Of a stretch of 62,368 bases of DNA, positions 1 to 62,368 are shown one piece after another (the stretch's first letter is position 1; the number at the start of each line of letters is the position of its first letter). The stretch is from Roseiflexus sp. Its GTDB lineage: Bacteria; Chloroflexota; Chloroflexia; Chloroflexales; Roseiflexaceae. The position numbers and the translations under genes were made by a program. The notes beneath the pieces are model-generated. The model was not told the DNA's origin. It did not search any database and saw only the letters and a program-made list of their open reading frames with translations. Location: NCBI GenBank assembly GCA_017743475.1, contig JAGHYV010000017.1, positions 1 to 62,368 on the forward strand. The letters run 5' to 3'.

Positions 1-22
1 ATGAGTGAAGAGGAAGGTCACG

Positions 23-948
23 ATGTCTGACTCTATAAGCTACATCGGCATTGACGTTTCCAAAGCCCACCTGGACATCTATGTCCTGCCCGTCGAGCAA
101 CACTGGCAACTCGCCAACACGGAGCAGGCAATCAAAGCGCTCAGCTCAAAGCGCTTGCCTCCCAACGAAGAAGCCAGCGGCGGTTACAAAGCCACTGCTG
201 CTCGCCTGCTCTATCAAGCGGGTTTGCCTGTCTGTCGGGTGAATCCCCAACGCATACGCCACTTTGCCCGCTCACTCGGTCTGCTGGCCAAGACCGACCG
301 ATTGGACAGCAAAGTGTTGGTCCTCTTTGCGCAACGTATCCAACCGCCTGTAACCGCTTTTGCTTCACCACAGGAAGAGCAGTTGTCCGCCTTGCTCACC
401 CGCCGACGTCAACTGTTGGACAACCTGGTCGCCGAACGCAATCGCCTGGAAACTGCCCATCCCGCAGCCCGTCGATCGAAGAGCATATCATCTGGCTCCA
501 AGCAGAAATCGAAGCGTTGGAGCAGACATGCACACCTTTGACGCCCCTGAACTCAAACAAAAAGCCGAATTGTTGGATGAAGTTCCCGGCATCGGCTTGA
601 TGACCGCAGTGACTCTCGTGGCAGAAGTCCCCGAATTGGGAACCTAGAACCGCAAGCAAATCGCCGCTTTGCTAGGAGTTGCTCCGTTCAATCAGGAGAG
701 CGGCCAAAAACAAAAAAACGCTCTATCGTCAGCAGACGAGCAAAAATGCGTTCAGTCTTGTCCATGGCTCCCCTCGCCTCCATCCGCTCCAATTCCCTGC
801 TGCGCAAGCTCTATCAACGCTTGCTTCAGTCAGAAAAGTCGAAAAAAGTAGCCATCACTGCGTGCATGCGAAAGCTAATGACCATACTTGAACACTATGC
901 TACGCCACCAAACTCGCTGGCAACCCACCAGCACTTCTTGACAAAAAA
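23..948 (+). pseudogene. Decayed IS110-family transposase
   Basis: The start at 23 follows a good GAGGAAGG ribosome site. The N-terminus reads YIGIDVSKAHLDIYVL, the RuvC-like DEDD transposase start of IS110 elements, and the helical middle is intact to about position 460. The frame then shifts. The next frame carries LLDEVPGIGLMTAVTL, the helix-hairpin-helix-like signature of the IS110 C-terminal domain. It ends in an in-frame TAG at 645-647, followed by NRKQIAALLGVAPFNQESG in the same frame and then a further shift near 720 into SVLSMAPLAS and KKVAITACMRKLMTIL, the usual IS110 C-terminal end. At least three lesions make it inactive. The end coordinate is approximate. Any bridge RNA of an IS110-group element would lie left of the window. 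Confidence 0.85.
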
Positions 949-959
949 CACAGTTACTC

Positions 960-1298
960 CGCGCGCATCGGACCGGCTCATGCGGAGGCGTGAAAGCGCG
1001 GAGATAGAGAGCGCAGTTCTCACAAGGACCGTCGGACAGGGCTGCAACCGTCGCCGGAAGCGGGTGCCTTGTACGACACGACAGACCCAGACAAGGGTCA
1101 ACGTATTTGAGAACTGCTACACATTCTCAATCTCCATAATTTCGGTCTATAAGAGAAGTACGCCGAAATGTATTTCGGCATATCGCAGTTCTCGCAGAGA
1201 CTGAACTCGCTGCCAGAAGCGGATGACTCGCACGACGCAGCAGACTTGAACGATGTCAGTGTATCTGAGAACTACTGTAAATGCTCAATCTTTACCAG
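960..1298 (+). repeat. Dispersed repeat family B, two degraded copies
   Basis: Between the transposase remnant and the dapA-like gene there is no convincing gene. The stretch holds two degraded copies of a repeat seen elsewhere in the window. Hallmarks are gcagttctcacaa near 1013, gccggaagcgggtgcctt near 1054 and gggtcaacgt...gagaactgct near 1094. A second, weaker copy runs from about 1187 to 1298 (gccagaagcggatgactc, then gagaactactgt). Better copies occur at 15930-16115, 20100-20285 (reverse), 42960-43035 and 62160-62260. Confidence 0.6.
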
Positions 1299-1398
1299 CA
1301 CCATGAACAGAACGTTTGAGCGGGAGTAGAAGGGAGGCACTGAAGGGAAGGGAGACGCCGATATGATGCCTGATCGCCACCTCCCTCAGCACAGACGC

Positions 1399-2277
1399 TC
1401 ACAACAACCGGACTGCCGTCCAGAGTGCGTCTGCCTGTTCGTCGGTGAGATCGACAAGCGGAAAACGGGATGAAGTCTGCGGGAAATCCGCCATGCGCGC
1501 CAGCAATGCCTTGAGCGCTGGCGGATTCCCGTATGGCTTCAGCGCCGCGCTCAACGCCGTCACCCGTTGCTGAGCGGTTTCGACATCGCCTCCACTGAGG
1601 TGCGCTGTCATCACCGCACGCACCTCGCGTGGAAAGACATTACATAGCGCAAAGATGCCGCCAGTTGCACCCTCGCGGAGCGCCTGCGCCAGTAGTGCCG
1701 CACTGCCAACATATATGCGCAACTCCGGGAAGCGCTGCCGTAGCATCGATAGATAGGCGAGATCGCCGCCACTATCCTTCAAGCCATACACCACGTGTGG
1801 ATGACTCTGATAGAGTCCCTCGATCACCGACGGGGTAATTGGAATCTGGCTCATCGGCGGGATATGGTAGAGGATCAACCGCGCACCGGATGGCAACGCA
1901 TCGCAAAGGGCGCGATAATAACCGAGCAAACCGTCATCGCTCAGGTTCTTGAAATAGAATGGCGGCAGCACTAGCGCCGCGTCGGCGCCGCGCTCGATTG
2001 CATAGCGCGTCAGCGCAATGGTGTCGCTCAAGGCAGCGCATCCCGTCCCCGCAAACACCCGCAACTGCCCGCGATGGTGCAGCACCGTATCGAAGATTGC
2101 CATCCGCTCGGCAACGCTCAACGACTGCCCTTCGCCAGTGGTACCGCAGGGCACGACGCCATCGACGCCCTGCCCTTCCAGCCAGCGCAGATGCCTGACG
2201 ATCCACCCATGATCCACAACGCCCGATGGCGAGATAAACGGTGTGACGCTGGCGACGAAGAGTTCTGGCGTGTTCAT
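1399..2277 (-). CDS. DapA-family aldolase (dihydrodipicolinate synthase/N-acetylneuraminate lyase superfamily)
   Basis: The protein has 292 residues, the normal length of this TIM-barrel aldolase family, whose members form a Schiff base between an active-site lysine and a 2-oxo acid. Visible signatures are the phosphate/carboxylate-binding GTTGEGQSLS near residue 45, the tyrosine of LILYHIPP, and the Schiff-base lysine in VYGLKDSGGD near residue 165. The ATG at 2277 gives the standard family N-terminus (MNTPELFVASVTPF) and sits 7 bases after the stop of the upstream carboxylase gene; the longer frame upstream is only overlap. Because many members use substrates other than pyruvate plus aspartate semialdehyde, I do not call it dapA. 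Co-transcription with the carboxylase alpha chain is likely, but a functional link is not shown. Confidence 0.85.
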   Translation of the reverse strand: MNTPELFVASVTPFISPSGVVDHGWIVRHLRWLEGQGVDGVVPCGTTGEGQSLSVAERMAIFDTVLHHRGQLRVFAGTGCAALSDTIALTRYAIERGADAALVLPPFYFKNLSDDGLLGYYRALCDALPSGARLILYHIPPMSQIPITPSVIEGLYQSHPHVVYGLKDSGGDLAYLSMLRQRFPELRIYVGSAALLAQALREGATGGIFALCNVFPREVRAVMTAHLSGGDVETAQQRVTALSAALKPYGNPPALKALLARMADFPQTSSRFPLVDLTDEQADALWTAVRLL

Positions 2278-2284
2278 ATGTCTC

Positions 2285-4057
2285 TCACGATGCTGCAAGT
2301 TCCCCGGCGGCACGATACGTTGCCAAAATCGTTCCGGGTTCAACCGTCTGCCCGACCTGCACCCGCACTTCTCCAATGACCCCCTTGCGCGGCGCTTTAA
2401 CTTCGTTTTCCATTTTCATTGCTTCGATAACAAAGATTACCTGACCTGCCTCGACCTCCTGACCAGGAGACGCCAGCACTGCCGAAACAATGCCTTGTAA
2501 CGAACTAGCAACCCCATCGGCGATGGGATGGAGTGCGCGATGCGCTGCACGATCCTGCCTGATACGCCGTTCAGTCCGCTCCGACCGGGTCTCGGCTTCC
2601 GCCACTCGCACAGTAAAGAGCCGACCGTTGACCTCCACCTCGAAGGTACGCACCGGTCCGCTCACCACACTGCCGACCGATACCGTGCTGATCGGACCCT
2701 GAGACAGTGTACTAAGTTGATCGGCGAGATGGTGCGGAATAAAATTGATCGTGGCTTTCCCTTCCTGAAAGACTGGATGCGCCATAGTCGCCAGATGGAA
2801 CGGAATGGTATGCGCCACGCCAACGATACGATAATCTGCCAGTGCACGCCGCATACGCGCAATAGCTTCGGCGCGATTATCCCCCCAGCAGATCAGCTTG
2901 GCAATCAATGAATCGTAATGCTGCGGAATAGTATACCCCTTGTGCACACCGCTGTCGACACGCACACCGAACCCGCAGGGTTCACTATACTCGACGAGCG
3001 TGCCAAGCGACGGGCGAAAGTTGTTTGCGGGGTCTTCCGCATTGATCCGGCATTCGATCGCGTGCCCGCGGATCACGATATCATCCTGAGTCAACCAGAG
3101 CCGCTCACCTTGGGCGATCCGGATCTGTGCCTTGACCAGATCGACGCCAGTTACCATCTCGGTCACTGTGTGCTCAACCTGGATACGGGTGTTCATTTCG
3201 AGAAAATAGAACTCCCCGTCCTGATAAATAAACTCAAGTGTGCCGGCGCTGACGTAGCCTACCTGTTTTGCAAGGCGCACTGCTGCTTCACCCATGCGTT
3301 TGCGCACATCGGGCGTGATCACTGGTGATGGGCTTTCTTCAATCAGTTTCTGGTGGCGACGCTGGATCGAGCACTCACGCTCTCCAAGATGCAGCACGTT
3401 TCCATAGGTGTCTGCCAGCACCTGGATTTCGATATGACGCGGGTCGGTCAGATACTTCTCAACGTACACGTCTGCATTTCCGAAACCAATCTCTGCCTCG
3501 CGGCGTGCACTCTCGAACGCATGACGCAACTCGCTTTCCTCGAACACCACGCGAAACCCACGTCCGCCGCCACCGGCAACCGCTTTGATGGCGATCGGAT
3601 AACCGTATTCGTGGGCGCACGCACGCAACTCTTCAAGCGTGCCGACGGGGTACATCGTTCCAGGGACAACCGGCACCCCCGCCGCCCTGGCTTCACGCCG
3701 CGCTGCCACCTTCCCACCCATACGCTCCATTACCTCAGCAGGCGGACCGATGAAAACCAGACCGGCAAGAGTGACCGCGCGCGCAAACGATGGGTTCTCC
3801 GCCAGAAAGCCATAACCCGGATGCACAGCTCCGGCGCCCGACTCGCGCGCGACTTCAATGATCCGCTCGATGTTCAAATAACTCTGTGCTGCGGATGCCG
3901 GGCCTACCAGGTACGCAGCATCGGCATACGCCACGTGCGGCGCGTGTCGATCAGCTTCGCTGTAAATTGCGACCGTGCGCAGCCCCAGTTCCTTGCAGGC
4001 GCGCATCACCCGGAGTGCAATCTCGCCACGGTTGGCGACCAGAACAGTGTCGAACAT
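2285..4057 (-). CDS. Acyl-CoA carboxylase alpha chain: biotin carboxylase fused to biotin carrier domain
   Basis: The 590-residue protein combines biotin carboxylase (about residues 1-445, beginning MFDTVLVANRGEIALRV) and a biotinyl domain at the C-terminus. The ATP-grasp region shows the glycine-rich AIKAVAGGGGRGFRVV and FLEMNTRIQVEHTVTE, matching the ATP and bicarbonate site. The biotinylated lysine lies in VIEAMKMENEV, about 40 residues from the end. This layout is that of acetyl/propionyl/methylcrotonyl-CoA carboxylase alpha chains, which carboxylate biotin with bicarbonate and ATP in the cytoplasm. The partner carboxyltransferase is not adjacent; one candidate is at 45625-47232. The ATG at 4057 gives the canonical N-terminus; a longer frame adds seven unneeded residues. 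It lies 21 bases after a small upstream gene and 7 bases before the DapA-like gene, so an operon is likely. Confidence 0.93.
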   Translation of the reverse strand: MFDTVLVANRGEIALRVMRACKELGLRTVAIYSEADRHAPHVAYADAAYLVGPASAAQSYLNIERIIEVARESGAGAVHPGYGFLAENPSFARAVTLAGLVFIGPPAEVMERMGGKVAARREARAAGVPVVPGTMYPVGTLEELRACAHEYGYPIAIKAVAGGGGRGFRVVFEESELRHAFESARREAEIGFGNADVYVEKYLTDPRHIEIQVLADTYGNVLHLGERECSIQRRHQKLIEESPSPVITPDVRKRMGEAAVRLAKQVGYVSAGTLEFIYQDGEFYFLEMNTRIQVEHTVTEMVTGVDLVKAQIRIAQGERLWLTQDDIVIRGHAIECRINAEDPANNFRPSLGTLVEYSEPCGFGVRVDSGVHKGYTIPQHYDSLIAKLICWGDNRAEAIARMRRALADYRIVGVAHTIPFHLATMAHPVFQEGKATINFIPHHLADQLSTLSQGPISTVSVGSVVSGPVRTFEVEVNGRLFTVRVAEAETRSERTERRIRQDRAAHRALHPIADGVASSLQGIVSAVLASPGQEVEAGQVIFVIEAMKMENEVKAPRKGVIGEVRVQVGQTVEPGTILATYRAAGELAAS

Positions 4058-4078
4058 AGTGCCCCTCACTGCGCACAA

Positions 4079-4345
4079 TCAATCGAACATTCCCAAAATC
4101 CCAGCGCTCCAGTGCGCTGCACGACCAATACGGTCAGCGGTTCCCCAGGCAGCGGCGATGCCGCTGCGCGCGGGCGTCCCTCCCTGCGCTGCGATCAGCG
4201 CTGCTGTCTGCCATGCACTGCGCGATGGCGCCTCTTCGATAGCCTTCGCCTGCTCCGCTTCCAGATATAGGCAAACGGCGGCGAACGCCGCAGCTACGAG
4301 ATCATCATCAATGCGGAGTGGGCGTACTGAAGGAAGATCGTTCAT
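4079..4345 (-). CDS. Small protein upstream of carboxylase, possible carboxylase accessory subunit
   Basis: The frame encodes 88 residues starting with an ATG at 4345 and ends 21 bases before the biotin carboxylase gene on the same strand. The first half is predicted helical and alanine-rich (DDLVAAAFAAVCLYLEAEQ). The middle contains SAWQTAALIAAQG, resembling the short tryptophan-containing tail of small subunits found beside biotin-dependent carboxylases (epsilon-like subunits). There is no signal peptide or membrane segment. Position and size support an accessory role, but the resemblance is weak and judged by eye, so the function is open. Confidence 0.6.
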   Translation of the reverse strand: MNDLPSVRPLRIDDDLVAAAFAAVCLYLEAEQAKAIEEAPSRSAWQTAALIAAQGGTPARSGIAAAWGTADRIGRAAHWSAGILGMFD

Positions 4346-4515
4346 ATCGGTTTGTATTTCCGAAGCTCGATACTACAGAAGCGGGTCTATTATACGGAGG
4401 ACGGTTACAGGTGATATTTCTGTAAACTGAGACATACATCACAGAACAACGATCCATATGCATGCCATGAACCATGGTACTGGTGTTACAGGTACTGTCG
4501 GGCTATTGCGGAGGT

Positions 4516-4524
4516 TGATATAAT
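4516..4524 (+). promoter_or_regulatory. Extended -10 promoter candidate for the pilin gene
   Basis: The 316-base gap 4346-4661 between divergent genes contains TGATATAAT at 4516-4524, a TG-extended -10 box with no good -35 at the usual distance. It would give a leader of roughly 130 bases before the pilin start. I see nothing else definite in this gap. Confidence 0.45.
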
Positions 4525-4661
4525 CTTAACGACAGGGTGTACCGTCGGTGGCAGCGTTTGCAGTTCTCGAGCAGTGGCGCATATTCTTGCTCATTCGTGA
4601 CCATCCGCTGTCACTACCTCGAACATCAGACCCTACATGACTGTAAAGGAGGTGAGAACGT

Positions 4662-4892
4662 ATGGAACGACAGCACTTGTCATGGTACGCTGCCATCGAT
4701 GATGCGCTCTGCCGACTTGTGGCGCGCATACACACATGGCGTCTTCTGTACAATGAAGGGCAGGGATTGGTGGAATACTCGCTCTTGCTGGCGCTCATCG
4801 CGCTAGTCGTGATCGGTATTGTAGCGGTGATGGGGCAAACTGTAAGCGGTATGTGGTATCAACGTATTCTTGATCGCTGGCCCACCTCGTAG
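4662..4892 (+). CDS. Flp/class IVb pilin-like protein
   Basis: The 76-residue protein has the Flp pilin layout: a short leader, the motif NEGQGLVEYSLLLALIALV and one long hydrophobic helix (about residues 37-57) ending in a short polar tail. In this family prepilin peptidase cuts before the hydrophobic helix, leaving the glutamate (here in LVEYS) near the new N-terminus, which assembles into thin Tad-type pili. A strong AAGGAGGTGAG ribosome site lies just upstream of the ATG. A clear terminator at 4936-4970 makes it a single-gene transcript. No tad assembly genes are in the window. The leader, about 30 residues, is longer than usual for Flp. Confidence 0.82.
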   Translation: MERQHLSWYAAIDDALCRLVARIHTWRLLYNEGQGLVEYSLLLALIALVVIGIVAVMGQTVSGMWYQRILDRWPTS

Positions 4893-4935
4893 GTGGGTGT
4901 GGTTGTCATTACGCAATTGTTCCTTTTGTTCTCCG

Positions 4936-4970
4936 GCGTCCGCGATACAGCGGACGCTTTCTTGTTTCTC
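4936..4970 (+). terminator. Intrinsic terminator after the pilin gene
   Basis: Perfect 8-base arms GCGTCCGC (4936-4943) and GCGGACGC (4950-4957) with a 6-base loop are followed by TTTCTTGTTT. It lies between the pilin and the convergent rqcH gene and may serve both strands weakly. Confidence 0.8.
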
Positions 4971-4975
4971 GCGCC

Positions 4976-6724
4976 CTACCATGGTGGGCGTGGCGTAACG
5001 CGCACTGACCGCTCTGCCTGATAGGTCACCAGGCCCCGCGGTCCGCCGCGCACTTTCCGCACGTGGCGTCGCCGTGTAATTTCAACCTCGACGCTGGCAG
5101 AAGCGCGTTGACTGCTGTAGTATGCTGCCAGCGCTGCTGCTTCTTGAATGGTACGCTCTGGGACGTCACGCTGACCGACTTTGATGATCACATGCGCACC
5201 GGGTGCGCCGCGCACGTGCAACCAGAGATCATCGGGTGCGCCGAGCCGGAAGGTAACGTGTTCGTTCTGCTGCGCAGTGCGCCCGACATAAATAGTCAAG
5301 CCGTCGCTTGATTCGAGGCGTAACGGCGGTGTGGGACGATCTGGACGCTTACGGGTGCGACCAGTTGGTTCAGGTCCGAGATAGCCTTCCGCTTCTGCTT
5401 CACGTGCAATTGCTTCGATAGCGTCGTATCCTTCTGCCAGTTCCAGCAATGCCAGCGTTTCATCCAGACCTGCCAGACGCAACTCGACGGCGCGCAGTCG
5501 TTCGGGAATGCCAGCAAGCGCACCTTTGGCTTTCTCATAGGCGCGGAAGCGATCCCGTGCACACTCGACCGGCGACTTGCGCGGATCGAGCGCGATACGT
5601 CGCCCGTCAACTTCTAGATGATCCTGTCCTGGCGCCAGCTCGTGAAGGAACGCAAAAATCATTTCTCCCTCCCAGCGCAACTGCTCAAGATCAGAAGCAC
5701 GCTCCAGTTCGGCGCGGAGGGCGGAACATTGTCGCTCCAGACGCTCACGCATGGCGTTCAACCGCTCACGCAGAGCGTCGCGCCGTTGATGATGGGCAGT
5801 AAGGCGCTCGCGCGTCGCATAGTATGCATCCAATGCAGCGTTCATCGACGGACAGGGACGCGCCCCCGGCAGATGGGTCAGTTCATATGGCGCGAATGCG
5901 ACCGGTTCGCCATCATCAATCACGATATGCGGCATCCAGGGGGGCTGACACAACTGCCGCAACGCATCGGCAAGCGCTTCCCACGGCAGATCAGCGCTGG
6001 TTGGCACAATGGTACTTCCCATTACACGATAGACCACCTCACGCGCAGCCAGCGGCGACAGCCCACGATAGGCGGTCACCAGCGCCCGCGCCAGATCGGG
6101 TTGACCATCCGGCACGGCAGCGCGCATCTCAACAGCTGTCGCCTGGCGTGGATTGCGCTTGGCCTGCGGCGGCGGCAGTTCGTATGGTTCACGAGGCAAC
6201 ACCGGACGCCGGCTCATACGTGGCGTCACGTGCCGCGCTGCTGCCAGAATCACGTTATTGTCGCCAACCAGCACAATATTGCTGCGGCGTTCCATAATTT
6301 CAACAATCAGTTCACACCGAAGTACTTCATCTTCTGTACCGTCTGACTGATCCTCATTATCGCTATCGAGTTCAGGTTCGTCATTGGAGTTGCGCAGGAG
6401 AGGTCGTTTGGCTATACTTAGCAACAATACACGCTCCAGATCTGGTTGCTCAATAGCAGTGATCCGGCCACGGTTGACATACTTGCGCAACAGCAGCAAT
6501 AGAGGCGGCGTCGCATCAGTGCCACGCGAGATGCGCACCGGGCTGAGGTGAACGCGCGCGAATTGCGGATGGGCGGAAAGTACGAGATAATAGCGCTGAC
6601 CGGCATAGATTTCGAGAGCGACGCTCAACTCTCCCGGCAACAGGACACGCTGGACACGACCACCGACAAGAGTGGCGCGCAACTCATCGACAACGGCGGC
6701 AAGCGTCAATGCATCGAAATACAT
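4976..6724 (-). CDS. rqcH: RqcH/FbpA-like NFACT protein (ribosome-associated quality control)
   Basis: The 582-residue protein has the NFACT-N, coiled-coil and NFACT-R layout. The N-terminus is MYFDALTLAAVVDELR, the middle (about residues 270-440) is charged and helical (ERLNAMRERLERQCSALRAE), and the C-terminal domain contains the hallmark DLWLHVRGAPGAHVII. Family members bind stalled 50S-tRNA complexes and direct alanine tailing of nascent chains. They were formerly called fibronectin-binding proteins because of one isolated activity. Where well-studied homologues have an Asp-Arg pair, this one reads DLERVL, so the pair may be Glu-Arg here; alignment is needed. The ATG at 6724 is preferred over a GTG three codons upstream. 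It is transcribed divergently from gmk. Confidence 0.9.
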   Translation of the reverse strand: MYFDALTLAAVVDELRATLVGGRVQRVLLPGELSVALEIYAGQRYYLVLSAHPQFARVHLSPVRISRGTDATPPLLLLLRKYVNRGRITAIEQPDLERVLLLSIAKRPLLRNSNDEPELDSDNEDQSDGTEDEVLRCELIVEIMERRSNIVLVGDNNVILAAARHVTPRMSRRPVLPREPYELPPPQAKRNPRQATAVEMRAAVPDGQPDLARALVTAYRGLSPLAAREVVYRVMGSTIVPTSADLPWEALADALRQLCQPPWMPHIVIDDGEPVAFAPYELTHLPGARPCPSMNAALDAYYATRERLTAHHQRRDALRERLNAMRERLERQCSALRAELERASDLEQLRWEGEMIFAFLHELAPGQDHLEVDGRRIALDPRKSPVECARDRFRAYEKAKGALAGIPERLRAVELRLAGLDETLALLELAEGYDAIEAIAREAEAEGYLGPEPTGRTRKRPDRPTPPLRLESSDGLTIYVGRTAQQNEHVTFRLGAPDDLWLHVRGAPGAHVIIKVGQRDVPERTIQEAAALAAYYSSQRASASVEVEITRRRHVRKVRGGPRGLVTYQAERSVRVTPRPPW

Positions 6725-6734
6725 CGCACACACG

Positions 6735-6740
6735 ATTATA
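6735..6740 (-). promoter_or_regulatory. Consensus -10 box immediately upstream of rqcH
   Basis: On the minus strand TATAAT lies 10 bases before the ATG at 6724, so transcription would begin only about 4 bases before the start codon. That predicts a leaderless or near-leaderless mRNA. No ribosome-binding sequence is visible in this short space. Confidence 0.5.
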
Positions 6741-6766
6741 GCACGCAGCCATTGTAAAGGAGGAAT

Positions 6767-7399
6767 ATGCCCGTCGTTGATCGCAACCCGTTACTCGATG
6801 GTCTGCCAGCGTACCCGCTCCTGATCGTCATTTCCGGTCCGTCTGGTGTTGGAAAAGACTCCATTCTGAACCGGATGCGTGAACTGGAGGTGCCGTTCCA
6901 TTTTGTGGTCACTGCCACCGACCGCCCGATGCGCGAGGGGGAACGGAACGGGTACGATTACCATTTCGTTACAACCGAGCGATTCCGCGAAATGATCAGC
7001 CAGGGCGAGTTGATCGAGTGGGCACGGGTCTACGGGCACTACAAAGGAATTCCAGCATTCGAGGTGCGCAATGCACTGGCTTCGGGACGTGATGTGGTGC
7101 TGCGGCTCGATGTCCAGGGTGCCGTGACGGTGCGCCGTCTGGCGCCCGATTCGGTGCTGATCTTTGTGGCACCAGGGAGCATGGACGAACTCCGCACACG
7201 CCTGGAGCGGCGTCGCACGGAGAGCAGTGCGGAGATTGATCGCCGCCTGAGCGTGGCGCAACGTGAAATGGAGGCGCTCGAAGCGTTCGATTATATTGTA
7301 ATCAATCGCGCCGACCGTCTGGATGAGGCAGTGGCGCAGATCCAGGCGATTGTCATGGCGGAAAAATTGCGTGTGCATCCACGGCGCGTCACGCTGTAG
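6767..7399 (+). CDS. gmk: Guanylate kinase
   Basis: The 210-residue enzyme phosphorylates GMP to GDP using ATP in the cytoplasm. The P-loop GPSGVGKDS is at about residue 24. The GMP-binding region is clear: TDRPMREGERNGYDYHFV, ELIEWARVYGHYKGIP and the DVQGAVTVR strand, with the lid RLERRRTESSAEIDRRL. The length is standard. The ATG follows an excellent AAAGGAGG ribosome site at 6756-6763. It heads a run of genes on the same strand (yqeY, 7TM-HD protein). The protein begins with a short unusual PVVDRNPLLDGLPAYP segment before the first strand. Confidence 0.96.
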   Translation: MPVVDRNPLLDGLPAYPLLIVISGPSGVGKDSILNRMRELEVPFHFVVTATDRPMREGERNGYDYHFVTTERFREMISQGELIEWARVYGHYKGIPAFEVRNALASGRDVVLRLDVQGAVTVRRLAPDSVLIFVAPGSMDELRTRLERRRTESSAEIDRRLSVAQREMEALEAFDYIVINRADRLDEAVAQIQAIVMAEKLRVHPRRVTL

Positions 7400-7430
7400 G
7401 CTGAACGCACCAATACTGCGGAGAATAGCT

Positions 7431-7952
7431 ATGGCATTGCTTGAACGATTGCAAAACGATCTTAGAACAGCTCTGAAGAGCGGCGACCGATTGCGCGTAG
7501 ATACGATCCGGATGGCAATCGATGCACTGAAGAAGGCGCAAATGGCGCAGGTGAAGGCTGCCTTCGATGCAGCTGGAGGTGAGTCGGCTGATCCTGCTGC
7601 GCTGGCGGCTATCGACCGCGATAAGGCTCTGACCGAAGCAGCGGAGCAGGAAACGCTGGTGAAAGAGGTCAAACGCCGGCGCGAGGCCGCCGAACTCTAT
7701 CGCAAAGGCGGGCGTATTGATCTGGCAGAAAAAGAAGAAGCGGAAGCAGCCATCCTTCAGTCGTACCTTCCACAGCAACTTTCTGCAGAAGAGTTGCGTC
7801 CTATGGTACAGGCGATCATCAATGAGATAGGCGCAACCGGGCCCACCGATATGAGCAGGGTTATGCCAGTATTGATGCAACGTCTCAAAGGGCGCGCCGA
7901 TGGTCGCCTGATCAATCAGGTTGCGCGTGAACTCCTGAGCCAGGCGCAGTAA
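7431..7952 (+). CDS. yqeY: GatB/YqeY domain protein
   Basis: The 173-residue protein matches the YqeY family, the stand-alone version of the C-terminal tRNA-binding domain of GatB. It begins MALLERLQNDLRTALKSGD and has the family patterns LRVDTIRMAIDALKKAQM, RREAAELYRKGGRIDLAEKE and the C-terminal hairpin GRADGRLINQVARELL. An insertion of about 30 residues (AAFDAAGGESADPAAL) follows helix 2. The ATG at 7431 is chosen because the family N-terminus begins there; the frame upstream overlaps gmk. The family's role is not established, although it is often linked to amidation of misacylated tRNA. It is 31 bases after gmk. Confidence 0.9.
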   Translation: MALLERLQNDLRTALKSGDRLRVDTIRMAIDALKKAQMAQVKAAFDAAGGESADPAALAAIDRDKALTEAAEQETLVKEVKRRREAAELYRKGGRIDLAEKEEAEAAILQSYLPQQLSAEELRPMVQAIINEIGATGPTDMSRVMPVLMQRLKGRADGRLINQVARELLSQAQ

Positions 7953-7985
7953 CCGGACACTGCAACACGAAGGCTCACCTTCAGC

Positions 7986-10187
7986 ATGAACATGGTACGA
8001 TGGTTTCAACGATTGATCGGCCAGCCAGCATCTCCTGGGGATGGATCGGCGCAGCGAGCGCCGGAGCGCACCTGGAAGCGCCTGACTGTCGGGTTGAGCT
8101 TGGGGCTTGCACTAGTTATCTGGTTAGCACTGGTATGGCAACCAGTTATTGCCCCAGACCTGCAACTTGGGCGACCGAGTCCACGCGATATTCAGGCGGA
8201 TCGCACCGTCACCTATGTGAGCGAGTGGCGCACCGAGCAGGAACGCGCGCGTGCTGAGAGTTCCGCTGATACAGTTGTCTACTCGCGCGATATGAGCATT
8301 CCCATTCAGCAGCGCGCCGAACTCAAGAACCTGCTACAGACTATTACCCAGATCCGTGACGATCCGACGCTGACCAAGACGCAGGAACGCGAACGCCTGA
8401 CCAGCCTGCCGAACAGTACGCTGATCATCTCACCCGAACTGGCAAGCGCCATTGCTCGCCAGACAGACGAGTCGTGGGTATTGATCAGTACCCTCTCGCT
8501 TGAACTGTACGACCGGGCGCTGAGCGAAAACAGGTACATGCTCAACGATCAGAAGATTGCTGAGCTGCGCTCGTTCTCACTGCCATACTGGGCTTCACTC
8601 CAGGCGGAAACCGAAGAGCAGGCGAAGTTGATCGCACTGTTCAGCGGTTCGTTTCTGAAGAGCAATCAGTTCATCGACGAAGAAGCGACTCAACGCCGCA
8701 AACAGGAAGTCCGTGAGGCAGTGCGACCGGTAACCGTCCGGATTCTGGAGGGTGAAAGCATCGTGCGCCAGGGTGATGTGGTGACTCCCGATGTTCTGGA
8801 GAAACTCGAAGCACTAGGCGCACTGCGAACCAAAACCAACTGGGTTGCACTTGGGGGTAAGGCGCTGCTGGCACTGCTGATCGCTGGCATCTTTGGTGCA
8901 TATGTAGCAGTTGCTCAACACGAGACGCTCAAAGAAACCCGACCGTTGCTGCTTGTTTTTAGCCTGATGGCATTGACAATCATTGCCGCACGACTGGTCG
9001 TTCCGTTCGGCATTCAGTGGACCTATGCATTCCCGCTGGCACTGATCGCGCTACTGCTGGCAGCCTTGTTCAACGTTGGGCTATCGCTCATGAGTGTGGG
9101 AGTACTGAGTATCATCATCGCCAGTTTGAGCGATAAGCAACTGGCGACTGCTCTGATCCTCTTTCTAGGAAGCATCGCTGGGGCATTCCTGATTGGGCGC
9201 GGTGAGCGCTCGCTGCTGTTCTTCATTAGCGGTGTAGCGATTTTTTCCGTCACTGCCTTGGCCCAGTTCGCCTTTCATTTGATGAACGGTGTGTCGCCAG
9301 CACTGGATCAGGCAATGGCAATCCTGGCGGTCAGCGGGATCAACGGCGCACTCTCGGCAATTCTGGCGCTGGGGTTGTATAACCTGACAGGACAGCTTGC
9401 TGGCATCGTCACTCCGCTTCGTCTGATGGAACTGGCGCATCCGGCGCAACCACTGCTGCGTCGTCTGATCCGCGAAGCGCCCGGAACCTACTATCACAGC
9501 GTTGCGGTTGGCAATCTGGCGGAAAGCGCTGCCGAAGCAATCGGTGCTGATGCCCTTCTGCTACGGGTCGCATCGTACTACCACGATATCGGAAAAACAA
9601 TCCGCCCATTTTTCTTTACCGATAATCAGAGTGATCGCGAGAATGTTCACGATGAACTCGATCCTTTGACCAGCGCGCAGATCATTGCTGACCACGTGCG
9701 TGAGGGTCGAAAGATGGCTATCGCTGCCGGTCTGCCATCGCAGATCGTCGATTTTATCAGCACCCATCACGGTACCAGCGTGATCAAATATTTCTACCAG
9801 CGCGCGCTCCAGCAGCATGATACGGTCAACATTGAGGATTATCGTTACCCTGGTCCACGTCCGCGCACCCGTGAACAGGGGATCATGATGCTTGCCGATA
9901 CCGTCGAAGCAACAGTGCGCTCAAAGTTTCAGGCCGGAAGCGTGATTTCTAACCGTGAAGGGAACAATGGCGATGCCCGATCGCGTGAACAAGGGAAGAC
10001 CCTTGAGGAACTCGTGACCGCCATTATCGATGAACGAGTACGGAGCGGTCAACTCGATGAATGCCCGCTGACCCTGAGCGATCTGGCGCGTATTCGCCAG
10101 GCATTTATCACCACGCTCCAGGGGATTTATCATCCGCGAGTCGACTATACGCCGAAAACCGTTGTGTCGTCGGACTGGCAGTCGTGA
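7986..10187 (+). CDS. 7TM-HD domain phosphodiesterase (PgpH/YqfF-like)
   Basis: The 733-residue membrane protein has the 7TMR-HD architecture: one N-terminal transmembrane helix (about residues 38-55), a long extracytoplasmic 7TMR-HDED domain (about 60-280), seven hydrophobic helices (about 290-490) and a cytoplasmic HD domain with YYHSVAVGNLAE and the metal-binding HDIGK near residue 535, then a THHGT segment. Characterised members such as Listeria PgpH hydrolyse cyclic di-AMP. The usual neighbours in many bacteria are phoH, ybeY and dgkA. Here ybeY and dgkA follow after a gap occupied by a repeat element. Start Met codons at 7986 and 7992 are both possible. Confidence 0.92.
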   Translation: MNMVRWFQRLIGQPASPGDGSAQRAPERTWKRLTVGLSLGLALVIWLALVWQPVIAPDLQLGRPSPRDIQADRTVTYVSEWRTEQERARAESSADTVVYSRDMSIPIQQRAELKNLLQTITQIRDDPTLTKTQERERLTSLPNSTLIISPELASAIARQTDESWVLISTLSLELYDRALSENRYMLNDQKIAELRSFSLPYWASLQAETEEQAKLIALFSGSFLKSNQFIDEEATQRRKQEVREAVRPVTVRILEGESIVRQGDVVTPDVLEKLEALGALRTKTNWVALGGKALLALLIAGIFGAYVAVAQHETLKETRPLLLVFSLMALTIIAARLVVPFGIQWTYAFPLALIALLLAALFNVGLSLMSVGVLSIIIASLSDKQLATALILFLGSIAGAFLIGRGERSLLFFISGVAIFSVTALAQFAFHLMNGVSPALDQAMAILAVSGINGALSAILALGLYNLTGQLAGIVTPLRLMELAHPAQPLLRRLIREAPGTYYHSVAVGNLAESAAEAIGADALLLRVASYYHDIGKTIRPFFFTDNQSDRENVHDELDPLTSAQIIADHVREGRKMAIAAGLPSQIVDFISTHHGTSVIKYFYQRALQQHDTVNIEDYRYPGPRPRTREQGIMMLADTVEATVRSKFQAGSVISNREGNNGDARSREQGKTLEELVTAIIDERVRSGQLDECPLTLSDLARIRQAFITTLQGIYHPRVDYTPKTVVSSDWQS

Positions 10188-10324
10188 GTCGATTGCAAAT
10201 TGTGAGTCGCGTGCAGCACCGTGGCATCTCAGCAGACGCAGCGAGCAATTGATAGAAACCCCTGTGCGTCCGACGTCTCAGCGGTACGTTTTTGCAGCAA
10301 AGCATATAGAATAACATAGTAACT

Positions 10325-10430
10325 GTTCACACCTGGGCCTAGGGTAACATACGTGCCTGGGAGCGATGGCGTGACACCCTCGTCCCATCTACGCGGGCAA
10401 GATGCCCTCGCTCCCAGGAAAAATGTGAAC
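10325..10430 (+). repeat. MITE-like element with GTTCACA/TGTGAAC terminal inverted repeats
   Basis: This 106-base segment starts GTTCACA and ends TGTGAAC and carries internal blocks cctagggtaaca, cctgggagcga and cctcgctcccagg. A related copy in the opposite orientation, with the same termini and the same blocks, is at 53235-53324. It fills most of the gap between the 7TM-HD gene and ybeY, which are often directly adjacent. The rest of the gap (10188-10545) shows nothing else definite. Confidence 0.7.
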
Positions 10431-10545
10431 ACGTAATAGTATCGTGTTGCCTGGAAAGTGTGCATTTACGAAAGAATCTGGCAGTTGCACACCAGTGACT
10501 CTGCGCTACAATTGTTCTCGTTGTTGAGCCAGGTGTCGTGTTCGT

Positions 10546-11028
10546 ATGAGCGACTCTGAGAGAACTATCGAGATCCAGGTTGTTCCCCAGTATATGGCAC
10601 ACGTCGATAGCGCACTGATCGAACGGGCTGTCGAATGCACGTTGCGGATGGAACAGGTTGCGGGACCGGTAGAAGTTGGCATCCTGATCACCGACGACAC
10701 CGAGTTGCAGCGGTTGAATCAGGCATACCGCGGCGTTGATGCGCCAACCGATGTTCTCTCCTTCGCCGAAGCGGACGACGACAGCACATTCGTTCGACCT
10801 CCCGACGCGCCGCACTATCTGGGAGATATCGCCATCTCGTGGGAACGGGTTGTTGCCCAGGCGGCAGAGTATGGTCATTCGCGCGAACGCGAACTTGCCT
10901 TTCTGGTTGTACATGGTATGCTCCACCTCCTGGGCTACGATCATGAACGCAGTCCAGCCGATGAAACCAATATGCGCGCACGCGAGGAGGAGATCCTGCG
11001 TGCGCTTGGCTTGAGCCGTGAGGAGTGA
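10546..11028 (+). CDS. ybeY: Endoribonuclease YbeY
   Basis: The 160-residue metalloprotein has the single-strand endoribonuclease signature HGMLHLLGYDHE (H-x3-H-x5-H zinc site) near residue 124. The family strand-loop LNQAYRGVDAPTDVLSFAE is near residue 62. YbeY takes part in 16S rRNA 3' end maturation and ribosome quality control in the cytoplasm. The length is typical. It overlaps or abuts the kinase gene that follows (stop TGA 11026-11028, next ATG 11031), so the two are almost certainly co-translated. Confidence 0.95.
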   Translation: MSDSERTIEIQVVPQYMAHVDSALIERAVECTLRMEQVAGPVEVGILITDDTELQRLNQAYRGVDAPTDVLSFAEADDDSTFVRPPDAPHYLGDIAISWERVVAQAAEYGHSRERELAFLVVHGMLHLLGYDHERSPADETNMRAREEEILRALGLSREE

Positions 11029-11030
11029 TC

Positions 11031-11516
11031 ATGGCGACCAATCACCAACATTCAACTGATCGCCCGGTTGTCGTTGATTATCGATCCCATCGTCTGCACG
11101 CCAAAGCAATGCGGCGCAATCAGACGGTTGGCTGGGTGCACAGGCGTCTACGATCGTTTCCATTCGCTTTCGCAGGGATTGGACATCTGTTGCGCACTCA
11201 GGGGAATGCGCAGATCCACGTGGCAGTTGGGAGCGTGGCAATCATCCTCGGTTTTCTGTTCAATATCGAACGCGGCGAATGGCTAGCACTGGCGCTGACC
11301 ATTACACTGGTGCTGGCTGCTGAGGGGGTAAATACTGCCGTCGAAGCGGTTGTTGATCTGGTGACCCCTGGATTTCACCCGCTTGCCAAGATTGCCAAGG
11401 ATGTGGCTGCCGGTACAGTGTTGCTGACCGCGATTGGTGCTGTTGTGGTTGGGTTGATCGTCTTCTTGCCGCGTCTCTGGGCGCTCGCCGCACCATGGGT
11501 GATGGGCGCACTCTGA
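11031..11516 (+). CDS. dgkA: Diacylglycerol/undecaprenol kinase
   Basis: The 161-residue protein has an N-terminal cytoplasmic stretch of about 40 residues, then the family core: FAFAGIGHLLRTQGNAQIH, three membrane helices (about residues 60-78, 83-102, 133-155) and the catalytic signature AAEGVNTAVEAVVDLV. Gram-positive members phosphorylate undecaprenol, feeding the cell-wall lipid carrier pool. That fits uppP at 14957 and the wall-synthesis genes at 33998-39817. The ATG at 11031 lies behind a GTGAGGAG ribosome site inside ybeY; a GTG at 11025 is a possible alternative. The N-terminal extension is longer than in most homologues. Confidence 0.92.
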   Translation: MATNHQHSTDRPVVVDYRSHRLHAKAMRRNQTVGWVHRRLRSFPFAFAGIGHLLRTQGNAQIHVAVGSVAIILGFLFNIERGEWLALALTITLVLAAEGVNTAVEAVVDLVTPGFHPLAKIAKDVAAGTVLLTAIGAVVVGLIVFLPRLWALAAPWVMGAL

Positions 11517-11524
11517 GCGGAAGC

Positions 11525-12793
11525 ATGAAGATTCTGCTGCTGGCACCATATCCACCATACCCGCCACGCGGCGGCGGTGCAATGCGCACATACCAGATCA
11601 TCCGTGGTCTGGCGCAGCGTCATACCCTGACCTGCCTCACCTTCGTACCCGATGCTGCGGCAGAACAGGCGCTCGCGCCATTGCGCGACCTGTGCCGGTT
11701 GATCACAGTGCGCGGTCCTGCGCTACGATCGTTGATCCAGCGCGCGTGGACAACCCTGGCGTCGCCGCTCCCCGATATGGCGCTACGGAATACATCGCCT
11801 GCCTTCCGCACCGTCCTCCACGACCTGGTTGCGCACGAGCGCTTTGACATCATCCAGGCAGAGAGCATCGAGATGGCATCGTACCTCATCGATCTGGCGT
11901 ACAACGCCAGGTCATCATCATCGATGATCTTCCACCGACCATTGCTGGTGCTCGATCAGTTCAATGCCGAATATGTGCTGCAGAAGCGCATGGCAATTAC
12001 TGATCTGCGCACTGCATTTATGCTCGCCGACCCTGTGCGTCGCGGCGCAGGCGGTGTCTATTCTTTGACCCAGTGGATCAAACTGGCGCATTACGAACGT
12101 CGCATCCTGCAAATGTGCGATGCCATTATTGTCGTTTCAGAAGAGGATCGTAAAGCGCTGGAACGTCTTGGCGGAACGTGCCATGCAGTTGTGCCAAACG
12201 GCGTGGATACCATGTTCTTCAGCCGGGAGACGCTCACCGGCGATCATCGGGCACCGCTACCGTATGCAGCACCAGTGATGGTATTCAGTGGAACGCTCGA
12301 TTTTCGTCCCAATCTCGACGCGCTCGTCTGGTTTATCGACGCAGTCCTGCCCCGCATTCACGCCCGACGCCCCGACGCCCGGCTGCTCGTCGTTGGGCGG
12401 CGGCCCGTGCCGATCTTGCACCGTCTTGCCGAACGGGGACGCCTTGTTCTGACTGGCGAAGTCAGCGACGTGCGCCCATTCCTGGCTGGTGCTGCGGTCT
12501 ACATTGTGCCGATGCGGATTGGCGGTGGCATACGCCTGAAAGTGCTCGAAGCATTCGCACTCGAAGTACCGGTTGTCAGCACAACGCTGGGAGTTGAAGG
12601 GATTGCCGGGCTGCGCGACGGCATCCACTGCCTGCTGGCAGACACACCACAACAGTTCGCCAACGCTGTTGTGCGTCTACTGGATGATCCAGTGTTTGGG
12701 CGAATACTCGGCGCTGCCGGGCGGCGACTGGCGTGTGCAGAATACGACTGGAAAGCGATTATCCCGCGCATGGAAGCGGTCTATCAGCGTTGA
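11525..12793 (+). CDS. Family 4-type glycosyltransferase
   Basis: The 422-residue GT-B enzyme begins MKILLLAPYPPYPPRGGGAMR, where the glycine-rich loop of the acceptor domain is expected. The C-terminal domain has MVFSGTLDFRPN, LLVVGRRP and the donor-site motif GGGIRLKVLEAFALEVPVVS with the conserved glutamate. No signal peptide or membrane helix is present, so it acts on the cytoplasmic side using a nucleotide sugar; donor and acceptor cannot be deduced. The ATG at 11525 is preferred to an upstream start at 11495 that would overlap the kinase gene. It is 8 bases after dgkA and probably in the same operon. Confidence 0.9.
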   Translation: MKILLLAPYPPYPPRGGGAMRTYQIIRGLAQRHTLTCLTFVPDAAAEQALAPLRDLCRLITVRGPALRSLIQRAWTTLASPLPDMALRNTSPAFRTVLHDLVAHERFDIIQAESIEMASYLIDLAYNARSSSSMIFHRPLLVLDQFNAEYVLQKRMAITDLRTAFMLADPVRRGAGGVYSLTQWIKLAHYERRILQMCDAIIVVSEEDRKALERLGGTCHAVVPNGVDTMFFSRETLTGDHRAPLPYAAPVMVFSGTLDFRPNLDALVWFIDAVLPRIHARRPDARLLVVGRRPVPILHRLAERGRLVLTGEVSDVRPFLAGAAVYIVPMRIGGGIRLKVLEAFALEVPVVSTTLGVEGIAGLRDGIHCLLADTPQQFANAVVRLLDDPVFGRILGAAGRRLACAEYDWKAIIPRMEAVYQR

Positions 12794-12806
12794 AAGTTGA
12801 AGGAAC

Positions 12807-12820
12807 GTTGAACGTTCAAC
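12807..12820. terminator. Perfect palindrome GTTGAACGTTCAAC after the glycosyltransferase
   Basis: Two 7-base arms meet without a loop just after the glycosyltransferase stop. A longer version of the same sequence lies at the end of uvrA (33106-33133). It may be a terminator-like or repeat-derived structure. There is no T-run. Confidence 0.35.
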
Positions 12821-12870
12821 CTCAGCGGACGGCCCCAAGCGTATCGTAGCAAGAACACGCGCGGTTTATC

Positions 12871-13032
12871 ATGTACTTCACCCACATATGCCCGCGATGC
12901 GGGTTGGTCGTGAACTATGATTACAACGCAGCAAGCAACCTCCTGCATCGAGGACTCTATGTTCTACAGTCGAAGCGAAATACGCAACGACTGTGGGGCA
13001 TCACCCTCCAAAGCTCGATTCCTCAGAGATGA
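12871..13032 (+). pseudogene. C-terminal remnant of an IS200/IS605-type TnpB
   Basis: The 53-codon frame reads ICPRCGLVVNYDYNAASNLL and continues HRGL. This matches the end of TnpB/OrfB proteins: the second CxxC of the zinc ribbon followed by the D-x-N-A-A-x-N-I-L catalytic segment (the last RuvC aspartate). Nothing resembling the first CxxC or the body of TnpB is found upstream, so it is a remnant. The reading frame ends at TGA 13030-13032. It overlaps, in a different frame, the 5' end of the phospholipase D-like gene. No omega-RNA-like element can be recognised. Confidence 0.75.
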
Positions 13033-14140
13033 GCGCCGTTGCAGGCAACGTTTCAAGTTATGGCAGGTTCTTCTGGCGCTCCTGATTCTAAGTGTATGCT
13101 ACATACTGACGACACCCGGTTCTATCAAACCGCCACCCTCCGATAACCGCACTGCTGCAGATCAGGTACGTGTATTTTTCACTACACCGACGTTACGCTA
13201 CCCGGATGTTCCCAAACGACGCGCCCTGTCACCAGTGCTGCACGGGCTTATCGATGACATTGCTCATGCCCGCACGTCGGTTGAGGTAGCTGCCTTCGAC
13301 TTCGACCTGCCGCAGCTGGTCAATGCACTGATCCAGGCCAGGCGTCGCGGCGTTACCGTGCGCGCTGTCATCGACAGCGAGAACCTGGTCGACCCGGCAG
13401 TCGCAATGCTCACCGGGCGCCTGCAAGACTGGCAGGTTCCGATCACATTCGACCGACGGGCGCCATTTATGCACAATAAGTTCGTTGTAATCGACGATGC
13501 CATTGTGTGGACTGGTTCGTGGAATCTGACCGAAAACTGCACCTTCCGCAACAATAACAACGCGATACGCATTAAAAGTCGGCAGATCGCTGCTGCTTAC
13601 CGACGCGAATTCGATCAGATGCACGCAGGCACCTTTGGAACCGCCAAACGCAGCAGTGCGCCGCGTTCCGCAACCCGTATCAACGATGGATCTATCGAAA
13701 TCTACTTCTCACCACAAGACAAAGCGCTCCCCTTTATTCTCGAACAGATTGAACAGACACGCAGTACACTTGTCTTCATGGCATTTTCATTCACCTCGGC
13801 GCCGATCGCGGATGCATTAATTGATGCAGCGGCACGTGGTGTACACGTCGAGGGAGTCATCGAAAAACGCAACGCCGGAGGGACAGGGTCAGTATTCGCG
13901 CTCCTGCGTAATCGGGGAATTGATGTTCGAGAGGACGGCAACTGCTACATCATGCATCACAAGGTCATAATCATCGACAACCACATCGTCATTACTGGTT
14001 CATACAATTTTACCAGCAACGCAGAAAACACGAATGATGAAAACCTGGCAATCATCCGCAGTACAGCGATTGCCAGGCTTTTTCTCGAAGAATACGCACG
14101 TATTGGACGCCAGGCTACTGAGCCGACGCGCTGCAACTAG
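12917..14140 (+). CDS. Phospholipase D-like protein with two HKD domains, membrane-anchored
   Basis: The 407-residue protein has one hydrophobic helix (WQVLLALLILSVCYIL, about residues 49-64) followed by two PLD half-sites. The first is HNKFVVIDD with WTGSWNLT. The second is HHKVIIIDNH with ITGSYNFT and a downstream NDEN. Both have the H-x-K-x4-D pattern expected of an active enzyme. Members of the superfamily include phospholipases, cardiolipin synthases and nucleases such as Nuc; the short two-domain form with membrane anchor resembles Nuc-like or lipid-active proteins. The only start codons before the anchor, 12917 and 12959, both lie within the TnpB remnant read in another frame, so the gene's 5' end was probably supplied by the insertion sequence. 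Confidence 0.83.
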   Translation: MITTQQATSCIEDSMFYSRSEIRNDCGASPSKARFLRDERRCRQRFKLWQVLLALLILSVCYILTTPGSIKPPPSDNRTAADQVRVFFTTPTLRYPDVPKRRALSPVLHGLIDDIAHARTSVEVAAFDFDLPQLVNALIQARRRGVTVRAVIDSENLVDPAVAMLTGRLQDWQVPITFDRRAPFMHNKFVVIDDAIVWTGSWNLTENCTFRNNNNAIRIKSRQIAAAYRREFDQMHAGTFGTAKRSSAPRSATRINDGSIEIYFSPQDKALPFILEQIEQTRSTLVFMAFSFTSAPIADALIDAAARGVHVEGVIEKRNAGGTGSVFALLRNRGIDVREDGNCYIMHHKVIIIDNHIVITGSYNFTSNAENTNDENLAIIRSTAIARLFLEEYARIGRQATEPTRCN

Positions 14141-14523
14141 GTATTTGGTACATTAATCGGGTGCTTGCGCGGTCGCCCTGGTCTTCTGCGAGGCAGTCCT
14201 TCCGATGCTGAGTTTGTAGAAGATGCAACAGAAGCCGATGGTTCGAGTGTCTCTGGAATCAGTTCAACAATTTTGAATGGAATGGTCGATCCGCGCGTGC
14301 GGAAGAACAGAATGTCGAACCCTCGGCGCCTTGCAGCAGCACGTAGGCGATTACGGACGGTTGTACGTCTGTCGTCTGGTTCGAGCTCCACCTCACCATA
14401 ATCGCCGATAGTGTAGTCTTCTAGAAATTGATCGTACTCTGCCGCAATCAGCGCTCTCATGCCTTTACCTTTGTTTTCGAGGAGGAGTACCTCCTCCTTT
14501 GTGAGTTTGCGAACCTTGGGCAT
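14137..14523 (-). CDS. Small basic protein with AT-hook-like tail, function unknown
   Basis: The frame encodes 128 residues from the ATG at 14523, which follows an AAAGGA ribosome site; a longer frame upstream would remove that leader. The N-terminus is charged and helical (MPKVRKLTKEEVLLLENKGKG). The middle has the pattern RTTVRNRLRAAARRRGFDI followed by a beta-rich stretch. The C-terminus contains PGRPRKHP, matching the R-G-R-P core of AT-hook minor-groove binders in reduced form. I infer possible DNA binding but do not recognise the family. Its end overlaps the 3' end of the convergent PLD-like gene by 4 bases. Confidence 0.65.
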   Translation of the reverse strand: MPKVRKLTKEEVLLLENKGKGMRALIAAEYDQFLEDYTIGDYGEVELEPDDRRTTVRNRLRAAARRRGFDILFFRTRGSTIPFKIVELIPETLEPSASVASSTNSASEGLPRRRPGRPRKHPINVPNT

Positions 14524-14627
14524 AGCAGCATCCTTTCCGTAGTTCTGCCAGACACAGAATGAAAACCCCCCGACGGGTAAATGATAAGCAATCAAGAGAG
14601 GATTGAGATCCGATTACTCCACCAACC

Positions 14628-14656
14628 ATTGTATACCACTTTTTTATTCTACGCAA
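14628..14656 (-). promoter_or_regulatory. Promoter for the AT-hook-like gene
   Basis: On the minus strand TTGCGT (14656-14651) and TACAAT (14633-14628) are 17 bases apart, predicting a leader of about 95 bases before the ATG at 14523. The rest of the gap 14524-14956 shows no gene I can support. Confidence 0.5.
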
Positions 14657-14956
14657 GCGGATTTTCGGCTCTATCCACTCAAATAGCATATCTTTCACGT
14701 TGTTCCACGCGATCTCTTGCTTCCAGGGCGGCGCAAGATGAGTGTCAAATGCCATTACGCGGTCGAATTGCCCCATAACTGGTATGTGGAGATCAATACT
14801 GTGTCACCCAAATGCGCCGCCGCGACTCCGCCAATCTCGAACGTTCCGATGCGTCTGGTATAATGCACCGGTACGCACTGATACACCCGGTTGCACCAAT
14901 ACCGGTTGATTGCAGGATCAAACACTACTTCGAACCATTTAGAAAGTGAATGCTAC

Positions 14957-15877
14957 ATGCACTCTTCTGAACTTGCTCCGGTTGATCAAACGCGTTCGCG
15001 CAAAACCCTTGTGCTGATGCTGATTGCGCTGGTATTGATCGGCATTGCGCTGCTGATTGCGATTCCAACTGCCAGTGACTGGTGGAAAGCCGCTGTGCTG
15101 GGCATCGTCGAGGGATTGACCGAGTTTCTCCCGATCTCATCGACAGGTCATCTGCTGATTGTGTCGAACCTGCTGGGTTTCGAGGGGAGCATAGGAGGAA
15201 CCTTCGAGATTTTCATTCAGCTCGGCGCGGTTCTTGCTGTCGTAGGGTACTACGCATCCGACCTGCTACGTCAGGCGCGTATGGCGCCGCACGATCCGCA
15301 CATACAACGATTCTGGATCGCAATCGGTGTGGCGTTTCTTCCTGCAGCGATCATCGGACTTGCGCTGCACGGATGGATCAAGGCGGTGCTCTTTTCGCCA
15401 GCGGTCATCGGTACAGCCCTGATCGTCGGCGGTATCGTCTTGATCATCGTTGAGCGATTGCCTCGGCGCACTGCGACTGTCCACAATGCTACCCATTTAT
15501 CACTTCGCCAGGCGCTTGGCATCGGTATTGCTCAGGTCCTGGCGCTGACGCCGGGGGTATCGCGCTCAGCGGCGTCGATAATTGGCGGAATGGTCGTCGG
15601 TCTCGACCGACAGGCAGCGACAACGTTTTCGTTCTACCTGGCTATTCCGACACTCGGTGCGGCAACAGTTGTCGATCTGCTGACCAGCCTGGAACAGGTG
15701 ACTCTGGGGGATGTAGGACGGCTGTTCCTGGGTCTGGTGGTCTCGCTAATTGTAGCGTGGCTGAGCATTGACTGGCTGCTGCGCTATGTCGCCAATCACA
15801 GTTTTGTGGCGTTTGGCATCTATCGTATTATTGCCGGATCGATTGTACTGGTGCTTGTCGCCGCAGGAAGATTATAA
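14957..15877 (+). CDS. uppP: Undecaprenyl-diphosphatase UppP
   Basis: The 306-residue membrane enzyme dephosphorylates undecaprenyl diphosphate to recycle the wall-lipid carrier. Its signatures are GIVEGLTEFLPISSTGHL (about residue 52) and PGVSRSAASIIGG (about 199), which together form the active site. At least eight hydrophobic segments are visible. Unusually, the family core starts at about residue 45. It is preceded by an extra charged segment and an additional hydrophobic helix (LVLMLIALVLIGIALLIAI). The ATG at 14957 is the best start; an upstream start at 14891 would add more unrelated residues. It stands alone between repeats. Confidence 0.93.
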   Translation: MHSSELAPVDQTRSRKTLVLMLIALVLIGIALLIAIPTASDWWKAAVLGIVEGLTEFLPISSTGHLLIVSNLLGFEGSIGGTFEIFIQLGAVLAVVGYYASDLLRQARMAPHDPHIQRFWIAIGVAFLPAAIIGLALHGWIKAVLFSPAVIGTALIVGGIVLIIVERLPRRTATVHNATHLSLRQALGIGIAQVLALTPGVSRSAASIIGGMVVGLDRQAATTFSFYLAIPTLGAATVVDLLTSLEQVTLGDVGRLFLGLVVSLIVAWLSIDWLLRYVANHSFVAFGIYRIIAGSIVLVLVAAGRL

Positions 15878-15929
15878 TAGTGGGTCTCCTGCAAAAAGGT
15901 CGTGTCATCGCAGAAGCGCAGAGAGCGAT

Positions 15930-16115
15930 TATAGCGATTCTCACAAAGGTTGAACCTGATGACAAGGTTGAACACGCCTGGGAATGGTGCGCCCCATGCG
16001 ATGGCCAAAATACATTTCGGTCTACACTCCGCCGGAAGCGGGCGCCTCGCGCGACGCAGCGGGACCAGACAAAGGTCAACGTGAGAACTGCTGTAAAAAT
16101 GCTGCACGCCTGGTG
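15930..16115 (+). repeat. Dispersed repeat family B
   Basis: The copy begins agcgattctcacaaaggt, has a tandem-like aggttgaac pair, then catttcggtctacactccgc and the end caacgtgagaactgctgt. The same blocks, in the reverse direction, make up 20100-20285. It fills the gap 15878-16183 between uppP and the ketosynthase gene and has no coding potential I can defend. Confidence 0.75.
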
Positions 16116-16183
16116 CTTGGCAGTACCTTTTTGCAGTGAAATCAATAGTGTATTCCAGTATTGTACAGAGAGGAGAGAGCGCG

Positions 16184-17623
16184 ATGTCGCCTGTCTCTCA
16201 CAACATGCCGTCACGGCGCGCGCAGGCGCGCGAGCGCATTCTTGCAGCGTTGGCTGCAAGTGCAACGCTCACCGATCACGAGGCGCTTGCGCTGCGTATC
16301 GATCAACTGCTGGCAGAGGTGTTCGAGGACGAGCCAGCGCCGCAACCGCAACCTGCCCTGATCGAGCCGAGAAATGAAGAAAGTCGCGTGGTTGTCACCG
16401 GCATCGGGGTGGTCACGCCTCTCGGCAACGATCTGGAGACGTTCTGGCGGGGTCTGGCGGAAGGACGCAGCGGCGTTGGTCCGATCACACTGTGCGATCC
16501 GGGAGATGCCACCACCACGATTGCCGCTGAGGTGCGCAATTTCGACGCGCGCGATTACATGGACGCAAAAGAAGCGCGGCGCGTCTCACGTGGAACGCAG
16601 TTCGCCATTGCTGCGGCGCGCATGGCGCTCGACGACGCCCGATTCACGATCAATGACAGCAACCGGTACGACACCGGCGCATTGATTGCCTGTGGTAGCA
16701 CATCACCGCCTGACACCGAAGCAGCGGCGAAGATCCTCTTTGAACGTGGCGCGTCGCGGATTAGCCCATTCTACATCACCAGCGCCCTGCCCAACATGCC
16801 ATCGTGCCAGGTTGCCATCCACCTCGGATTGATGGGGTACAACACGACCATTGCTACTGCCTGTGCTGCGAGTGCGCAGGCAATCGGCGAAGCAGCGGAA
16901 GTCATCCGGCGTGGCGATGCGACCGTTATGCTGGCAGGTGGAACTGAAGCGCCAATCTGCCGCCTGACTCTCGCCAGTTTTGGCGCGATTCGTGCACTTT
17001 CGACGCGCAACCACGACCCGGCTGGGGCATCTCGCCCGTTCGATGCCGAACGTGATGGCTTCGTGCTCGGCGAGGGGGCAGGCGTACTGGTGCTCGAATC
17101 GCTTGCTCACGCGCGACGACGCGGTGCGCGCATCTACGCTGAAATCATCGGCTATGCGTCTACCTGTGATGCACACCACGTAACTGCACCACATCCGAAC
17201 GGCGATGGCGCGGCGCGCGCAATCGTGCGTGCCATGGCGCGAGCGCGGATTACGCCACAGCAGGTTGATTACATCAATGCTCATGCCACCGGTACGCCGA
17301 CTGGCGACATTGCCGAAACGCTGGCGATCAAGACGGCTTTCGGCGAGTACGCCTCTAGTGTACCGATCAGCGCCACCAAGTCGATGATCGGTCATCTGAC
17401 AAGTGCGGCTGGCGTGGTGGAGGCAGCGGCAACCCTCCTTGCAATGCAGCATCAGTTCATCCCACCAACGATCAACCTGACGAATCCCGACCCGCAGTGC
17501 GACCTTGATTACGTTCCACAGCGTGGGCGGCCCGCCACCATCCGAATCGCAATGTCAAATTCGTTTGGCTTCGGCGGGATCAACAGCGTCCTGGTGTTGC
17601 AGCGGGCTGATTATATCCAGTGA
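16184..17623 (+). CDS. Beta-ketoacyl-ACP synthase II-like enzyme (FabF family) with N-terminal extension
   Basis: The 479-residue protein has the full KAS fold from about residue 68 (RVVVTGIGVVTPLGNDLETF). The nucleophile cysteine is in TACAASAQA. The two histidines are in NAHATGTPTGD and SATKSMIGHLTSAAG, and the C-terminal FGFGGINSVLVL is intact, so it should be an active condensing enzyme for fatty acid elongation. About 65 residues before the core are unusual: an arginine-rich helix and a proline-rich linker (EPAPQPQPALIEP). The N-terminal helix with ALRIDQLLAEVF could be a docking or dimer element. The ATG at 16184 follows AGAGGAGAG; an upstream start at 16136 is less likely. It is not next to other fab genes, so a specialised lipid role is possible. 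Confidence 0.87.
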   Translation: MSPVSHNMPSRRAQARERILAALAASATLTDHEALALRIDQLLAEVFEDEPAPQPQPALIEPRNEESRVVVTGIGVVTPLGNDLETFWRGLAEGRSGVGPITLCDPGDATTTIAAEVRNFDARDYMDAKEARRVSRGTQFAIAAARMALDDARFTINDSNRYDTGALIACGSTSPPDTEAAAKILFERGASRISPFYITSALPNMPSCQVAIHLGLMGYNTTIATACAASAQAIGEAAEVIRRGDATVMLAGGTEAPICRLTLASFGAIRALSTRNHDPAGASRPFDAERDGFVLGEGAGVLVLESLAHARRRGARIYAEIIGYASTCDAHHVTAPHPNGDGAARAIVRAMARARITPQQVDYINAHATGTPTGDIAETLAIKTAFGEYASSVPISATKSMIGHLTSAAGVVEAAATLLAMQHQFIPPTINLTNPDPQCDLDYVPQRGRPATIRIAMSNSFGFGGINSVLVLQRADYIQ

Positions 17624-17869
17624 GTCTTCAGGATCAGCGCCTGTAATCTGTATGCACCTCTTGCCGTCAAGCTAATGCAGATTAAGGAATATAAACCGGT
17701 TTTCGTCCTTGCGGTTTGGAGCGGAATAATTGCTCAACAACCATAATTTTCTGCCTACACTTTGCCGAAAGCAGGTACCTTGTGCGATGCTGCAGATAGG
17801 AACGATATATCTGAGAAATGCGGTAATTCACGCACACTGTGCCGACGTTGGTGCAGCCGACGGCAGGGT

Positions 17870-18216
17870 TGTCGCATGCTTAACTAACCAGACCGTCCAG
17901 ATCGAACGGTTTTGCAGCATCATCGACGCAACCAATCGCCTACATCCACGAACGCTTGATGAGCGTGGCGTAGACAGTCGAGCCGAGCATAGAAACCGTC
18001 GTAAGTTCAGGAAGGGTGCGTAGTTGTCGTACTGTTTCCCCAAAGGAGTTGATCTGGAAGAGAGCGAACAGAGGATCAGATCAGGGCATCTGACAGAAGC
18101 CTGATCGAAGGCGGTGAAGGGGTTACTTCAATGACAGCGTACTCGTATGATCGAAGCAATCGAGCCGGGATATCACGGTGTCCAGTTCATTGTCGATAAT
18201 CAGAATGGTTGAGCGC
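17870..18216 (-). pseudogene. Decayed response-regulator receiver domain
   Basis: On the minus strand consecutive pieces in different frames spell a receiver domain. STILIIDNELDTVISRL (first strand with the acidic pocket) is near 18210. LLRSYEYAVIEVTP follows, then CPDLILCSLSS (phosphoacceptor strand, with Ser where Asp-loop residues are expected). Next comes VRQLRTLPELTTVSMLGS with VYATLIKRSW, and finally IGCVDDAAKPFDLDGLVS, which holds the conserved lysine-proline-phenylalanine switch motif near 17900. Several frameshifts and stops separate them. The remaining 246 bases (17624-17869) include a weak copy of repeat family B near 17750-17820. Confidence 0.72.
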
Positions 18217-18256
18217 GCTATGGATACCCTTGCAGATTACAACGTTTCTACAGAGT

Positions 18257-18262
18257 TATAAT
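18257..18262 (+). promoter_or_regulatory. -10 box upstream of holB
   Basis: A consensus TATAAT 22 bases before the ATG at 18285 gives a leader of about 16 bases. A TTGCAG lies 21 bases upstream, which is too far for a standard -35, so the assignment is tentative. Confidence 0.4.
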
Positions 18263-18284
18263 CGGCTCGAACGGTAAAAAAGGT

Positions 18285-19355
18285 ATGGATTGTCGCAACA
18301 TGAACGCAAAGCCGGACAACTGGGGCATCATCGGGCATGAATGGGCGGTCGAATTCCTGCGACGCTCGATAGCCGGAAACCGCGTTGCGCATGCGTATCT
18401 CATTAGTGGTCCGGAAGGAGTAGGGAAAGCATTGCTGGCGCTGCGGTTGGCGCAGGCGCTCAATTGTAACGAGGAAAGGATAGACCCCTGCCTGCGTTGC
18501 CACTCCTGCCAGCGGATCGAACGCGGCAACCACCCGGATGTCCGCATTGCTGGCATGGCAACGCAGGCTGCCGAGGCAAAAGCTGATGATGCGGCGCGGC
18601 AGAAGGAGCTAAAGATCGATACGGTGCGCGAATGGCAGCGTGATATGATACTGAAACCCTATGAGGGGCGGCAGCGCGTCTTCATTCTGCACGATGCAGA
18701 AAAGTTGAACGAAGCTGCATCGAATGCAATGTTGAAAACGCTGGAAGAGCCGCCACCATATGCAACGCTCATTCTGGTGGCGCATACGGCAGGCAACCTG
18801 CTACCGACGGTTGTTTCACGCTGCCAGTTGCTGCGGTTGCGCCCGTTGCCGAGGGTGCAGGTGGTTGCCGCCCTGCGCCAACAGTGTAATCTTGCCGCCG
18901 AAGATGCCGAACTCCTGGCGGCGTGGAGCGGCGGACGGATCGGATGGGCACTCCGCATGGTTGCAGATCCAAACCAGCTGGCAGTGCGCCAGGAACAGCT
19001 CAACGAACTCCTCGCCCTCACTGACCAGCCGCTGGCAGCCAGGTTGCGCTGGGCAGAAGAGCACGCAAAAGCATACCGTGCCGGTGAGCAGGTGGCGGTG
19101 TTCGAGATGCTTGACCTGTGGCAGAGCTGGTGGCGTGATGTGCTGTTGACAGCTGCCGGTTGCCCGCAAGCAGTGGTGCATGTTAATCGACGCGCCGACC
19201 TGGAAGCAGCGGCGATGCAGTACACACTTCCCGATCTCCATGCCTTCGTTGCGAGCATTTCCCTGGCAGCGCAGCGTTTGCGCGATAATGTCAATCCGCA
19301 ACTCGCGCTCGAAGGCGTGCTGCTGTCGATACCGGAACGTCGGGCAGCGCGATAG
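18285..19355 (+). CDS. holB: DNA polymerase III delta-prime subunit (clamp loader)
   Basis: The 356-residue AAA+ protein begins WGIIGHEWAVEFLRRSI and has a complete-looking Walker A, SGPEGVGKALLAL. A zinc module follows (CLRCHSCQRIERGNHPDV), then LKTLEEPPPYATLIL and the sensor VVSRCQLLRLR. This is the delta-prime layout; the subunit opens and loads the beta clamp during replication. A charged insertion (QAAEAKADDAARQKELKI) follows the zinc module. The start may be the ATG at 18285 or one five codons later. The TPR gene 28 bases downstream is likely co-transcribed. Confidence 0.92.
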   Translation: MDCRNMNAKPDNWGIIGHEWAVEFLRRSIAGNRVAHAYLISGPEGVGKALLALRLAQALNCNEERIDPCLRCHSCQRIERGNHPDVRIAGMATQAAEAKADDAARQKELKIDTVREWQRDMILKPYEGRQRVFILHDAEKLNEAASNAMLKTLEEPPPYATLILVAHTAGNLLPTVVSRCQLLRLRPLPRVQVVAALRQQCNLAAEDAELLAAWSGGRIGWALRMVADPNQLAVRQEQLNELLALTDQPLAARLRWAEEHAKAYRAGEQVAVFEMLDLWQSWWRDVLLTAAGCPQAVVHVNRRADLEAAAMQYTLPDLHAFVASISLAAQRLRDNVNPQLALEGVLLSIPERRAAR

Positions 19356-19383
19356 ACACATAGACACTGTAGTTGCTCCCGCC

Positions 19384-20040
19384 ATGGACTCCTTGTTTTA
19401 CCAGGCTTTTCTCGCCTTCGATAGCGGCAGGTACGATGAAGCCGAGCGCTTATACGCACTGGCATTAATGAAATATCCAGTCTCCCAGTATGAGCAATAC
19501 AAACAGGCAGCCCACGGACTAGCGTTCACCTGCTGCTTCCAGAGCAAATTCGATCAGGCGCGCGAGATCTATACGAATCTGTATCGTGTCGTGCAAGATG
19601 CGCGCGATCTCCGATGGCAGGCCATCGTTCTGCATCAACAGGGCGTCGTCGAGCGAATGGCGGGCAATTTCTGCGAAGCCCGGACCATGTTTCAGAAAGA
19701 ATATGATTTTCGTGTATCGCACCTTCCGGACGACTTTGCTGGCTTTGCGGCGAATCTCTATGAACAGGGATATATTCTTCTGAAATTGGGAGATACAGCA
19801 CAGGCTCTCACCATAATGCAACGTTCGCTGGATATGGCACAGCAGGCAAACGACGCCATGTGTCTAGGATGCGCTTATTGTGGTCTGGGAGAAATCTATG
19901 CCGCTCTGGATGAGCATGAGCGAGCCAGAACTTGCTTCTCATTGAGTAGACAGGCATTCGAGCAGGCTAGTGATCAGGTTGCAGCGGAAGAAGTTCGAAG
20001 GTTTGATATGGCGCTCTTAAAATCAGGAGACCGTCCGTAG
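19384..20040 (+). CDS. Tetratricopeptide repeat protein
   Basis: The 218-residue, all-helical protein contains about five TPR units. Typical patterns are AFLAFDSGRYDEAERLYALA, GVVERMAGNFCEARTMFQ, GYILLKLGDTAQALTIMQRS and GEIYAALDEHERARTCFS. There is no signal peptide or membrane segment, so it is a cytoplasmic scaffold-type protein with unknown partners. The ATG at 19384, 28 bases after holB, starts the first repeat directly. Resemblance to the TPR regions of NTPase-linked or transcriptional regulators is possible, but no other domain is attached. Confidence 0.83.
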   Translation: MDSLFYQAFLAFDSGRYDEAERLYALALMKYPVSQYEQYKQAAHGLAFTCCFQSKFDQAREIYTNLYRVVQDARDLRWQAIVLHQQGVVERMAGNFCEARTMFQKEYDFRVSHLPDDFAGFAANLYEQGYILLKLGDTAQALTIMQRSLDMAQQANDAMCLGCAYCGLGEIYAALDEHERARTCFSLSRQAFEQASDQVAAEEVRRFDMALLKSGDRP

Positions 20041-20099
20041 ATGTGTATGCAATAATCCGGTATGCGCCGCGTGCCGTCGAGCTCATGGAGATTGAGAAT

Positions 20100-20285
20100 T
20101 TATAGCAGTTCTCAGATACGTTGACCCTTGTCCGGGTCTGCCGCATTGCGCGAGGCGCCCGCTTCCGGCGGAGTGTAGACCGAAATTCATTTCGGTCGCC
20201 GCGTGGGGAGCATGATGGTAATTGCGGTCGTCCGAGAAGTTTCAACCTTGTCCAATAGGTTCAACCTTTGTGAGAACTGCTATAA
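20100..20285 (-). repeat. Dispersed repeat family B (reverse orientation)
   Basis: This copy is the reverse complement of the family: gcagttctcagatacgttga, then gcccgcttccggcggagtg, aaattcatttcggtcgcc, and caacctttgtgagaactgct at the other end. Inverted gcagttctc/gagaactgc ends suggest a foldback element. Short degraded units (aatccggtatgcgcc followed by catggagattgaga or tgatggagattgaga) recur around it at 20050, 20332 and 20380. Confidence 0.75.
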
Positions 20286-20412
20286 TCCGCTATACTGAAC
20301 GAGCCGTGGGGCTGATGGAGATTGAGAAATAAATCCGGTATGCGCCTCTTGCCGTCGGGCTGATGGAGATTGAGAACTTAATCCGGTACGCGCCTCTTGC
20401 CGTCGGGCTAAA

Positions 20413-20616
20413 GCCCTCGGCTAGACAAGGCGAAGCCCGCCTGCGCGGGCTACACCGGATTATTTCTTCAAAGACCATACGCCCTCGGCTGTGCAAGGCG
20501 AAGCCTGCCTGCGCGGGCTAGGGCGGATTATTTATTCAAAGACCATACGCCCTCGGCTATGTGGTGCGAAGCCCGCCTGCGCGGGTGAGAGCAGAATAGT
20601 TACTCAAAGACCATCA
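20413..20616 (+). repeat. Three tandem copies of a 68-base repeat (family A)
   Basis: Units start with gccctcggct at 20413, 20481 and 20549, exactly 68 bases apart. Each contains the hairpin gcccgcctgcgcgggc (or a one-base variant) and ends with tcaaagaccata. Single or partial copies occur at 40238-40440, and in reverse at 62275-62352. The hairpin core makes this a REP-like palindromic family. The flanking 20617-20745 shows nothing clear. Confidence 0.85.
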
Positions 20617-20745
20617 TTTCGGTCGCCGCATGCGGAGCGTGACGTTCATTAGCATGCACATTACCGGCACCCAATCAATCATCGGGCGTGAGCAGGTCCC
20701 CCCGCCCAGTCTGCCAATTCGCAGCGCCTGACTGCGCATGGCTCG

Positions 20746-20958
20746 TCAGGACAACGAGCGACGCGCCGATGACACCGCACCCAAGGCTCCCGGCAGCGTC
20801 ACCGTATAGTCGGCATGGGCGATGCCGATGCCGATGATGCCGCTAAGGAGTACACCAAAGACGCTAGCTGGTATCGATGCAGCGATATTCCCACCTTCAG
20901 CGCGATGGAGCAGCGCTGACACTGGCGCGCCCGTGATTGTCCAGATCAGATATGCCAT
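20746..20958 (-). CDS. Possible small membrane protein, YeaQ/YmgE-like remnant
   Basis: The 70-residue frame has two hydrophobic segments (YLIWTITGAPVSALL and SVFGVLLSGIIGIGIA), with glycine/alanine spacing reminiscent of GlsB/YeaQ/YmgE membrane proteins. The third helix expected in that family is replaced by a polar tail, and there is no ribosome site. The ATG lies 5 bases after the SPFH gene stop, consistent with co-transcription. It may be a decayed gene or a chance frame. Confidence 0.35.
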   Translation of the reverse strand: MAYLIWTITGAPVSALLHRAEGGNIAASIPASVFGVLLSGIIGIGIAHADYTVTLPGALGAVSSARRSLS

Positions 20959-20963
20959 TGCAA

Positions 20964-22034
20964 TTACGGCGTCGTCGCTGGCGACGATGGCTGCTCAGGC
21001 GACGCAGGCTGGGATGGCGTCGGTTGCGTCGATATGCGCTGTCCCGACGATGGGTTAGGCACAACCGTTGTGCCAGTCGCCATCTGATTCAGCAACAGGG
21101 TGAGGTTAGTATTCGGGTCAATGAACCAGACATTACCACTCTTCAACATTTCAACCATCAATTCGCGGATGCGCAGTTCAAACAGTTCTGGATTCTCGCG
21201 CCAGTAGCGTCCCTGGATGGCGCGCACCTGCGCCTCACGGTTCGCCGCCTCAAGCGCAGCTGCCGTCTGACCTTTTTCGCGGGTTAGCGCCACCTGCGCT
21301 TCCTGCTCCGCCTGGAGCAGATTGTTTGCCTGTTCCACTTGGATCTGCTCGCGACGGCGCTGCTCAGTTTCAATCTTCACTTCCAGATTCGCCTTTTCGG
21401 AAAGCAGACGGGCATACTCTTCGCTGACCTTGATATCAAGTACCTTGACTGCCTCGATCACAACAAACAGTTGATCGGCAGGACTCTCCTGTCCTGGACC
21501 CGGCGGCGTCGTCAGATTGGCCCGGATGCGCTGCGCAAAACCACCGCGATCAGAGAGTGCCTGATCAAGCGAAAACTGCGTGCTGGCGCTTTTCAGGGCA
21601 TCGGCAATAAACCCACTTAGTTGCAACTGCAACAACTCGTCGCTGGTACCAATACGTGCGTACATTTGTCGCAGCAACTCTGGATCGGTTTTGCGACTGT
21701 AATCGACCTGGATGTCAATATCGTACAACTGTTTGTCGCTGCTGGCAACATTCTGGCTTAGCGTTAGCGATTGACGACGGACATTGACGATTTCGACACG
21801 AGTGAAGGGAGCGAAGGGACGGAAAAAGATCCCCGGTCCCTGTATCCCCTCAACGGCGCCGCTGGTCACAATAATGCCGCGCTGCCCTTCGTCAACCTGG
21901 ACAAACCGTGCGGTTGCTGCGCCCAACCCGGCTATGATCAGAAGTACAAACACGATAGCAACAGTTCGTCCTGCGATATTCACTCCTCTTCCTCCTTGTG
22001 TTAGTGGCTGACTCTGACGCTTCCGATCTGACAT
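20964..22034 (-). CDS. SPFH/Band 7 membrane protein (prohibitin-like)
   Basis: The 356-residue protein has a short cytoplasmic N-terminus, one membrane helix (AIVFVLLIIAGLGAATA, about residues 26-42) and then an SPFH domain (VQVDEGQRGIIVTSGAV, PGIFFRPFAPFTRVEIVNVR, DIDIQVDYSRKTD). A coiled coil with KANLEVKIETEQRRREQI follows, and an oligomerising C-terminus with GNVWFIDPNTNLTLLL. Relatives (HflK/HflC, prohibitins, flotillins) form large ring or cage assemblies that organise membranes or restrain FtsH. The tail is rich in Ser/Pro/Thr/Gln. The ATG at 22034 gives the best N-terminus; upstream in-frame starts add an unrelated 36 residues. Confidence 0.9.
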   Translation of the reverse strand: MSDRKRQSQPLTQGGRGVNIAGRTVAIVFVLLIIAGLGAATARFVQVDEGQRGIIVTSGAVEGIQGPGIFFRPFAPFTRVEIVNVRRQSLTLSQNVASSDKQLYDIDIQVDYSRKTDPELLRQMYARIGTSDELLQLQLSGFIADALKSASTQFSLDQALSDRGGFAQRIRANLTTPPGPGQESPADQLFVVIEAVKVLDIKVSEEYARLLSEKANLEVKIETEQRRREQIQVEQANNLLQAEQEAQVALTREKGQTAAALEAANREAQVRAIQGRYWRENPELFELRIRELMVEMLKSGNVWFIDPNTNLTLLLNQMATGTTVVPNPSSGQRISTQPTPSQPASPEQPSSPATTP

Positions 22035-22248
22035 GTCGGCACTCCGGTGCGATGCCCACTGCATATACCTTTGTCCCATTATACGAAGAGATGCACGGAT
22101 TGTCACTACGCATGTTGAGATCTTCGCCTGCTGTACCGGCAACCGGCGCTATGGCAGGTGCAGGATGGACGATGCACGCTTTGGAGAACGTTTGTTCTTC
22201 TTTGGATTGGTTCTTTGTACGTCTTGCTGGAACACCAAACACGTGATC

Positions 22249-22470
22249 GCTCCCAGGAACGTCACCCCTGCGAGGGGACATTTTACAGGAGTAGATTTTT
22301 TGGCAAGCCTCTACGTACCATCTCCTGGTCCAAGCATCAGGATGCCCATACTCCCCCTCTACAAGGGGAGAAGGGGATTGGGGGAGAGCAAAGGCGCACA
22401 GGAATGCGGAAAGTTATGCATCGCTCTCAGGAACGTCACCCTTGCCAGGGGGGACGCTCCCCGCCATAGG
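22249..22470 (+). repeat. Dispersed repeat family C and short flanking repeats
   Basis: The core at 22282-22425 (caggagtagattttttggc, aagcatcaggatgcccatac, cccctctacaaggggag, aaaggcgcacaggaatgc) matches 40044-40185 block by block. It is flanked by a near-duplicate at 22249-22279 (cgctcccaggaacgtcaccc) and 22431-22460 (cgctctcaggaacgtcaccc). No gene is visible in 22035-22470. Confidence 0.75.
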
Positions 22471-22505
22471 TCGGGGGAAACCCGCCAAAAAAAAGAGTTT
22501 TTGGA

Positions 22506-22552
22506 TGTCAACATATCTTTATATTGACATTTTCGACAATTTCTGATATATT
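22506..22552 (+). promoter_or_regulatory. dabBA promoter with overlapping inverted repeat
   Basis: A near-consensus sigma-70-type promoter is present: TTGACA at 22524-22529, 17 bases, TATATT at 22547-22552. The -35 is the right arm of an inverted repeat, TGTCAA (22506-22511) and TTGACA, 12 bases apart. The right half reads ATATTGAC, matching the -35 regions of the regulator gene (27204-27211, ATATCGAC) and sbtA (28702-28709, ATATTGAC). A repressor or activator binding here would affect polymerase access directly. Confidence 0.7.
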
Positions 22553-22683
22553 CACCTCCAGATCGTCGAGCGTAATAAACCTCTCGCAGAACGGGAATAC
22601 ACCCGGCGACTTCCGCCAAGAAGCGCTGTTTCGTTTCAGGCTATCGACGACAGGTGAAGAACAAGAGGGAGGGACTGCTTCGT

Positions 22684-24270
22684 ATGGACGGTGTGATGAT
22701 CGGCAATCTGGCGCTTATCGCGTATCTTGCGCCGCTATCACTGTTCGTGGTGGCGCTCGTGGCTTCGCTCAACCTGGTACGGTCGGTTGATCTAACCTTC
22801 CAACTCGGGCGTGCTGTCAGCGCAGGTTCGTTCTTACTGTTGCTTGCAATCGGGATCGTTGTTTTCACGTCCGGTCCAATTGTCAGCCCGCTGATCGGCG
22901 TCGGCGAAGCGGGCATTGCGCTGCGCCTGGATGCGCTGAGCGTCCTGATGTCGTGGCTGGTGACATTGCTGGGAACATTGCTGATCCAGTTCAGCCGCAA
23001 CTACCTTGATGGCGATCCGCGCCAGAAACTCTTTTTCATCCGCCTCTATCTGACCGTCGGCGCCGTCATGCTGATGGTGTTGTCCGGCAATCTCTGGCAA
23101 TTAGTGCTAGCGTGGATCGGCATGAGTCTCGCACTACACAAACTCCTGGTGTTCTATCCTGAGCGCCCGCGCGCGATCCGGGCTGCCCGCAAGAAGTTTA
23201 TCGCTGCCCGGATCGGCGATACATGTCTGATCGTCGCTGCAGTGTTGCTGGTACAGACATTTGGCACTGCCGATCTGGGCATGATCCGTGCAGCGACTGC
23301 GGCGGCGCTTGCTGATGGGAACATCCCTGCCAATGCTGCTGTTGCCGCAATACTGATCGTGGTGACCGCTTCGCTGAAATCGGCGATGTTCCCATTTCAC
23401 GGCTGGTTGCTCGAAGTGATGGAGACGCCAACCCCGGTATCGGCGCTGCTGCACGCTGGTCTGCTCAACGCAGGCATCTTTCTGGTGGTGCGGTTCGGCG
23501 AACTGGTCTTTCTGTCGACCCCGGCGCTGATCATGCTGATTGTGATCGGTGGTTTCACTGCCATCTTCGCCTCGTCGTCAATGATCACCCAGAGCAGCGT
23601 CAAAGTCTCGCTTGCCTATTCGAGCGCTGCGCACATGGGTTTTATGCTGATGTTGTGCGGGTTCGGCGCACACACGGTCGCCATGATGCATCTCATCGCC
23701 CATTCCTGCTACAAGGCACACGCCTTCCTGTCATCCGGCAGCATCATCGAGTACGTGCGGAATACCGGCGCCCAGAAACTGGACACACCGCCGCATCCGC
23801 TCAGTTTCCTGGTGAATATGGCGGTAGCAGTCGCGGTCTTTCTGGCCGTTGCGACTGCGCTGGGCATCGATATCACCAAACGTCCGGGTGAGACTGCGAT
23901 GATCACGATATTCATGATCGCTGTCGCCTATTTGCTGGTGAAGGGCAACACCGCCAAAGCGCCTGTCGCTGTGATTGGTCGCACGATGCTGATGGCAGTG
24001 CTGGTGACCCTCGCCTTCTTCGCCCTTGAAGTGACCGCAGAAGCGTTGCTTGGCGGAGCAGTGGCGGTCTACCCGCCGCTCAACATGGCAACGATGATCG
24101 CAGTCGTGCTGGCAGTCGTCATCTTCGGCATCGTGATGGCGTTCAGCGCATGGCTGCCCGCGCTGGTCAACCGCCCTGCCTGGCAGGCGCTCTATGTTCA
24201 CCTTAAGAACGGCTTCTACGCCAATACCCTGTTCGACCGGTTCATGGACACAGCTCGACTGGCTCGCTGA
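22684..24270 (+). CDS. dabB: DabB, NuoL/MrpA-like membrane subunit of the DAB inorganic carbon pump
   Basis: The 528-residue protein has some 13-14 hydrophobic helices of the NADH-quinone oxidoreductase chain 5 (antiporter-like) type. The core signature is FPFHGWLLEVMETPTPVSALLH, with the lysine/histidine positions used for proton conduction, and LAYSSAAHMGFML and HLIAHSCYKAHAFLSSGS follow. Pairing with a UPF0753/DUF2309 protein identifies it as DabB. DabB is thought to use the proton gradient to drive vectorial CO2 hydration by DabA, accumulating bicarbonate in the cytoplasm. The ATG at 22684 lies about 10 bases after GAGGGAGGG; a GTG at 22654 would add ten charged residues. It heads the dabBA transcript. 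Confidence 0.92.
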   Translation: MDGVMIGNLALIAYLAPLSLFVVALVASLNLVRSVDLTFQLGRAVSAGSFLLLLAIGIVVFTSGPIVSPLIGVGEAGIALRLDALSVLMSWLVTLLGTLLIQFSRNYLDGDPRQKLFFIRLYLTVGAVMLMVLSGNLWQLVLAWIGMSLALHKLLVFYPERPRAIRAARKKFIAARIGDTCLIVAAVLLVQTFGTADLGMIRAATAAALADGNIPANAAVAAILIVVTASLKSAMFPFHGWLLEVMETPTPVSALLHAGLLNAGIFLVVRFGELVFLSTPALIMLIVIGGFTAIFASSSMITQSSVKVSLAYSSAAHMGFMLMLCGFGAHTVAMMHLIAHSCYKAHAFLSSGSIIEYVRNTGAQKLDTPPHPLSFLVNMAVAVAVFLAVATALGIDITKRPGETAMITIFMIAVAYLLVKGNTAKAPVAVIGRTMLMAVLVTLAFFALEVTAEALLGGAVAVYPPLNMATMIAVVLAVVIFGIVMAFSAWLPALVNRPAWQALYVHLKNGFYANTLFDRFMDTARLAR

Positions 24271-24301
24271 TCGGTGAAATGATTATCTGGAGGAAGCACC
24301 C

Positions 24302-26818
24302 ATGAATATGCATATGGCTGACGTTCAGACCCGACCTGCACGCACCGCGCCGACATACGCCCCGGCTATCGACACGATCAAAGCAGCGGTGCAGCGCGCC
24401 GAACAACGCATCGCTCCCTTGTGGCCCCTGCGCAATTTTGTCGCAGTCAATCCATACCTGGGATTGATCGATCATTCCTTCGAGTCTGCCGCTTATATCC
24501 TGGCGCGGCGGGCGGGCGCGCGGATGACGGCTCCGCGATCCTTCTACGCGCAGGCGATTCGGAGCGGCCGCATCACCGATGCGGATCTCGAAGCGGCATT
24601 AGCCGGGGGAAGCCCATTTCCCGGCGCTCCCGCGAATGTGGCAGCGCTCAAGGCGTTTGCCCTGGGCGATGAGCCGGAGCCAACGTTCCCGATCCTGCCG
24701 ACGGTCGCCGATGCAGCCCGCAAGGTGACCGGCGTCAACTGGGCTGATGTCGTAACCGACCTGATCTCAACCTGGGCTGGCGCTTATTTCGATCTGGGTC
24801 AGTCCTACTGGCCGTCGCCGTGGAAACATCTGCCGCCGTATGCCGCATGGCGCGCCGAGGCTGCGCACGACCGCACACCACAGATGCGTGGCGTGCATGG
24901 CTTTCGCCAGGCGTTGCGCGACATGCCGGAATCGGCAATGGAGACCATTGTCGCTGCAGTGGAGAAGTTGAACATTCCGATCAACGGGCTTGAGGCGTAC
25001 CTGCACCGACTCCTGATGAGCATTCACGGCTGGGCGGCGTATGCTCGCTATCTTCGCTGGGAAGCCGAACTCTACGGCGGCGAAGACCACACACTGACCG
25101 ATCTGCTGGCGATCCGGCTGGTCTGGGAGGTGGCGCTCTTGCACAGCTTCGCGCGCAAGGGAGTGGCTGACGTATGGCGCTCAATGACAGGCGAATATGT
25201 CGACGATCGCCCTGACCCGGCGCTTCAGCGCGCGCTCGCTGGTGATCTCCTGCTCCAGCGGGCCTTTGAGAAAGCCTATCAGCGTCAGTTTTTCGCACAG
25301 CTTGGCGTAGCGACGCCAGCCAGAGTTGCTGCACGCAAGCGGGTGCAGGCAGCATTTTGCATCGATGTGCGCTCTGAAATTTTCCGGCGCGCACTTGAGA
25401 CGGTGACCGATGAGATCGAAACGATCGGTTTCGCGGGGTTCTTCGGCTTCCCGATCGAGTATGTGCCGCTGGCTGAGACCCGTGGCGGCGCGCAGTGCCC
25501 GGTCCTGCTGACGCCGCAGTTCGTCATTGCCGAATCGGTCAACGGCGCGTCGGAGCGCGAAGTGAACGCCGCTATCAAGAAACGCGCACAGAACCAGCGG
25601 GTTGCCAAAGCCTGGCGCATGTTCAAGTTCGCACCGGTCTCCTGCTTTGGGTTCGTCGGTCCGGTCGGTCTGGCATACGTGCTGAAGCTGGCGCTGGATA
25701 CGCTGGGGATCACCCGTCCTGTGCCACATCCGGCAACGTTTGGGCTGGATGCGCACACGCGCGAGCGCGTTGCACCCAGTCTCGAACCGCGCACCCTTGG
25801 AGGGCGCACAACCGGCATGACGCTGGAACAGCGGGTGGCAGCCGCCGAAGGGGCGCTCAAAGCGATGTCGCTGACGCACAACTTTGCCCGCCTGGTGTTG
25901 CTGACCGGGCATGGCTCAACGACCGTCAACAACCCCCATGCAACCGGTCTGGACTGCGGTGCATGCGGCGGACATACCGGCGAGGCGAATGTGCGGGTGG
26001 CGGTGCAGATTCTGAACGACCCTGCCGTGCGTACCGGCTTGAAAGCGCGCGGCATTGTCATCCCCGACGATACTGTGTTCCTAGCTGGTCTGCACGACAC
26101 CACCACCGATGATGTGACGATTTTCGACAAAGCCCATATTCCAGCGAGTCATACTGCCGACCTCAAGCGGCTCGAAGCCGATCTAGCCGCAGCCGGACGG
26201 CTGGCGCGCGCGGAGCGATCAACGCTCTTGAAAATCGGCAAAAAGACGGATATCGATAGCGCGGTTCGTCGCCGGAGCAAAGACTGGTCGCAGGTGCGCC
26301 CGGAATGGGGGCTGGCAGGGTGCGCAGCGTTTATCGTCGCCCCGCGCGACCGCACTGCAGGTGTGGTGATGAATGGACGTTCCTTCCTGCATTCCTATGA
26401 ATGGCGACAGGACGAAGGCTTCGGCGTACTGGAACTCATCATGACGGCGCCAATGATCGTCGCCAGCTGGATCAACCTCCAGTACTACGGTTCGACGGTG
26501 GATAATCGGGTCTTCGGCAGCGGCAATAAGACGCTGCACAATGTCATCGGAACGCTCGGCGTACTCGAAGGCAATGCCGGTGATCTGCGCATCGGACTGC
26601 CGTGGCAGTCGGTGCACGATGGCGAAAAGTATGTGCACGAGCCGATACGGCTGCACGTCCTGATCGAAGCACCAATCGACACTATGACGGCGATTATTGC
26701 CAGGCACGAGCAGGTGCGACAGTTGCTCGACAACGGCTGGCTTTACCTGTTTGCGATTGACGCGAGCGGTAAGGTGACGCACAGGTATATCGGCGGTTTG
26801 CAATGGGAGGAATGCTGA
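24302..26818 (+). CDS. dabA: DabA (UPF0753/DUF2309), carbonic-anhydrase-like subunit of the DAB pump
   Basis: The 838-residue soluble protein is full length for the family. The zinc-site residues known from Halothiobacillus DabA (C351, D353, H524, C539) can be placed here as C353 and D355 in AFCIDVRSE, H537 in LTGHGSTTVNNPH and C552 in LDCGACGGHTGE, with the same 15-residue spacing between the last two. DabA binds zinc like a beta-carbonic anhydrase and is thought to hydrate CO2 only when coupled to DabB at the membrane. The N-terminal motif LWPLRNFVAVNPYLGL is also typical. The ATG follows CTGGAGGAAG; it is 31 bases after dabB and 6 bases before a DsrE-like gene. Confidence 0.95.
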   Translation: MNMHMADVQTRPARTAPTYAPAIDTIKAAVQRAEQRIAPLWPLRNFVAVNPYLGLIDHSFESAAYILARRAGARMTAPRSFYAQAIRSGRITDADLEAALAGGSPFPGAPANVAALKAFALGDEPEPTFPILPTVADAARKVTGVNWADVVTDLISTWAGAYFDLGQSYWPSPWKHLPPYAAWRAEAAHDRTPQMRGVHGFRQALRDMPESAMETIVAAVEKLNIPINGLEAYLHRLLMSIHGWAAYARYLRWEAELYGGEDHTLTDLLAIRLVWEVALLHSFARKGVADVWRSMTGEYVDDRPDPALQRALAGDLLLQRAFEKAYQRQFFAQLGVATPARVAARKRVQAAFCIDVRSEIFRRALETVTDEIETIGFAGFFGFPIEYVPLAETRGGAQCPVLLTPQFVIAESVNGASEREVNAAIKKRAQNQRVAKAWRMFKFAPVSCFGFVGPVGLAYVLKLALDTLGITRPVPHPATFGLDAHTRERVAPSLEPRTLGGRTTGMTLEQRVAAAEGALKAMSLTHNFARLVLLTGHGSTTVNNPHATGLDCGACGGHTGEANVRVAVQILNDPAVRTGLKARGIVIPDDTVFLAGLHDTTTDDVTIFDKAHIPASHTADLKRLEADLAAAGRLARAERSTLLKIGKKTDIDSAVRRRSKDWSQVRPEWGLAGCAAFIVAPRDRTAGVVMNGRSFLHSYEWRQDEGFGVLELIMTAPMIVASWINLQYYGSTVDNRVFGSGNKTLHNVIGTLGVLEGNAGDLRIGLPWQSVHDGEKYVHEPIRLHVLIEAPIDTMTAIIARHEQVRQLLDNGWLYLFAIDASGKVTHRYIGGLQWEEC

Positions 26819-26824
26819 TCCGAT

Positions 26825-27196
26825 ATGACGACCGCACCGCGACTGGTCATTATCATTACCCACGCTGGGCGTGATCCCGGCGCCGTTACCCTGGGATTTC
26901 TGACAGCAAGCACCGCGCTGGCTGCCGGACATCGCGTGGCAGTACTGCTACGCGGTGAAGGAGTGTTGTGTGCGACGGCGGAGGGCTGGGCTGCCAACCT
27001 GCACGAAGCAGGATACCCGCCGTTGCGCGAAGTGCGCGATGCGTATCGTAGAGCAGGCGGAACGTTGTACCTGTCGCAGCCGTGCCTCCAGCGTTACTGG
27101 CTCAGCACCGACCAGGGTCTGATCCCAGGCGTGCGCGTGCTGAGTATCGCAGAAATGGCGGATCTCTGCATCGGCGCAACAACGCTGATCTTCTGA
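26825..27196 (+). CDS. DsrE-like small protein in the dab operon
   Basis: The 123-residue protein has an alternating alpha/beta pattern of the DsrE/DsrF-like fold: strand RLVIIITHAGRDP, helix TLGFLTASTALAAGH, strand VAVLLRGEGVLCA, and a C-terminal DLCIGATTLIF. A single cysteine in LSQPCLQRYW sits where sulphur-relay members have their active cysteine. Starting 6 bases after dabA it must be co-transcribed. DsrE proteins usually handle sulphur or act as small regulatory partners; a role in carbon uptake would be new and is inference. No membrane segment is seen. Confidence 0.75.
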   Translation: MTTAPRLVIIITHAGRDPGAVTLGFLTASTALAAGHRVAVLLRGEGVLCATAEGWAANLHEAGYPPLREVRDAYRRAGGTLYLSQPCLQRYWLSTDQGLIPGVRVLSIAEMADLCIGATTLIF

Positions 27197-27197
27197 A

Positions 27198-27236
27198 GTC
27201 GATATATCGACACGCCTGCGTGAAGTGTGGTATAGT
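27198..27236 (+). promoter_or_regulatory. Regulator-gene promoter with 14-base palindrome
   Basis: TCGACA (27207-27212) and TATAGT (27231-27236) are 18 bases apart. The -35 overlaps the perfect palindrome GTCGATATATCGAC at 27198-27211. Its half-site ATATCGAC is one base different from the ATATTGAC at the dabB and sbtA -35 regions, so this could be the autoregulatory operator of the protein encoded next. Confidence 0.6.
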
Positions 27237-27271
27237 TATTGTCAGCAATGTCGCAGAGCGCAGGCGTGCAT

Positions 27272-28633
27272 ATGAACCCTTTCGGTAACCGCAAACCGGT
27301 GATCGATCCTCGTCTCTTTATCGGAAGGCGCAGTCTCATTGCCGCAGTCTGCGAGCGCCTGACGGCTGCGCCGCCGCAATGCTGCGCCGTGGTTGGCGAT
27401 GCGCGGAGCGGGAAGACCTCGCTGCTCTACTACCTGCGCAGTTCGACGTCAGGGCGTCCGATTTGCGCCGACGCTGACGTAGCACGGTTCGTCTTCCCCT
27501 ATGTCAATGCGGGTCCCTACGCTGATCTCGGCGCTTCGCAAAGCCACGGCGCCCTCTACTTCTGGCGTGATCTGACACGTGCCACGGCGCAGGCGCTCGC
27601 TCTGCCCGACGATCTCCCTACACTGCCAGATCAGGGCATCGCCGAAGCAGCAATTGCTGATGCAGTGTATGCGCTTAAGTGCATGGTTGAAGACATCATC
27701 CGCCGCGCTGCAGATCACACCTTCATTTTTCTGATTGACAATGTGGAAGGCATTGCGCGATTGCCACGTCACACAGCAAGTTTCCTGCGCTCGCTGACGC
27801 AGGACCCCGACATTGGTGATCGTGTCGCTTATGTCGTTACTTCCAGCACGCCATTGAACCGTCTCTACCCGGTGAACGAGTTGCGCGAGCCGTCATCCTT
27901 CTGGGGGTTGTTCGCCAGCGAACTGTTCATGGGGGGTCTTGATGACGCCGACATTGCCGCGCTGCTCGGACGTGCTCCAGAGCTAAGTGACGCTGATCGC
28001 GCCTGGATCCGACGGCTTGGCGGCTCCAATCTGATGTTGATCCTGATTGCCGCTGCGCACGTATACGAGTGGCGGCTCCATCCGGCTGGCAGCCCCGATG
28101 ATGTCGAACGTGCCGCCGTTGAAGAGGCGCGCCCGCTCTGTCGCTCCTGGTGGCGCGAATTGACCGAGACGCATACAGCGCCCATCGACGCGCGCCAGTC
28201 GCTGATCGATCAGAACCGTGCGCCAACCCCCGACGAGACTGCGATCTTCGAGGCGCTCTACGCCCGTGGATTGGCGCAGCGCGACCGGCACGGCTGGCGT
28301 ATCGCTTCGACCATCTTCGCCCAGGCGCTGTCGGATCAACCGGACAGGCCCTCGACGTCGCTTCCACCGCTGCCCGCCACAGCGCCAGCAACGCCGCCAG
28401 CCTTTACCCACCTCGAAGGGGAGGTCTATGCGTTCCTGCGCGAAAACGCCGGGCGCGTCTGCACCCGCGACGAGGTCAAACGCGCCATCTGGCCTGTCTC
28501 CCCGCCCTCTGACAGTGCGCTGCAGAAGATTATCGAGCGCATCCGCGACAAGATTGAACCCGACCCTAAACATCCCCGCAAATTGATCGCCGTGCGTGGC
28601 CAGGGATATATGCTGCGCCGCGATACCGATTAA
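27272..28633 (+). CDS. AAA ATPase with C-terminal OmpR-type winged helix, candidate regulator of carbon uptake
   Basis: The 453-residue protein starts NPFGNRKPVIDPRLFIGRR, the entry to an STAND-like ATPase with Walker A VVGDARSGKTSLLYYL (about residue 46) and Walker B-like TFIFLIDNVEG (about 150). A proline-rich linker (about residues 360-380) leads to a winged-helix domain: EVYAFLRENAGRVCTRDEV, then IWPVSP, SALQKIIERIRDKIE and LIAVRGQGYML, as in OmpR/PhoB effector domains. There is no receiver domain, so the ATPase domain probably senses a ligand or partner. It lies between dabBA and sbtAB on the same strand with its own promoter. The ATG at 27272 gives the common N-terminus; one at 27248 is possible. 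Confidence 0.82.
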   Translation: MNPFGNRKPVIDPRLFIGRRSLIAAVCERLTAAPPQCCAVVGDARSGKTSLLYYLRSSTSGRPICADADVARFVFPYVNAGPYADLGASQSHGALYFWRDLTRATAQALALPDDLPTLPDQGIAEAAIADAVYALKCMVEDIIRRAADHTFIFLIDNVEGIARLPRHTASFLRSLTQDPDIGDRVAYVVTSSTPLNRLYPVNELREPSSFWGLFASELFMGGLDDADIAALLGRAPELSDADRAWIRRLGGSNLMLILIAAAHVYEWRLHPAGSPDDVERAAVEEARPLCRSWWRELTETHTAPIDARQSLIDQNRAPTPDETAIFEALYARGLAQRDRHGWRIASTIFAQALSDQPDRPSTSLPPLPATAPATPPAFTHLEGEVYAFLRENAGRVCTRDEVKRAIWPVSPPSDSALQKIIERIRDKIEPDPKHPRKLIAVRGQGYMLRRDTD

Positions 28634-28700
28634 CGTATCCCCACCATTCGATGGAGTCTGATCCGTTGAAGGTATAGTCTTTTTGCGTCTTTTTACTCTC

Positions 28701-28733
28701 TATATTGACGTAAACAGCGCTTTTTGGTACATT
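28701..28733 (+). promoter_or_regulatory. sbtAB promoter sharing the ATATTGAC motif
   Basis: TTGACG (28705-28710), 17 bases, TACATT (28728-28733). The preceding bases make TATATTGACG, nearly identical to TATATTGACA at the dabB promoter with the same 17-base spacing. It lies about 70 bases after the regulator gene stop, giving a separate start for sbtAB with a leader of about 35 bases. Confidence 0.65.
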
Positions 28734-28774
28734 CTGAGATGTCCGGTTTATCTCTATATGTCTTTGAGGGGAGT

Positions 28775-29773
28775 ATGGATACGGTCGAGATCATCCGCAG
28801 CAACCTGCTGTCGCCGCTGGTGCTGGCATTCGTGTTGGGCATTGTTGCAACGCTGATCAGGAGTGAAGTTGAGATTCCCGAACCGGTCATCAAAGCAATT
28901 TCAGTCTATCTCCTGTTTTCAATCGGGTTAAGTGGTGGTGTCGAACTGGCAGGAACAACGCTCTCCGAATTTCTCCTGCCAGCGCTGGCAACGATCGCTC
29001 TGGCAATCGCCGTGCCGACCTGGTGCTATCTGATCCTGCGTGGTATCGGCAGGTTCGACATTCCCAACGCTGCCGGCATTGCAGCGCATTACGGTTCGGT
29101 CTCATCAGTCACCTTTGTTGCCGGGATCTCGTTTGTCGAGCGCCTGCCGGAAGGGCAGAACACATTCGAGGCGTTCATCCCGGCGCTGGCGGCGCTGATG
29201 GAGTGGGGTATCATTGTGGCGCTCTTCATCGGTCGCTGGCGCCTGGGGGCGAGTCAGGCTCAAAATGGCGATCTCGGTCGGGTCATTCGTGATACACTCA
29301 CCGGGCGCAGTGTGGTGTTGTTGCTTGGCGGGCTGCTGATCGGCATGATTATCGGCGAGCAGGGGTTTGCGCGTATTAAGCCGCTCTACGGTGATCTCTT
29401 CCGCGGTGTGTTGGTCTTCTTTCTAATTGAAATGGGCATGCTCGCCGGTCGACAGTTGCGCGATTTTGTCAAAGTTGGGCCGTTTATGGCGGTCTTTGGA
29501 ACGGTCATGCCGCTGATCCACGGTATTATTGGCGTGTCGCTCGGTCTGCTTGCGGGGCTTTCTCCTAACGGCGCCTTCATTCTGGGAGTCATTACCGCAA
29601 GTTCATCGTACATCGACGCTCCGGCTGCCGTGCGCGCCACGTTCCCGCAGGCGAATCCGAGCATTTATCTGACATCATCGCTTGGCATTACCCTCCCCGT
29701 GAATCTCATTCTTGGTCTGCCGTTGTATTATGAATATGCACGCTGGCTGGGCGTGACGCTCGGACGGATGTGA
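28775..29773 (+). CDS. sbtA: SbtA, sodium-dependent bicarbonate transporter
   Basis: The 332-residue membrane protein matches SbtA (DUF897), with two inverted repeats of about five helices. The first repeat has [20 protein letters not shown] and [13 protein letters not shown]-like [13 protein letters not shown]. The second has [15 protein letters not shown] and [17 protein letters not shown], the [10 protein letters not shown] segment forming the sodium/bicarbonate site. SbtA imports bicarbonate with sodium at high affinity in cyanobacteria. The central cytosolic linker ([17 protein letters not shown]) is shorter than in cyanobacteria. The ATG at 28775 follows GAGGGGA. sbtB follows 36 bases downstream. 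Confidence 0.93.
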
Positions 29774-29809
29774 TGCGGCACGATGGCGTGCATTGAAAGG
29801 AGCGGGTGT

Positions 29810-30112
29810 ATGAAACTGACGACGGTACGATTGGTGACAATCATTGCCGAACCAGTGCTGAAGGATCGGTTGCTCCACGAAATCCATGCGCTTGGCGCGC
29901 ACGGCTACACCATCTCTGAAGTGCATGGCGAGGGAACGCGCGGGATTCACGCCAGTCAGTGGCAGGGCGGCAATATCAAGATTGAAACGCTGGTCTCTCC
30001 TGAAGTCGCCGACCGCATTATGGATGCTATGGCAGACCACTATTTTCCCAACTATGCCGTCATTGCCTATGTAAGCGATGTGCAGGTGGTGCGTGGCGAA
30101 AAGTTCGTCTAG
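29810..30112 (+). CDS. sbtB: SbtB, PII-like regulator of SbtA
   Basis: The 100-residue protein has the ferredoxin-like PII fold: [20 protein letters not shown], helix, then the T-loop region [14 protein letters not shown], followed by [22 protein letters not shown] and [19 protein letters not shown]. SbtB trimers bind adenine nucleotides, including cyclic AMP, and plug or modulate SbtA. The C-terminal redox-type extension with paired cysteines found in some cyanobacterial SbtB is absent. The ATG at 29810 follows AAAGGAGC. Pairing with sbtA supports the assignment strongly. Confidence 0.92.
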
Positions 30113-30182
30113 TTGAGCGTTGATCGCCGCGCGTTTCCGTGCTACCATCTCACACCTGATCCTGTGTCTCGGCGCGAGTGCC

Positions 30183-33110
30183 ATGTCTGCTGATTGGATC
30201 GTGGTGCGCGGGGCGCGCGTCCATAATCTGAAGAATATCACGGTCGCCATGCCGCGCAATGCGCTGGTGGTGATCACCGGTCTCTCTGGCTCCGGCAAAT
30301 CGTCGCTGGCGTTCGATACGATTTTTGCCGAAGGTCAGCGTCGCTATGTCGAATCGCTTTCCGCCTATGCCCGCCAGTTCCTTGGTCAGATCGACAAGCC
30401 GGACGTTGACGCCATCGAAGGATTGTCGCCTGCCATTGCCATCGATCAGAAAGGGCTGGCGCGCAATCCGCGCTCAACCGTCGGCACCATTACCGAAATC
30501 TACGATTATCTGCGACTGCTGTTTGCCCGGATTGGACGACCGCACTGCATCCACTGCGGTCGTCCGCTCACGCGCCAGTCGGCGCAACAGATGATCGATA
30601 CGATCCTCGGTCTGCCGGGCGGCAGCCGCGTGCTGCTGCTTGCGCCCCTCGTCCGCGATCAGAAGGGCGACCATCAGACCCTTTTCGATCAGGTGCGCAA
30701 GCAGGGGTTCGTCCGTGTGCGCGTCGATGGCGAGGTGCGCGATCTTGGCGACGACCTGCGCCTTGACCGTCATCGTCCGCATACGATCGAGGTCGTTGTG
30801 GACCGGCTGGTCATTCCATCAGCCGATCCCTCGCAGCAACAGACGCAGTTTCGCGTGCGCGTCGCCGATTCGGTCGAAACGGCGCTGCGGGTCGGCGGCG
30901 GCGTGGTGATCGTCCAGATCGTCGGCGGTGATGAACTTACTCTGTCGCAGCGTTACGCCTGCCCGGTGCACGGACCGGCTTCCATCGGGGCGCTCGAACC
31001 GCGTGATTTTTCTTTCAACAATCCATCGGGCGCCTGCCCTGCCTGTGATGGTCTGGGAAGCGTGCTGGAGTTCGACCCCGATCTGGTGATCCCCGACCGA
31101 TCCCGTTCACTTGCGGAAGGCGCTGTTGCGCCCTGGTCGAACGTCAGTCGCGCGCAGCGCCGCTACTTTGACGATCTGCTGACATCACTCGCCGGGCACT
31201 TCGGTTTTTCACTGCACACACCAGTGCGCGATCTGCGCCCGGAGGTGATCGCTACGCTGCTCTACGGTTCTAACGGTGATGTGATGCCGCTCCGTTACCA
31301 CATACGCGGCGAAGAGCGCATGGTTGAGGCGCCGTTCGAGGGGGTTATCCCCGGTCTGCGCCGTCGTCTGGCGGAATGCACCGATGAAACCGAACGCGCA
31401 CAGATTGAGCAGTTTATGACCCCGCGCACATGCCCGGCATGCAACGGCGCGCGACTGCGTCCCGAACTGCTCGCCGTCACCGTCGCCGGATACACGATTG
31501 CGCAGGTGGCGGCGCTCCCTGTCGCTGAAGCGTGGTCGTGGGCGAAAACACTGGCTGCCGACGTTGACGAGGTGGTCGCCCGCTGGCGTGAGACGCGCGA
31601 AAGCGACCTGCGCTCGTCCATCTATGCTCTTACGGTGCGCGAATGTCAGATCGCGGCGCCAATCCTGAATGACATCTGCGCCCGACTCCGGTTTCTAAAT
31701 GAAGTCGGGCTGGGGTATCTCACGCTTGACCGCACTGCGACGACCCTTGCTGGCGGCGAGGCGCAGCGCATCCGCCTGGCGACGCAGATCGGCGCCGGGC
31801 TGAGCGGTGCGCTCTATGTGCTGGACGAGCCGAGCATCGGGTTACACCCACGTGATACGGCGCGCCTGCTCAACACGTTGCGTCAACTGCGCGACCTGGG
31901 CAACAGCGTGCTGGTTGTTGAACACGACGAAGAGATCATTCGCGCAGCCGACTGGATCGTTGACATTGGTCCCGGTGCGGGAGAGCGCGGCGGCGAGGTG
32001 ATCGTCAGCGGTCCGCTCGATGCAGTGCTGGCAGAGCCGCGCTCACTCACCGGACAGTACCTCTCCGGCAAACGCACGATTGCCGTGCCACGCCGCCGAC
32101 GACCCGGCAACGGCGCATTCCTGACGATCAGGGGAGCGCGCGAGCACAACCTGAAGAACATCGACGTCTCTATCCCGCTGGGATGCCTGGTTGCCGTCAC
32201 CGGCGTCAGCGGGTCTGGCAAATCGACCCTGATCAACGACACCCTCTACCCGCGGCTGGCGCAGGCGCTCCATGGCGCGCGCGCACGCCCCGGTGCCCAC
32301 GACGCGATCTACGGCATCGAACAGATCGACAGAGTGATCGACATTGACCAGTCGCCCATCGGGCGCACGCCACGCTCCAACCCGGTCACCTACACCAAGG
32401 CGTTCGACCCGATCCGCAAATTGTTCGCGCAAACGCCCGAAGCGCGCGCGCGCGGCTATGATGCCAGTCGTTTCTCGTTCAACATTCCCGGAGGACGGTG
32501 CGAGCACTGTAACGGCGAAGGGTTGATGCAGATCGAAATGCAATTCCTTCCCGACCTGTACGTCACCTGCGACGTGTGTCACGGCGCGCGCTACAACCGT
32601 GAAACGCTCGACATTCGTTACCGGGGCAAGAATATCGCCGAAGTGCTCGACATGACGGTTGAAGAAGCGGCGGCATTTTTCGAGCGTGTCCCGTCCATCG
32701 CCGAGAAGTTGCAAACCCTGATCGACGTCGGGTTAGGCTATATTCGCCTGGGGCAGCCAGCCACGACCCTCTCCGGCGGCGAGGCGCAGCGCATCAAACT
32801 GGCGACCGAACTGAGTCGGCGCGCCACCGGGCGCACCCTCTACATCCTCGATGAACCGACGACCGGCTTGCACGTCGCTGATGTTGACCGGTTGCTGCGT
32901 GTCTTGCAGCGCCTGGTGGACGCCGGAAACACCGTTCTGGTGATCGAACACCATCTCGATGTGATCAAATGCGCCGATTGGGTGATCGACCTGGGACCGG
33001 AAGGGGGCGAGGAGGGCGGGCGTGTTGTCGCCGTCGGCACGCCCGAACAGGTCGCGCGAACGCCGGGATCGTACACCGGTCAGTGCCTGGCGCGGGTGGT
33101 TGAAGGTTGA
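30183..33110 (+). CDS. uvrA: Excinuclease ABC subunit A
   Basis: The 975-residue ABC-type DNA-damage sensor of nucleotide excision repair has two Walker A sites, [20 protein letters not shown] without its last residues being unusual (near residue 32) and [17 protein letters not shown] (near 677). The first ABC signature is [17 protein letters not shown] and the second [17 protein letters not shown]. Zinc modules are visible as [12 protein letters not shown] in the insertion domain and CEHCNGEG...CDVCHG. The length is standard. The ATG at 30183 begins the common N-terminus; an upstream start at 30120 would add 21 residues. The last codons lie inside a palindrome shared with the intergenic region. 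Confidence 0.97.
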
Positions 33111-33133
33111 ACGTTGAACGTTCAACGTTCAAC
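33106..33133. terminator. Long palindrome between uvrA and the HEPN gene
   Basis: Two 14-base arms (GTTGAACGTTGAAC and GTTCAACGTTCAAC) abut at 33119/33120. The palindrome overlaps the uvrA stop and lies 9 bases before the end of the convergent HEPN gene, a good place for a bidirectional terminator. It resembles the shorter palindrome at 12807-12820, so it may also be a repeat-derived sequence. Confidence 0.5.
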
Positions 33134-33141
33134 GTTGTATA

Positions 33142-33525
33142 TTATTTCACCCCTAACCGGCGGCGCGCGAATGCGCGAACGCTTCTGGCAATGGCAATGG
33201 CTTCACGAGCCTCTTCGAACGAGGGTTCCCTGCCTGGATAACGCGCAAGCACAGCAAATCCAGAAAGAAATTCGAGCTGTTGTGCATCAAAATTGGTCGA
33301 AATGCCATTACTCAAGCAAAGATGATTCAAGATGATCAAGTCGTGTGTTCGCGGAAATGCAACACCTCCGGCGACTAACAGAGCTTTGAAATACTTTTCA
33401 GCGCATTGTTGCGCGTGGAACACTGCCGCATCGGTGCGTTTGATCTTGCCACGCAATGCACGACGCGCCATATCGAGGTCACTTTCAGCCTTCGCCGCCC
33501 AATCCAGCGGGTTACTTTCGTTCAT
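33142..33525 (-). CDS. HEPN domain protein, toxin-type partner
   Basis: The 127-residue helical protein has the HEPN pattern: WAAKAESDLDMARRAL, then FHAQQCAEKYFKALLV (the most conserved helix), a TRTHDL-like FPRTHDLIIL, and the terminal ARYPGREPSFEEAREAI. Minimal HEPN proteins pair with MNT nucleotidyltransferases as type VII toxin-antitoxin modules, in which HEPN is an RNase and MNT adenylylates it. The start codon lies 14 bases inside the upstream MNT gene, so translation is coupled. Confidence 0.9.
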   Translation of the reverse strand: MNESNPLDWAAKAESDLDMARRALRGKIKRTDAAVFHAQQCAEKYFKALLVAGGVAFPRTHDLIILNHLCLSNGISTNFDAQQLEFLSGFAVLARYPGREPSFEEAREAIAIARSVRAFARRRLGVK

Positions 33526-33877
33526 ACAGACAGATTCCCCGCGTGTAAATCTCTTGCAGGAAAGGAGAACATGTTTGCAACGCTTCGTCGATCTCCTCCG
33601 GCGTCTTTACGATCAGATCGAGAGGAAAAAGGCGCGGATATAGCGCCATTGCTACGCGCATATAGCGTGTACGATATGGTTCATCGGATCGCACAACAAC
33701 CAGCAGGTCTACGTCGCTATCGGGCGTGGGATGACCATACGCATACGAGCCGAACAGAATAATCTTCTCCGGGTTGATCTCACGAATCAGTCGCTCAATC
33801 GCGGGCGGTAACGTCTCTGCCACCGGCGGAAGACCACGCGGCGCAATGTCGGTTGGAAGCGAGAAGATGGCACGCAC
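33512..33877 (-). CDS. Minimal nucleotidyltransferase (MNT), antitoxin-type partner
   Basis: The 121-residue protein contains ILFGSYAYGHPTPDSDVDLL, the GSx10DxD catalytic motif of pol-beta-type minimal nucleotidyltransferases; a distal aspartate follows in LFPLDLIVKTPEE. I place the start at the GTG at 33877 because AAAGGAG lies 8 bases upstream; an earlier TTG at 33904 has no such site. It precedes and overlaps the HEPN gene on the same strand. In known pairs the enzyme transfers AMP to a tyrosine of HEPN to silence it. Confidence 0.9.
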   Translation of the reverse strand: MRAIFSLPTDIAPRGLPPVAETLPPAIERLIREINPEKIILFGSYAYGHPTPDSDVDLLVVVRSDEPYRTRYMRVAMALYPRLFPLDLIVKTPEEIDEALQTCSPFLQEIYTRGICLYERK

Positions 33878-33997
33878 CGGCGCGCTCCTTTCGCACTTAA
33901 CCAAAGCGTATCAAAATTGTAACAGAAGCGCAGCGCCGTGTCGTTCTTTACATGGTAAAGTGAGAGCGTGCAGGCGCATTTCATTATGTCGTAATGT

Positions 33998-35584
33998 ATG
34001 ACAACACCGCTCGACCTGATCGGAACAACCATCGGCAACCATGAGATTCAGGCGTTGATCGGCAGGGGCGGGATGGCGACCGTCTACCGCGGGATCGATC
34101 ACAACCTGGGGCGCGCTGTAGCGATCAAAATCCTGTCGGAAGAGGCGCGCGCCCATCCTGGCTTCGTTGAGCGGTTCCGGCAGGAAGCGCGCCTGATCGC
34201 CAATCTACGCCACCCCAATATCGTCCAGATTTACGATTTTGGCGTCCATAACGGAACGCCGTACATGGTTCAGGAACTGTTGCCGGGACCAACGCTCGAA
34301 CAGCGGATCGTTGATGCTGTGCGCAGCGGTCAGCCCCTTCCGCCTGACGACGTGGTTGCGATCACCCGCCAACTCGCCGCTGCGCTGGACGCCGCGCATG
34401 CTGCCGGGGTCATTCACCGCGATGTGAAGCCCGCCAACGCCATGTGGAACGCGCTTGGGGCGCTGGTGTTGACCGATTTCGGCATTGCCTGCAGCAATCT
34501 GGTGTCGGGTCATCAGACGCAGGTCGGGATGGTCGTGGGCACGCCGGGGTATCTGTCGCCCGAACAGGCGCAGGGGCTGCCAGTGACACCCGCCAGTGAT
34601 ATCTATAGCCTGGGGGTGGTGGTGTTCGAGATGCTTGCTGGTCGTCTCCCCTTCGATGGCGATACGCCAATGAGCATTGCCATCCAGCATATTCAGACGC
34701 CGCCGCCACCCCTGCGCGCGCTGCGTCCCGACATCCCGCCCGTCGTCGAAGCGGTAGTGCTGCGCGCGCTGGCGAAGGACCCGACGACGCGGTTCGAGCG
34801 GGCAGAGCAGTTCGCCAAAGCACTGGAACGCGCATATGCAAGCACAGGTGCAGCGGTGCTACGCTCTTCCCCGGTCGCCACCACCGACATCCATCGCCAG
34901 GCAACGGTCGCATGGCGACCCGGCGCTGCAACGCGGCAACCTGCATCTGGGTCGCACCACGACGATCCGCCGCAACCAGACTCCACCGGTGCGCCGGGAC
35001 AGGCAACGCGCAGTCGCAGCTTATCGCTGCTGCCGCTGCTGGGTGGGCTGTTCGTGTTTCTACTGATCGTCGGCAGCATCCTGGCGATGCGCAGTGGCGC
35101 GTCCACCGCCGGGCAAAACGGCGCCGCTGTACCGGTGACGCCTGTCGTCGCCGCGACGCCGCCTGCCGCAGGTGATGATAGCGCTGCGCTCCCTGCGCCG
35201 ACAGCCGCCCCATCCACAGCCATAGCGCCAATGGAAGCGCCTCCAATAGCCCCGCCGACCGCACCCGCGCTCACCGACACACTGCCGCCAGCGCCGCCAG
35301 CAGCTACAGGCGATGCACTTGTCAACCTGCGCGCCCTGTTGCAATCGGTCACGGGCGACCGACGTACTGGAAAAGATGCGCAGAAGTGGCTCCGCACCCT
35401 GGACGAGTTCGAACGCGAGATCGGCAAAGGCAACACTCGGCGCGCGCGCGACAAATTGCGCGAACTTCAGCGCGATCTCACCGAAGCGGAGCAGAGCGGC
35501 AAACTGACATCGGAGTTGACCCGTGAGGCGCTGCAACAGATCAACGCAATTGCAGCCGCTTATGGCATCGAACTGTGGAGATAG
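33998..35584 (+). CDS. Membrane-anchored Ser/Thr protein kinase (PknB-like)
   Basis: The 528-residue protein has a complete kinase domain (about residues 1-275): glycine loop IGRGGMATVYRG, lysine in AVAIKIL, catalytic HRDVKPANAM, DFGIA and GTPGYLSPEQ. A linker leads to one membrane helix (LLGGLFVFLLIVGSILAM, about 345-362). The outside part is Pro/Ala/Thr-rich and ends in a charged helical domain (DALVNLRALLQSVTGD onward) without PASTA repeats. It is directly followed by ftsW/rodA and a penicillin-binding protein, the order known from pknB-type wall-growth clusters, so it probably regulates elongation or division. HPNIVQIYDFG confirms the Hanks type. Confidence 0.93.
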   Translation: MTTPLDLIGTTIGNHEIQALIGRGGMATVYRGIDHNLGRAVAIKILSEEARAHPGFVERFRQEARLIANLRHPNIVQIYDFGVHNGTPYMVQELLPGPTLEQRIVDAVRSGQPLPPDDVVAITRQLAAALDAAHAAGVIHRDVKPANAMWNALGALVLTDFGIACSNLVSGHQTQVGMVVGTPGYLSPEQAQGLPVTPASDIYSLGVVVFEMLAGRLPFDGDTPMSIAIQHIQTPPPPLRALRPDIPPVVEAVVLRALAKDPTTRFERAEQFAKALERAYASTGAAVLRSSPVATTDIHRQATVAWRPGAATRQPASGSHHDDPPQPDSTGAPGQATRSRSLSLLPLLGGLFVFLLIVGSILAMRSGASTAGQNGAAVPVTPVVAATPPAAGDDSAALPAPTAAPSTAIAPMEAPPIAPPTAPALTDTLPPAPPAATGDALVNLRALLQSVTGDRRTGKDAQKWLRTLDEFEREIGKGNTRRARDKLRELQRDLTEAEQSGKLTSELTREALQQINAIAAAYGIELWR

Positions 35585-35593
35585 GAACCAGCA

Positions 35594-36925
35594 ATGGCGA
35601 CGATCACACGCCTGCGCGCGCGGCTTGGCGGTCGGGTGCGCGAACTCGAACTCCTAATCACTGCATTTCTGTTCGTTGCGGTCAGCCTAGGCGCACTGAT
35701 CGCAACCGCCAGCGGTCGGGTGCGCTGGGTCGATCTGACAATCATCTGCGCTTTCGCCGGTCTTTTTCTCACCATCAGTCTGGCGCTTGCGCTGCGCGAC
35801 TGGGGCGAGGATCAGATGGTGTTGCCAATTGCTGCATTGCTGGCAGGCATCGGCATGATCATGGCACGTCGCCTCGAACCAGACCTGGTGCAACGCTACG
35901 GCGAGGTGTACAGCGGCATTGCCCTCAAACAGGTGATCTGGATCTTTGGCGGCGCAGCCGTGCTCACGCTGGCGAGTTTCGTTCCCTGGCGCCTGCAATG
36001 GCTCAAGCACTATCGTTACACCTGGCTTATCCTGGGTCTGGCGCTGGTGGCGATCACCGCTCTCTTCGGTGTGGAACGCAACGGCGCGCGTCTCTGGCTC
36101 AGCCTGGGGTTCTTCCAGTTGCAACCGGTTGAACTGCTGAAGGTGCTGCTGGTGATCTACCTGGCTACCTACCTGGACAGTCACCGCGAACTGATCGGAC
36201 GCGGCATCTACTGGCTTGGTCCGCTGAAACTGCCGCCACTCCCGTACCTGGCGCCAATTGTGGTCATGTGGGGGGTGACGATTGGTTTGATCATCGTCCA
36301 GAAGGACCTGGGCGCCGCTTTGCTCTTCTTCGTCATCTTTCTGGCGATGCTCTACGTTGTCAGCGGACAGGCACGCTACGCCGCCGTCGGATTGTTCGCA
36401 TTCGCGCTTGGTGCAGCAGCGCTCTACCCGCTCTTCAGCCACGTGCGGGTGCGCCTGAACGCATGGCTCGATCCCTGGTCCGATCCGTTCGGCATCGGCT
36501 TCCAGATGGTGCGCGCATTGCACGCGCTGGCGAACGGCGGTTGGGCGGGAACTGGCATCGGCGCGGGCGACCCGACCATGGTTCCTGAGAGTCACACCGA
36601 CTTTGTTTTTGTGGCGATCGGCGAGGAATTGGGGCTTGCGGGCACATTCGCCCTGACGGTGTGCTACGCGATCTTCGCGCTCAAAGGGTACCTGATCGCA
36701 ATGCAGGCGCGTGATGGGTTCCAGCAACTGCTTGCCGTTGGACTGACGACTGCCATTGCTGCGCAGGCTTTCATCATTATGGCTGGCGCGACGCATCTTA
36801 TTCCACTCACTGGCATTACGCTGCCGTTCGTCAGTTACGGCGGCTCATCGACGTTGATCAACTTTGCGATGGTCGGGTTGCTGTTGCGTATTTCCGCTGC
36901 GCGCAAGCCCCCGCAGACGTTGTGA
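35594..36925 (+). CDS. FtsW/RodA/SpoVE family glycan polymerase
   Basis: The 443-residue membrane protein has about ten to eleven helices of the SEDS family. Signatures are NGARLWLSLGFFQLQPVELLK cut to the conserved QPVELLKVLLVIYLA, then VIQKDLG-like IVQKDLGAALLFFVI with the key aspartate, GNGGWAGTGIGAG-like ANGGWAGTGIGAGD, and PFVSYGGSSTLINFAMVGLLL. SEDS proteins polymerise lipid II into peptidoglycan together with a class B PBP, which is encoded next. The start lies 10 bases after the kinase gene. Whether it works in elongation or division cannot be read from sequence. Confidence 0.94.
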   Translation: MATITRLRARLGGRVRELELLITAFLFVAVSLGALIATASGRVRWVDLTIICAFAGLFLTISLALALRDWGEDQMVLPIAALLAGIGMIMARRLEPDLVQRYGEVYSGIALKQVIWIFGGAAVLTLASFVPWRLQWLKHYRYTWLILGLALVAITALFGVERNGARLWLSLGFFQLQPVELLKVLLVIYLATYLDSHRELIGRGIYWLGPLKLPPLPYLAPIVVMWGVTIGLIIVQKDLGAALLFFVIFLAMLYVVSGQARYAAVGLFAFALGAAALYPLFSHVRVRLNAWLDPWSDPFGIGFQMVRALHALANGGWAGTGIGAGDPTMVPESHTDFVFVAIGEELGLAGTFALTVCYAIFALKGYLIAMQARDGFQQLLAVGLTTAIAAQAFIIMAGATHLIPLTGITLPFVSYGGSSTLINFAMVGLLLRISAARKPPQTL

Positions 36926-37085
36926 GACGGCGTTTCGCGTATCAGCAGGCGTGCGCTGCAACAGCGCCGCATCGGAGTCCTGCCAGACTCAACCCGCTGC
37001 GTAGCGAGTGGCAAGCTAGGAGCGCATCGTTCCCGATTCTCAGTTCTTGGCTCTTGATTCTTGGTTCTCAGTTCAGAGTTCTACG

Positions 37086-38819
37086 ATGCCCGATCAGGTT
37101 CGCACAATCATAGCCTGGATCGCTGGTGTTCTGGGTATCATCGTGATCGGCAGCGGTCTGTTCATTCCCAACGCCAACCTCTGGCGATTGCACCTCCTGA
37201 CCGGACTCTGGTTGATCTCGCTGCCAATACGCCGCGTGATGAAGAACCAGGGCGACACATCCGCCTGCACCGTGCGCGGACTGATGCTGATCGCAGTTCT
37301 CGGCTTTTCTGCCGTTGGGTTGCACCTGGTGCGCAATCAGGTGACGCAGGCGGAAGCAACCCGGCGCGCTGTAGCGTCGCTGACGCAGCCTGGTACGCAA
37401 CAACCAACTCCCGTCATCGCCGAGCCTGATCCTGCCGAACGCACCTCGTTGGGAAGCGGGCGAACATTTCCAGTGGCGATCAGTCCCGGGGTGCGTGGGC
37501 GCATCCTCGACCGCAACGGTGCCGTGCTTGCGGAAACGGTTGATGGACGGCGCACCTATCCCAACCCAGCGCTCGGCAATCTGATCGGCTTTCAGAGCCG
37601 TCTCTACGGCACAACCGGGCTAGAAGCGCGCTTCGACGCGCAACTATCGGGCGTGGCCACCCTCTCGCCGACCGCCATTCTCGAAGCGCGCCTGATAGGA
37701 TTGCCGATTGAGCAGACCCCCGCCGACCTGATCCTCACCCTGGATAGTCGCCTGCAAGCAGCGGCGCAGCAGGCCCTCGGCGAGCGCGCGGGTGCCGTGG
37801 TGCTGATCGACGTGCCAACCGGCGCGATCCTGGCAATGGTCACCTACCCGCGCTTTGATCCAAATCAACTGGTGCTGCCCGACCCCGCATCGCAGGCGGA
37901 TGTTGAGCGGGTGCAGGCTGCATGGGCTGAATTGAGTAAGCGTTCGGATGCCCCTTTGCTCAACCGGGCGACCCAGGGACGCTACCCGCCTGGTTCGGTC
38001 ATCAAAACCCTTACCGCTGCGGCTGCACTCGATAGCGGCGTGTTGCCCGATCCCTCGGCTGCGGTAACCTGTCCTAACCTGCTGCCGACGGAAGCGGGTG
38101 CACCTCCAGTGCGCAATGCGGTGGACAATCTGTTCCGGCGCACCGGTGATCCTTCCGATCTGGTGCGCGTCTACGCCTTCTCGTGCAATACCGCATTCGC
38201 GCAGATCGGGCTAGCGCTGGGCGCCGACCGCTTCCTTGAGTATGCACGCCGTTTCGGGTTGCAGACGACCGACACGCGCACAGGCTCCCCCGATCTCCGT
38301 GATATTCCGGCAGAGATTGGCACAATTGCGAATGAAGCGGCGTTTTTGCAACGTCCTGCGGCACTGGCGGACACTGCATTCGGTCAGGGGCAGGCGCTCG
38401 TCACCCCGCTCGACATGGCGCAACTCGCAGCCTCAATTGCGAACGAAGGACGTTTGATGCGTCCGTACCTGGTTGCAGAAGCGCGCACCAGCGACCGCAT
38501 CATCTATCAGGCTCAACCGGAGATAGTGCGCCAGGTCGTTGCACCGGAAACCTCACAGCGCATGCTCGCGATCATGCGCACGTCGGTTGAAATCGGCTAC
38601 GCGCAGCCGATTGCGCTACCAGGCGTTGCCGTTGGTGCAAAGACTGGCACTGCCGAAACACCGCGCGGCGTGCCGCACTCCTGGATCATCGCGGTTGCGC
38701 CGACAGAACAACCACGCTACGCGATTGCCGTGATCGTCGAGTATGGCGGCGAGGGAAGTAGGTCGGCGTTGCCAGCAGCGCGCCAGGTGCTGGCTGCTGC
38801 ACTGGAGGTGACGCCGTGA
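37086..38819 (+). CDS. Class B penicillin-binding protein (transpeptidase)
   Basis: The 577-residue protein has N-terminal membrane helices (about residues 7-24 and 30-46, then 60-78), a pedestal region with RGRILDRNGAVLAETVDG, and a transpeptidase domain. The active-site serine is in YPPGSVIKTLTA (SxxK), the second motif is SCNTAFAQ (SxN), and the third KTGTAETPRG. It is therefore a complete class B enzyme that crosslinks peptidoglycan made by its SEDS partner upstream. The ATG at 37086 is chosen over 37047 because the family-like hydrophobic N-terminus begins here. The gap after the SEDS gene is 160 bases of low-complexity sequence. It overlaps the lipoprotein gene by 4 bases. Confidence 0.93.
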   Translation: MPDQVRTIIAWIAGVLGIIVIGSGLFIPNANLWRLHLLTGLWLISLPIRRVMKNQGDTSACTVRGLMLIAVLGFSAVGLHLVRNQVTQAEATRRAVASLTQPGTQQPTPVIAEPDPAERTSLGSGRTFPVAISPGVRGRILDRNGAVLAETVDGRRTYPNPALGNLIGFQSRLYGTTGLEARFDAQLSGVATLSPTAILEARLIGLPIEQTPADLILTLDSRLQAAAQQALGERAGAVVLIDVPTGAILAMVTYPRFDPNQLVLPDPASQADVERVQAAWAELSKRSDAPLLNRATQGRYPPGSVIKTLTAAAALDSGVLPDPSAAVTCPNLLPTEAGAPPVRNAVDNLFRRTGDPSDLVRVYAFSCNTAFAQIGLALGADRFLEYARRFGLQTTDTRTGSPDLRDIPAEIGTIANEAAFLQRPAALADTAFGQGQALVTPLDMAQLAASIANEGRLMRPYLVAEARTSDRIIYQAQPEIVRQVVAPETSQRMLAIMRTSVEIGYAQPIALPGVAVGAKTGTAETPRGVPHSWIIAVAPTEQPRYAIAVIVEYGGEGSRSALPAARQVLAAALEVTP

Positions 38820-39817
38820 ATGGTCGTATGATCAGGCGAGTGTCGGCAGCGAAGCGTGTCGTGACATACGTGGCGCTCGCCATGCTGCTCGCGGCATGCG
38901 CCGAACCGCTGGTCGAGCCGCGTCCGCCGCGCGCGCCGACAGCGGTGATCGACCGGTACAACGCCATCGTTGCAACTGCCGAGGCAGGCGACGATCTGTT
39001 GGCGCGCGCCAGAGCCTACTATGAGCGCGGCAACATCTGGTTCGATCAGCAGAACTACACTGCTGCCATCGCCGACTATGACCGGGCGCTCGCGCTCGAC
39101 CCCTCTCTGTCGCGCGCTGTTCACAATCGTGGTCTGGCATATGCACTGTTGGGGGACGACACTGCCGCGCTGCGGGATTATGCCGAAGCAATTCGTCTCG
39201 ACCCTGCCTACCGCCGCGCATATGAAAATCGGGTACGCTTGCTTGAACGTCTTGTCGTCGAAAAGCCAGACGAAACCCGGCTGCAACAACTGGCTGACGA
39301 TTACGGCAAACTGGCGGAACTGATCCCCGATGCCGCAGCGACCTATCGCTACCAGCAGGGACTTACGCTGATGCGATTGGGCGACCGCGCCGCCGCGCGT
39401 GAAGCGTTCGACGCTGCACTCCGTGCCCAACCGCAGCACGTCGATGCGCTGTACGAACGGGCATTGATCCTGTACGCCGACGGCGATCTAAATGCCGCCC
39501 TTGCCGACCTCGACGCTGCGCTGCGTCTAAGTCCCCGCGCTGCTAACGCCTACTACGTGCGCGGGTTGATACGTTACGCACAGGGAGACATACGCAGCGC
39601 AATCGCCGATTTTGGTCAGGCGCTGGTGCTCCGGCCCGAATACCCTGAGGCGCTTATTGCGCGGGCAGCAGCATACGCGGCGCAGGGCAACACTGCCGCT
39701 GCCCGCGCCGACCTCCAGCGCCTCGATGGATTGACGCTCGACCCGACACTTCAGCAGGCCCGCGAAGCGCTGCGGATTCAGACAGGTTCACCCCGACCCA
39801 CCACTGGCGGAAATTGA
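38816..39817 (+). CDS. TPR lipoprotein linked to the wall-growth cluster
   Basis: The 333-residue protein starts with a GTG overlapping the PBP stop (GTGA). A signal with a lipobox, VALAMLLAACAEP, places the lipidated cysteine near residue 28, so the mature protein is anchored outside. Five or six TPR units follow (YYERGNIWFDQQNYTAAIAD, HNRGLAYALLGDDTAAL, ALILYADGDLNAALADLD, VRGLIRYAQGDIRSAIAD, AAAYAAQGNTAAARADLQ). It probably acts as a scaffold for envelope complexes, perhaps the PBP-SEDS pair encoded just upstream. A second possible start is the ATG at 38828. Confidence 0.86.
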   Translation: MNGRMIRRVSAAKRVVTYVALAMLLAACAEPLVEPRPPRAPTAVIDRYNAIVATAEAGDDLLARARAYYERGNIWFDQQNYTAAIADYDRALALDPSLSRAVHNRGLAYALLGDDTAALRDYAEAIRLDPAYRRAYENRVRLLERLVVEKPDETRLQQLADDYGKLAELIPDAAATYRYQQGLTLMRLGDRAAAREAFDAALRAQPQHVDALYERALILYADGDLNAALADLDAALRLSPRAANAYYVRGLIRYAQGDIRSAIADFGQALVLRPEYPEALIARAAAYAAQGNTAAARADLQRLDGLTLDPTLQQAREALRIQTGSPRPTTGGN

Positions 39818-39894
39818 TCAGTGCGAGGTTCCGTGAACAGGTAGACTGCAAGTGTGCATGGTACACCTGTCACCGGGCAATGCTGCAAGTGGTC

Positions 39895-40046
39895 GGCGCC
39901 CTCCAGCACGCGAGAGCTGACAGGTCAAGCAGCGATTCAGCACAGCCCTGGATACGGCGCCCTCCTAAGAGCGAGGGCTGACAGCAGGTGTGGCTGGCGG
40001 TGTCGGTGCGCTGGTGCAGCGCCCTCCTGCACGCGAGAGCTGGCAG
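39895..40046 (+). repeat. Three 29-base repeats separated by 32- and 33-base unique segments
   Basis: Copies at 39895-39923, 39956-39984 and 40018-40046 share gcgccctcc at the start and gctgacag or gctggcag at the end. Copies one and three differ at 3 positions; one and two at 6. The intervals are 32 and 33 bases and unrelated to each other. The spacing resembles a small CRISPR array, but the repeats are imperfect and contain a gccctc/gagggc hairpin like repeat family A. No cas genes are present. Confidence 0.6.
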
Positions 40047-40205
40047 GAGTAGGTTTTTATCAAGCCTCTGTGTTCCTTTTCTCGTTTTAGGCTTCAGGAC
40101 GCCCAGACTCTCCCTCCTCCCACGAGGGGGAGAAAGAGGGTTAGGGAGGATAAGGGGCAAAAGCGCACGGGAATGCAGCAAATCGCGCATCTCTCCCAAG
40201 AATTC
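40044..40205 (+). repeat. Dispersed repeat family C
   Basis: The blocks gcaggagtaggtttttatc, aggcttcaggacgcccagac, ctcccacgagggggagaaag and aaaagcgcacgggaatgc match 22282-22425 in order and spacing. Confidence 0.75.
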
Positions 40206-40237
40206 TATCTCTGAGGCAGAGTGTTTGAGGGCATAAC

Positions 40238-40440
40238 GAGTGAGATTCGGTACAGCCCGCGCGGGCGGACTTCGCGCCGTGGAGCCGGGAGCGTATGGTC
40301 GTTGATATTCCGCTCTCGCTCCCGCAGACGGGCTTCGCATTCCATAACCGAGAGCTTATGGTCTTTGAATAATTCGGTACAGCCCGCGCAGGTGGACGTC
40401 GCTCCGTATAGCCGAGGGCTAATGGACTTTATATTCTGTT
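40238..40440 (+). repeat. Dispersed repeat family A, degraded copies
   Basis: Two and a half diverged units contain gtacagcccgcgcgggcgg, agcttatggtctttgaataa and gtatagccgagggctaatgg. They are related, in reverse, to the 68-base repeats at 20413-20616. Confidence 0.65.
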
Positions 40441-40453
40441 CTACTGATCTCCA

Positions 40454-40837
40454 TTGGTGTCAAGCCTTACTCAGCAGGGTGCGCTGCCTGCCCGCCGGAT
40501 CCTGCAATCGCGCGTCGCGGAACCTCAGGATGCCGAGGGCAGCACGAGCCTCCCCTCCGGAACGGACGCGGGCGCACACTCGCCTTCTCCCCCTGCCTGC
40601 CCCGACCCCACGACGGTGACCACTGAGGTGGTGCAGCTGGTCTGCCGTGACCCGCGGCAGTGCAGGCTGACCCAGACGCGCTGGACCATGCACGCCCGCA
40701 TCCAGAAGCGGCTGGACCTGACTTGGCAGCGCGCCCGCTGTCAAGAGCCTCGCCCCGCTCCCCACGATCAGGCCCACCTGCAGGAGATCGCAGCCGCGGG
40801 GGACGATCTGCACGTACGCATCCCCGCCAGGGGGTGA
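40454..40837 (+). pseudogene. GC-rich remnant, possibly the N-terminal HTH part of an IS630-like transposase
   Basis: The 127-codon frame contains VTTEVVQLVCRDPRQCRLTQ followed by TRWTMHARIQKRL. This resembles the helix-turn-helix part of IS630-like transposases in which a conserved TRW(T/S) motif precedes the winged segment. Flanking sequence in this frame (proline-rich before, short after) does not continue the protein. Base composition is more GC-rich than in nearby genes. The identification is by eye and weak. Confidence 0.35.
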
Positions 40838-41683
40838 CCGGGGAGCGGGATGAAGTTACGGTCAGCTAACGCCCCTCCCTGGTCAACAGGAAGGGATGGG
40901 CGGGCGCTGCTCAGGGGCGAGCAGCACGGAGGCAGGCAACCGAGGGCGCGCTGCACAGCGTGGGCCGTTTGGACAGCGTGACGGGTCAGGTCGTCACCCG
41001 GCGGGCGAAGACGATTGGCCTGGCGATGCCGGGGCGACCTCTCAGGATCAGCGCGCTGCCTCCCCTGCGGCTGCGCGCATCGCTGTGGCGTTGGATACGG
41101 GATCCCTCGGCTGGCGTCCGAATGTCCTGGCAGTGCGCGCGCTGCAAACGACCCGCTGGGCGTTTTCCCGTCCCGGCAAGTGACCACTACCCCCAGGGTT
41201 CGGGCCGCGCGCCGGGCTGGGGGTGTCCGCCTGCCCATCCGACGGATGCCGTTGCCAAAGGATGCCTTGTGGATCGGTCAGATCGAGATACTAGGGCGGT
41301 GGATGCATCAGGAGGTCACCCGGTGTGCATTGCTGGGCAACGGATATTAGGTGCGCAGTTGCGCCGCATCCTTACTTCGTATCGTTTACAACCGGCTCAC
41401 CGAGGCGTGCAGCGTATGTCGGTCTCGGATAGCGGATTATGTATTCAAGGACCATTAGCCCCGCGGCAAGAGACGCATACTGGATTAAGTGCTCAATCTT
41501 CATGAGCTCCATGGCCAGTTCGGCATACCGGATTTTAATCTTTTTTGCAGTGGGTATCTGACCAGAGAACAGCCTTAATAAGCGCACTGTGTATTCCTCT
41601 TATACTTGGCGACAACCGCAACTAGATGCTGGTAGCAGGCAATCGGAGTGACATTATCGGCGCGAACATTCAACCCGATCAGA
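40838..41683. other. GC-rich region without a supportable gene
   Basis: Overlapping open frames on both strands reflect high GC rather than genes; none has a ribosome site or a recognisable domain. From about 41425 to 41560 the sequence returns to the repeat style of the window, with agcggattatgtattcaagg and attaagtgctcaatcttc, related to families A and B. Confidence 0.4.
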
Positions 41684-42230
41684 TCAACGACTGACAGGGA
41701 GCTGCCGTTGCCACTGTTGCCAGCCCATGCCCACGCGCGGCAGGCGCAGTCGTAATAATGCCCATAGCGGCAACCCGCTGCTCCACGGAGTTACGCTAGC
41801 AACGCTCAGAAGATCGCTGTTTTCACCACGAATCCCGACATACCGCCCCGTTTCTAGCATCCGCGGATCGAACCAGTTGCCCGGATAACTGTGCGCGCAG
41901 AACGCCAGCAACTCATTGGCCACAGCCGACGTCAGCCCGTTCGACATCAGAAACATCGACACCGTTGAGCCGAACCGGATCGCGCAGCGCCTTTAAGTGC
42001 AGACCATGCGGTTCCAGCAGACGGGCAGTGGAAAGCGCATCATGCACTTCAGGGGAGAGGTGGGCATAAGAGCGCTGCAGCAGCAGATGCACCGTTCTGC
42101 CGGGCAAGGTCGCAAGTAAGGTCTGCGCCTGCCTTCAAGCCATATCAGACCGTCAGCGTCCAGAAGAAATCGTCGAGATCGCCGATAGCGGCAGGTAAAG
42201 CGCAGGGTCACACTGCAGGTAGGTGCCGAT
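41684..42230 (-). pseudogene. Decayed GNAT (FR47-like) acetyltransferase
   Basis: Pieces in different minus-strand frames line up as one protein. IGDLDDFFWTLTV is near 42184-42148, followed by a TGA at 42147-42145 where the family has tryptophan (then YGLKAG). Next come LLATLPGRTVHLLLQRSYAH, RLLEPHGLHLKALRDPVRL, and in the next frame MFLMSNGLTSAVANELLAF with SYPGNWFDPRMLETGRYVGI and LLSVASV. This is the N-terminal and linker part of FR47-like acetyltransferases. The acetyl-CoA-binding motif is missing, so the gene is also truncated. Confidence 0.75.
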
Positions 42231-42317
42231 CTCTTGTTTATCGTGAAGAATGACAGCGTTGCTTATCAACGTCCTCTGGCACCGGATCGCTTTTGCGCTA
42301 CGAAATGTATAGCTCCC

Positions 42318-42827
42318 TCATCTGCTCTGCCGTCCCTGGCGCAGCACCAATCGCCGATCCAGCTCCTCGAGCGTGATCGAGCAGAAGAAACGACGGTGAC
42401 GCTCAAAACCGAGACGTTCATACCATGTCCGTGCGCGGTCATTCTCCCAGCCGACTTCCAGCTCGACTACGCGGCAATGATGGGACTGCGCATACGGGAT
42501 CAGACTCGCAAGCAGCTTGCGCGCCAGACCTCGCCCACGCCACGCGGGTGAGACATACAGCTCATCGACCAGCAAAAACCGTCCGCCCGCCTCAACCGAA
42601 AGCCCCAGCGAACCGACAATATAGCCAACAATGGTTTCCCCAACCTCGGCAACATGGACAACTCCATACTCCGGGTGACTCAGCACCAATTGCAGAGCAT
42701 CAACAGTGCGTTGCGGATCGAACGGATCGCCATCGCTGGTGTGCAACGCTTCAACCAGCGGCAATAGCGCGTCAAGATCATCCAGCGTCAAAGTGCGAAT
42801 CGCAAAAGCGTCGGTCTTCATCGTCAT
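42318..42827 (-). CDS. GNAT family N-acetyltransferase
   Basis: The 169-residue protein is a complete single-domain GNAT. It begins AFAIRTLTLDDLDALLPLVE, has strands VVHVAEVGETIVGYIVG, and the acetyl-CoA pyrophosphate loop motif YVSPAWRGRGLARKLL (R-x-x-G-x-G/A), then ELEVGWENDRARTWYERLGF. The last is typical of enzymes acting on small molecules or protein N-termini; the substrate is unknown. Starts at 42827 and 42821 are both ATG. It stands alone next to the decayed acetyltransferase but is not its paralogue in detail. Confidence 0.9.
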   Translation of the reverse strand: MTMKTDAFAIRTLTLDDLDALLPLVEALHTSDGDPFDPQRTVDALQLVLSHPEYGVVHVAEVGETIVGYIVGSLGLSVEAGGRFLLVDELYVSPAWRGRGLARKLLASLIPYAQSHHCRVVELEVGWENDRARTWYERLGFERHRRFFCSITLEELDRRLVLRQGRQSR

Positions 42828-42959
42828 TCACTACATAAGCAAGCTTTCTCTGACGTTCACGTTGGTCATCATACTACAGCAGGATGCTTACAAGAGCGAC
42901 GCGGAGAATTATTGAACCGCATGCACACCGGGTGCGTGAGCGTCCCCACCCGCATGGGC

Positions 42960-43035
42960 GCACTTATATCAGTTCTCATAAAAGTTTGAACCTATGGATA
43001 AGGTTGAACGATCCTGGGAATTCTGAGAAATGCTA
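42960..43035 (+). repeat. Dispersed repeat family B, short copy
   Basis: The segment contains tatcagttctcataaaagtt, gaacctatggataaggttga and a terminal tgagaaatgctata, matching one end of family B. It occupies the middle of the 310-base gap 42828-43137, which shows no gene. Confidence 0.6.
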
Positions 43036-43137
43036 TAAACTACAGCTCCGGGACATTTAGAAGATCGGATAACAACCCACCCAGGGCGTGGTATCATATC
43101 TGCAAGACCACATCTACCGCACCGGGAGATACCAGCA

Positions 43138-43972
43138 TTGTACGCCATCGCTCGCCGCTATCGTGGCTCCATCAGCGCCGTCATTCTCGACTGGGCAGGC
43201 ACTGCCATCGATTATGGCTCGTTCGTGCCGATCGCAGTGTTTCTACGCCTGTTTGCCGGTCGTGGTGTTGTGATAATGCCAGAAGATGCGCGGGCAGGCA
43301 TGGGATTGATGAAAAAAGATCACCTGCGCACCATCCTCGCTCGCCCGACGGTCAGATCTGCATGGCAATCGGTGCATGGCGCACCACCCTCGGAACCCAA
43401 CATCGATGGCCTGTTCGAACAGTTTATTCCACTGCAAACAGCGGTCCTGAAAGAGTACGCCGAACCAATCCCCAGCGTGATCGAAGCCACAGTAGAATTG
43501 CGCAAACGCGGGGTCAAGATCGGCTCGACAACCGGCTACCTGCGCGCAATGATGGCGACCCTCGCCCCGATTGCTGCTGCGTACGGCTATCACCTCGATT
43601 GCATCGTCTGCCCCGATGATGTTCCTACCGGACGCCCGGCGCCATGGATGTGCTTTATGAACGCCATGCGCCTGGGAGTGTACCCCATGGCTGCACTGAT
43701 CGAGGTCGGCGATACGCCTGTGGACATTGAAGAGGGATTGAACGCGGGAATGCGAACGGTAGGGGGTGACACTTACCGGGAATCTGTTGGGAAAGATGTG
43801 CGCCGACGTGGAAGCGCTCTCCCCACAGCAACGAGTGAGTATCCATGCGCAGATCGGCGAACATCTCCTGGCATCTGGAGCGCATCTGGTGATCGAAGGC
43901 GTTTGGGATCTGCCCTGTGCTGTGCAACAGATCGAAGAGCGCATGCTGCATAGGGAAATGCCGCTTATGTGA
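43138..43972 (+). pseudogene. phnX: Phosphonoacetaldehyde hydrolase (phnX), frameshifted
   Basis: The HAD-family protein starts at a TTG with GGGAGA upstream and reads SAVILDWAGTAIDYGSF (nucleophile Asp motif). The cap-domain lysine is probably in MGLMKKDHLRTIL, followed by IGSTTGYLRAMM and CPDDVPTGRPAPWM and VGDTPVDIEEGLNAGMRTV. At 43762-43766 a run of five G shifts the frame. With four G the protein would continue VGVTLTGNLLG and end with ALSPQQRVSIHAQIGEHLL and GAHLVIEGVWDLP, the normal PhnX C-terminus (second frame, stop at 43972). The enzyme cleaves phosphonoacetaldehyde to acetaldehyde and phosphate. Either it is a young pseudogene or the extra G is an error. Confidence 0.85.
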
Positions 43973-43996
43973 TAGCATATCGGGGTCTCCACGAAG

Positions 43997-44578
43997 ATGT
44001 CTGCCTTTTCCCTCAGATACGAACAGGCGCTCCGGTTCGCCGCCCTTGCCCATCGGCAGCAGGTGCGTAAGGGGACTGATATCCCCTACATCGTGCACGC
44101 CGTGCATGTTTCTGTCATTCTGCTGCGTCATGGATTCGACGAAGACGTGGTAATCGCCGGGTTGCTGCACGATGTGATCGAAGATTGCGGCGTCTCACCC
44201 CAACAACTGGAGACGTTGTTCGGCGCAGAAGTGGCTCGTCTGGTCGAAGCAGTGTCGGAGCGGAAGCGGATCGACAGCGTCGAACGCTCGTGGGAGGAAC
44301 GCAAGACTGAAGCAATTGCTCATCTCCAGACCAGCGGACCACACGTTGCCGCGCTCAAAACGGCAGATGCGCTGCACAACATCCGGTCGATCAGCGCCGA
44401 TCTTGCGCTGGTTGGTCCGGCAGTATGGCAGCGCTTCAAGCGCGGCCCTGATCCGACGTTGTGGTACTATCGCGAAATCCTTGCCGCTGTGACGATCAGC
44501 CTGGGAGATCATCCGATCGTTGTGGAACTTGCTCACGCATTGTCTGATCTCGAACGCCAGGTTCAAGGGTATAATTGA
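43997..44578 (+). CDS. HD domain hydrolase, RelA/SpoT-HD (MESH1-like)
   Basis: The 193-residue protein has the HD signature of the (p)ppGpp hydrolase domain: ALRFAALAHRQQVRKGTDIP, HAVHVSVILLRHGFDEDVV, the metal motif LLHDVIEDCGV and LKTADALHNIRSI. The synthetase and TGS/ACT domains of RelA/SpoT are absent, so it resembles small alarmone hydrolases; other phosphohydrolase activity is possible. The ATG at 43997 sits 24 bases after the phnX stop, and galT follows 34 bases later, suggesting one transcript. Confidence 0.87.
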   Translation: MSAFSLRYEQALRFAALAHRQQVRKGTDIPYIVHAVHVSVILLRHGFDEDVVIAGLLHDVIEDCGVSPQQLETLFGAEVARLVEAVSERKRIDSVERSWEERKTEAIAHLQTSGPHVAALKTADALHNIRSISADLALVGPAVWQRFKRGPDPTLWYYREILAAVTISLGDHPIVVELAHALSDLERQVQGYN

Positions 44579-44612
44579 TGCGAGCAAGTGATGTTCGGTC
44601 GCAGGGAGCGTC

Positions 44613-45638
44613 ATGCCCGAGATCCGACAGAATCTGGCAACACGCGAGTGGGTTATTATTGCGACTGAGCGGGCACGGCGGCCGGAACAGTTCATTTTGC
44701 CATCACGCGGGAGCATCCTCGATCGTCCCGAACACGATCCGAACTGTCCGTTCTGCCCCGGCAACGAAGAACTGGACCTTGAGCGGTTCCGTATGCCGAC
44801 CAACGGCGACTGGCAGGTGCGTGTGGTGCGCAACCGCTATCCGGCGCTGCTGGAGAATGACCGGTATCAGCGTCACTTTCATGGCATTAATCGGGCGCTG
44901 GCAGGGTTTGGCTATCACGACATTGTGGTCGAATCGCGCCGCCATAACACCTGCGCCGCGCTGGAACCGGTTGAGGGTTTGATCAACACGCTCGTCGCGT
45001 TTCAAATGTGCGCCACGATCTATCGCAGCGATCCGCGCATCGAGCATATTGTGTTCTTCAAGAACCACGGCGCGACGGCTGGCACCTCCCTGATCCATCC
45101 CCACGCGCAGGCTGTTGCGTTGCCGGTCGTCCCGCATGATATTCGGGTGCGCAACGAAGAAGCACGGCGCTACTTTGACGATTACGGCGAGTGCGTCCTC
45201 TGCCGTATGCGCGAAGACGAGGAGCGGCAACAGGATCGGGTGATCGTCTCCAGCCGGCACTTTACCGCCTTCATTCCATATGCTGCCTATTCGCCCTTCC
45301 ACCTCTGGATCGTGCCGCGCCGTCACGCCACCCACTTCCTCGATGCCACCACTGAAGAGATCGAAGACCTGGCGCATGTCCTGCGCGATGTGTTGCGCCG
45401 TATCTACTACGGATTGAACGATCCAGACTATAATTACATTATTCGTTCAGCGCCGGAGAGTGAGCGTATGGCGCGCCATCTCCACTGGTACGTTACAGTC
45501 ATCCCGCGGGTAACCCAAACCGCGGGGTTTGAGATGGGTACCGGCATGTTCATCAATACGGCGCTGCCCGAAGAAAGCGCGCGCTTCCTGCGCAACGTCG
45601 TTTTGCCCGACGAGTCGACCAACCATGACAGTGATTAA
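44613..45638 (+). CDS. galT: Galactose-1-phosphate uridylyltransferase family protein
   Basis: The 341-residue protein has the GalT signatures [13 protein letters not shown] (zinc cysteines), [24 protein letters not shown] with the nucleophile histidine in HPHAQ, and a second HIT-like half with HLWIVPRRH and [11 protein letters not shown]. It swaps UMP between UDP-glucose and galactose-1-phosphate in the Leloir pathway. Its partner galactokinase is encoded at 56445, 11 kb away. Some relatives act on other sugar phosphates, so the substrate is not certain. Its end overlaps the carboxyltransferase gene by 14 bases. Confidence 0.9.
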
Positions 45639-47232
45639 GTCGTTCGTTGATACCCGCTCACCGACCTTTCGCGCCAACGCTGAGGCATATGCCGTACTGC
45701 TCGATGATCTGCGTGCCCGCTTGGAACAGGCGCGTGCTGGCGGTCCTCCAGAAGCGCGGGAACGTCACGTTTCACGCGGCAAATTGCTGGTGCGTGAACG
45801 GATTGAACGCCTGCTCGATCCGGCGACTCCCTTCCTCGAAATTGGCGCCCTGGCGGCGCACGAGGTCTACGATGAACCAGTTCCTTCCGCTGGCATTGTC
45901 ACCGGCATCGGGCGTGTCGCCGGGCGCGAGGTGATGATCGTCGCTAATGATGCAACGGTCAAAGGCGGTACATACTATCCGTTAACGGTGAAAAAGCACC
46001 TGCGTGCTCAGGAAATCGCCGAACAGAACTATCTTCCCTGCATCTATCTGGTCGATAGTGGTGGCGCGTTCCTGCCGCTCCAGGCAGACGTCTTCCCTGA
46101 CCGCGACCACTTCGGACGCATTTTCTACAATCAGGCGCGGATGTCTGCCAAAGGCATCACTCAGATTGCAGCAGTGATGGGATCGTGCACGGCTGGTGGC
46201 GCGTATGTGCCAGCGATGAGTGATGAGGTGGTGATCGTTCGCGGCGCTGGCACAATCTTTCTCGGTGGTCCACCGCTGGTCAAGGCAGCGACCGGGGAAG
46301 AAGTGAGCGCTGAGGAACTCGGCGGTGCCGTAGTGCATGCCCATACCTCCGGCGTTGCCGACTACCTGGCAGAGAATGATCTTCACGCCCTGGCAATTGT
46401 GCGCTCGATCGTGGCGAACCTCGGTCCGCGGCGTCCCGCACCGTGGGAGTGGCGCGAACCGGAAGAACCGCTCTACGATCCGCGCGAGTTGTATGGCATC
46501 ATTCCACGCGACCCGCGCGCCAGTTACGATGTGCGCGAAGTGATTGCCCGCATTGTCGATGGCAGCCGCATGCACGAGTTCAAGCCGACCTATGGCGAAA
46601 CGCTTGTGTGCGGCTTTGCACATATTGCTGGTGCACCGGTGGGGATTATCGCCAACAATGGCGTGCTGTTCTCCGAAAGCGCCCTCAAGGGAACGCACTT
46701 CATCGAGTTGTGTTGCGCGCGCGGCATTCCGCTCGTCTTCCTGCAAAACATCACCGGTTTCATGGTTGGCAAAGAGTACGAACGGCGCGGCATCGCCAAG
46801 GATGGCGCCAAAATGGTGATGGCAGTGGCGAATGCACGTGTACCGAAGTTCACTGTCGTGATCGGCGGATCTTTCGGCGCTGGAAATTATGCCATGTGCG
46901 GTCGCGCATATGAGCCACGGCAGCTCTGGATGTGGCCCAACGCCCGTATCTCAGTGATGGGCGGGCAACAGGCAGCCAGCGTACTGCTGACAGTGCGCCT
47001 TGATGCGTTGCGCGCGCGTGGCATCGATATGAGCAGTGCCGAGCGCGAGGCGTTTGTGGCGCCAATCCTGGCAACCTATGAACGTGAGGGAAGCCCCTAC
47101 TACGCCACAGCGCGCTTATGGGACGATGGGGTGATCGACCCCGCCGACACACGCACGGTGCTGGCGCTTGGTCTTGCTGCCGCTGCCAACGCCCCGCTCG
47201 AAACAACACAGTTTGGCGTGTTCCGCATGTGA
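45625..47232 (+). CDS. Acyl-CoA carboxylase carboxyltransferase subunit, methylcrotonyl-CoA carboxylase type
   Basis: The 535-residue protein has the two crotonase-like halves of biotin-dependent carboxyltransferases. Patterns typical of the methylcrotonyl-CoA type are [58 protein letters not shown] and [18 protein letters not shown], then [20 protein letters not shown] and [11 protein letters not shown]. It transfers the carboxyl group from biotin to the acyl-CoA. An enoyl-CoA hydratase two genes downstream fits leucine/isovalerate catabolism. Its alpha-chain partner could be the protein at 2285-4057. The ATG at 45625 lies within the galT end. Confidence 0.9.
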
Positions 47233-47242
47233 CAGGTACAGT

Positions 47243-47908
47243 ATGATAGAAACGCACTCGCCATCATACGACACCATCCAAACCGCGCTAACGCAGTTGA
47301 CCGGACTAGCGGACCGTGCAGATCTGCCTGCACTGGTCGAGCGCGCACCGATCATTCTGAGCGATGATTTCTTTGCTGCTGCTCAGGCGGCCGCTGCCGA
47401 TCCCGCTGCCGCTATCCTGCGCGAGCGGTTGCAATGGCTGACAGAACTCCGACAACAGGCAGAGCGGGATGTTCCCGCTGCTGTCCAGGCAGTGCTCGCA
47501 GCCACAACTATTGAGGAACTGCGCCAGGTGGCCGACCAGTGGCCCTTGACACTGACCGATGCATTTGTCGAAGCGATTGAACATCTGGCGCAACAGTTCG
47601 CCGACGCCGGGCAACTCGAGATTGCTGATAGATTGCGCCAGCGCCTGGTCGGTCTAGCACAACTGCGCATCTACCGCGAAACATGGACTGAAACGCCGCA
47701 GGGGAAGGCGATCTTTGCGTTTCTCAACGCCGAAGATGATGCGGCAGCGTTGAGCGTCTTCCATACTCACCGCGATCTGCTCGACCACCCCGAAGCGCAA
47801 CGAACCCTCGATGATGTCTTGCGCGGCGGCAATCCGGAAAGCCAGCAACGGCTGGAGCGGCGTCGTGCGTTGCTGCGCTACCTGCGCGGCGAGGAGCAAC
47901 CCCAATGA
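47243..47908 (+). CDS. Helical protein between carboxyltransferase and hydratase, function unknown
   Basis: The 221-residue protein is acidic and almost entirely helical (LTQLTGLADRADLPALVERA, RERLQWLTELRQQAERDV, LRQRLVGLAQLRIYRETW). It has no cysteines, signal peptide or membrane segments. Its repeating LLxxP/leucine pattern is like helical repeat proteins common in Chloroflexota, but I do not recognise a named family. The ATG at 47243 is 10 bases after the carboxyltransferase stop, and the gene's end overlaps the hydratase start by 4 bases (ATGA). The tight coupling suggests a role near these enzymes, which remains inference. Confidence 0.7.
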   Translation: MIETHSPSYDTIQTALTQLTGLADRADLPALVERAPIILSDDFFAAAQAAAADPAAAILRERLQWLTELRQQAERDVPAAVQAVLAATTIEELRQVADQWPLTLTDAFVEAIEHLAQQFADAGQLEIADRLRQRLVGLAQLRIYRETWTETPQGKAIFAFLNAEDDAAALSVFHTHRDLLDHPEAQRTLDDVLRGGNPESQQRLERRRALLRYLRGEEQPQ

Positions 47909-48675
47909 CCCTTCATATCACGCACAACGGTCCGATCACTACGGTCACGCTTGACCGTCCTGACGTGCACAACGCCTTCGACGCCGCCATGATCGCGGAG
48001 ATACGAGCAGCATTCGACGCCCTCGCTGGCGACGAACATGTGCGTGTCATCGTCCTGACCGGCGCGGGCGAGTCGTTCTGCGCTGGTGGCGATATGCGCT
48101 GGATGCAGAGCGCTGTTGGACTGACGTTCGAGGAGAACATTGCCGACGCCGGGGCGCTGGCAGATATGTTTGAAGCGATCTGGACCTGTCCGAAAGTGGT
48201 GCTTGGTCGGATCAACGGCGCTGCTATTGGCGGCGGCGCAGGACTGGTCGCCTGCTGCGACCTGGCGATAGCTGCCGACACAGCGCGTTTCGGTTTCGGC
48301 GAAGTCAAAATCGGACTGGTACCGGCGGTCATCGCGCAGTACGTTGTTCCCAAGATCGGCGTCAGCCAGGCGCGCGCGCTCTTCGTCTCCGGCGAACGCT
48401 TCAGCGCCGAACGCGCCTTCGAGATCGGGTTGATCCACGGCGTCGTGCCGCCGGAAGAACTCGACGCCACGGTGATGGAGATCGCACAGCGCTGCCTGAC
48501 GAGCGCACCCGACGCCATCACAACTATCAAGCGGCTAGTGGACGTGGTATGGGAGAACGAACGCCTTGCCACACAGCGTTTCGTCGTCGAAATGCTGGCG
48601 CGGGTGCGCACCGGCAACGAGGCACGCGAGGGAATCGCTGCCTTCAAAGCGCGACGGCGACCGCCGTGGGCGTGA
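47905..48675 (+). CDS. Enoyl-CoA hydratase/isomerase family protein
   Basis: The 256-residue crotonase-fold enzyme has ITTVTLDRPDVHNAFDAAMI, the oxyanion-hole segment GAGESFCAGGDMRWM, and GRINGAAIGGGAGLVACCDL followed by FGFGEVKIGLVPA. The glutamate in FGEVKIGL corresponds to one catalytic acid; the other canonical glutamate position is occupied by the segment AAIGGGAGL and needs alignment. Adjacent to a methylcrotonyl-CoA carboxylase-type subunit, it is plausibly a methylglutaconyl-CoA hydratase; substrate assignment is inference. It starts within the end of the preceding gene. Confidence 0.88.
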   Translation: MTLHITHNGPITTVTLDRPDVHNAFDAAMIAEIRAAFDALAGDEHVRVIVLTGAGESFCAGGDMRWMQSAVGLTFEENIADAGALADMFEAIWTCPKVVLGRINGAAIGGGAGLVACCDLAIAADTARFGFGEVKIGLVPAVIAQYVVPKIGVSQARALFVSGERFSAERAFEIGLIHGVVPPEELDATVMEIAQRCLTSAPDAITTIKRLVDVVWENERLATQRFVVEMLARVRTGNEAREGIAAFKARRRPPWA

Positions 48676-48785
48676 GAGATGCGTCGCGGCGCTCAGCATG
48701 ACACAAGGGGCTGTCACTCCGTGCGATGCGAAGGGTCTCGACGCGGACGAGACGCGGCACTGCGCTCAGATACCAAATAGAAGAT
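48676..48785. repeat. Short intergenic repeat-like unit
   Basis: On the minus strand the unit reads gtgtcatgctgagcgccgcg, a sequence style found as intergenic repeats in this lineage, with cttcgcatcgcacggagtga next to it. I see no second copy in this window, so the call is tentative. Confidence 0.35.
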
Positions 48786-48806
48786 GATGACCGTGGATGA
48801 GCAACG

Positions 48807-49046
48807 TCAAGCAGTCGGCGCTCTGGACAGTTGCAGCAACTTTGCCTGCACCGTCTCGAGGATGACATCCCGCAGAAACGCGCGGGCATTCATGATTTCA
48901 ATGCCGATCAACTCACCCTGTTCATTGAGTTCTGCGGTGATGTGCGGACTGATTTCGACGCATCCAGCTTCTGGCTCTGCCGAAAGCGTCAGGTGCAGAA
49001 TATCCTCCTGCTCGAAATACACCATGCGTAGAAGGTTATTGTTCAT
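48807..49046 (-). CDS. DUF2283 family small protein
   Basis: The 79-residue protein has the DUF2283 pattern: MVYFEQEDILHLTLSAEPE, ISPHITAELNEQGELIGIEI and ARAFLRDVILETVQ. Such proteins commonly follow a DUF4258 gene in an apparent toxin-antitoxin-like pair. Here the upstream DUF4258 frame is broken (49036-49316) and its end overlaps this start codon by 11 bases. The protein itself looks intact. Confidence 0.85.
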   Translation of the reverse strand: MNNNLLRMVYFEQEDILHLTLSAEPEAGCVEISPHITAELNEQGELIGIEIMNARAFLRDVILETVQAKLLQLSRAPTA

Positions 49047-49316
49047 AGACGAATCTCTCTGTTCTGAGACGAAAATTGATTTGCTGACGAGTAGTAGTAT
49101 GGACTGTGATGGGTGTTATTGTGCTTTCGCTCATTTCGTACGGCACTATAACCAGTAGATGATCGTGGCGTCCCACCGCAACCCGACAACCGGTGGCAAT
49201 AAGTATTGTTCTGGGGAATGCCTCACGATGTCTTCAATCCTGGCAAGATCAAAACCGCGTAGTCCGGCTCTGTATCACATGTACTCTGTCCATACGATGG
49301 TGCGTGATGTCGCCAT
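49036..49316 (-). pseudogene. Broken DUF4258 gene
   Basis: From the ATG at 49316 the frame reads TIVWTEYM, then TGA, then YRAGLRGFDLARIEDIVRHS and PEQY. A shift of frame then gives IATGCRVAVGRHDHLLVIVP followed by YEMSESTITPITVHTTTRQQ and FRLRTERFVYEQ, ending at 49036. This is the DUF4258 fold order (helix with RGI/RGF, then the beta-sheet with GRH and VP). The stop could derive from CGA to TGA. Two lesions inactivate it. Confidence 0.75.
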
Positions 49317-49439
49317 GAACTGACGTTCCCGTGCATACTGTCCGCTTGTACGGCGCAGTGTGCTGCACACGCCATTCACCTGCCAGTATACATCATGCCG
49401 TATATTGCGCAACATCCAGGCAGTAGTTCGGGATGAAAT

Positions 49440-50314
49440 ATGTTTCACGGTTTTCAACCCTTCCGTATCCAGACGCATGGTGCGACAATCAACGGCGTGC
49501 ACGGCGGGTCCGGTCCACCGCTGCTGCTCCTCCACGGATATCCGCAGACCCATCTGATGTGGCGAGCGGTTGCGCCCCGACTGGCTGACGAGTTCACCGT
49601 CGTCGCCGCCGATCTACGCGGCTACGGCGACAGCAGCAAGCCCCCCGGCGGCGATGATCACACGGCGTACAGCAAGCGCGCAATGGCGCAGGATATGGTC
49701 GGGGTGATGCAGACGCTCGGCTTCCCACGCTTCATGGTCGCCGGACATGATCGCGGCGCACGCGTTGTGCATCGACTCTGCCGCGATCACCCACACGCTG
49801 TCATCCGCGCAGCAGTGCTCGACATCGCACCAACGCATTACATGTACGCTACCACGGATCGCGTCTTTGCCGAGGCGTACTACCCTGGTTCTTTCTGATT
49901 CAGCCCTACGATCTGCCAGAGCGATTGATCGGCGCCGACCCGGAGTATTATCTGCGCAAGAAACTTGCCCACTGGGGGCGCACGTCGTCAGCTTTCGAGC
50001 CGGAAGTGATTGCGGAATATGTGCGTTGCTTCAGCAACCCGGAGACAATTCACGCGACCTGCGAAGATTATCGGGCAGCAGCCAGCATCGATCTGCAGCA
50101 CGATGAAGCCGATCAGCACACGCCGATCACCTGCCCGTTGCTGGTACTCTGGGGAGCGCAGGGGTTTGTTGGGCGGCACTACGATCTGCTGACAGTCTGG
50201 CGACAGTACGCGGTCGATGTGCGCGGACACGTGGTTCCCGGCGGACATTTTCTTCCCGAAGAGGCGCCGGACGAAACATATGCTGCGTTACGGGCGTTTT
50301 TCGCTGGCGCGTAG
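49440..50314 (+). pseudogene. Haloacetate dehalogenase-type alpha/beta hydrolase, frameshifted
   Basis: The first frame (49440-49898) has PPLLLLHGYPQTHLMWR, VVAADLRGYGDSSKP and the nucleophile motif MVAGHDRGARVVHRL (Asp plus the two arginines characteristic of fluoroacetate dehalogenases). It ends GSF-stop at AEAYYPGSF. One missing base near 49883 would restore YYxWFFLIQPYDLPERLIGA and lead into the second frame (DPEYYLRKKLAHWGRTSSAF, LLVLWGAQGFVG, VPGGHFLPEEAP), ending at 50314 with the catalytic histidine. In known enzymes the residue before the tryptophan is a halide-binding histidine. The observed TACCCTGG fits TAC CAC TGG with the A lost, so the deletion falls in that codon. Confidence 0.85.
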
Positions 50315-50322
50315 CACTCCAC

Positions 50323-53184
50323 TCAACGCCCAACCCCCAACGCATCCGGCGTCGCGCCCTGCCCGATCACTTCGATTTCGCTGAGCGCCGCCGGTGCCGG
50401 TGCGCCACGCTGCATCCCGCGCACTGCAGTGACGGTGAACTCGACCCGGTCGGCAGCAATCGGCTGCGCCAGACGCACGAGCGTTCCGCCACGCGAAAGG
50501 GGCGCAACCGCCTCGACGGTTCTGGCAGCGACAGCGACTTCCTGCCCACGCAGGTAGAAGCGCAGTTCGCCGCTGACCTGGTAGTCATCGCTGCGTCCTT
50601 CCTGTCCCGGTTCCGCTCCCACCAGACGAACTTCGAGGATCGCCATCGGAAATTGCCATTCTAACCGGATCCACTGCCCCGCCCTGCCCTTCGCCGTCCA
50701 CGGCGGCGTCCGGTCGATGAAGGTTCCATTCGGTGCGGCAACATACCCGCGACGGTCGTTGATCCGTGTCGGACTGCCATCCTCGACCGATGAAGAGGCG
50801 GCAATGGATGCCGCTGGAGCAATGTTCGTCCAGCCTAGTTCCGCGAGTTGCCGGTTGACAATCGAACCGCTGGCGTGCCCCATGTGACACCCAACACAGA
50901 ACATCGGCTGTCCGGGACGACCGGCTGAGTTGCCCTGGGCGATGCTGAGGGTATGGCGGTTGCCGCCGCGCACAATGCGCCCGTTCCGGTCGCGCAGCAC
51001 GATGAAGGTGGGCACATCAGCGGGCGCAGAGGCGATAAACGACCCATCCGGGTTCACCGGCACCGTCAACCATTTGACCGCGCGCGCCTGGTCATCCGGG
51101 TTCGGCGCGCGTGACGTTGCCCCGCCGAACTGATTGGCATCGATATAGATATCGGCGAATGCCACGCTCCCTGGCGGCGGCGAATTATTGATAAACGGAA
51201 ATTCAAGTGGTGGATTGGCGTAAACATTTGCATTGCGCACTGCAACCAGTTCCACGCTCTGGATGCTGCGGCGGCTCCAGGTGTACACTGGGTTGCCGAA
51301 CGTGTCGAGCAACCCAAACGGCACATTACTCTGCAACGGGTCGTCGCTGACCAGCGGCGGTGTACCACGCGGTAGTCGCCACATGCCGGGTCCGTCTCCC
51401 ACTGGACGCACAACAATTGGTCTGGCTTCCATGGCGTCATACTCATCGGATAGTCCGGGGAGCGGCACGATCTCGTTCTGTGCGCCATTAGGGTAGATGG
51501 TACGCAGTTCGTAGCGCAACGATGACGATTGCAGCCGTAGGGTAATGGTGCGCCCGTTTCGGGTCTCTGTGTAAACACCAGTGCGTGCGGGTACTGGCGT
51601 CGCCGCTGTCTGCGAGAAGATAATCCGACCATCAGGCAACCCGGCTGGTGCAAGTGCGTAGGGCGGGCGAAAACTGGTTCCGTCATCCCAGCGATACCCG
51701 GCAATCGACTCGGTCGTGTTCAGCGCCATATTCTCGATACCGGGACGTGCGACACGGATGCCGGTGTACAACGTCGAATGTGCCATTGTCTGATCGCGCT
51801 GTGTAGTGTACGCCACCAGCAATTCACCGCCGAACTGCACTACTGCCGGTTGCACTGCATTGTATGTGTCAAGACCGCTGTCATTCGTCAACGCCGATGG
51901 ATAGCGCGGCGTCCAGGCAAAGCGGCTCATATTGCTGCCATCGGCTTCAATCGCCATCAGATGCCAGGTATTGGGAGCATCGCGGATAGGGAAGCCATCC
52001 GCCAGACGCCCACGCGCTGGCTTGAAGGTCGCATTCGTGTTCGAATAGACCAGCGTACCATCTGGCAGGCGATATCCGGTAACCGGCTGCTCAATGATGA
52101 TCGTGCGACTTGCGCTACCCTGCGGCGCGGGAACAGGCGTCGTGGTCGGGCGGACGCGCGGCGTCGGCGTTGGAGGCACTGGCGTTTTGGTCAGACGGAC
52201 GATGCTGCCGGTTGCCGGATCGATCTTTTCAACAAAGGAAGGCAGACGCATGGTTGGCGTTGGGGTAGGTGCGGCAGGTTGCGGCGGTTGTGCCGGTTGC
52301 GCTGTTGCGGTAACCTGGATGCGCTGTTCGACAACAATTGGACGTCCACTCTGATCTCGGGCAATTTCATTGCCAGCGCGATTGTCAATCCGATTATAGA
52401 TGCCGCGTTCGCTAGGCTGGTTGAAATTGACCCACCAGCGACTGAACACGATTCTGCCATCGGGGAGCGGCGCTGGATGGAATGCAGCAGTACGTTCGGT
52501 GGTGAGACGCCGCATATTGCTGCCATCACTATCGATAATATACAGATTGAACGCCCGCCGACCGTCGTAGGGAGAACGCGCCGGATAGCGCGACGAACTG
52601 AACACGATCCTGCCGTCTGCTAGATATGCCGGGAAAAGATCATCGTAGAACGCATACGCTTCGGCGTTCCCCGGACCGTCAGGGATGGTAATCTCGCGGT
52701 CTGACCGGGTCAGCTGGCGCAGACCGCGACCATCGACTCCGATCTCGAACAGCCGCCACGAATAGGCGGGACGACCACTGGGTTGATTGCGGAACGTCTC
52801 CGGTCCGAACGTTCCCGCGAAGACGATACGGCGTGCGTCGAACGATACATTGGGTGACTGAACATCGCGCAGTCCCAGCGGATTGAGCGGATCGCCAGCC
52901 GGTCGCGCCGTATCGATAAGCACGCGCAACTGTCCGCTCTGATCGCGGATGAGTAATTTCGAGCCAGGAGCGAATTTTGTGATACCGGTGATCAGGTGCC
53001 CCGCCGGACCGACATCGCGGGGGAAGAGGTAATCGCCGGTTGCCAGACGACTACGCGCCACAAACACCAGTGGCGGGAGCGGGGTTTGCGCCTGTACCGG
53101 TTGCGCCGCCAGTACAGGCGCAAGAAGCAGCATCAGGCTCAGAATGAGCTGCGAGACTCCGACAAACGCGCAACGTATCGGCAT
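50323..53184 (-). CDS. Large secreted beta-propeller protein with one CxxCH heme motif and discoidin-like C-terminus
   Basis: The 953-residue protein has a signal peptide (LILSLMLLLAPVLA, cleavage near QAQ). The middle (about residues 90-600) is made of WD40-like/TolB-type repeats with IVFSSSRYPARSPY, LYIIDSDGSNMRRLTTE and PLPDGRIVFSRWWV. A long Pro/Thr linker (TPTPTMRLP, PPTPTPRVRPTT) interrupts the propeller. Near residue 765 CVGCHMGH is a single c-type heme-binding motif. The last 140 residues resemble an F5/8-type C domain (IRLEWQFPMAILEVRLVG). The mix of propeller and CxxCH resembles the middle part of hydrazine synthase alpha-like and related outer electron-transfer proteins, but no function can be assigned. 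The isolated gene ends 9 bases from the convergent hydrolase. Confidence 0.78.
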   Translation of the reverse strand: MPIRCAFVGVSQLILSLMLLLAPVLAAQPVQAQTPLPPLVFVARSRLATGDYLFPRDVGPAGHLITGITKFAPGSKLLIRDQSGQLRVLIDTARPAGDPLNPLGLRDVQSPNVSFDARRIVFAGTFGPETFRNQPSGRPAYSWRLFEIGVDGRGLRQLTRSDREITIPDGPGNAEAYAFYDDLFPAYLADGRIVFSSSRYPARSPYDGRRAFNLYIIDSDGSNMRRLTTERTAAFHPAPLPDGRIVFSRWWVNFNQPSERGIYNRIDNRAGNEIARDQSGRPIVVEQRIQVTATAQPAQPPQPAAPTPTPTMRLPSFVEKIDPATGSIVRLTKTPVPPTPTPRVRPTTTPVPAPQGSASRTIIIEQPVTGYRLPDGTLVYSNTNATFKPARGRLADGFPIRDAPNTWHLMAIEADGSNMSRFAWTPRYPSALTNDSGLDTYNAVQPAVVQFGGELLVAYTTQRDQTMAHSTLYTGIRVARPGIENMALNTTESIAGYRWDDGTSFRPPYALAPAGLPDGRIIFSQTAATPVPARTGVYTETRNGRTITLRLQSSSLRYELRTIYPNGAQNEIVPLPGLSDEYDAMEARPIVVRPVGDGPGMWRLPRGTPPLVSDDPLQSNVPFGLLDTFGNPVYTWSRRSIQSVELVAVRNANVYANPPLEFPFINNSPPPGSVAFADIYIDANQFGGATSRAPNPDDQARAVKWLTVPVNPDGSFIASAPADVPTFIVLRDRNGRIVRGGNRHTLSIAQGNSAGRPGQPMFCVGCHMGHASGSIVNRQLAELGWTNIAPAASIAASSSVEDGSPTRINDRRGYVAAPNGTFIDRTPPWTAKGRAGQWIRLEWQFPMAILEVRLVGAEPGQEGRSDDYQVSGELRFYLRGQEVAVAARTVEAVAPLSRGGTLVRLAQPIAADRVEFTVTAVRGMQRGAPAPAALSEIEVIGQGATPDALGVGR

Positions 53185-53234
53185 AGCGACGAGTATACGC
53201 CAGAATCGGCAGTATTGTCCATAATCAAGTAAAT

Positions 53235-53324
53235 GTTCACATTTCTCCTTGGAGCAGGGGCATCGTGCCCTCAGAGCGCGCGACGCCCTTGCTCCCAGGC
53301 GCGTGTGTTACCCTAGGTGTGAAC
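53235..53324 (-). repeat. MITE-like element, second copy
   Basis: Ninety bases from GTTCACA to TGTGAAC with ttgctcccagg and gttaccctaggtgtgaac, the reverse complement of blocks in the element at 10325-10430. The rest of 53185-53739 contains no supported gene. Confidence 0.7.
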
Positions 53325-53739
53325 CGTTGTGTGATTAGAAGCAATGCAATCAATGAGTCGCCTGCAAACATGTCATTGCAGCGGTGCAGTGGACACGGCG
53401 AGCGATTGATGGAACACGATACGCTCTTTGCGCCGCTGTGGTGCGTCTTTGCGGTAGAGTTGCTCGATGTCATACAGTCAGCGTACAGACGAACTACTCT
53501 CCAGCGACGTGGCAGGCGCGCTGCGCGACGTACTCAGATAAGCGACGGTAGCGTAAGACGCGCTGCGCGGGTAGACGAAGACGCCGCCTCTGCCCATCCG
53601 TGCCGGAAAGTCATCATCTGTGTTCCACCCTTATTGCGTGTGCATGCGTCAGGGCTCCCCGTCGTCCCCTTCCCCACAGACATAGAGTTGTTTAGGAGCG
53701 AGAAGTGTTTGCTACGCGCTGATGCCCGTTCTCCCTTGC

Positions 53740-53935
53740 AGCATGCCCCATTCTCTCGCGCAGGAGAGGGGAATTGGGCGTCCCGATGCCCCCATACGGG
53801 AAGTGTGAGGCCAAGAGGACCCAGAAAACGCTCTCTGAGTCTCCCCCTCCTCCAACAAGGGAAGGAGGGGGAAGAGGTGCAAGAGTACGTCAGACCGCAG
53901 GAAACTGCTCATCTCTCCCAGAACGCTCTCATCGA
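53740..53935 (+). repeat. Purine/pyrimidine-biased repeat block, distant family C-like
   Basis: Blocks such as ctctcgcgcaggagagggg, ctccccctcctccaacaag and ggaaggagggggaagagg form inverted polypyrimidine/polypurine stretches similar in style to family C, with catctctcccagaacgctct at the end. Similarity to 40044-40205 is partial. Confidence 0.5.
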
Positions 53936-53972
53936 GAGACAAACCTGACCATCCCAATTTCCAATAACGTGC

Positions 53973-56216
53973 TCAGGTTCCTGGCGGGCGTCGCCATGGT
54001 GCACGCCAGAGGATCAAGGCGCTCGTACCAATAACAGCGACAATAATGACAACCGGCACAAGCCAAGAGTTACCCGACGACGCATTTCTGGCAGGTGAAG
54101 GTGTTGGTTGAGCCGTCTGCAGCGTCGGTTGCGCCAGTTGAACGGCAACTGGCGTGGCTGTCGCAACTGGCGTCGGCGCAGATCCCGTGAGAACAGCGCG
54201 ACCGTTGCCCAGTGTCACCCGCTGCTGCGGATCGACAATTGCCAGCGTTCCGGTCAGGCGCGCGCGTTGACGTGGATCGATCAACATGATTGTCGCCTGT
54301 TCGATACCCGCATCATCGCTCCCTAGCGCAGCGACGACCACTCGCTCTGGATTCCATGGCGCAGCAACCATTTGCAGATAGGCGACGCTGGCATCAGGTG
54401 GCACATGATACACAACGGGCGTATCAACTGATCGCGGCACATCGTTGCCAGCATCAAACGGCGCTGGCAGCACATTACCGAGTTCGACCAGAACAGGCAG
54501 GGTGCTCGGTCGCCCAATCACAAGCAGATGATAGGATTCGCGCACATTTGCTGGTACATTGTCGGCGAAGACAGCAAGCGGTTTCAGGATGGCATCACGG
54601 GTCTGCCGTCCCATCTGGAACGCCAGTAGGGCAGCGGCGTTCCAGGCAGCGGGAGCACGTTGTGGAACAACGAATGCAGTCGTGGCAAGCGATGGGTCCA
54701 GAGTAAATGGCAACGGATAACTGCTGAGATTGAAGGAGCGGCGCGGCGCGGCAGTCACCGGTTTCATTGGCAGATGCAGTGCCGACTCGGGCCAAATTGT
54801 CGCCCACAGGTCTACATTGCGAATATCGGTGCACAACGAGCGTGGCGCCAGGTTAGTCTGGATCGTCAATACATTTGCGCCAGAACGGGCTGCAGAAGGC
54901 GGAATAGTGATCCGGCTGGTTGTCACGCGCGTCGTTTCGTCGCTGAAGCGCACGCTACCGATTGGGATGCCATTCAACCCGACTGAGAGACTCGACTGAC
55001 CGAAATCGACCGTTGCGGCATGGTTGAATGTCAGATCAAAGTACGCTCCCTCATCGATCTGCTGCCCTGGCGGGAGGGTGAACCTCAGATCGAACGTCCC
55101 TGTGCGATCCCGAATGACGCGTGGTTCCAACCCCAGATCGCTGAGACGTTGATCGATTGCCAGTGTCAGATCCGCTGGCGCTTCCGGGAGATCACGAACC
55201 ACTGCCACATTCGGGCGATTGTTGATCCGCACAGGCACAGCGCTCAACGCGCGGGCCGCCTTCACAACTGCCGCCTCTGATGCACCGCTCACTACCAGAA
55301 CGACGCGCTTCGAGTTCCAGGGCGATACGATCATCTGGAGAATGCCGTCGTCGGGCGTAGCGCCAGGAGTAGCAAAACCATTCTCCTGTAGCGCTGCGGG
55401 AAGATCCAGATTGCGCGCTAGCGGCGCAAGTCCTTTGTGACTGCCGACTAGAATGAGATGACTCCCGGTTCGCGTCTGCGGCGACAATTGCTGCATAGTC
55501 GTCAGATCGATCTGTAGCCGCCCTTCAGTCAGACGCCCAAAACTGGCAGCGACAGTCAACGCTGCCTGAAGATCGCTGATCGACGGAGTATCGGGAATGA
55601 TGATCGTCGCCCGATCAGGGTCAAATGAACCCTGGAAAATGGGACGTGGCAGATTGCGCAGATCGGTATCGAGCGGCGCCAGCGTGTGCGGCAGAATAAA
55701 ACGTGATGTCGAACGGATGATGACTGCCGTGCGATCACCGGGAGCAACATCACATCCGGTTGGATTGTCCAGCGTCACTTCGAACTCATGACGACCATCA
55801 CTACGTACCGGTGTGAGCGCCCGATCAGGAATATCAAAGATAACACGCTGGTCACCCGCTTGGGTCAGTTCAAGCGTGCCGATCAACATCCGGTTGAAGC
55901 GCGCTTCCAGAAATCCCCCCAACCGTCGCTGCGCACTACCCGCCGGAAAGAAAACTGACAGATCGAGTTGCACCTGCGCCCCTGCTTCCAGTTGCCAGTT
56001 CGCAGGAATATTGAACAGATAACGTGTTCCGTCAAAGACGCCACTCAGCGTCTGATCGGTTGTTCCCAGGCGTTCAAACGCAACAACATTTTGTTCATCC
56101 GGTTGCGGCGGCTCAGTACGCTGCGCATGCGCCACACTAACGCTTCCGGTCATCAGCATGACCACCAGCGCCCAGGAAAATAGACGCGCAAACAATGTCA
56201 TCAGATGCATAACCAT
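53973..56216 (-). CDS. BcsB-like cellulose synthase regulatory subunit family protein
   Basis: The 747-residue protein has a signal peptide (FSWALVVMLMTGSVSVAHA), two carbohydrate-binding/flavodoxin-like repeats and a C-terminal membrane helix (SWLVPVVIIVAVIGTSALIL) followed by a short basic tail. Family patterns include GVFDGTRYLFNIPANWQLEA, FSVGLNGIPIGSV-like LSVGLNGIPIGSVRF and NVLTIQTNLAPRSLC. BcsB binds cyclic-di-GMP-regulated BcsA at the outer face of the membrane in cellulose secretion. No bcsA or glycosyltransferase partner lies next to it here, so the polymer is unknown. The ATG at 56216 follows AAGGAGAA; another ATG lies two codons later. Confidence 0.87.
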   Translation of the reverse strand: MVMHLMTLFARLFSWALVVMLMTGSVSVAHAQRTEPPQPDEQNVVAFERLGTTDQTLSGVFDGTRYLFNIPANWQLEAGAQVQLDLSVFFPAGSAQRRLGGFLEARFNRMLIGTLELTQAGDQRVIFDIPDRALTPVRSDGRHEFEVTLDNPTGCDVAPGDRTAVIIRSTSRFILPHTLAPLDTDLRNLPRPIFQGSFDPDRATIIIPDTPSISDLQAALTVAASFGRLTEGRLQIDLTTMQQLSPQTRTGSHLILVGSHKGLAPLARNLDLPAALQENGFATPGATPDDGILQMIVSPWNSKRVVLVVSGASEAAVVKAARALSAVPVRINNRPNVAVVRDLPEAPADLTLAIDQRLSDLGLEPRVIRDRTGTFDLRFTLPPGQQIDEGAYFDLTFNHAATVDFGQSSLSVGLNGIPIGSVRFSDETTRVTTSRITIPPSAARSGANVLTIQTNLAPRSLCTDIRNVDLWATIWPESALHLPMKPVTAAPRRSFNLSSYPLPFTLDPSLATTAFVVPQRAPAAWNAAALLAFQMGRQTRDAILKPLAVFADNVPANVRESYHLLVIGRPSTLPVLVELGNVLPAPFDAGNDVPRSVDTPVVYHVPPDASVAYLQMVAAPWNPERVVVAALGSDDAGIEQATIMLIDPRQRARLTGTLAIVDPQQRVTLGNGRAVLTGSAPTPVATATPVAVQLAQPTLQTAQPTPSPARNASSGNSWLVPVVIIVAVIGTSALILWRAPWRRPPGT

Positions 56217-56350
56217 GCATTCTCCTTGCGATCCTCATCATTCATCGTATCATAACGACAGGCGATAGCGCGGGACTCTCGAAAGAAACCGCTGCAACCG
56301 GACAAAAGTCACGTCACTCGCAGCGCCTCTCACTGAACAACGTTCTAGCG

Positions 56351-56393
56351 GAGCGTTTTTACCGTTTGAGGGAACGCTCCCTCATGGTATAAT
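56351..56393 (+). promoter_or_regulatory. galK promoter with overlapping inverted repeat
   Basis: TTTGAG (56365-56370), 17 bases, TATAAT (56388-56393). The -35 sits between the arms of an inverted repeat, GAGCGTT (56351-56357) and AACGCTC (56373-56379), a possible operator. The leader to the ATG at 56445 would be about 45 bases. Confidence 0.6.
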
Positions 56394-56444
56394 GCCGGGC
56401 GGCAACATCGCGATACGACCAACACGGGAGTCAACAGGCCACGT

Positions 56445-57620
56445 ATGCTTGATACCGGAGAACTGCGCGAGCGTTTTCAGCAGCATTACAGGATACACCC
56501 GTATGTCATCGTTCGCGCACCAGGGCGTGTTAACCTCATTGGCGAACATACCGATTACAATGACGGCTTTGTGTTTCCGGTCGCTATTGATCGCGCTACC
56601 TTTGTTGCAGCCCGTCCGCGCACTGATCGAATGGTACGCGTTGTGGCGACGGACCTCAATGATGAGGACCTCTTTTCAATTGACCAGATCGAACGTAGCA
56701 ATCGGGCATGGCGCAACTATATTCGCGGCGTCGCGCTGGCACTGCGCAATGCAGGGCATACACTGTTAGGTGCGGACATGTTGATTGCCAGCGATGTGCC
56801 GCGCGGCGCCGGGCTTTCGTCATCAGCAGCGCTTGAGGTGGCTGTCGGGTACACGTTTCAGGTGCTCAACCAGCTTAACATTACAGGCGAAGAACTTGCA
56901 CTGCTGGCGCAGGGCGCCGAGAATACCTTCGTCGGTGTGCAGTGTGGTGTTATGGATCAGTTGATTGCTGTGTTTGGGCGCGCCGATCATGCATTGCTGA
57001 TCGATTGCCGCGACCTGACGTATTGCGCAGTTCCTCTGCCGCCATCGGTTGCAATAGTCGTCTGTGACAGTCATATAACGCGAACGCTGGCGGCATCGGC
57101 GTACAATCAGCGTCGTCAGGAGTGCGACGCCGCAGTTCGGGCGCTGCAACAGTGGTATCCTGGTATCCGAGCGCTACGTGACGTGAGCGAAGATCAACTT
57201 GCAGCACATCAGCACGAACTTCCTGAACCGCTGCGTTCCCGCGCGCGGCACGTCGTTAGCGAAAACCGGCGCGTGCTCCAGGGCGCCGCAGCGCTCGAAG
57301 CTGGTGACATAGCCACATTTGGGCAGCTGATGAATGAATCACACGCCAGCCTGCGTGATGATTATCAGGTCAGCCTGCCAGACATTGATCATCTGGTTAC
57401 AACGGCGCAGAGTCTGGCAGGATGTTACGGATCGCGGCTAACTGGCGCTGGATTTGGCGGATGTACCATCAGCCTGGTCGAGCGAAGCAACGTGGAAGCG
57501 TTTCGCCACGACCTGGCGCAGGCATACCATAGCGCAACCGGTCGAACGGCAACCATTTACGTGTGTCGCGCCAGCGACGGAGTTGAGCGCGTCACGGACA
57601 TTGCACGTCCACAGGAATGA
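56445..57620 (+). CDS. galK: Galactokinase
   Basis: The 391-residue GHMP kinase phosphorylates galactose to galactose-1-phosphate, the substrate of the GalT-type enzyme at 44613. Signatures are the galactokinase box [19 protein letters not shown] (about residue 27), the ATP loop [17 protein letters not shown] (about 118), and the C-terminal [17 protein letters not shown]. The catalytic aspartate lies in [12 protein letters not shown]. All are intact, and length is standard. It stands alone downstream of its own promoter and 77 bases before a two-component system. Confidence 0.95.
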
Positions 57621-57697
57621 GAGCGTGGCATGCTGGATGGATTATGCACACTATCTTCTCCTGACATGCCAACAATTACGCACGGAGCTTCTGAACT

Positions 57698-58402
57698 GTG
57701 AGTAATGACATGCATATGTCCACCATTTTGCTGGTAGAGGATGATCCGATCCTTTCAGAAACGCTGCGCTACAATCTGGAACGAGAAGGGTACGCGGTCA
57801 TCAATGCTTCTGATGGCGTTGTCGGTCTCGAACGGGCGCGACGCGATCAACCTGATATGGTCATTCTTGATGTGATGCTCCCCCGTCTGGATGGATTTTC
57901 CGTCTGTCGCATTCTGCGCCAGGAGAGCGAAGTCCCTATCCTGATCCTGACAGCGCGACAGGACGAGATTGATCGCATTGCAGGGCTGGAGTTGGGCGCC
58001 GACGATTACGTTGCCAAGCCATTCAGCCTTGGAGAACTACTGGCGCGGGTGCGGGCGATTATGCGCCGTTCGGATCGCCGCATCAGTGCACCGCGTGAGG
58101 TGCTCGACGCTGGCGCGATCCGGCTGGATACTGGCTCACGACGCGCCTGGCGTGATAATGTTGAGCTGAACCTGTCTCAGAAAGAGTTCGATCTGCTGGC
58201 TTGCCTGATGCGCAACCGCGGCATCGCATTGTCGCGCGATGTCCTGCTGGAGCGCGTCTGGGGGTACGACTTCCTCGGCGATAGCCGGACGGTCGATGTG
58301 CACATTCGCTGGTTACGTGAGAAGGTTGAACCCGACCCCGGCAAGCCGACCTATATTCAAACAGTACGCGGCATCGGCTATCGTTTCGAGGCGCCAGACT
58401 GA
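57698..58402 (+). CDS. OmpR/PhoB-family response regulator
   Basis: The 234-residue protein has a receiver domain (STILLVEDDPILSETLRYNL, phosphoacceptor Asp in MVILDVMLPRLDG, TARQDEIDR, and the lysine in YVAKPFSLGELLAR) and a winged-helix output domain (LNLSQKEFDLLACLMRNRGI, DVHIRWLREKVEPDPGK, IQTVRGIGYRF). It is a DNA-binding regulator activated by the histidine kinase encoded 32 bases downstream. The resemblance is closest to PhoB-type regulators. The start is a GTG with GGAG 10 bases upstream; ATGs at 57710 and 57716 are alternatives. Confidence 0.93.
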   Translation: MSNDMHMSTILLVEDDPILSETLRYNLEREGYAVINASDGVVGLERARRDQPDMVILDVMLPRLDGFSVCRILRQESEVPILILTARQDEIDRIAGLELGADDYVAKPFSLGELLARVRAIMRRSDRRISAPREVLDAGAIRLDTGSRRAWRDNVELNLSQKEFDLLACLMRNRGIALSRDVLLERVWGYDFLGDSRTVDVHIRWLREKVEPDPGKPTYIQTVRGIGYRFEAPD

Positions 58403-58434
58403 TGATTCGGCGCTGAGAAAGGGCGAGCGCTTCG

Positions 58435-59613
58435 ATGGAATGGATTATTGCCACCCTCGTGATCGCGCTCGGACTGTTGATCGTCTGGGGATGGCGTCAG
58501 CGGCAGATTGCATCACAATCGCCACCGCCCCCCCCACAGCATGACTCATTTTCTCCACTTTTTCACGCTGCCGCCCATGCATTCGATGATGGGGTTGTTC
58601 TGGTCGATGCGGATCGTCGCGTTCGCTATATCAACCGGCAGGCTGAAGAATTGTTGAACCTTAGTCACACTATCAGCATCGGTCAGGGACTGATCACGCT
58701 TGCGCGTGATTATCAGGTCGATGCTATGGTCGAAGAGGCGATTGCGTCCGCCGAACCTCGCGAAAGCATCTTTCAACCGCTTGGGCGACAGCGAACGCTG
58801 CGCCTGCGCGCAATTCCGCTCAACGATGACGAGCGCGGTGCGTTGCTGCTGGTGCGCGATGTGACGCAACTGAGCCTGCTGGAGCGCGCGCGGCGCGATC
58901 TGGTCGCCAATGTCTCTCACGAACTCCGCACACCGCTAGCGTCCATGAAACTGCTGGTCGAAACGCTGCAATCAGACCCGCCGCCGCCAGTGGCGAAACG
59001 AATGCTGGACCAGATTGCTCAGGAAGTTGATGCCATTACCCAACTTGTTGAGGAACTGCACGAACTGGCGCAGATCGAGTCAGGGCGTGTGGCACTCCAG
59101 TTAGTACCCGCGCCGCTGGCGCCGCTGGTGGCACGCACCATTGAGCGCATCCGCCCGCAAATGGACCGAAAACGTTTACTTGTGACGACGGATATGCCTG
59201 ATGATTTGCCACAGGCGCTGATCGATTGCAATCGTATTGGTCAGGTGCTGCTTAATCTGCTTCACAATGCCTCGAAATTCACCCCTGAAGGCGGGCACGT
59301 ATCGATTGCCGCTAGGGTGATTACGGTCGGTGACGGTTCACCGCCGCCGCCCGGACTACCACCATCGCACGCTCCAGGTCAGTGGCTGCTCCTGTCGGTC
59401 ACCGATAACGGCATCGGCATTCCGGCAGCCGACCTTTCACGGATTTTCGAGCGCTTTTACAAGGTGGATCGTGCGCGAACGCGCAATGCTGGCGGCACGG
59501 GGCTAGGACTAGCAATCGCCAAACATCTGGTCGAAGGGCATGGCGGGCGCATCTGGGCGACCAGTGTCGAAGGCGAGGGCAGCACATTTTACTTGACATT
59601 GCCCGTTGCGTAG
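58435..59613 (+). CDS. PhoR-like sensor histidine kinase
   Basis: The 392-residue protein has a single N-terminal membrane helix (IIATLVIALGLLIVWGW), a PAS domain (about residues 45-150; VVLVDADRRVRYINRQAEEL), a HisKA domain with the phospho-histidine in VANVSHELRTPLASMK, and an ATPase domain (LLNLLHNASKFTPEGGHVSI, DNGIGIPAADLSRIFERFYK, GTGLGLAIAKHLVEGHGG). A Pro-rich loop (GSPPPPGLPPSHAPG) interrupts the ATPase domain. No extracytoplasmic sensor is visible, as in PhoR kinases that read the Pst system or an internal signal. It is paired with the regulator before it. Confidence 0.93.
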   Translation: MEWIIATLVIALGLLIVWGWRQRQIASQSPPPPPQHDSFSPLFHAAAHAFDDGVVLVDADRRVRYINRQAEELLNLSHTISIGQGLITLARDYQVDAMVEEAIASAEPRESIFQPLGRQRTLRLRAIPLNDDERGALLLVRDVTQLSLLERARRDLVANVSHELRTPLASMKLLVETLQSDPPPPVAKRMLDQIAQEVDAITQLVEELHELAQIESGRVALQLVPAPLAPLVARTIERIRPQMDRKRLLVTTDMPDDLPQALIDCNRIGQVLLNLLHNASKFTPEGGHVSIAARVITVGDGSPPPPGLPPSHAPGQWLLLSVTDNGIGIPAADLSRIFERFYKVDRARTRNAGGTGLGLAIAKHLVEGHGGRIWATSVEGEGSTFYLTLPVA

Positions 59614-59628
59614 TCGTGCCGCTGCGTT

Positions 59629-62075
59629 ATGATAACAGGCAGCGTGGTGTGCGATGTTCTGGCGGAACGCCAGAAAGCCGCTTATGTGACTGCAAATATG
59701 ACGTTCCTTGCGCGTGATGAACATACGGTTGCACTGTTGCAAGCCGTGATCGAGACGACCTCCGAAGCTGTGCTGGTCACCAATAGCACTGGAAAGATCC
59801 TGCTGCTGAATCAACGCTTCGAAGATCTGTGGCGATTGACAACGGGTTGGCTGGAGACGGTCACCTCGCGCGACCGCATTCAGCATGTGGCAACCCTGGT
59901 CAGTGATGGAGAACAGTTTCTCGTCCGCGTCGAAGCATTGTGCACTGATCCCGATCTTGAGGCGATTGACTGGCTGACGTTAAGCGATGGTCGAATCATC
60001 GAGCGCTATACCTGCAGAATACACCTCGATCCGCAACAGACCATCCGAGTCTGGCTGTTTCGCGACATCACATCACGGGAGCGTGCACAGCACGAACTCA
60101 AGGTGATGAAGAGCATCCTGGAAGCGCTCAATCGGATTGTCGAACCACAGCGTCAGTTGCAGGCTGGATTACGAGCGCTGATTCGGGAAACAGGGGCACG
60201 TGCAGCGTGGATCTAGGATGTGGACGGAAGCGATTTTGCCCGCCTGCTAGCACATGAGGGCGCACGTGAATTACAGATCGACCTCACGCCGCGCGCCCTC
60301 GGCGATCCGTGCGAGTGTCTGCAGCACCTGATCCATCACGAGTTCGCAGCTGCCGCATATCCGATCACCTGCCCTCGTCTCGCGCATCTGCACGACGCAG
60401 ACCAGGAACCCGCGCAGCATATCAGTATCCCGATCTATAGCCGTGATCGCCCATTGGCGATACTGAACCTGGTCATGCCTGCTGGCAGTTCGTTTGGGGT
60501 TGTTGAGCAACGAACGCATGTTTGCTGCCATCGCCAATCAATTCAGCATGGCGATCGAGCGTGCGCGTCTCTTCGAGTCGGCGCGTGAAGAACAGCGCAC
60601 TGCCGAGGTGTTGCGGCAGACATCGGCAACACTGAGCGCACTGCTGGATGTCGAACAGGTGCTCGATCACGTCCTCGATCAGATCGTCGCCCTCATGCCG
60701 TATGATGGCGCCTCGGTCATGCTGGTCGAAGGAATGCAGGCGCGTGTGGTGCGGGTGCATGGCTACGAAAAACTGAGCGATGAGACGGGACGCGCGCTCC
60801 GCCAGGTGACCTTTGAGATTGCGCGCACACCAACACTGCGACGTCTGATCGAGACTGGTCAGCCCTGGATCATTCACGAAACGCTCAATAATCCAGCCCG
60901 GGTGCGTATCGAGCAGGCATTCCCGATCCGTTCATGGCTTGGCGCGCCAGTCATTGTACGTCAGCAGACCGTCGCCTTCATTTGCGTTGACAGTTTTACC
61001 CCCTATGCCTTCTGCCCGGAACATGCGCGTCGATTGGCGACCCTGGCATCGGGCGTTTCGCTCGCGCTGCAAAACGCACAGTTGTACGCCCAGGCGCACG
61101 AGGCGCTGGAACGTGAGCGTCGTCTGGGCGATCTGACGCGCACAATCAGCAGTACGCTCGACATCGAGGTCATTCTCGATAGTGTTGTGCATCTGTCGGT
61201 TAAACTGGTCGGCGCCGATGCCGCCGCACTGGGGTTGCTCTCCCCCGATCATCGAATCCTTGCTAGAACGCACAAATATGCCAGAGGCGTTGATGACGCT
61301 CAAGCAAGGTATCGAGCCGGTATGGGAAGCAATCGAGCGGCAGCGGATCATCATTCGGCATCGTGTGGTTTATGCGCATGCCAGTGAAACCAAATCGATC
61401 CCCTCCGTTTTGGGAGCGCCAGTCGTTGCTGGCGACCGGATGCTTGGCGTGCTGGCAGTCTATCATCTGCACGACCACTGCCACTTCAGCGAACGAGACG
61501 GCGCCATGCTCGAGATCGTCGGGCGTCAGACCGGGATTGCCATCACAAACGCGCAACTATTTACCGAAACGCAGCGCCTGGCAACCACTGATCAACTCAC
61601 TGGTCTGTTCAATCGCTACCACTTCTTTGCGCTTGCGCCGCGTGAACTGGAACGTGCGCGTCGCTACCGGCACGATGTCGCGCTGCTGATCATCGATGTC
61701 GATCATTTCAAAACCATCAACGACACCTACGGGCATACTGCCGGTGATACTGCATTAAAGCACATAGCCAATCAGCGTGAACTGCGTGACACCGACATTC
61801 CGGCACGCTTCGGCGGTGAGGAATTCATTGCACTCCTGCCCGAAACGAACCTGACCAGTGCATTGCGGGTCGCCGGGCGGTTACGCGCAACAATCGAAGC
61901 CAACCCTGTGCTTCTGAACGGGCACTCCATTCGTGCAACTATCAGCGCTGGATGCGCTTCGCTCCATCCCGCCACCAGAGATGAACATCTGGATACGCTG
62001 ATCCAGCGCGCTGATCGCGCACTCTACACTGCTAAAGCCAGTGGTCGGAATCAGGTGGTATCGGATGCGTCATAA
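59629..62075 (+). pseudogene. Diguanylate cyclase with PAS and GAF domains, broken in three places
   Basis: Pieces in order give one protein: PAS (ETTSEAVLVTNSTGKILLLN, from the ATG at 59629), an in-frame TAG at 60214-60216, and GAF continuation in the same frame (DLTPRALGDPCECLQHLI, ISIPIYSRDRPLAILNLV). A frameshift near 60495, in a GGGG run, leads to NERMFAAIANQFSMAIERAR and a second GAF (YDGASVMLVEGMQARVVRVH). A second frameshift near 61260 precedes a third GAF-like part and the GGDEF domain (IDVDHFKTINDTYGHTAGD, RFGGEEFIALLPE, RADRALYTAKASGRNQ). The intact sequence would have a catalytic GGEEF and an upstream RDTD inhibitory-site motif. As read it cannot be translated whole. Confidence 0.88.
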
Positions 62076-62159
62076 TGCTGGAAGAGAGCGACGCGCAGAA
62101 TGATTGAACCACGTGCGTACCAGGTACGCGGGCGTCATACGCGCACGCTATGAGCATTC

Positions 62160-62352
62160 CCGCCGGTTTATAGCAGTTCTCCCAAAGGTTGAACCTGTTG
62201 GACAAGTCGAACACGCCACGTGGCGACTGCAATTACTACCACGCTCCTCACGCGGTGACCGAAATAATGGTCGTTAAGTACATAATCCGCTTTCACCCGC
62301 GCAGGCGGGCTTTGCCTTGCATAGCCGAGGGCTGATGGTCTTTGAATACATA
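62160..62352 (+). repeat. Dispersed repeat families B and A side by side
   Basis: From 62166, tatagcagttctcccaaagg and ttgaacctgttggacaag are family B. From about 62268 the reverse complement of family A follows (ataatccgctttcacccgcg, gcatagccgagggctgatgg, tctttgaatacataatccgc). The window ends within this block. 62076-62159 shows nothing else. Confidence 0.75.
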
Positions 62353-62368
62353 ATCCGCTATCCGAGAC

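Follow-up and report, generated by a model that had tools for sequence, protein, structure and literature searches.

The window, the whole 62,368-nucleotide stretch analysed here, is contig C143 of a 4.97 Mb genome in 206 contigs. It carries a gene for a phospholipase D (PLD)-like protein and, directly 5' of it at ~12880-13039, the fossil of an IS200/IS605-type tnpB element. The features of the locus are as follows.

11495-12793, + strand: upstream glycosyltransferase-like gene, in the same neighbour order in the sister species and in relative G003.
12840-12875, + strand: native upstream flank left of the fossil, the GCGTATCG...GCGGTT block, from alignment with relatives G001, G003, G004 and G005.
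12880-12969, + strand: 5'-truncated tnpB coding remnant, the last ~30 codons (THICPRCGLVVNYDYNAASNLLHRGLYVLQ) with one of the two CxxC pairs, from homology to intact TnpBs.
12917-12919, + strand: ATG put forward as a start by the first-pass annotation; ATT in the sister species and hence not conserved.
12950-12954, + strand: Shine-Dalgarno-like GAGGA (GGGGA in the sister species), 4 nt before ATG 12959, from the sequence.
12959-12961, + strand: most likely start ATG, inside the fossil and conserved in the sister species.
12959-13039, + strand: transposon-derived tail of 27 codons, predicted to be disordered, with a dN/dS of ~1.2-1.3.
12970-13039, + strand: right-end remnant with GCCGT at its end, corresponding to the part of intact elements that yields the guide-RNA scaffold, from alignment with such elements.
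13040-13111, + strand: native N-terminal remainder, the basic stretch CRQRFKLW and the transmembrane helix, from orthologue comparison and structure prediction.
13112-14140, + strand: native linker followed by the PLD-like body, which has two HKD motifs (HNKFVVIDDAIVWTGSWN, HHKVIIIDNHIVITGSYN), from domain and fold matches and a dN/dS of 0.12.

The protein matches PF13091 over two stretches (E 3e-50) and contains two HxKx4Dx6GSxN motifs and a PLD fold. Sequence matches include 1byr and 4ggj (Nuc endonuclease, mitochondrial cardiolipin hydrolase), and Foldseek returned PLD enzymes, including 7e0m and PLD3; the protein reaches the cut-off of none of the named NCBIfam equivalogs. For the 393-aa protein, AlphaFold2 predicts a confident two-domain PLD body, an intact membrane helix spanning residues 34-50, and disorder over residues 1-31, with a pLDDT below 50 in the tail. 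On the opposite strand, a convergent 152-aa ORF (14137-14595, - strand), which contains RRRPGRPRKHP, has a stop that shares 4 bases with the stop of the PLD gene. Several orthologous loci have a comparable reading frame beside their PLD gene, and the ORF has no NCBIfam match.

The reading frame of ATG 12871 encodes a zinc-ribbon sequence with 60% identity over 35 aa to the 381-aa TnpB frame of a family relative (E 1e-9). Searched with a nucleotide profile built from intact tnpB elements, the window gave a match at 12884-13039 (E 9e-15) and nothing else above noise, and the sister species also gave a match (E 2e-11). The fossil zinc ribbon scores 21.3 bits with the Pfam TNB domain, against a threshold of 26.3, the second CxxC half alone remaining; an intact tnpB relative has all three expected Pfam domains. 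Both the RuvC nuclease core (OrfB_IS605) and the N-terminal domain are absent from the locus, where only ~12880-13039 is left and native flank lies directly to its left. The first-pass annotation had assigned all of 12871-13032 to the TnpB C-terminal zinc ribbon. The zinc ribbon is indeed present, but DNA alignment with intact elements shows that coding homology stops at ~12969, beyond which the window tracks what follows the tnpB stop codon in them. Where an intact element has that stop, the fossil carries 7 additional bases, and this keeps the TnpB frame open as far as 13032. At the right edge, GCCGT (13035-13039) corresponds to GCCGTCAC in intact elements, whose copies differ thereafter. 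For window and sister alike, none of 1000 dinucleotide shuffles and none of ~2000 random window segments reached the score of the right-end alignment; this pairwise test detects the fossil, and a profile built from post-stop right ends alone does not.

Apart from the sister's copy, no close kin of the fossil was found elsewhere in the window's genome or in the genus. The sole match to the Pfam TnpB zinc-ribbon model found in the genome is L022 (G000:C152:5112-5315, - strand), a possibly degenerate locus with an in-frame TAG, an open frame of 188 codons and no detectable similarity to the fossil's right end.

Comparison of orthologous loci provides the states before and after the change. Orthologues of the PLD-like gene are present in 38 of 40 relatives. 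The same fossil, at the same position, occurs only in the nearest relative compared, the sister species (G002, a single 5,801,598-bp contig), making two carrier genomes in all, which the PLD tree places together with full support. The four other genus members (G001, G003, G004 and G005) have no fossil at the locus, and their proteins begin at a GTG ~13 codons before a shared LW.VLLALL helix. Upstream of this native GTG lie ribosome sites, AGGTGA in two of the fossil-free loci and AGGCGA and AGGACG in the others. The block comprising the native ribosome site and GTG is missing from the window and the sister species, and the fossil stands in its place. The GCGTATCG...GCGGTT block is common to the fossil-free orthologues, the window and the sister, and the exact left junction of the fossil falls at ~12871-12884. 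Further upstream, the glycosyltransferase-like gene has a dN/dS of 0.21 between window and sister. GTTGAAG/GTTGAAC repeat units occur at 12789-12820 and 33099-33133 of the window, with many dispersed copies across the genus; their copy number just upstream of the fossil varies between the sister species.

The PLD frame is +1 relative to the TnpB frame. As the first-pass annotation had read from the sequence, the only ATG, GTG or TTG codons before the membrane helix are those at 12917 and 12959, in this next frame, and from the right edge of the fossil to the helix there is none. ATG 12959 is likely to be the start of the PLD-like gene. Its Shine-Dalgarno-like GAGGA derives from the tnpB codons HRGL, and its anti-Shine-Dalgarno duplex energy, within the best ~11% of all ATGs, is moderate. 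Since ATG 12917 is not conserved, the transposon-derived tail would comprise ~27 residues counted from 12959 rather than the ~38 first proposed. Most of this tail comes from the non-coding right end, and not, as had been suggested, from an out-of-frame TnpB coding remnant. The central proposal, that the start and N-terminus of the PLD protein derive from transposon DNA, is supported by the different native GTG of the fossil-free orthologues. Among the orthologues, none that is free of the fossil shows this N-terminus, the case that the first-pass annotation had named as refuting the proposal. A strong hairpin of at least 13 pairs is predicted at 12960-13000, beginning at the likely start codon, and according to this model it could hinder initiation at 12959.

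From the helix onward (358 codons), dN/dS between the window and the sister species is 0.120, and pairs without the fossil give 0.117, 0.123 and 0.140 for the same region. Body constraint thus equals that of the fossil-free lineages, indicating that the gene stayed functional after the change, and it is very probably still translated. By contrast, the transposon-derived tail evolves without visible amino-acid constraint between the two carriers; the native tails of the fossil-free orthologues also look unconstrained, over 13 codons only. In simulations of 27 codons with 22 differences, the open frame and the ATG were both kept by chance in ~22% of runs, and the tail region alone therefore does not prove translation. 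Because these features could be retained by chance, the case for translation through the fossil is carried by the constraint on the body and by the absence of another start. We infer that the protein tolerates the tail as a spacer that itself does little, and no evidence of a new function for it was found. The word "recruited", used in the first-pass annotation, suits the start signal and not the tail sequence. The new expression signals that it had envisaged found no counterpart in a promoter and terminator scan, which returned matches no more often than chance and no promoter on the + strand near the gene.

These comparisons make it well supported that insertion-sequence DNA replaced the translation start of the PLD-like gene. 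In the course of events that we consider likely, the ancestor shared by the window's species and its sister had a native PLD-like gene with a membrane anchor, and a tnpB element of the IS200/IS605 type inserted at the 5' end of that gene. A later deletion would have cost the element its left end and the greater part of tnpB, and the gene its native ribosome site and GTG start, joining the upstream flank to the element's last ~160 bp. Because no stop interrupted the right end in the frame of the gene, translation would then have moved to ATG 12959, which lies among the final tnpB codons with GAGGA or GGGGA nearby. The protein would have gained a disordered cytoplasmic tail of ~27 residues, with membrane anchor and enzyme body both retained. 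The simplest history has a single ancestral insertion and then a deletion that removed the native start together with the left part of the element, the sequence of the two steps being inferred.

The same observations were weighed against other readings. The insertion might have been passive, with translation starting from a non-standard or in-helix codon (CTG or ATT) after 13040 and the upstream frame accidental. The unconstrained tail fits this idea, as does a frame that could stay open in both species by chance; however, the codons available for such a start are within the membrane helix, which they would cut short, an in-helix TTG of the sister is CTC in the window, and the basic residues before the helix are retained in both species. 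We regard this reading as unlikely. Loss of expression upon insertion, leaving a pseudogene in both species, would agree with the disappearance of the native start and ribosome site. It is largely refuted by the constraint on the body, which has stayed at the level of intact lineages since the species split, and no frameshift or stop interrupts the gene, whose two HKD motifs are intact; we hold it to be highly improbable.

Other readings give the fossil a role of its own. The right end might have been kept as an RNA element controlling the PLD gene, either a solo leader resembling a guide-RNA scaffold or an sRNA. Hairpins are partly retained, with two double-sided compensating changes, and the window's 84-nt stretch folds with a z of -3.1. 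Yet base pairs are only weakly retained (P 0.025 one way, 0.17 the other), the corresponding fold of the sister is unremarkable (z -0.97), no other tnpB of the fossil's family that could use the right end was found in either genome, and an Rfam scan of 12600-14800 returned no match, which together make such an element very unlikely. The bolder combination, in which a tnpB right end that evolved as a guide-RNA scaffold now serves a host membrane enzyme both as translation-initiation region and as regulatory RNA hairpin, is very improbable. It is extremely unlikely that the TnpB-frame ORF (12871-13032) persists in its own right, coding for a small protein or a leader peptide that overlaps the start of the PLD gene: the sister also has ATG 12871 and a dN/dS of 0.65 in the TnpB frame gives a weak hint, but the zinc-ribbon part stands at 0.90 over few sites, a single CxxC pair is left, and the ends differ between the species, the sister's lying later.

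We conclude that the gene has lost its native start codon and that its sole remaining conserved start falls within the transposon remnant, a change that is real and common to the sister species, but evolutionarily modest. The locus offers a clean example within a single genus, with before and after states, of an insertion sequence that would replace the translation start rather than the promoter. Intact elements of the fossil's tnpB family could readily create readout fusions. Of 10 intact right ends from this family, some of them near-identical copies, 7 keep the frame of the PLD fusion open to the element edge over the last 84 bases (open-frame count set: L029, L030, L077, L079, L080, L082 and L083). 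Since right ends in this family are often open in a frame running into the flank, such fusions may be commoner than annotated, and start-site annotation beside insertion-sequence remnants needs to be checked against relatives.

In the literature covered, which takes in only a minority of subscription journals, neither a report of the locus nor a close match to an IS200/IS605 right end giving a start codon was found. Insertion sequences can change the expression of neighbouring genes via outward promoters. Such cases resemble the present one in that an insertion-sequence end just upstream of a gene alters its 5' end; here, however, the fossil supplies a translation start and N-terminal codons, and no + strand promoter was matched. 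The enzyme shares its two HKD motifs with phosphodiesterases of the PLD superfamily (Nuc/NucT, mitochondrial cardiolipin hydrolase, PLD3 folds), and unlike these it belongs to a membrane-anchored Chloroflexota family with its own orthologues. In ISDra2, the tnpB 3' end and the right end give rise to a ~150-nt reRNA, to which the flank contributes the final ~16 nt (Karvelis et al. 2021, PMC8612924). The fossil recalls this layout, and IS200/IS605 tnpB elements with reRNA/omega RNA in general (PMC8612924), in its tnpB 3' end running into the right end; it differs from intact elements in being 5'-truncated, in lacking the RuvC core, the first CxxC pair and a recognised left end, and in having lost the stop codon. 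As in prokaryotic mobile-element exaptation (reviewed in PMC8987985), immobilised element DNA is inherited vertically within a host gene, but here no transposon protein function is reused, and the DNA would provide only a start signal and a short tail.
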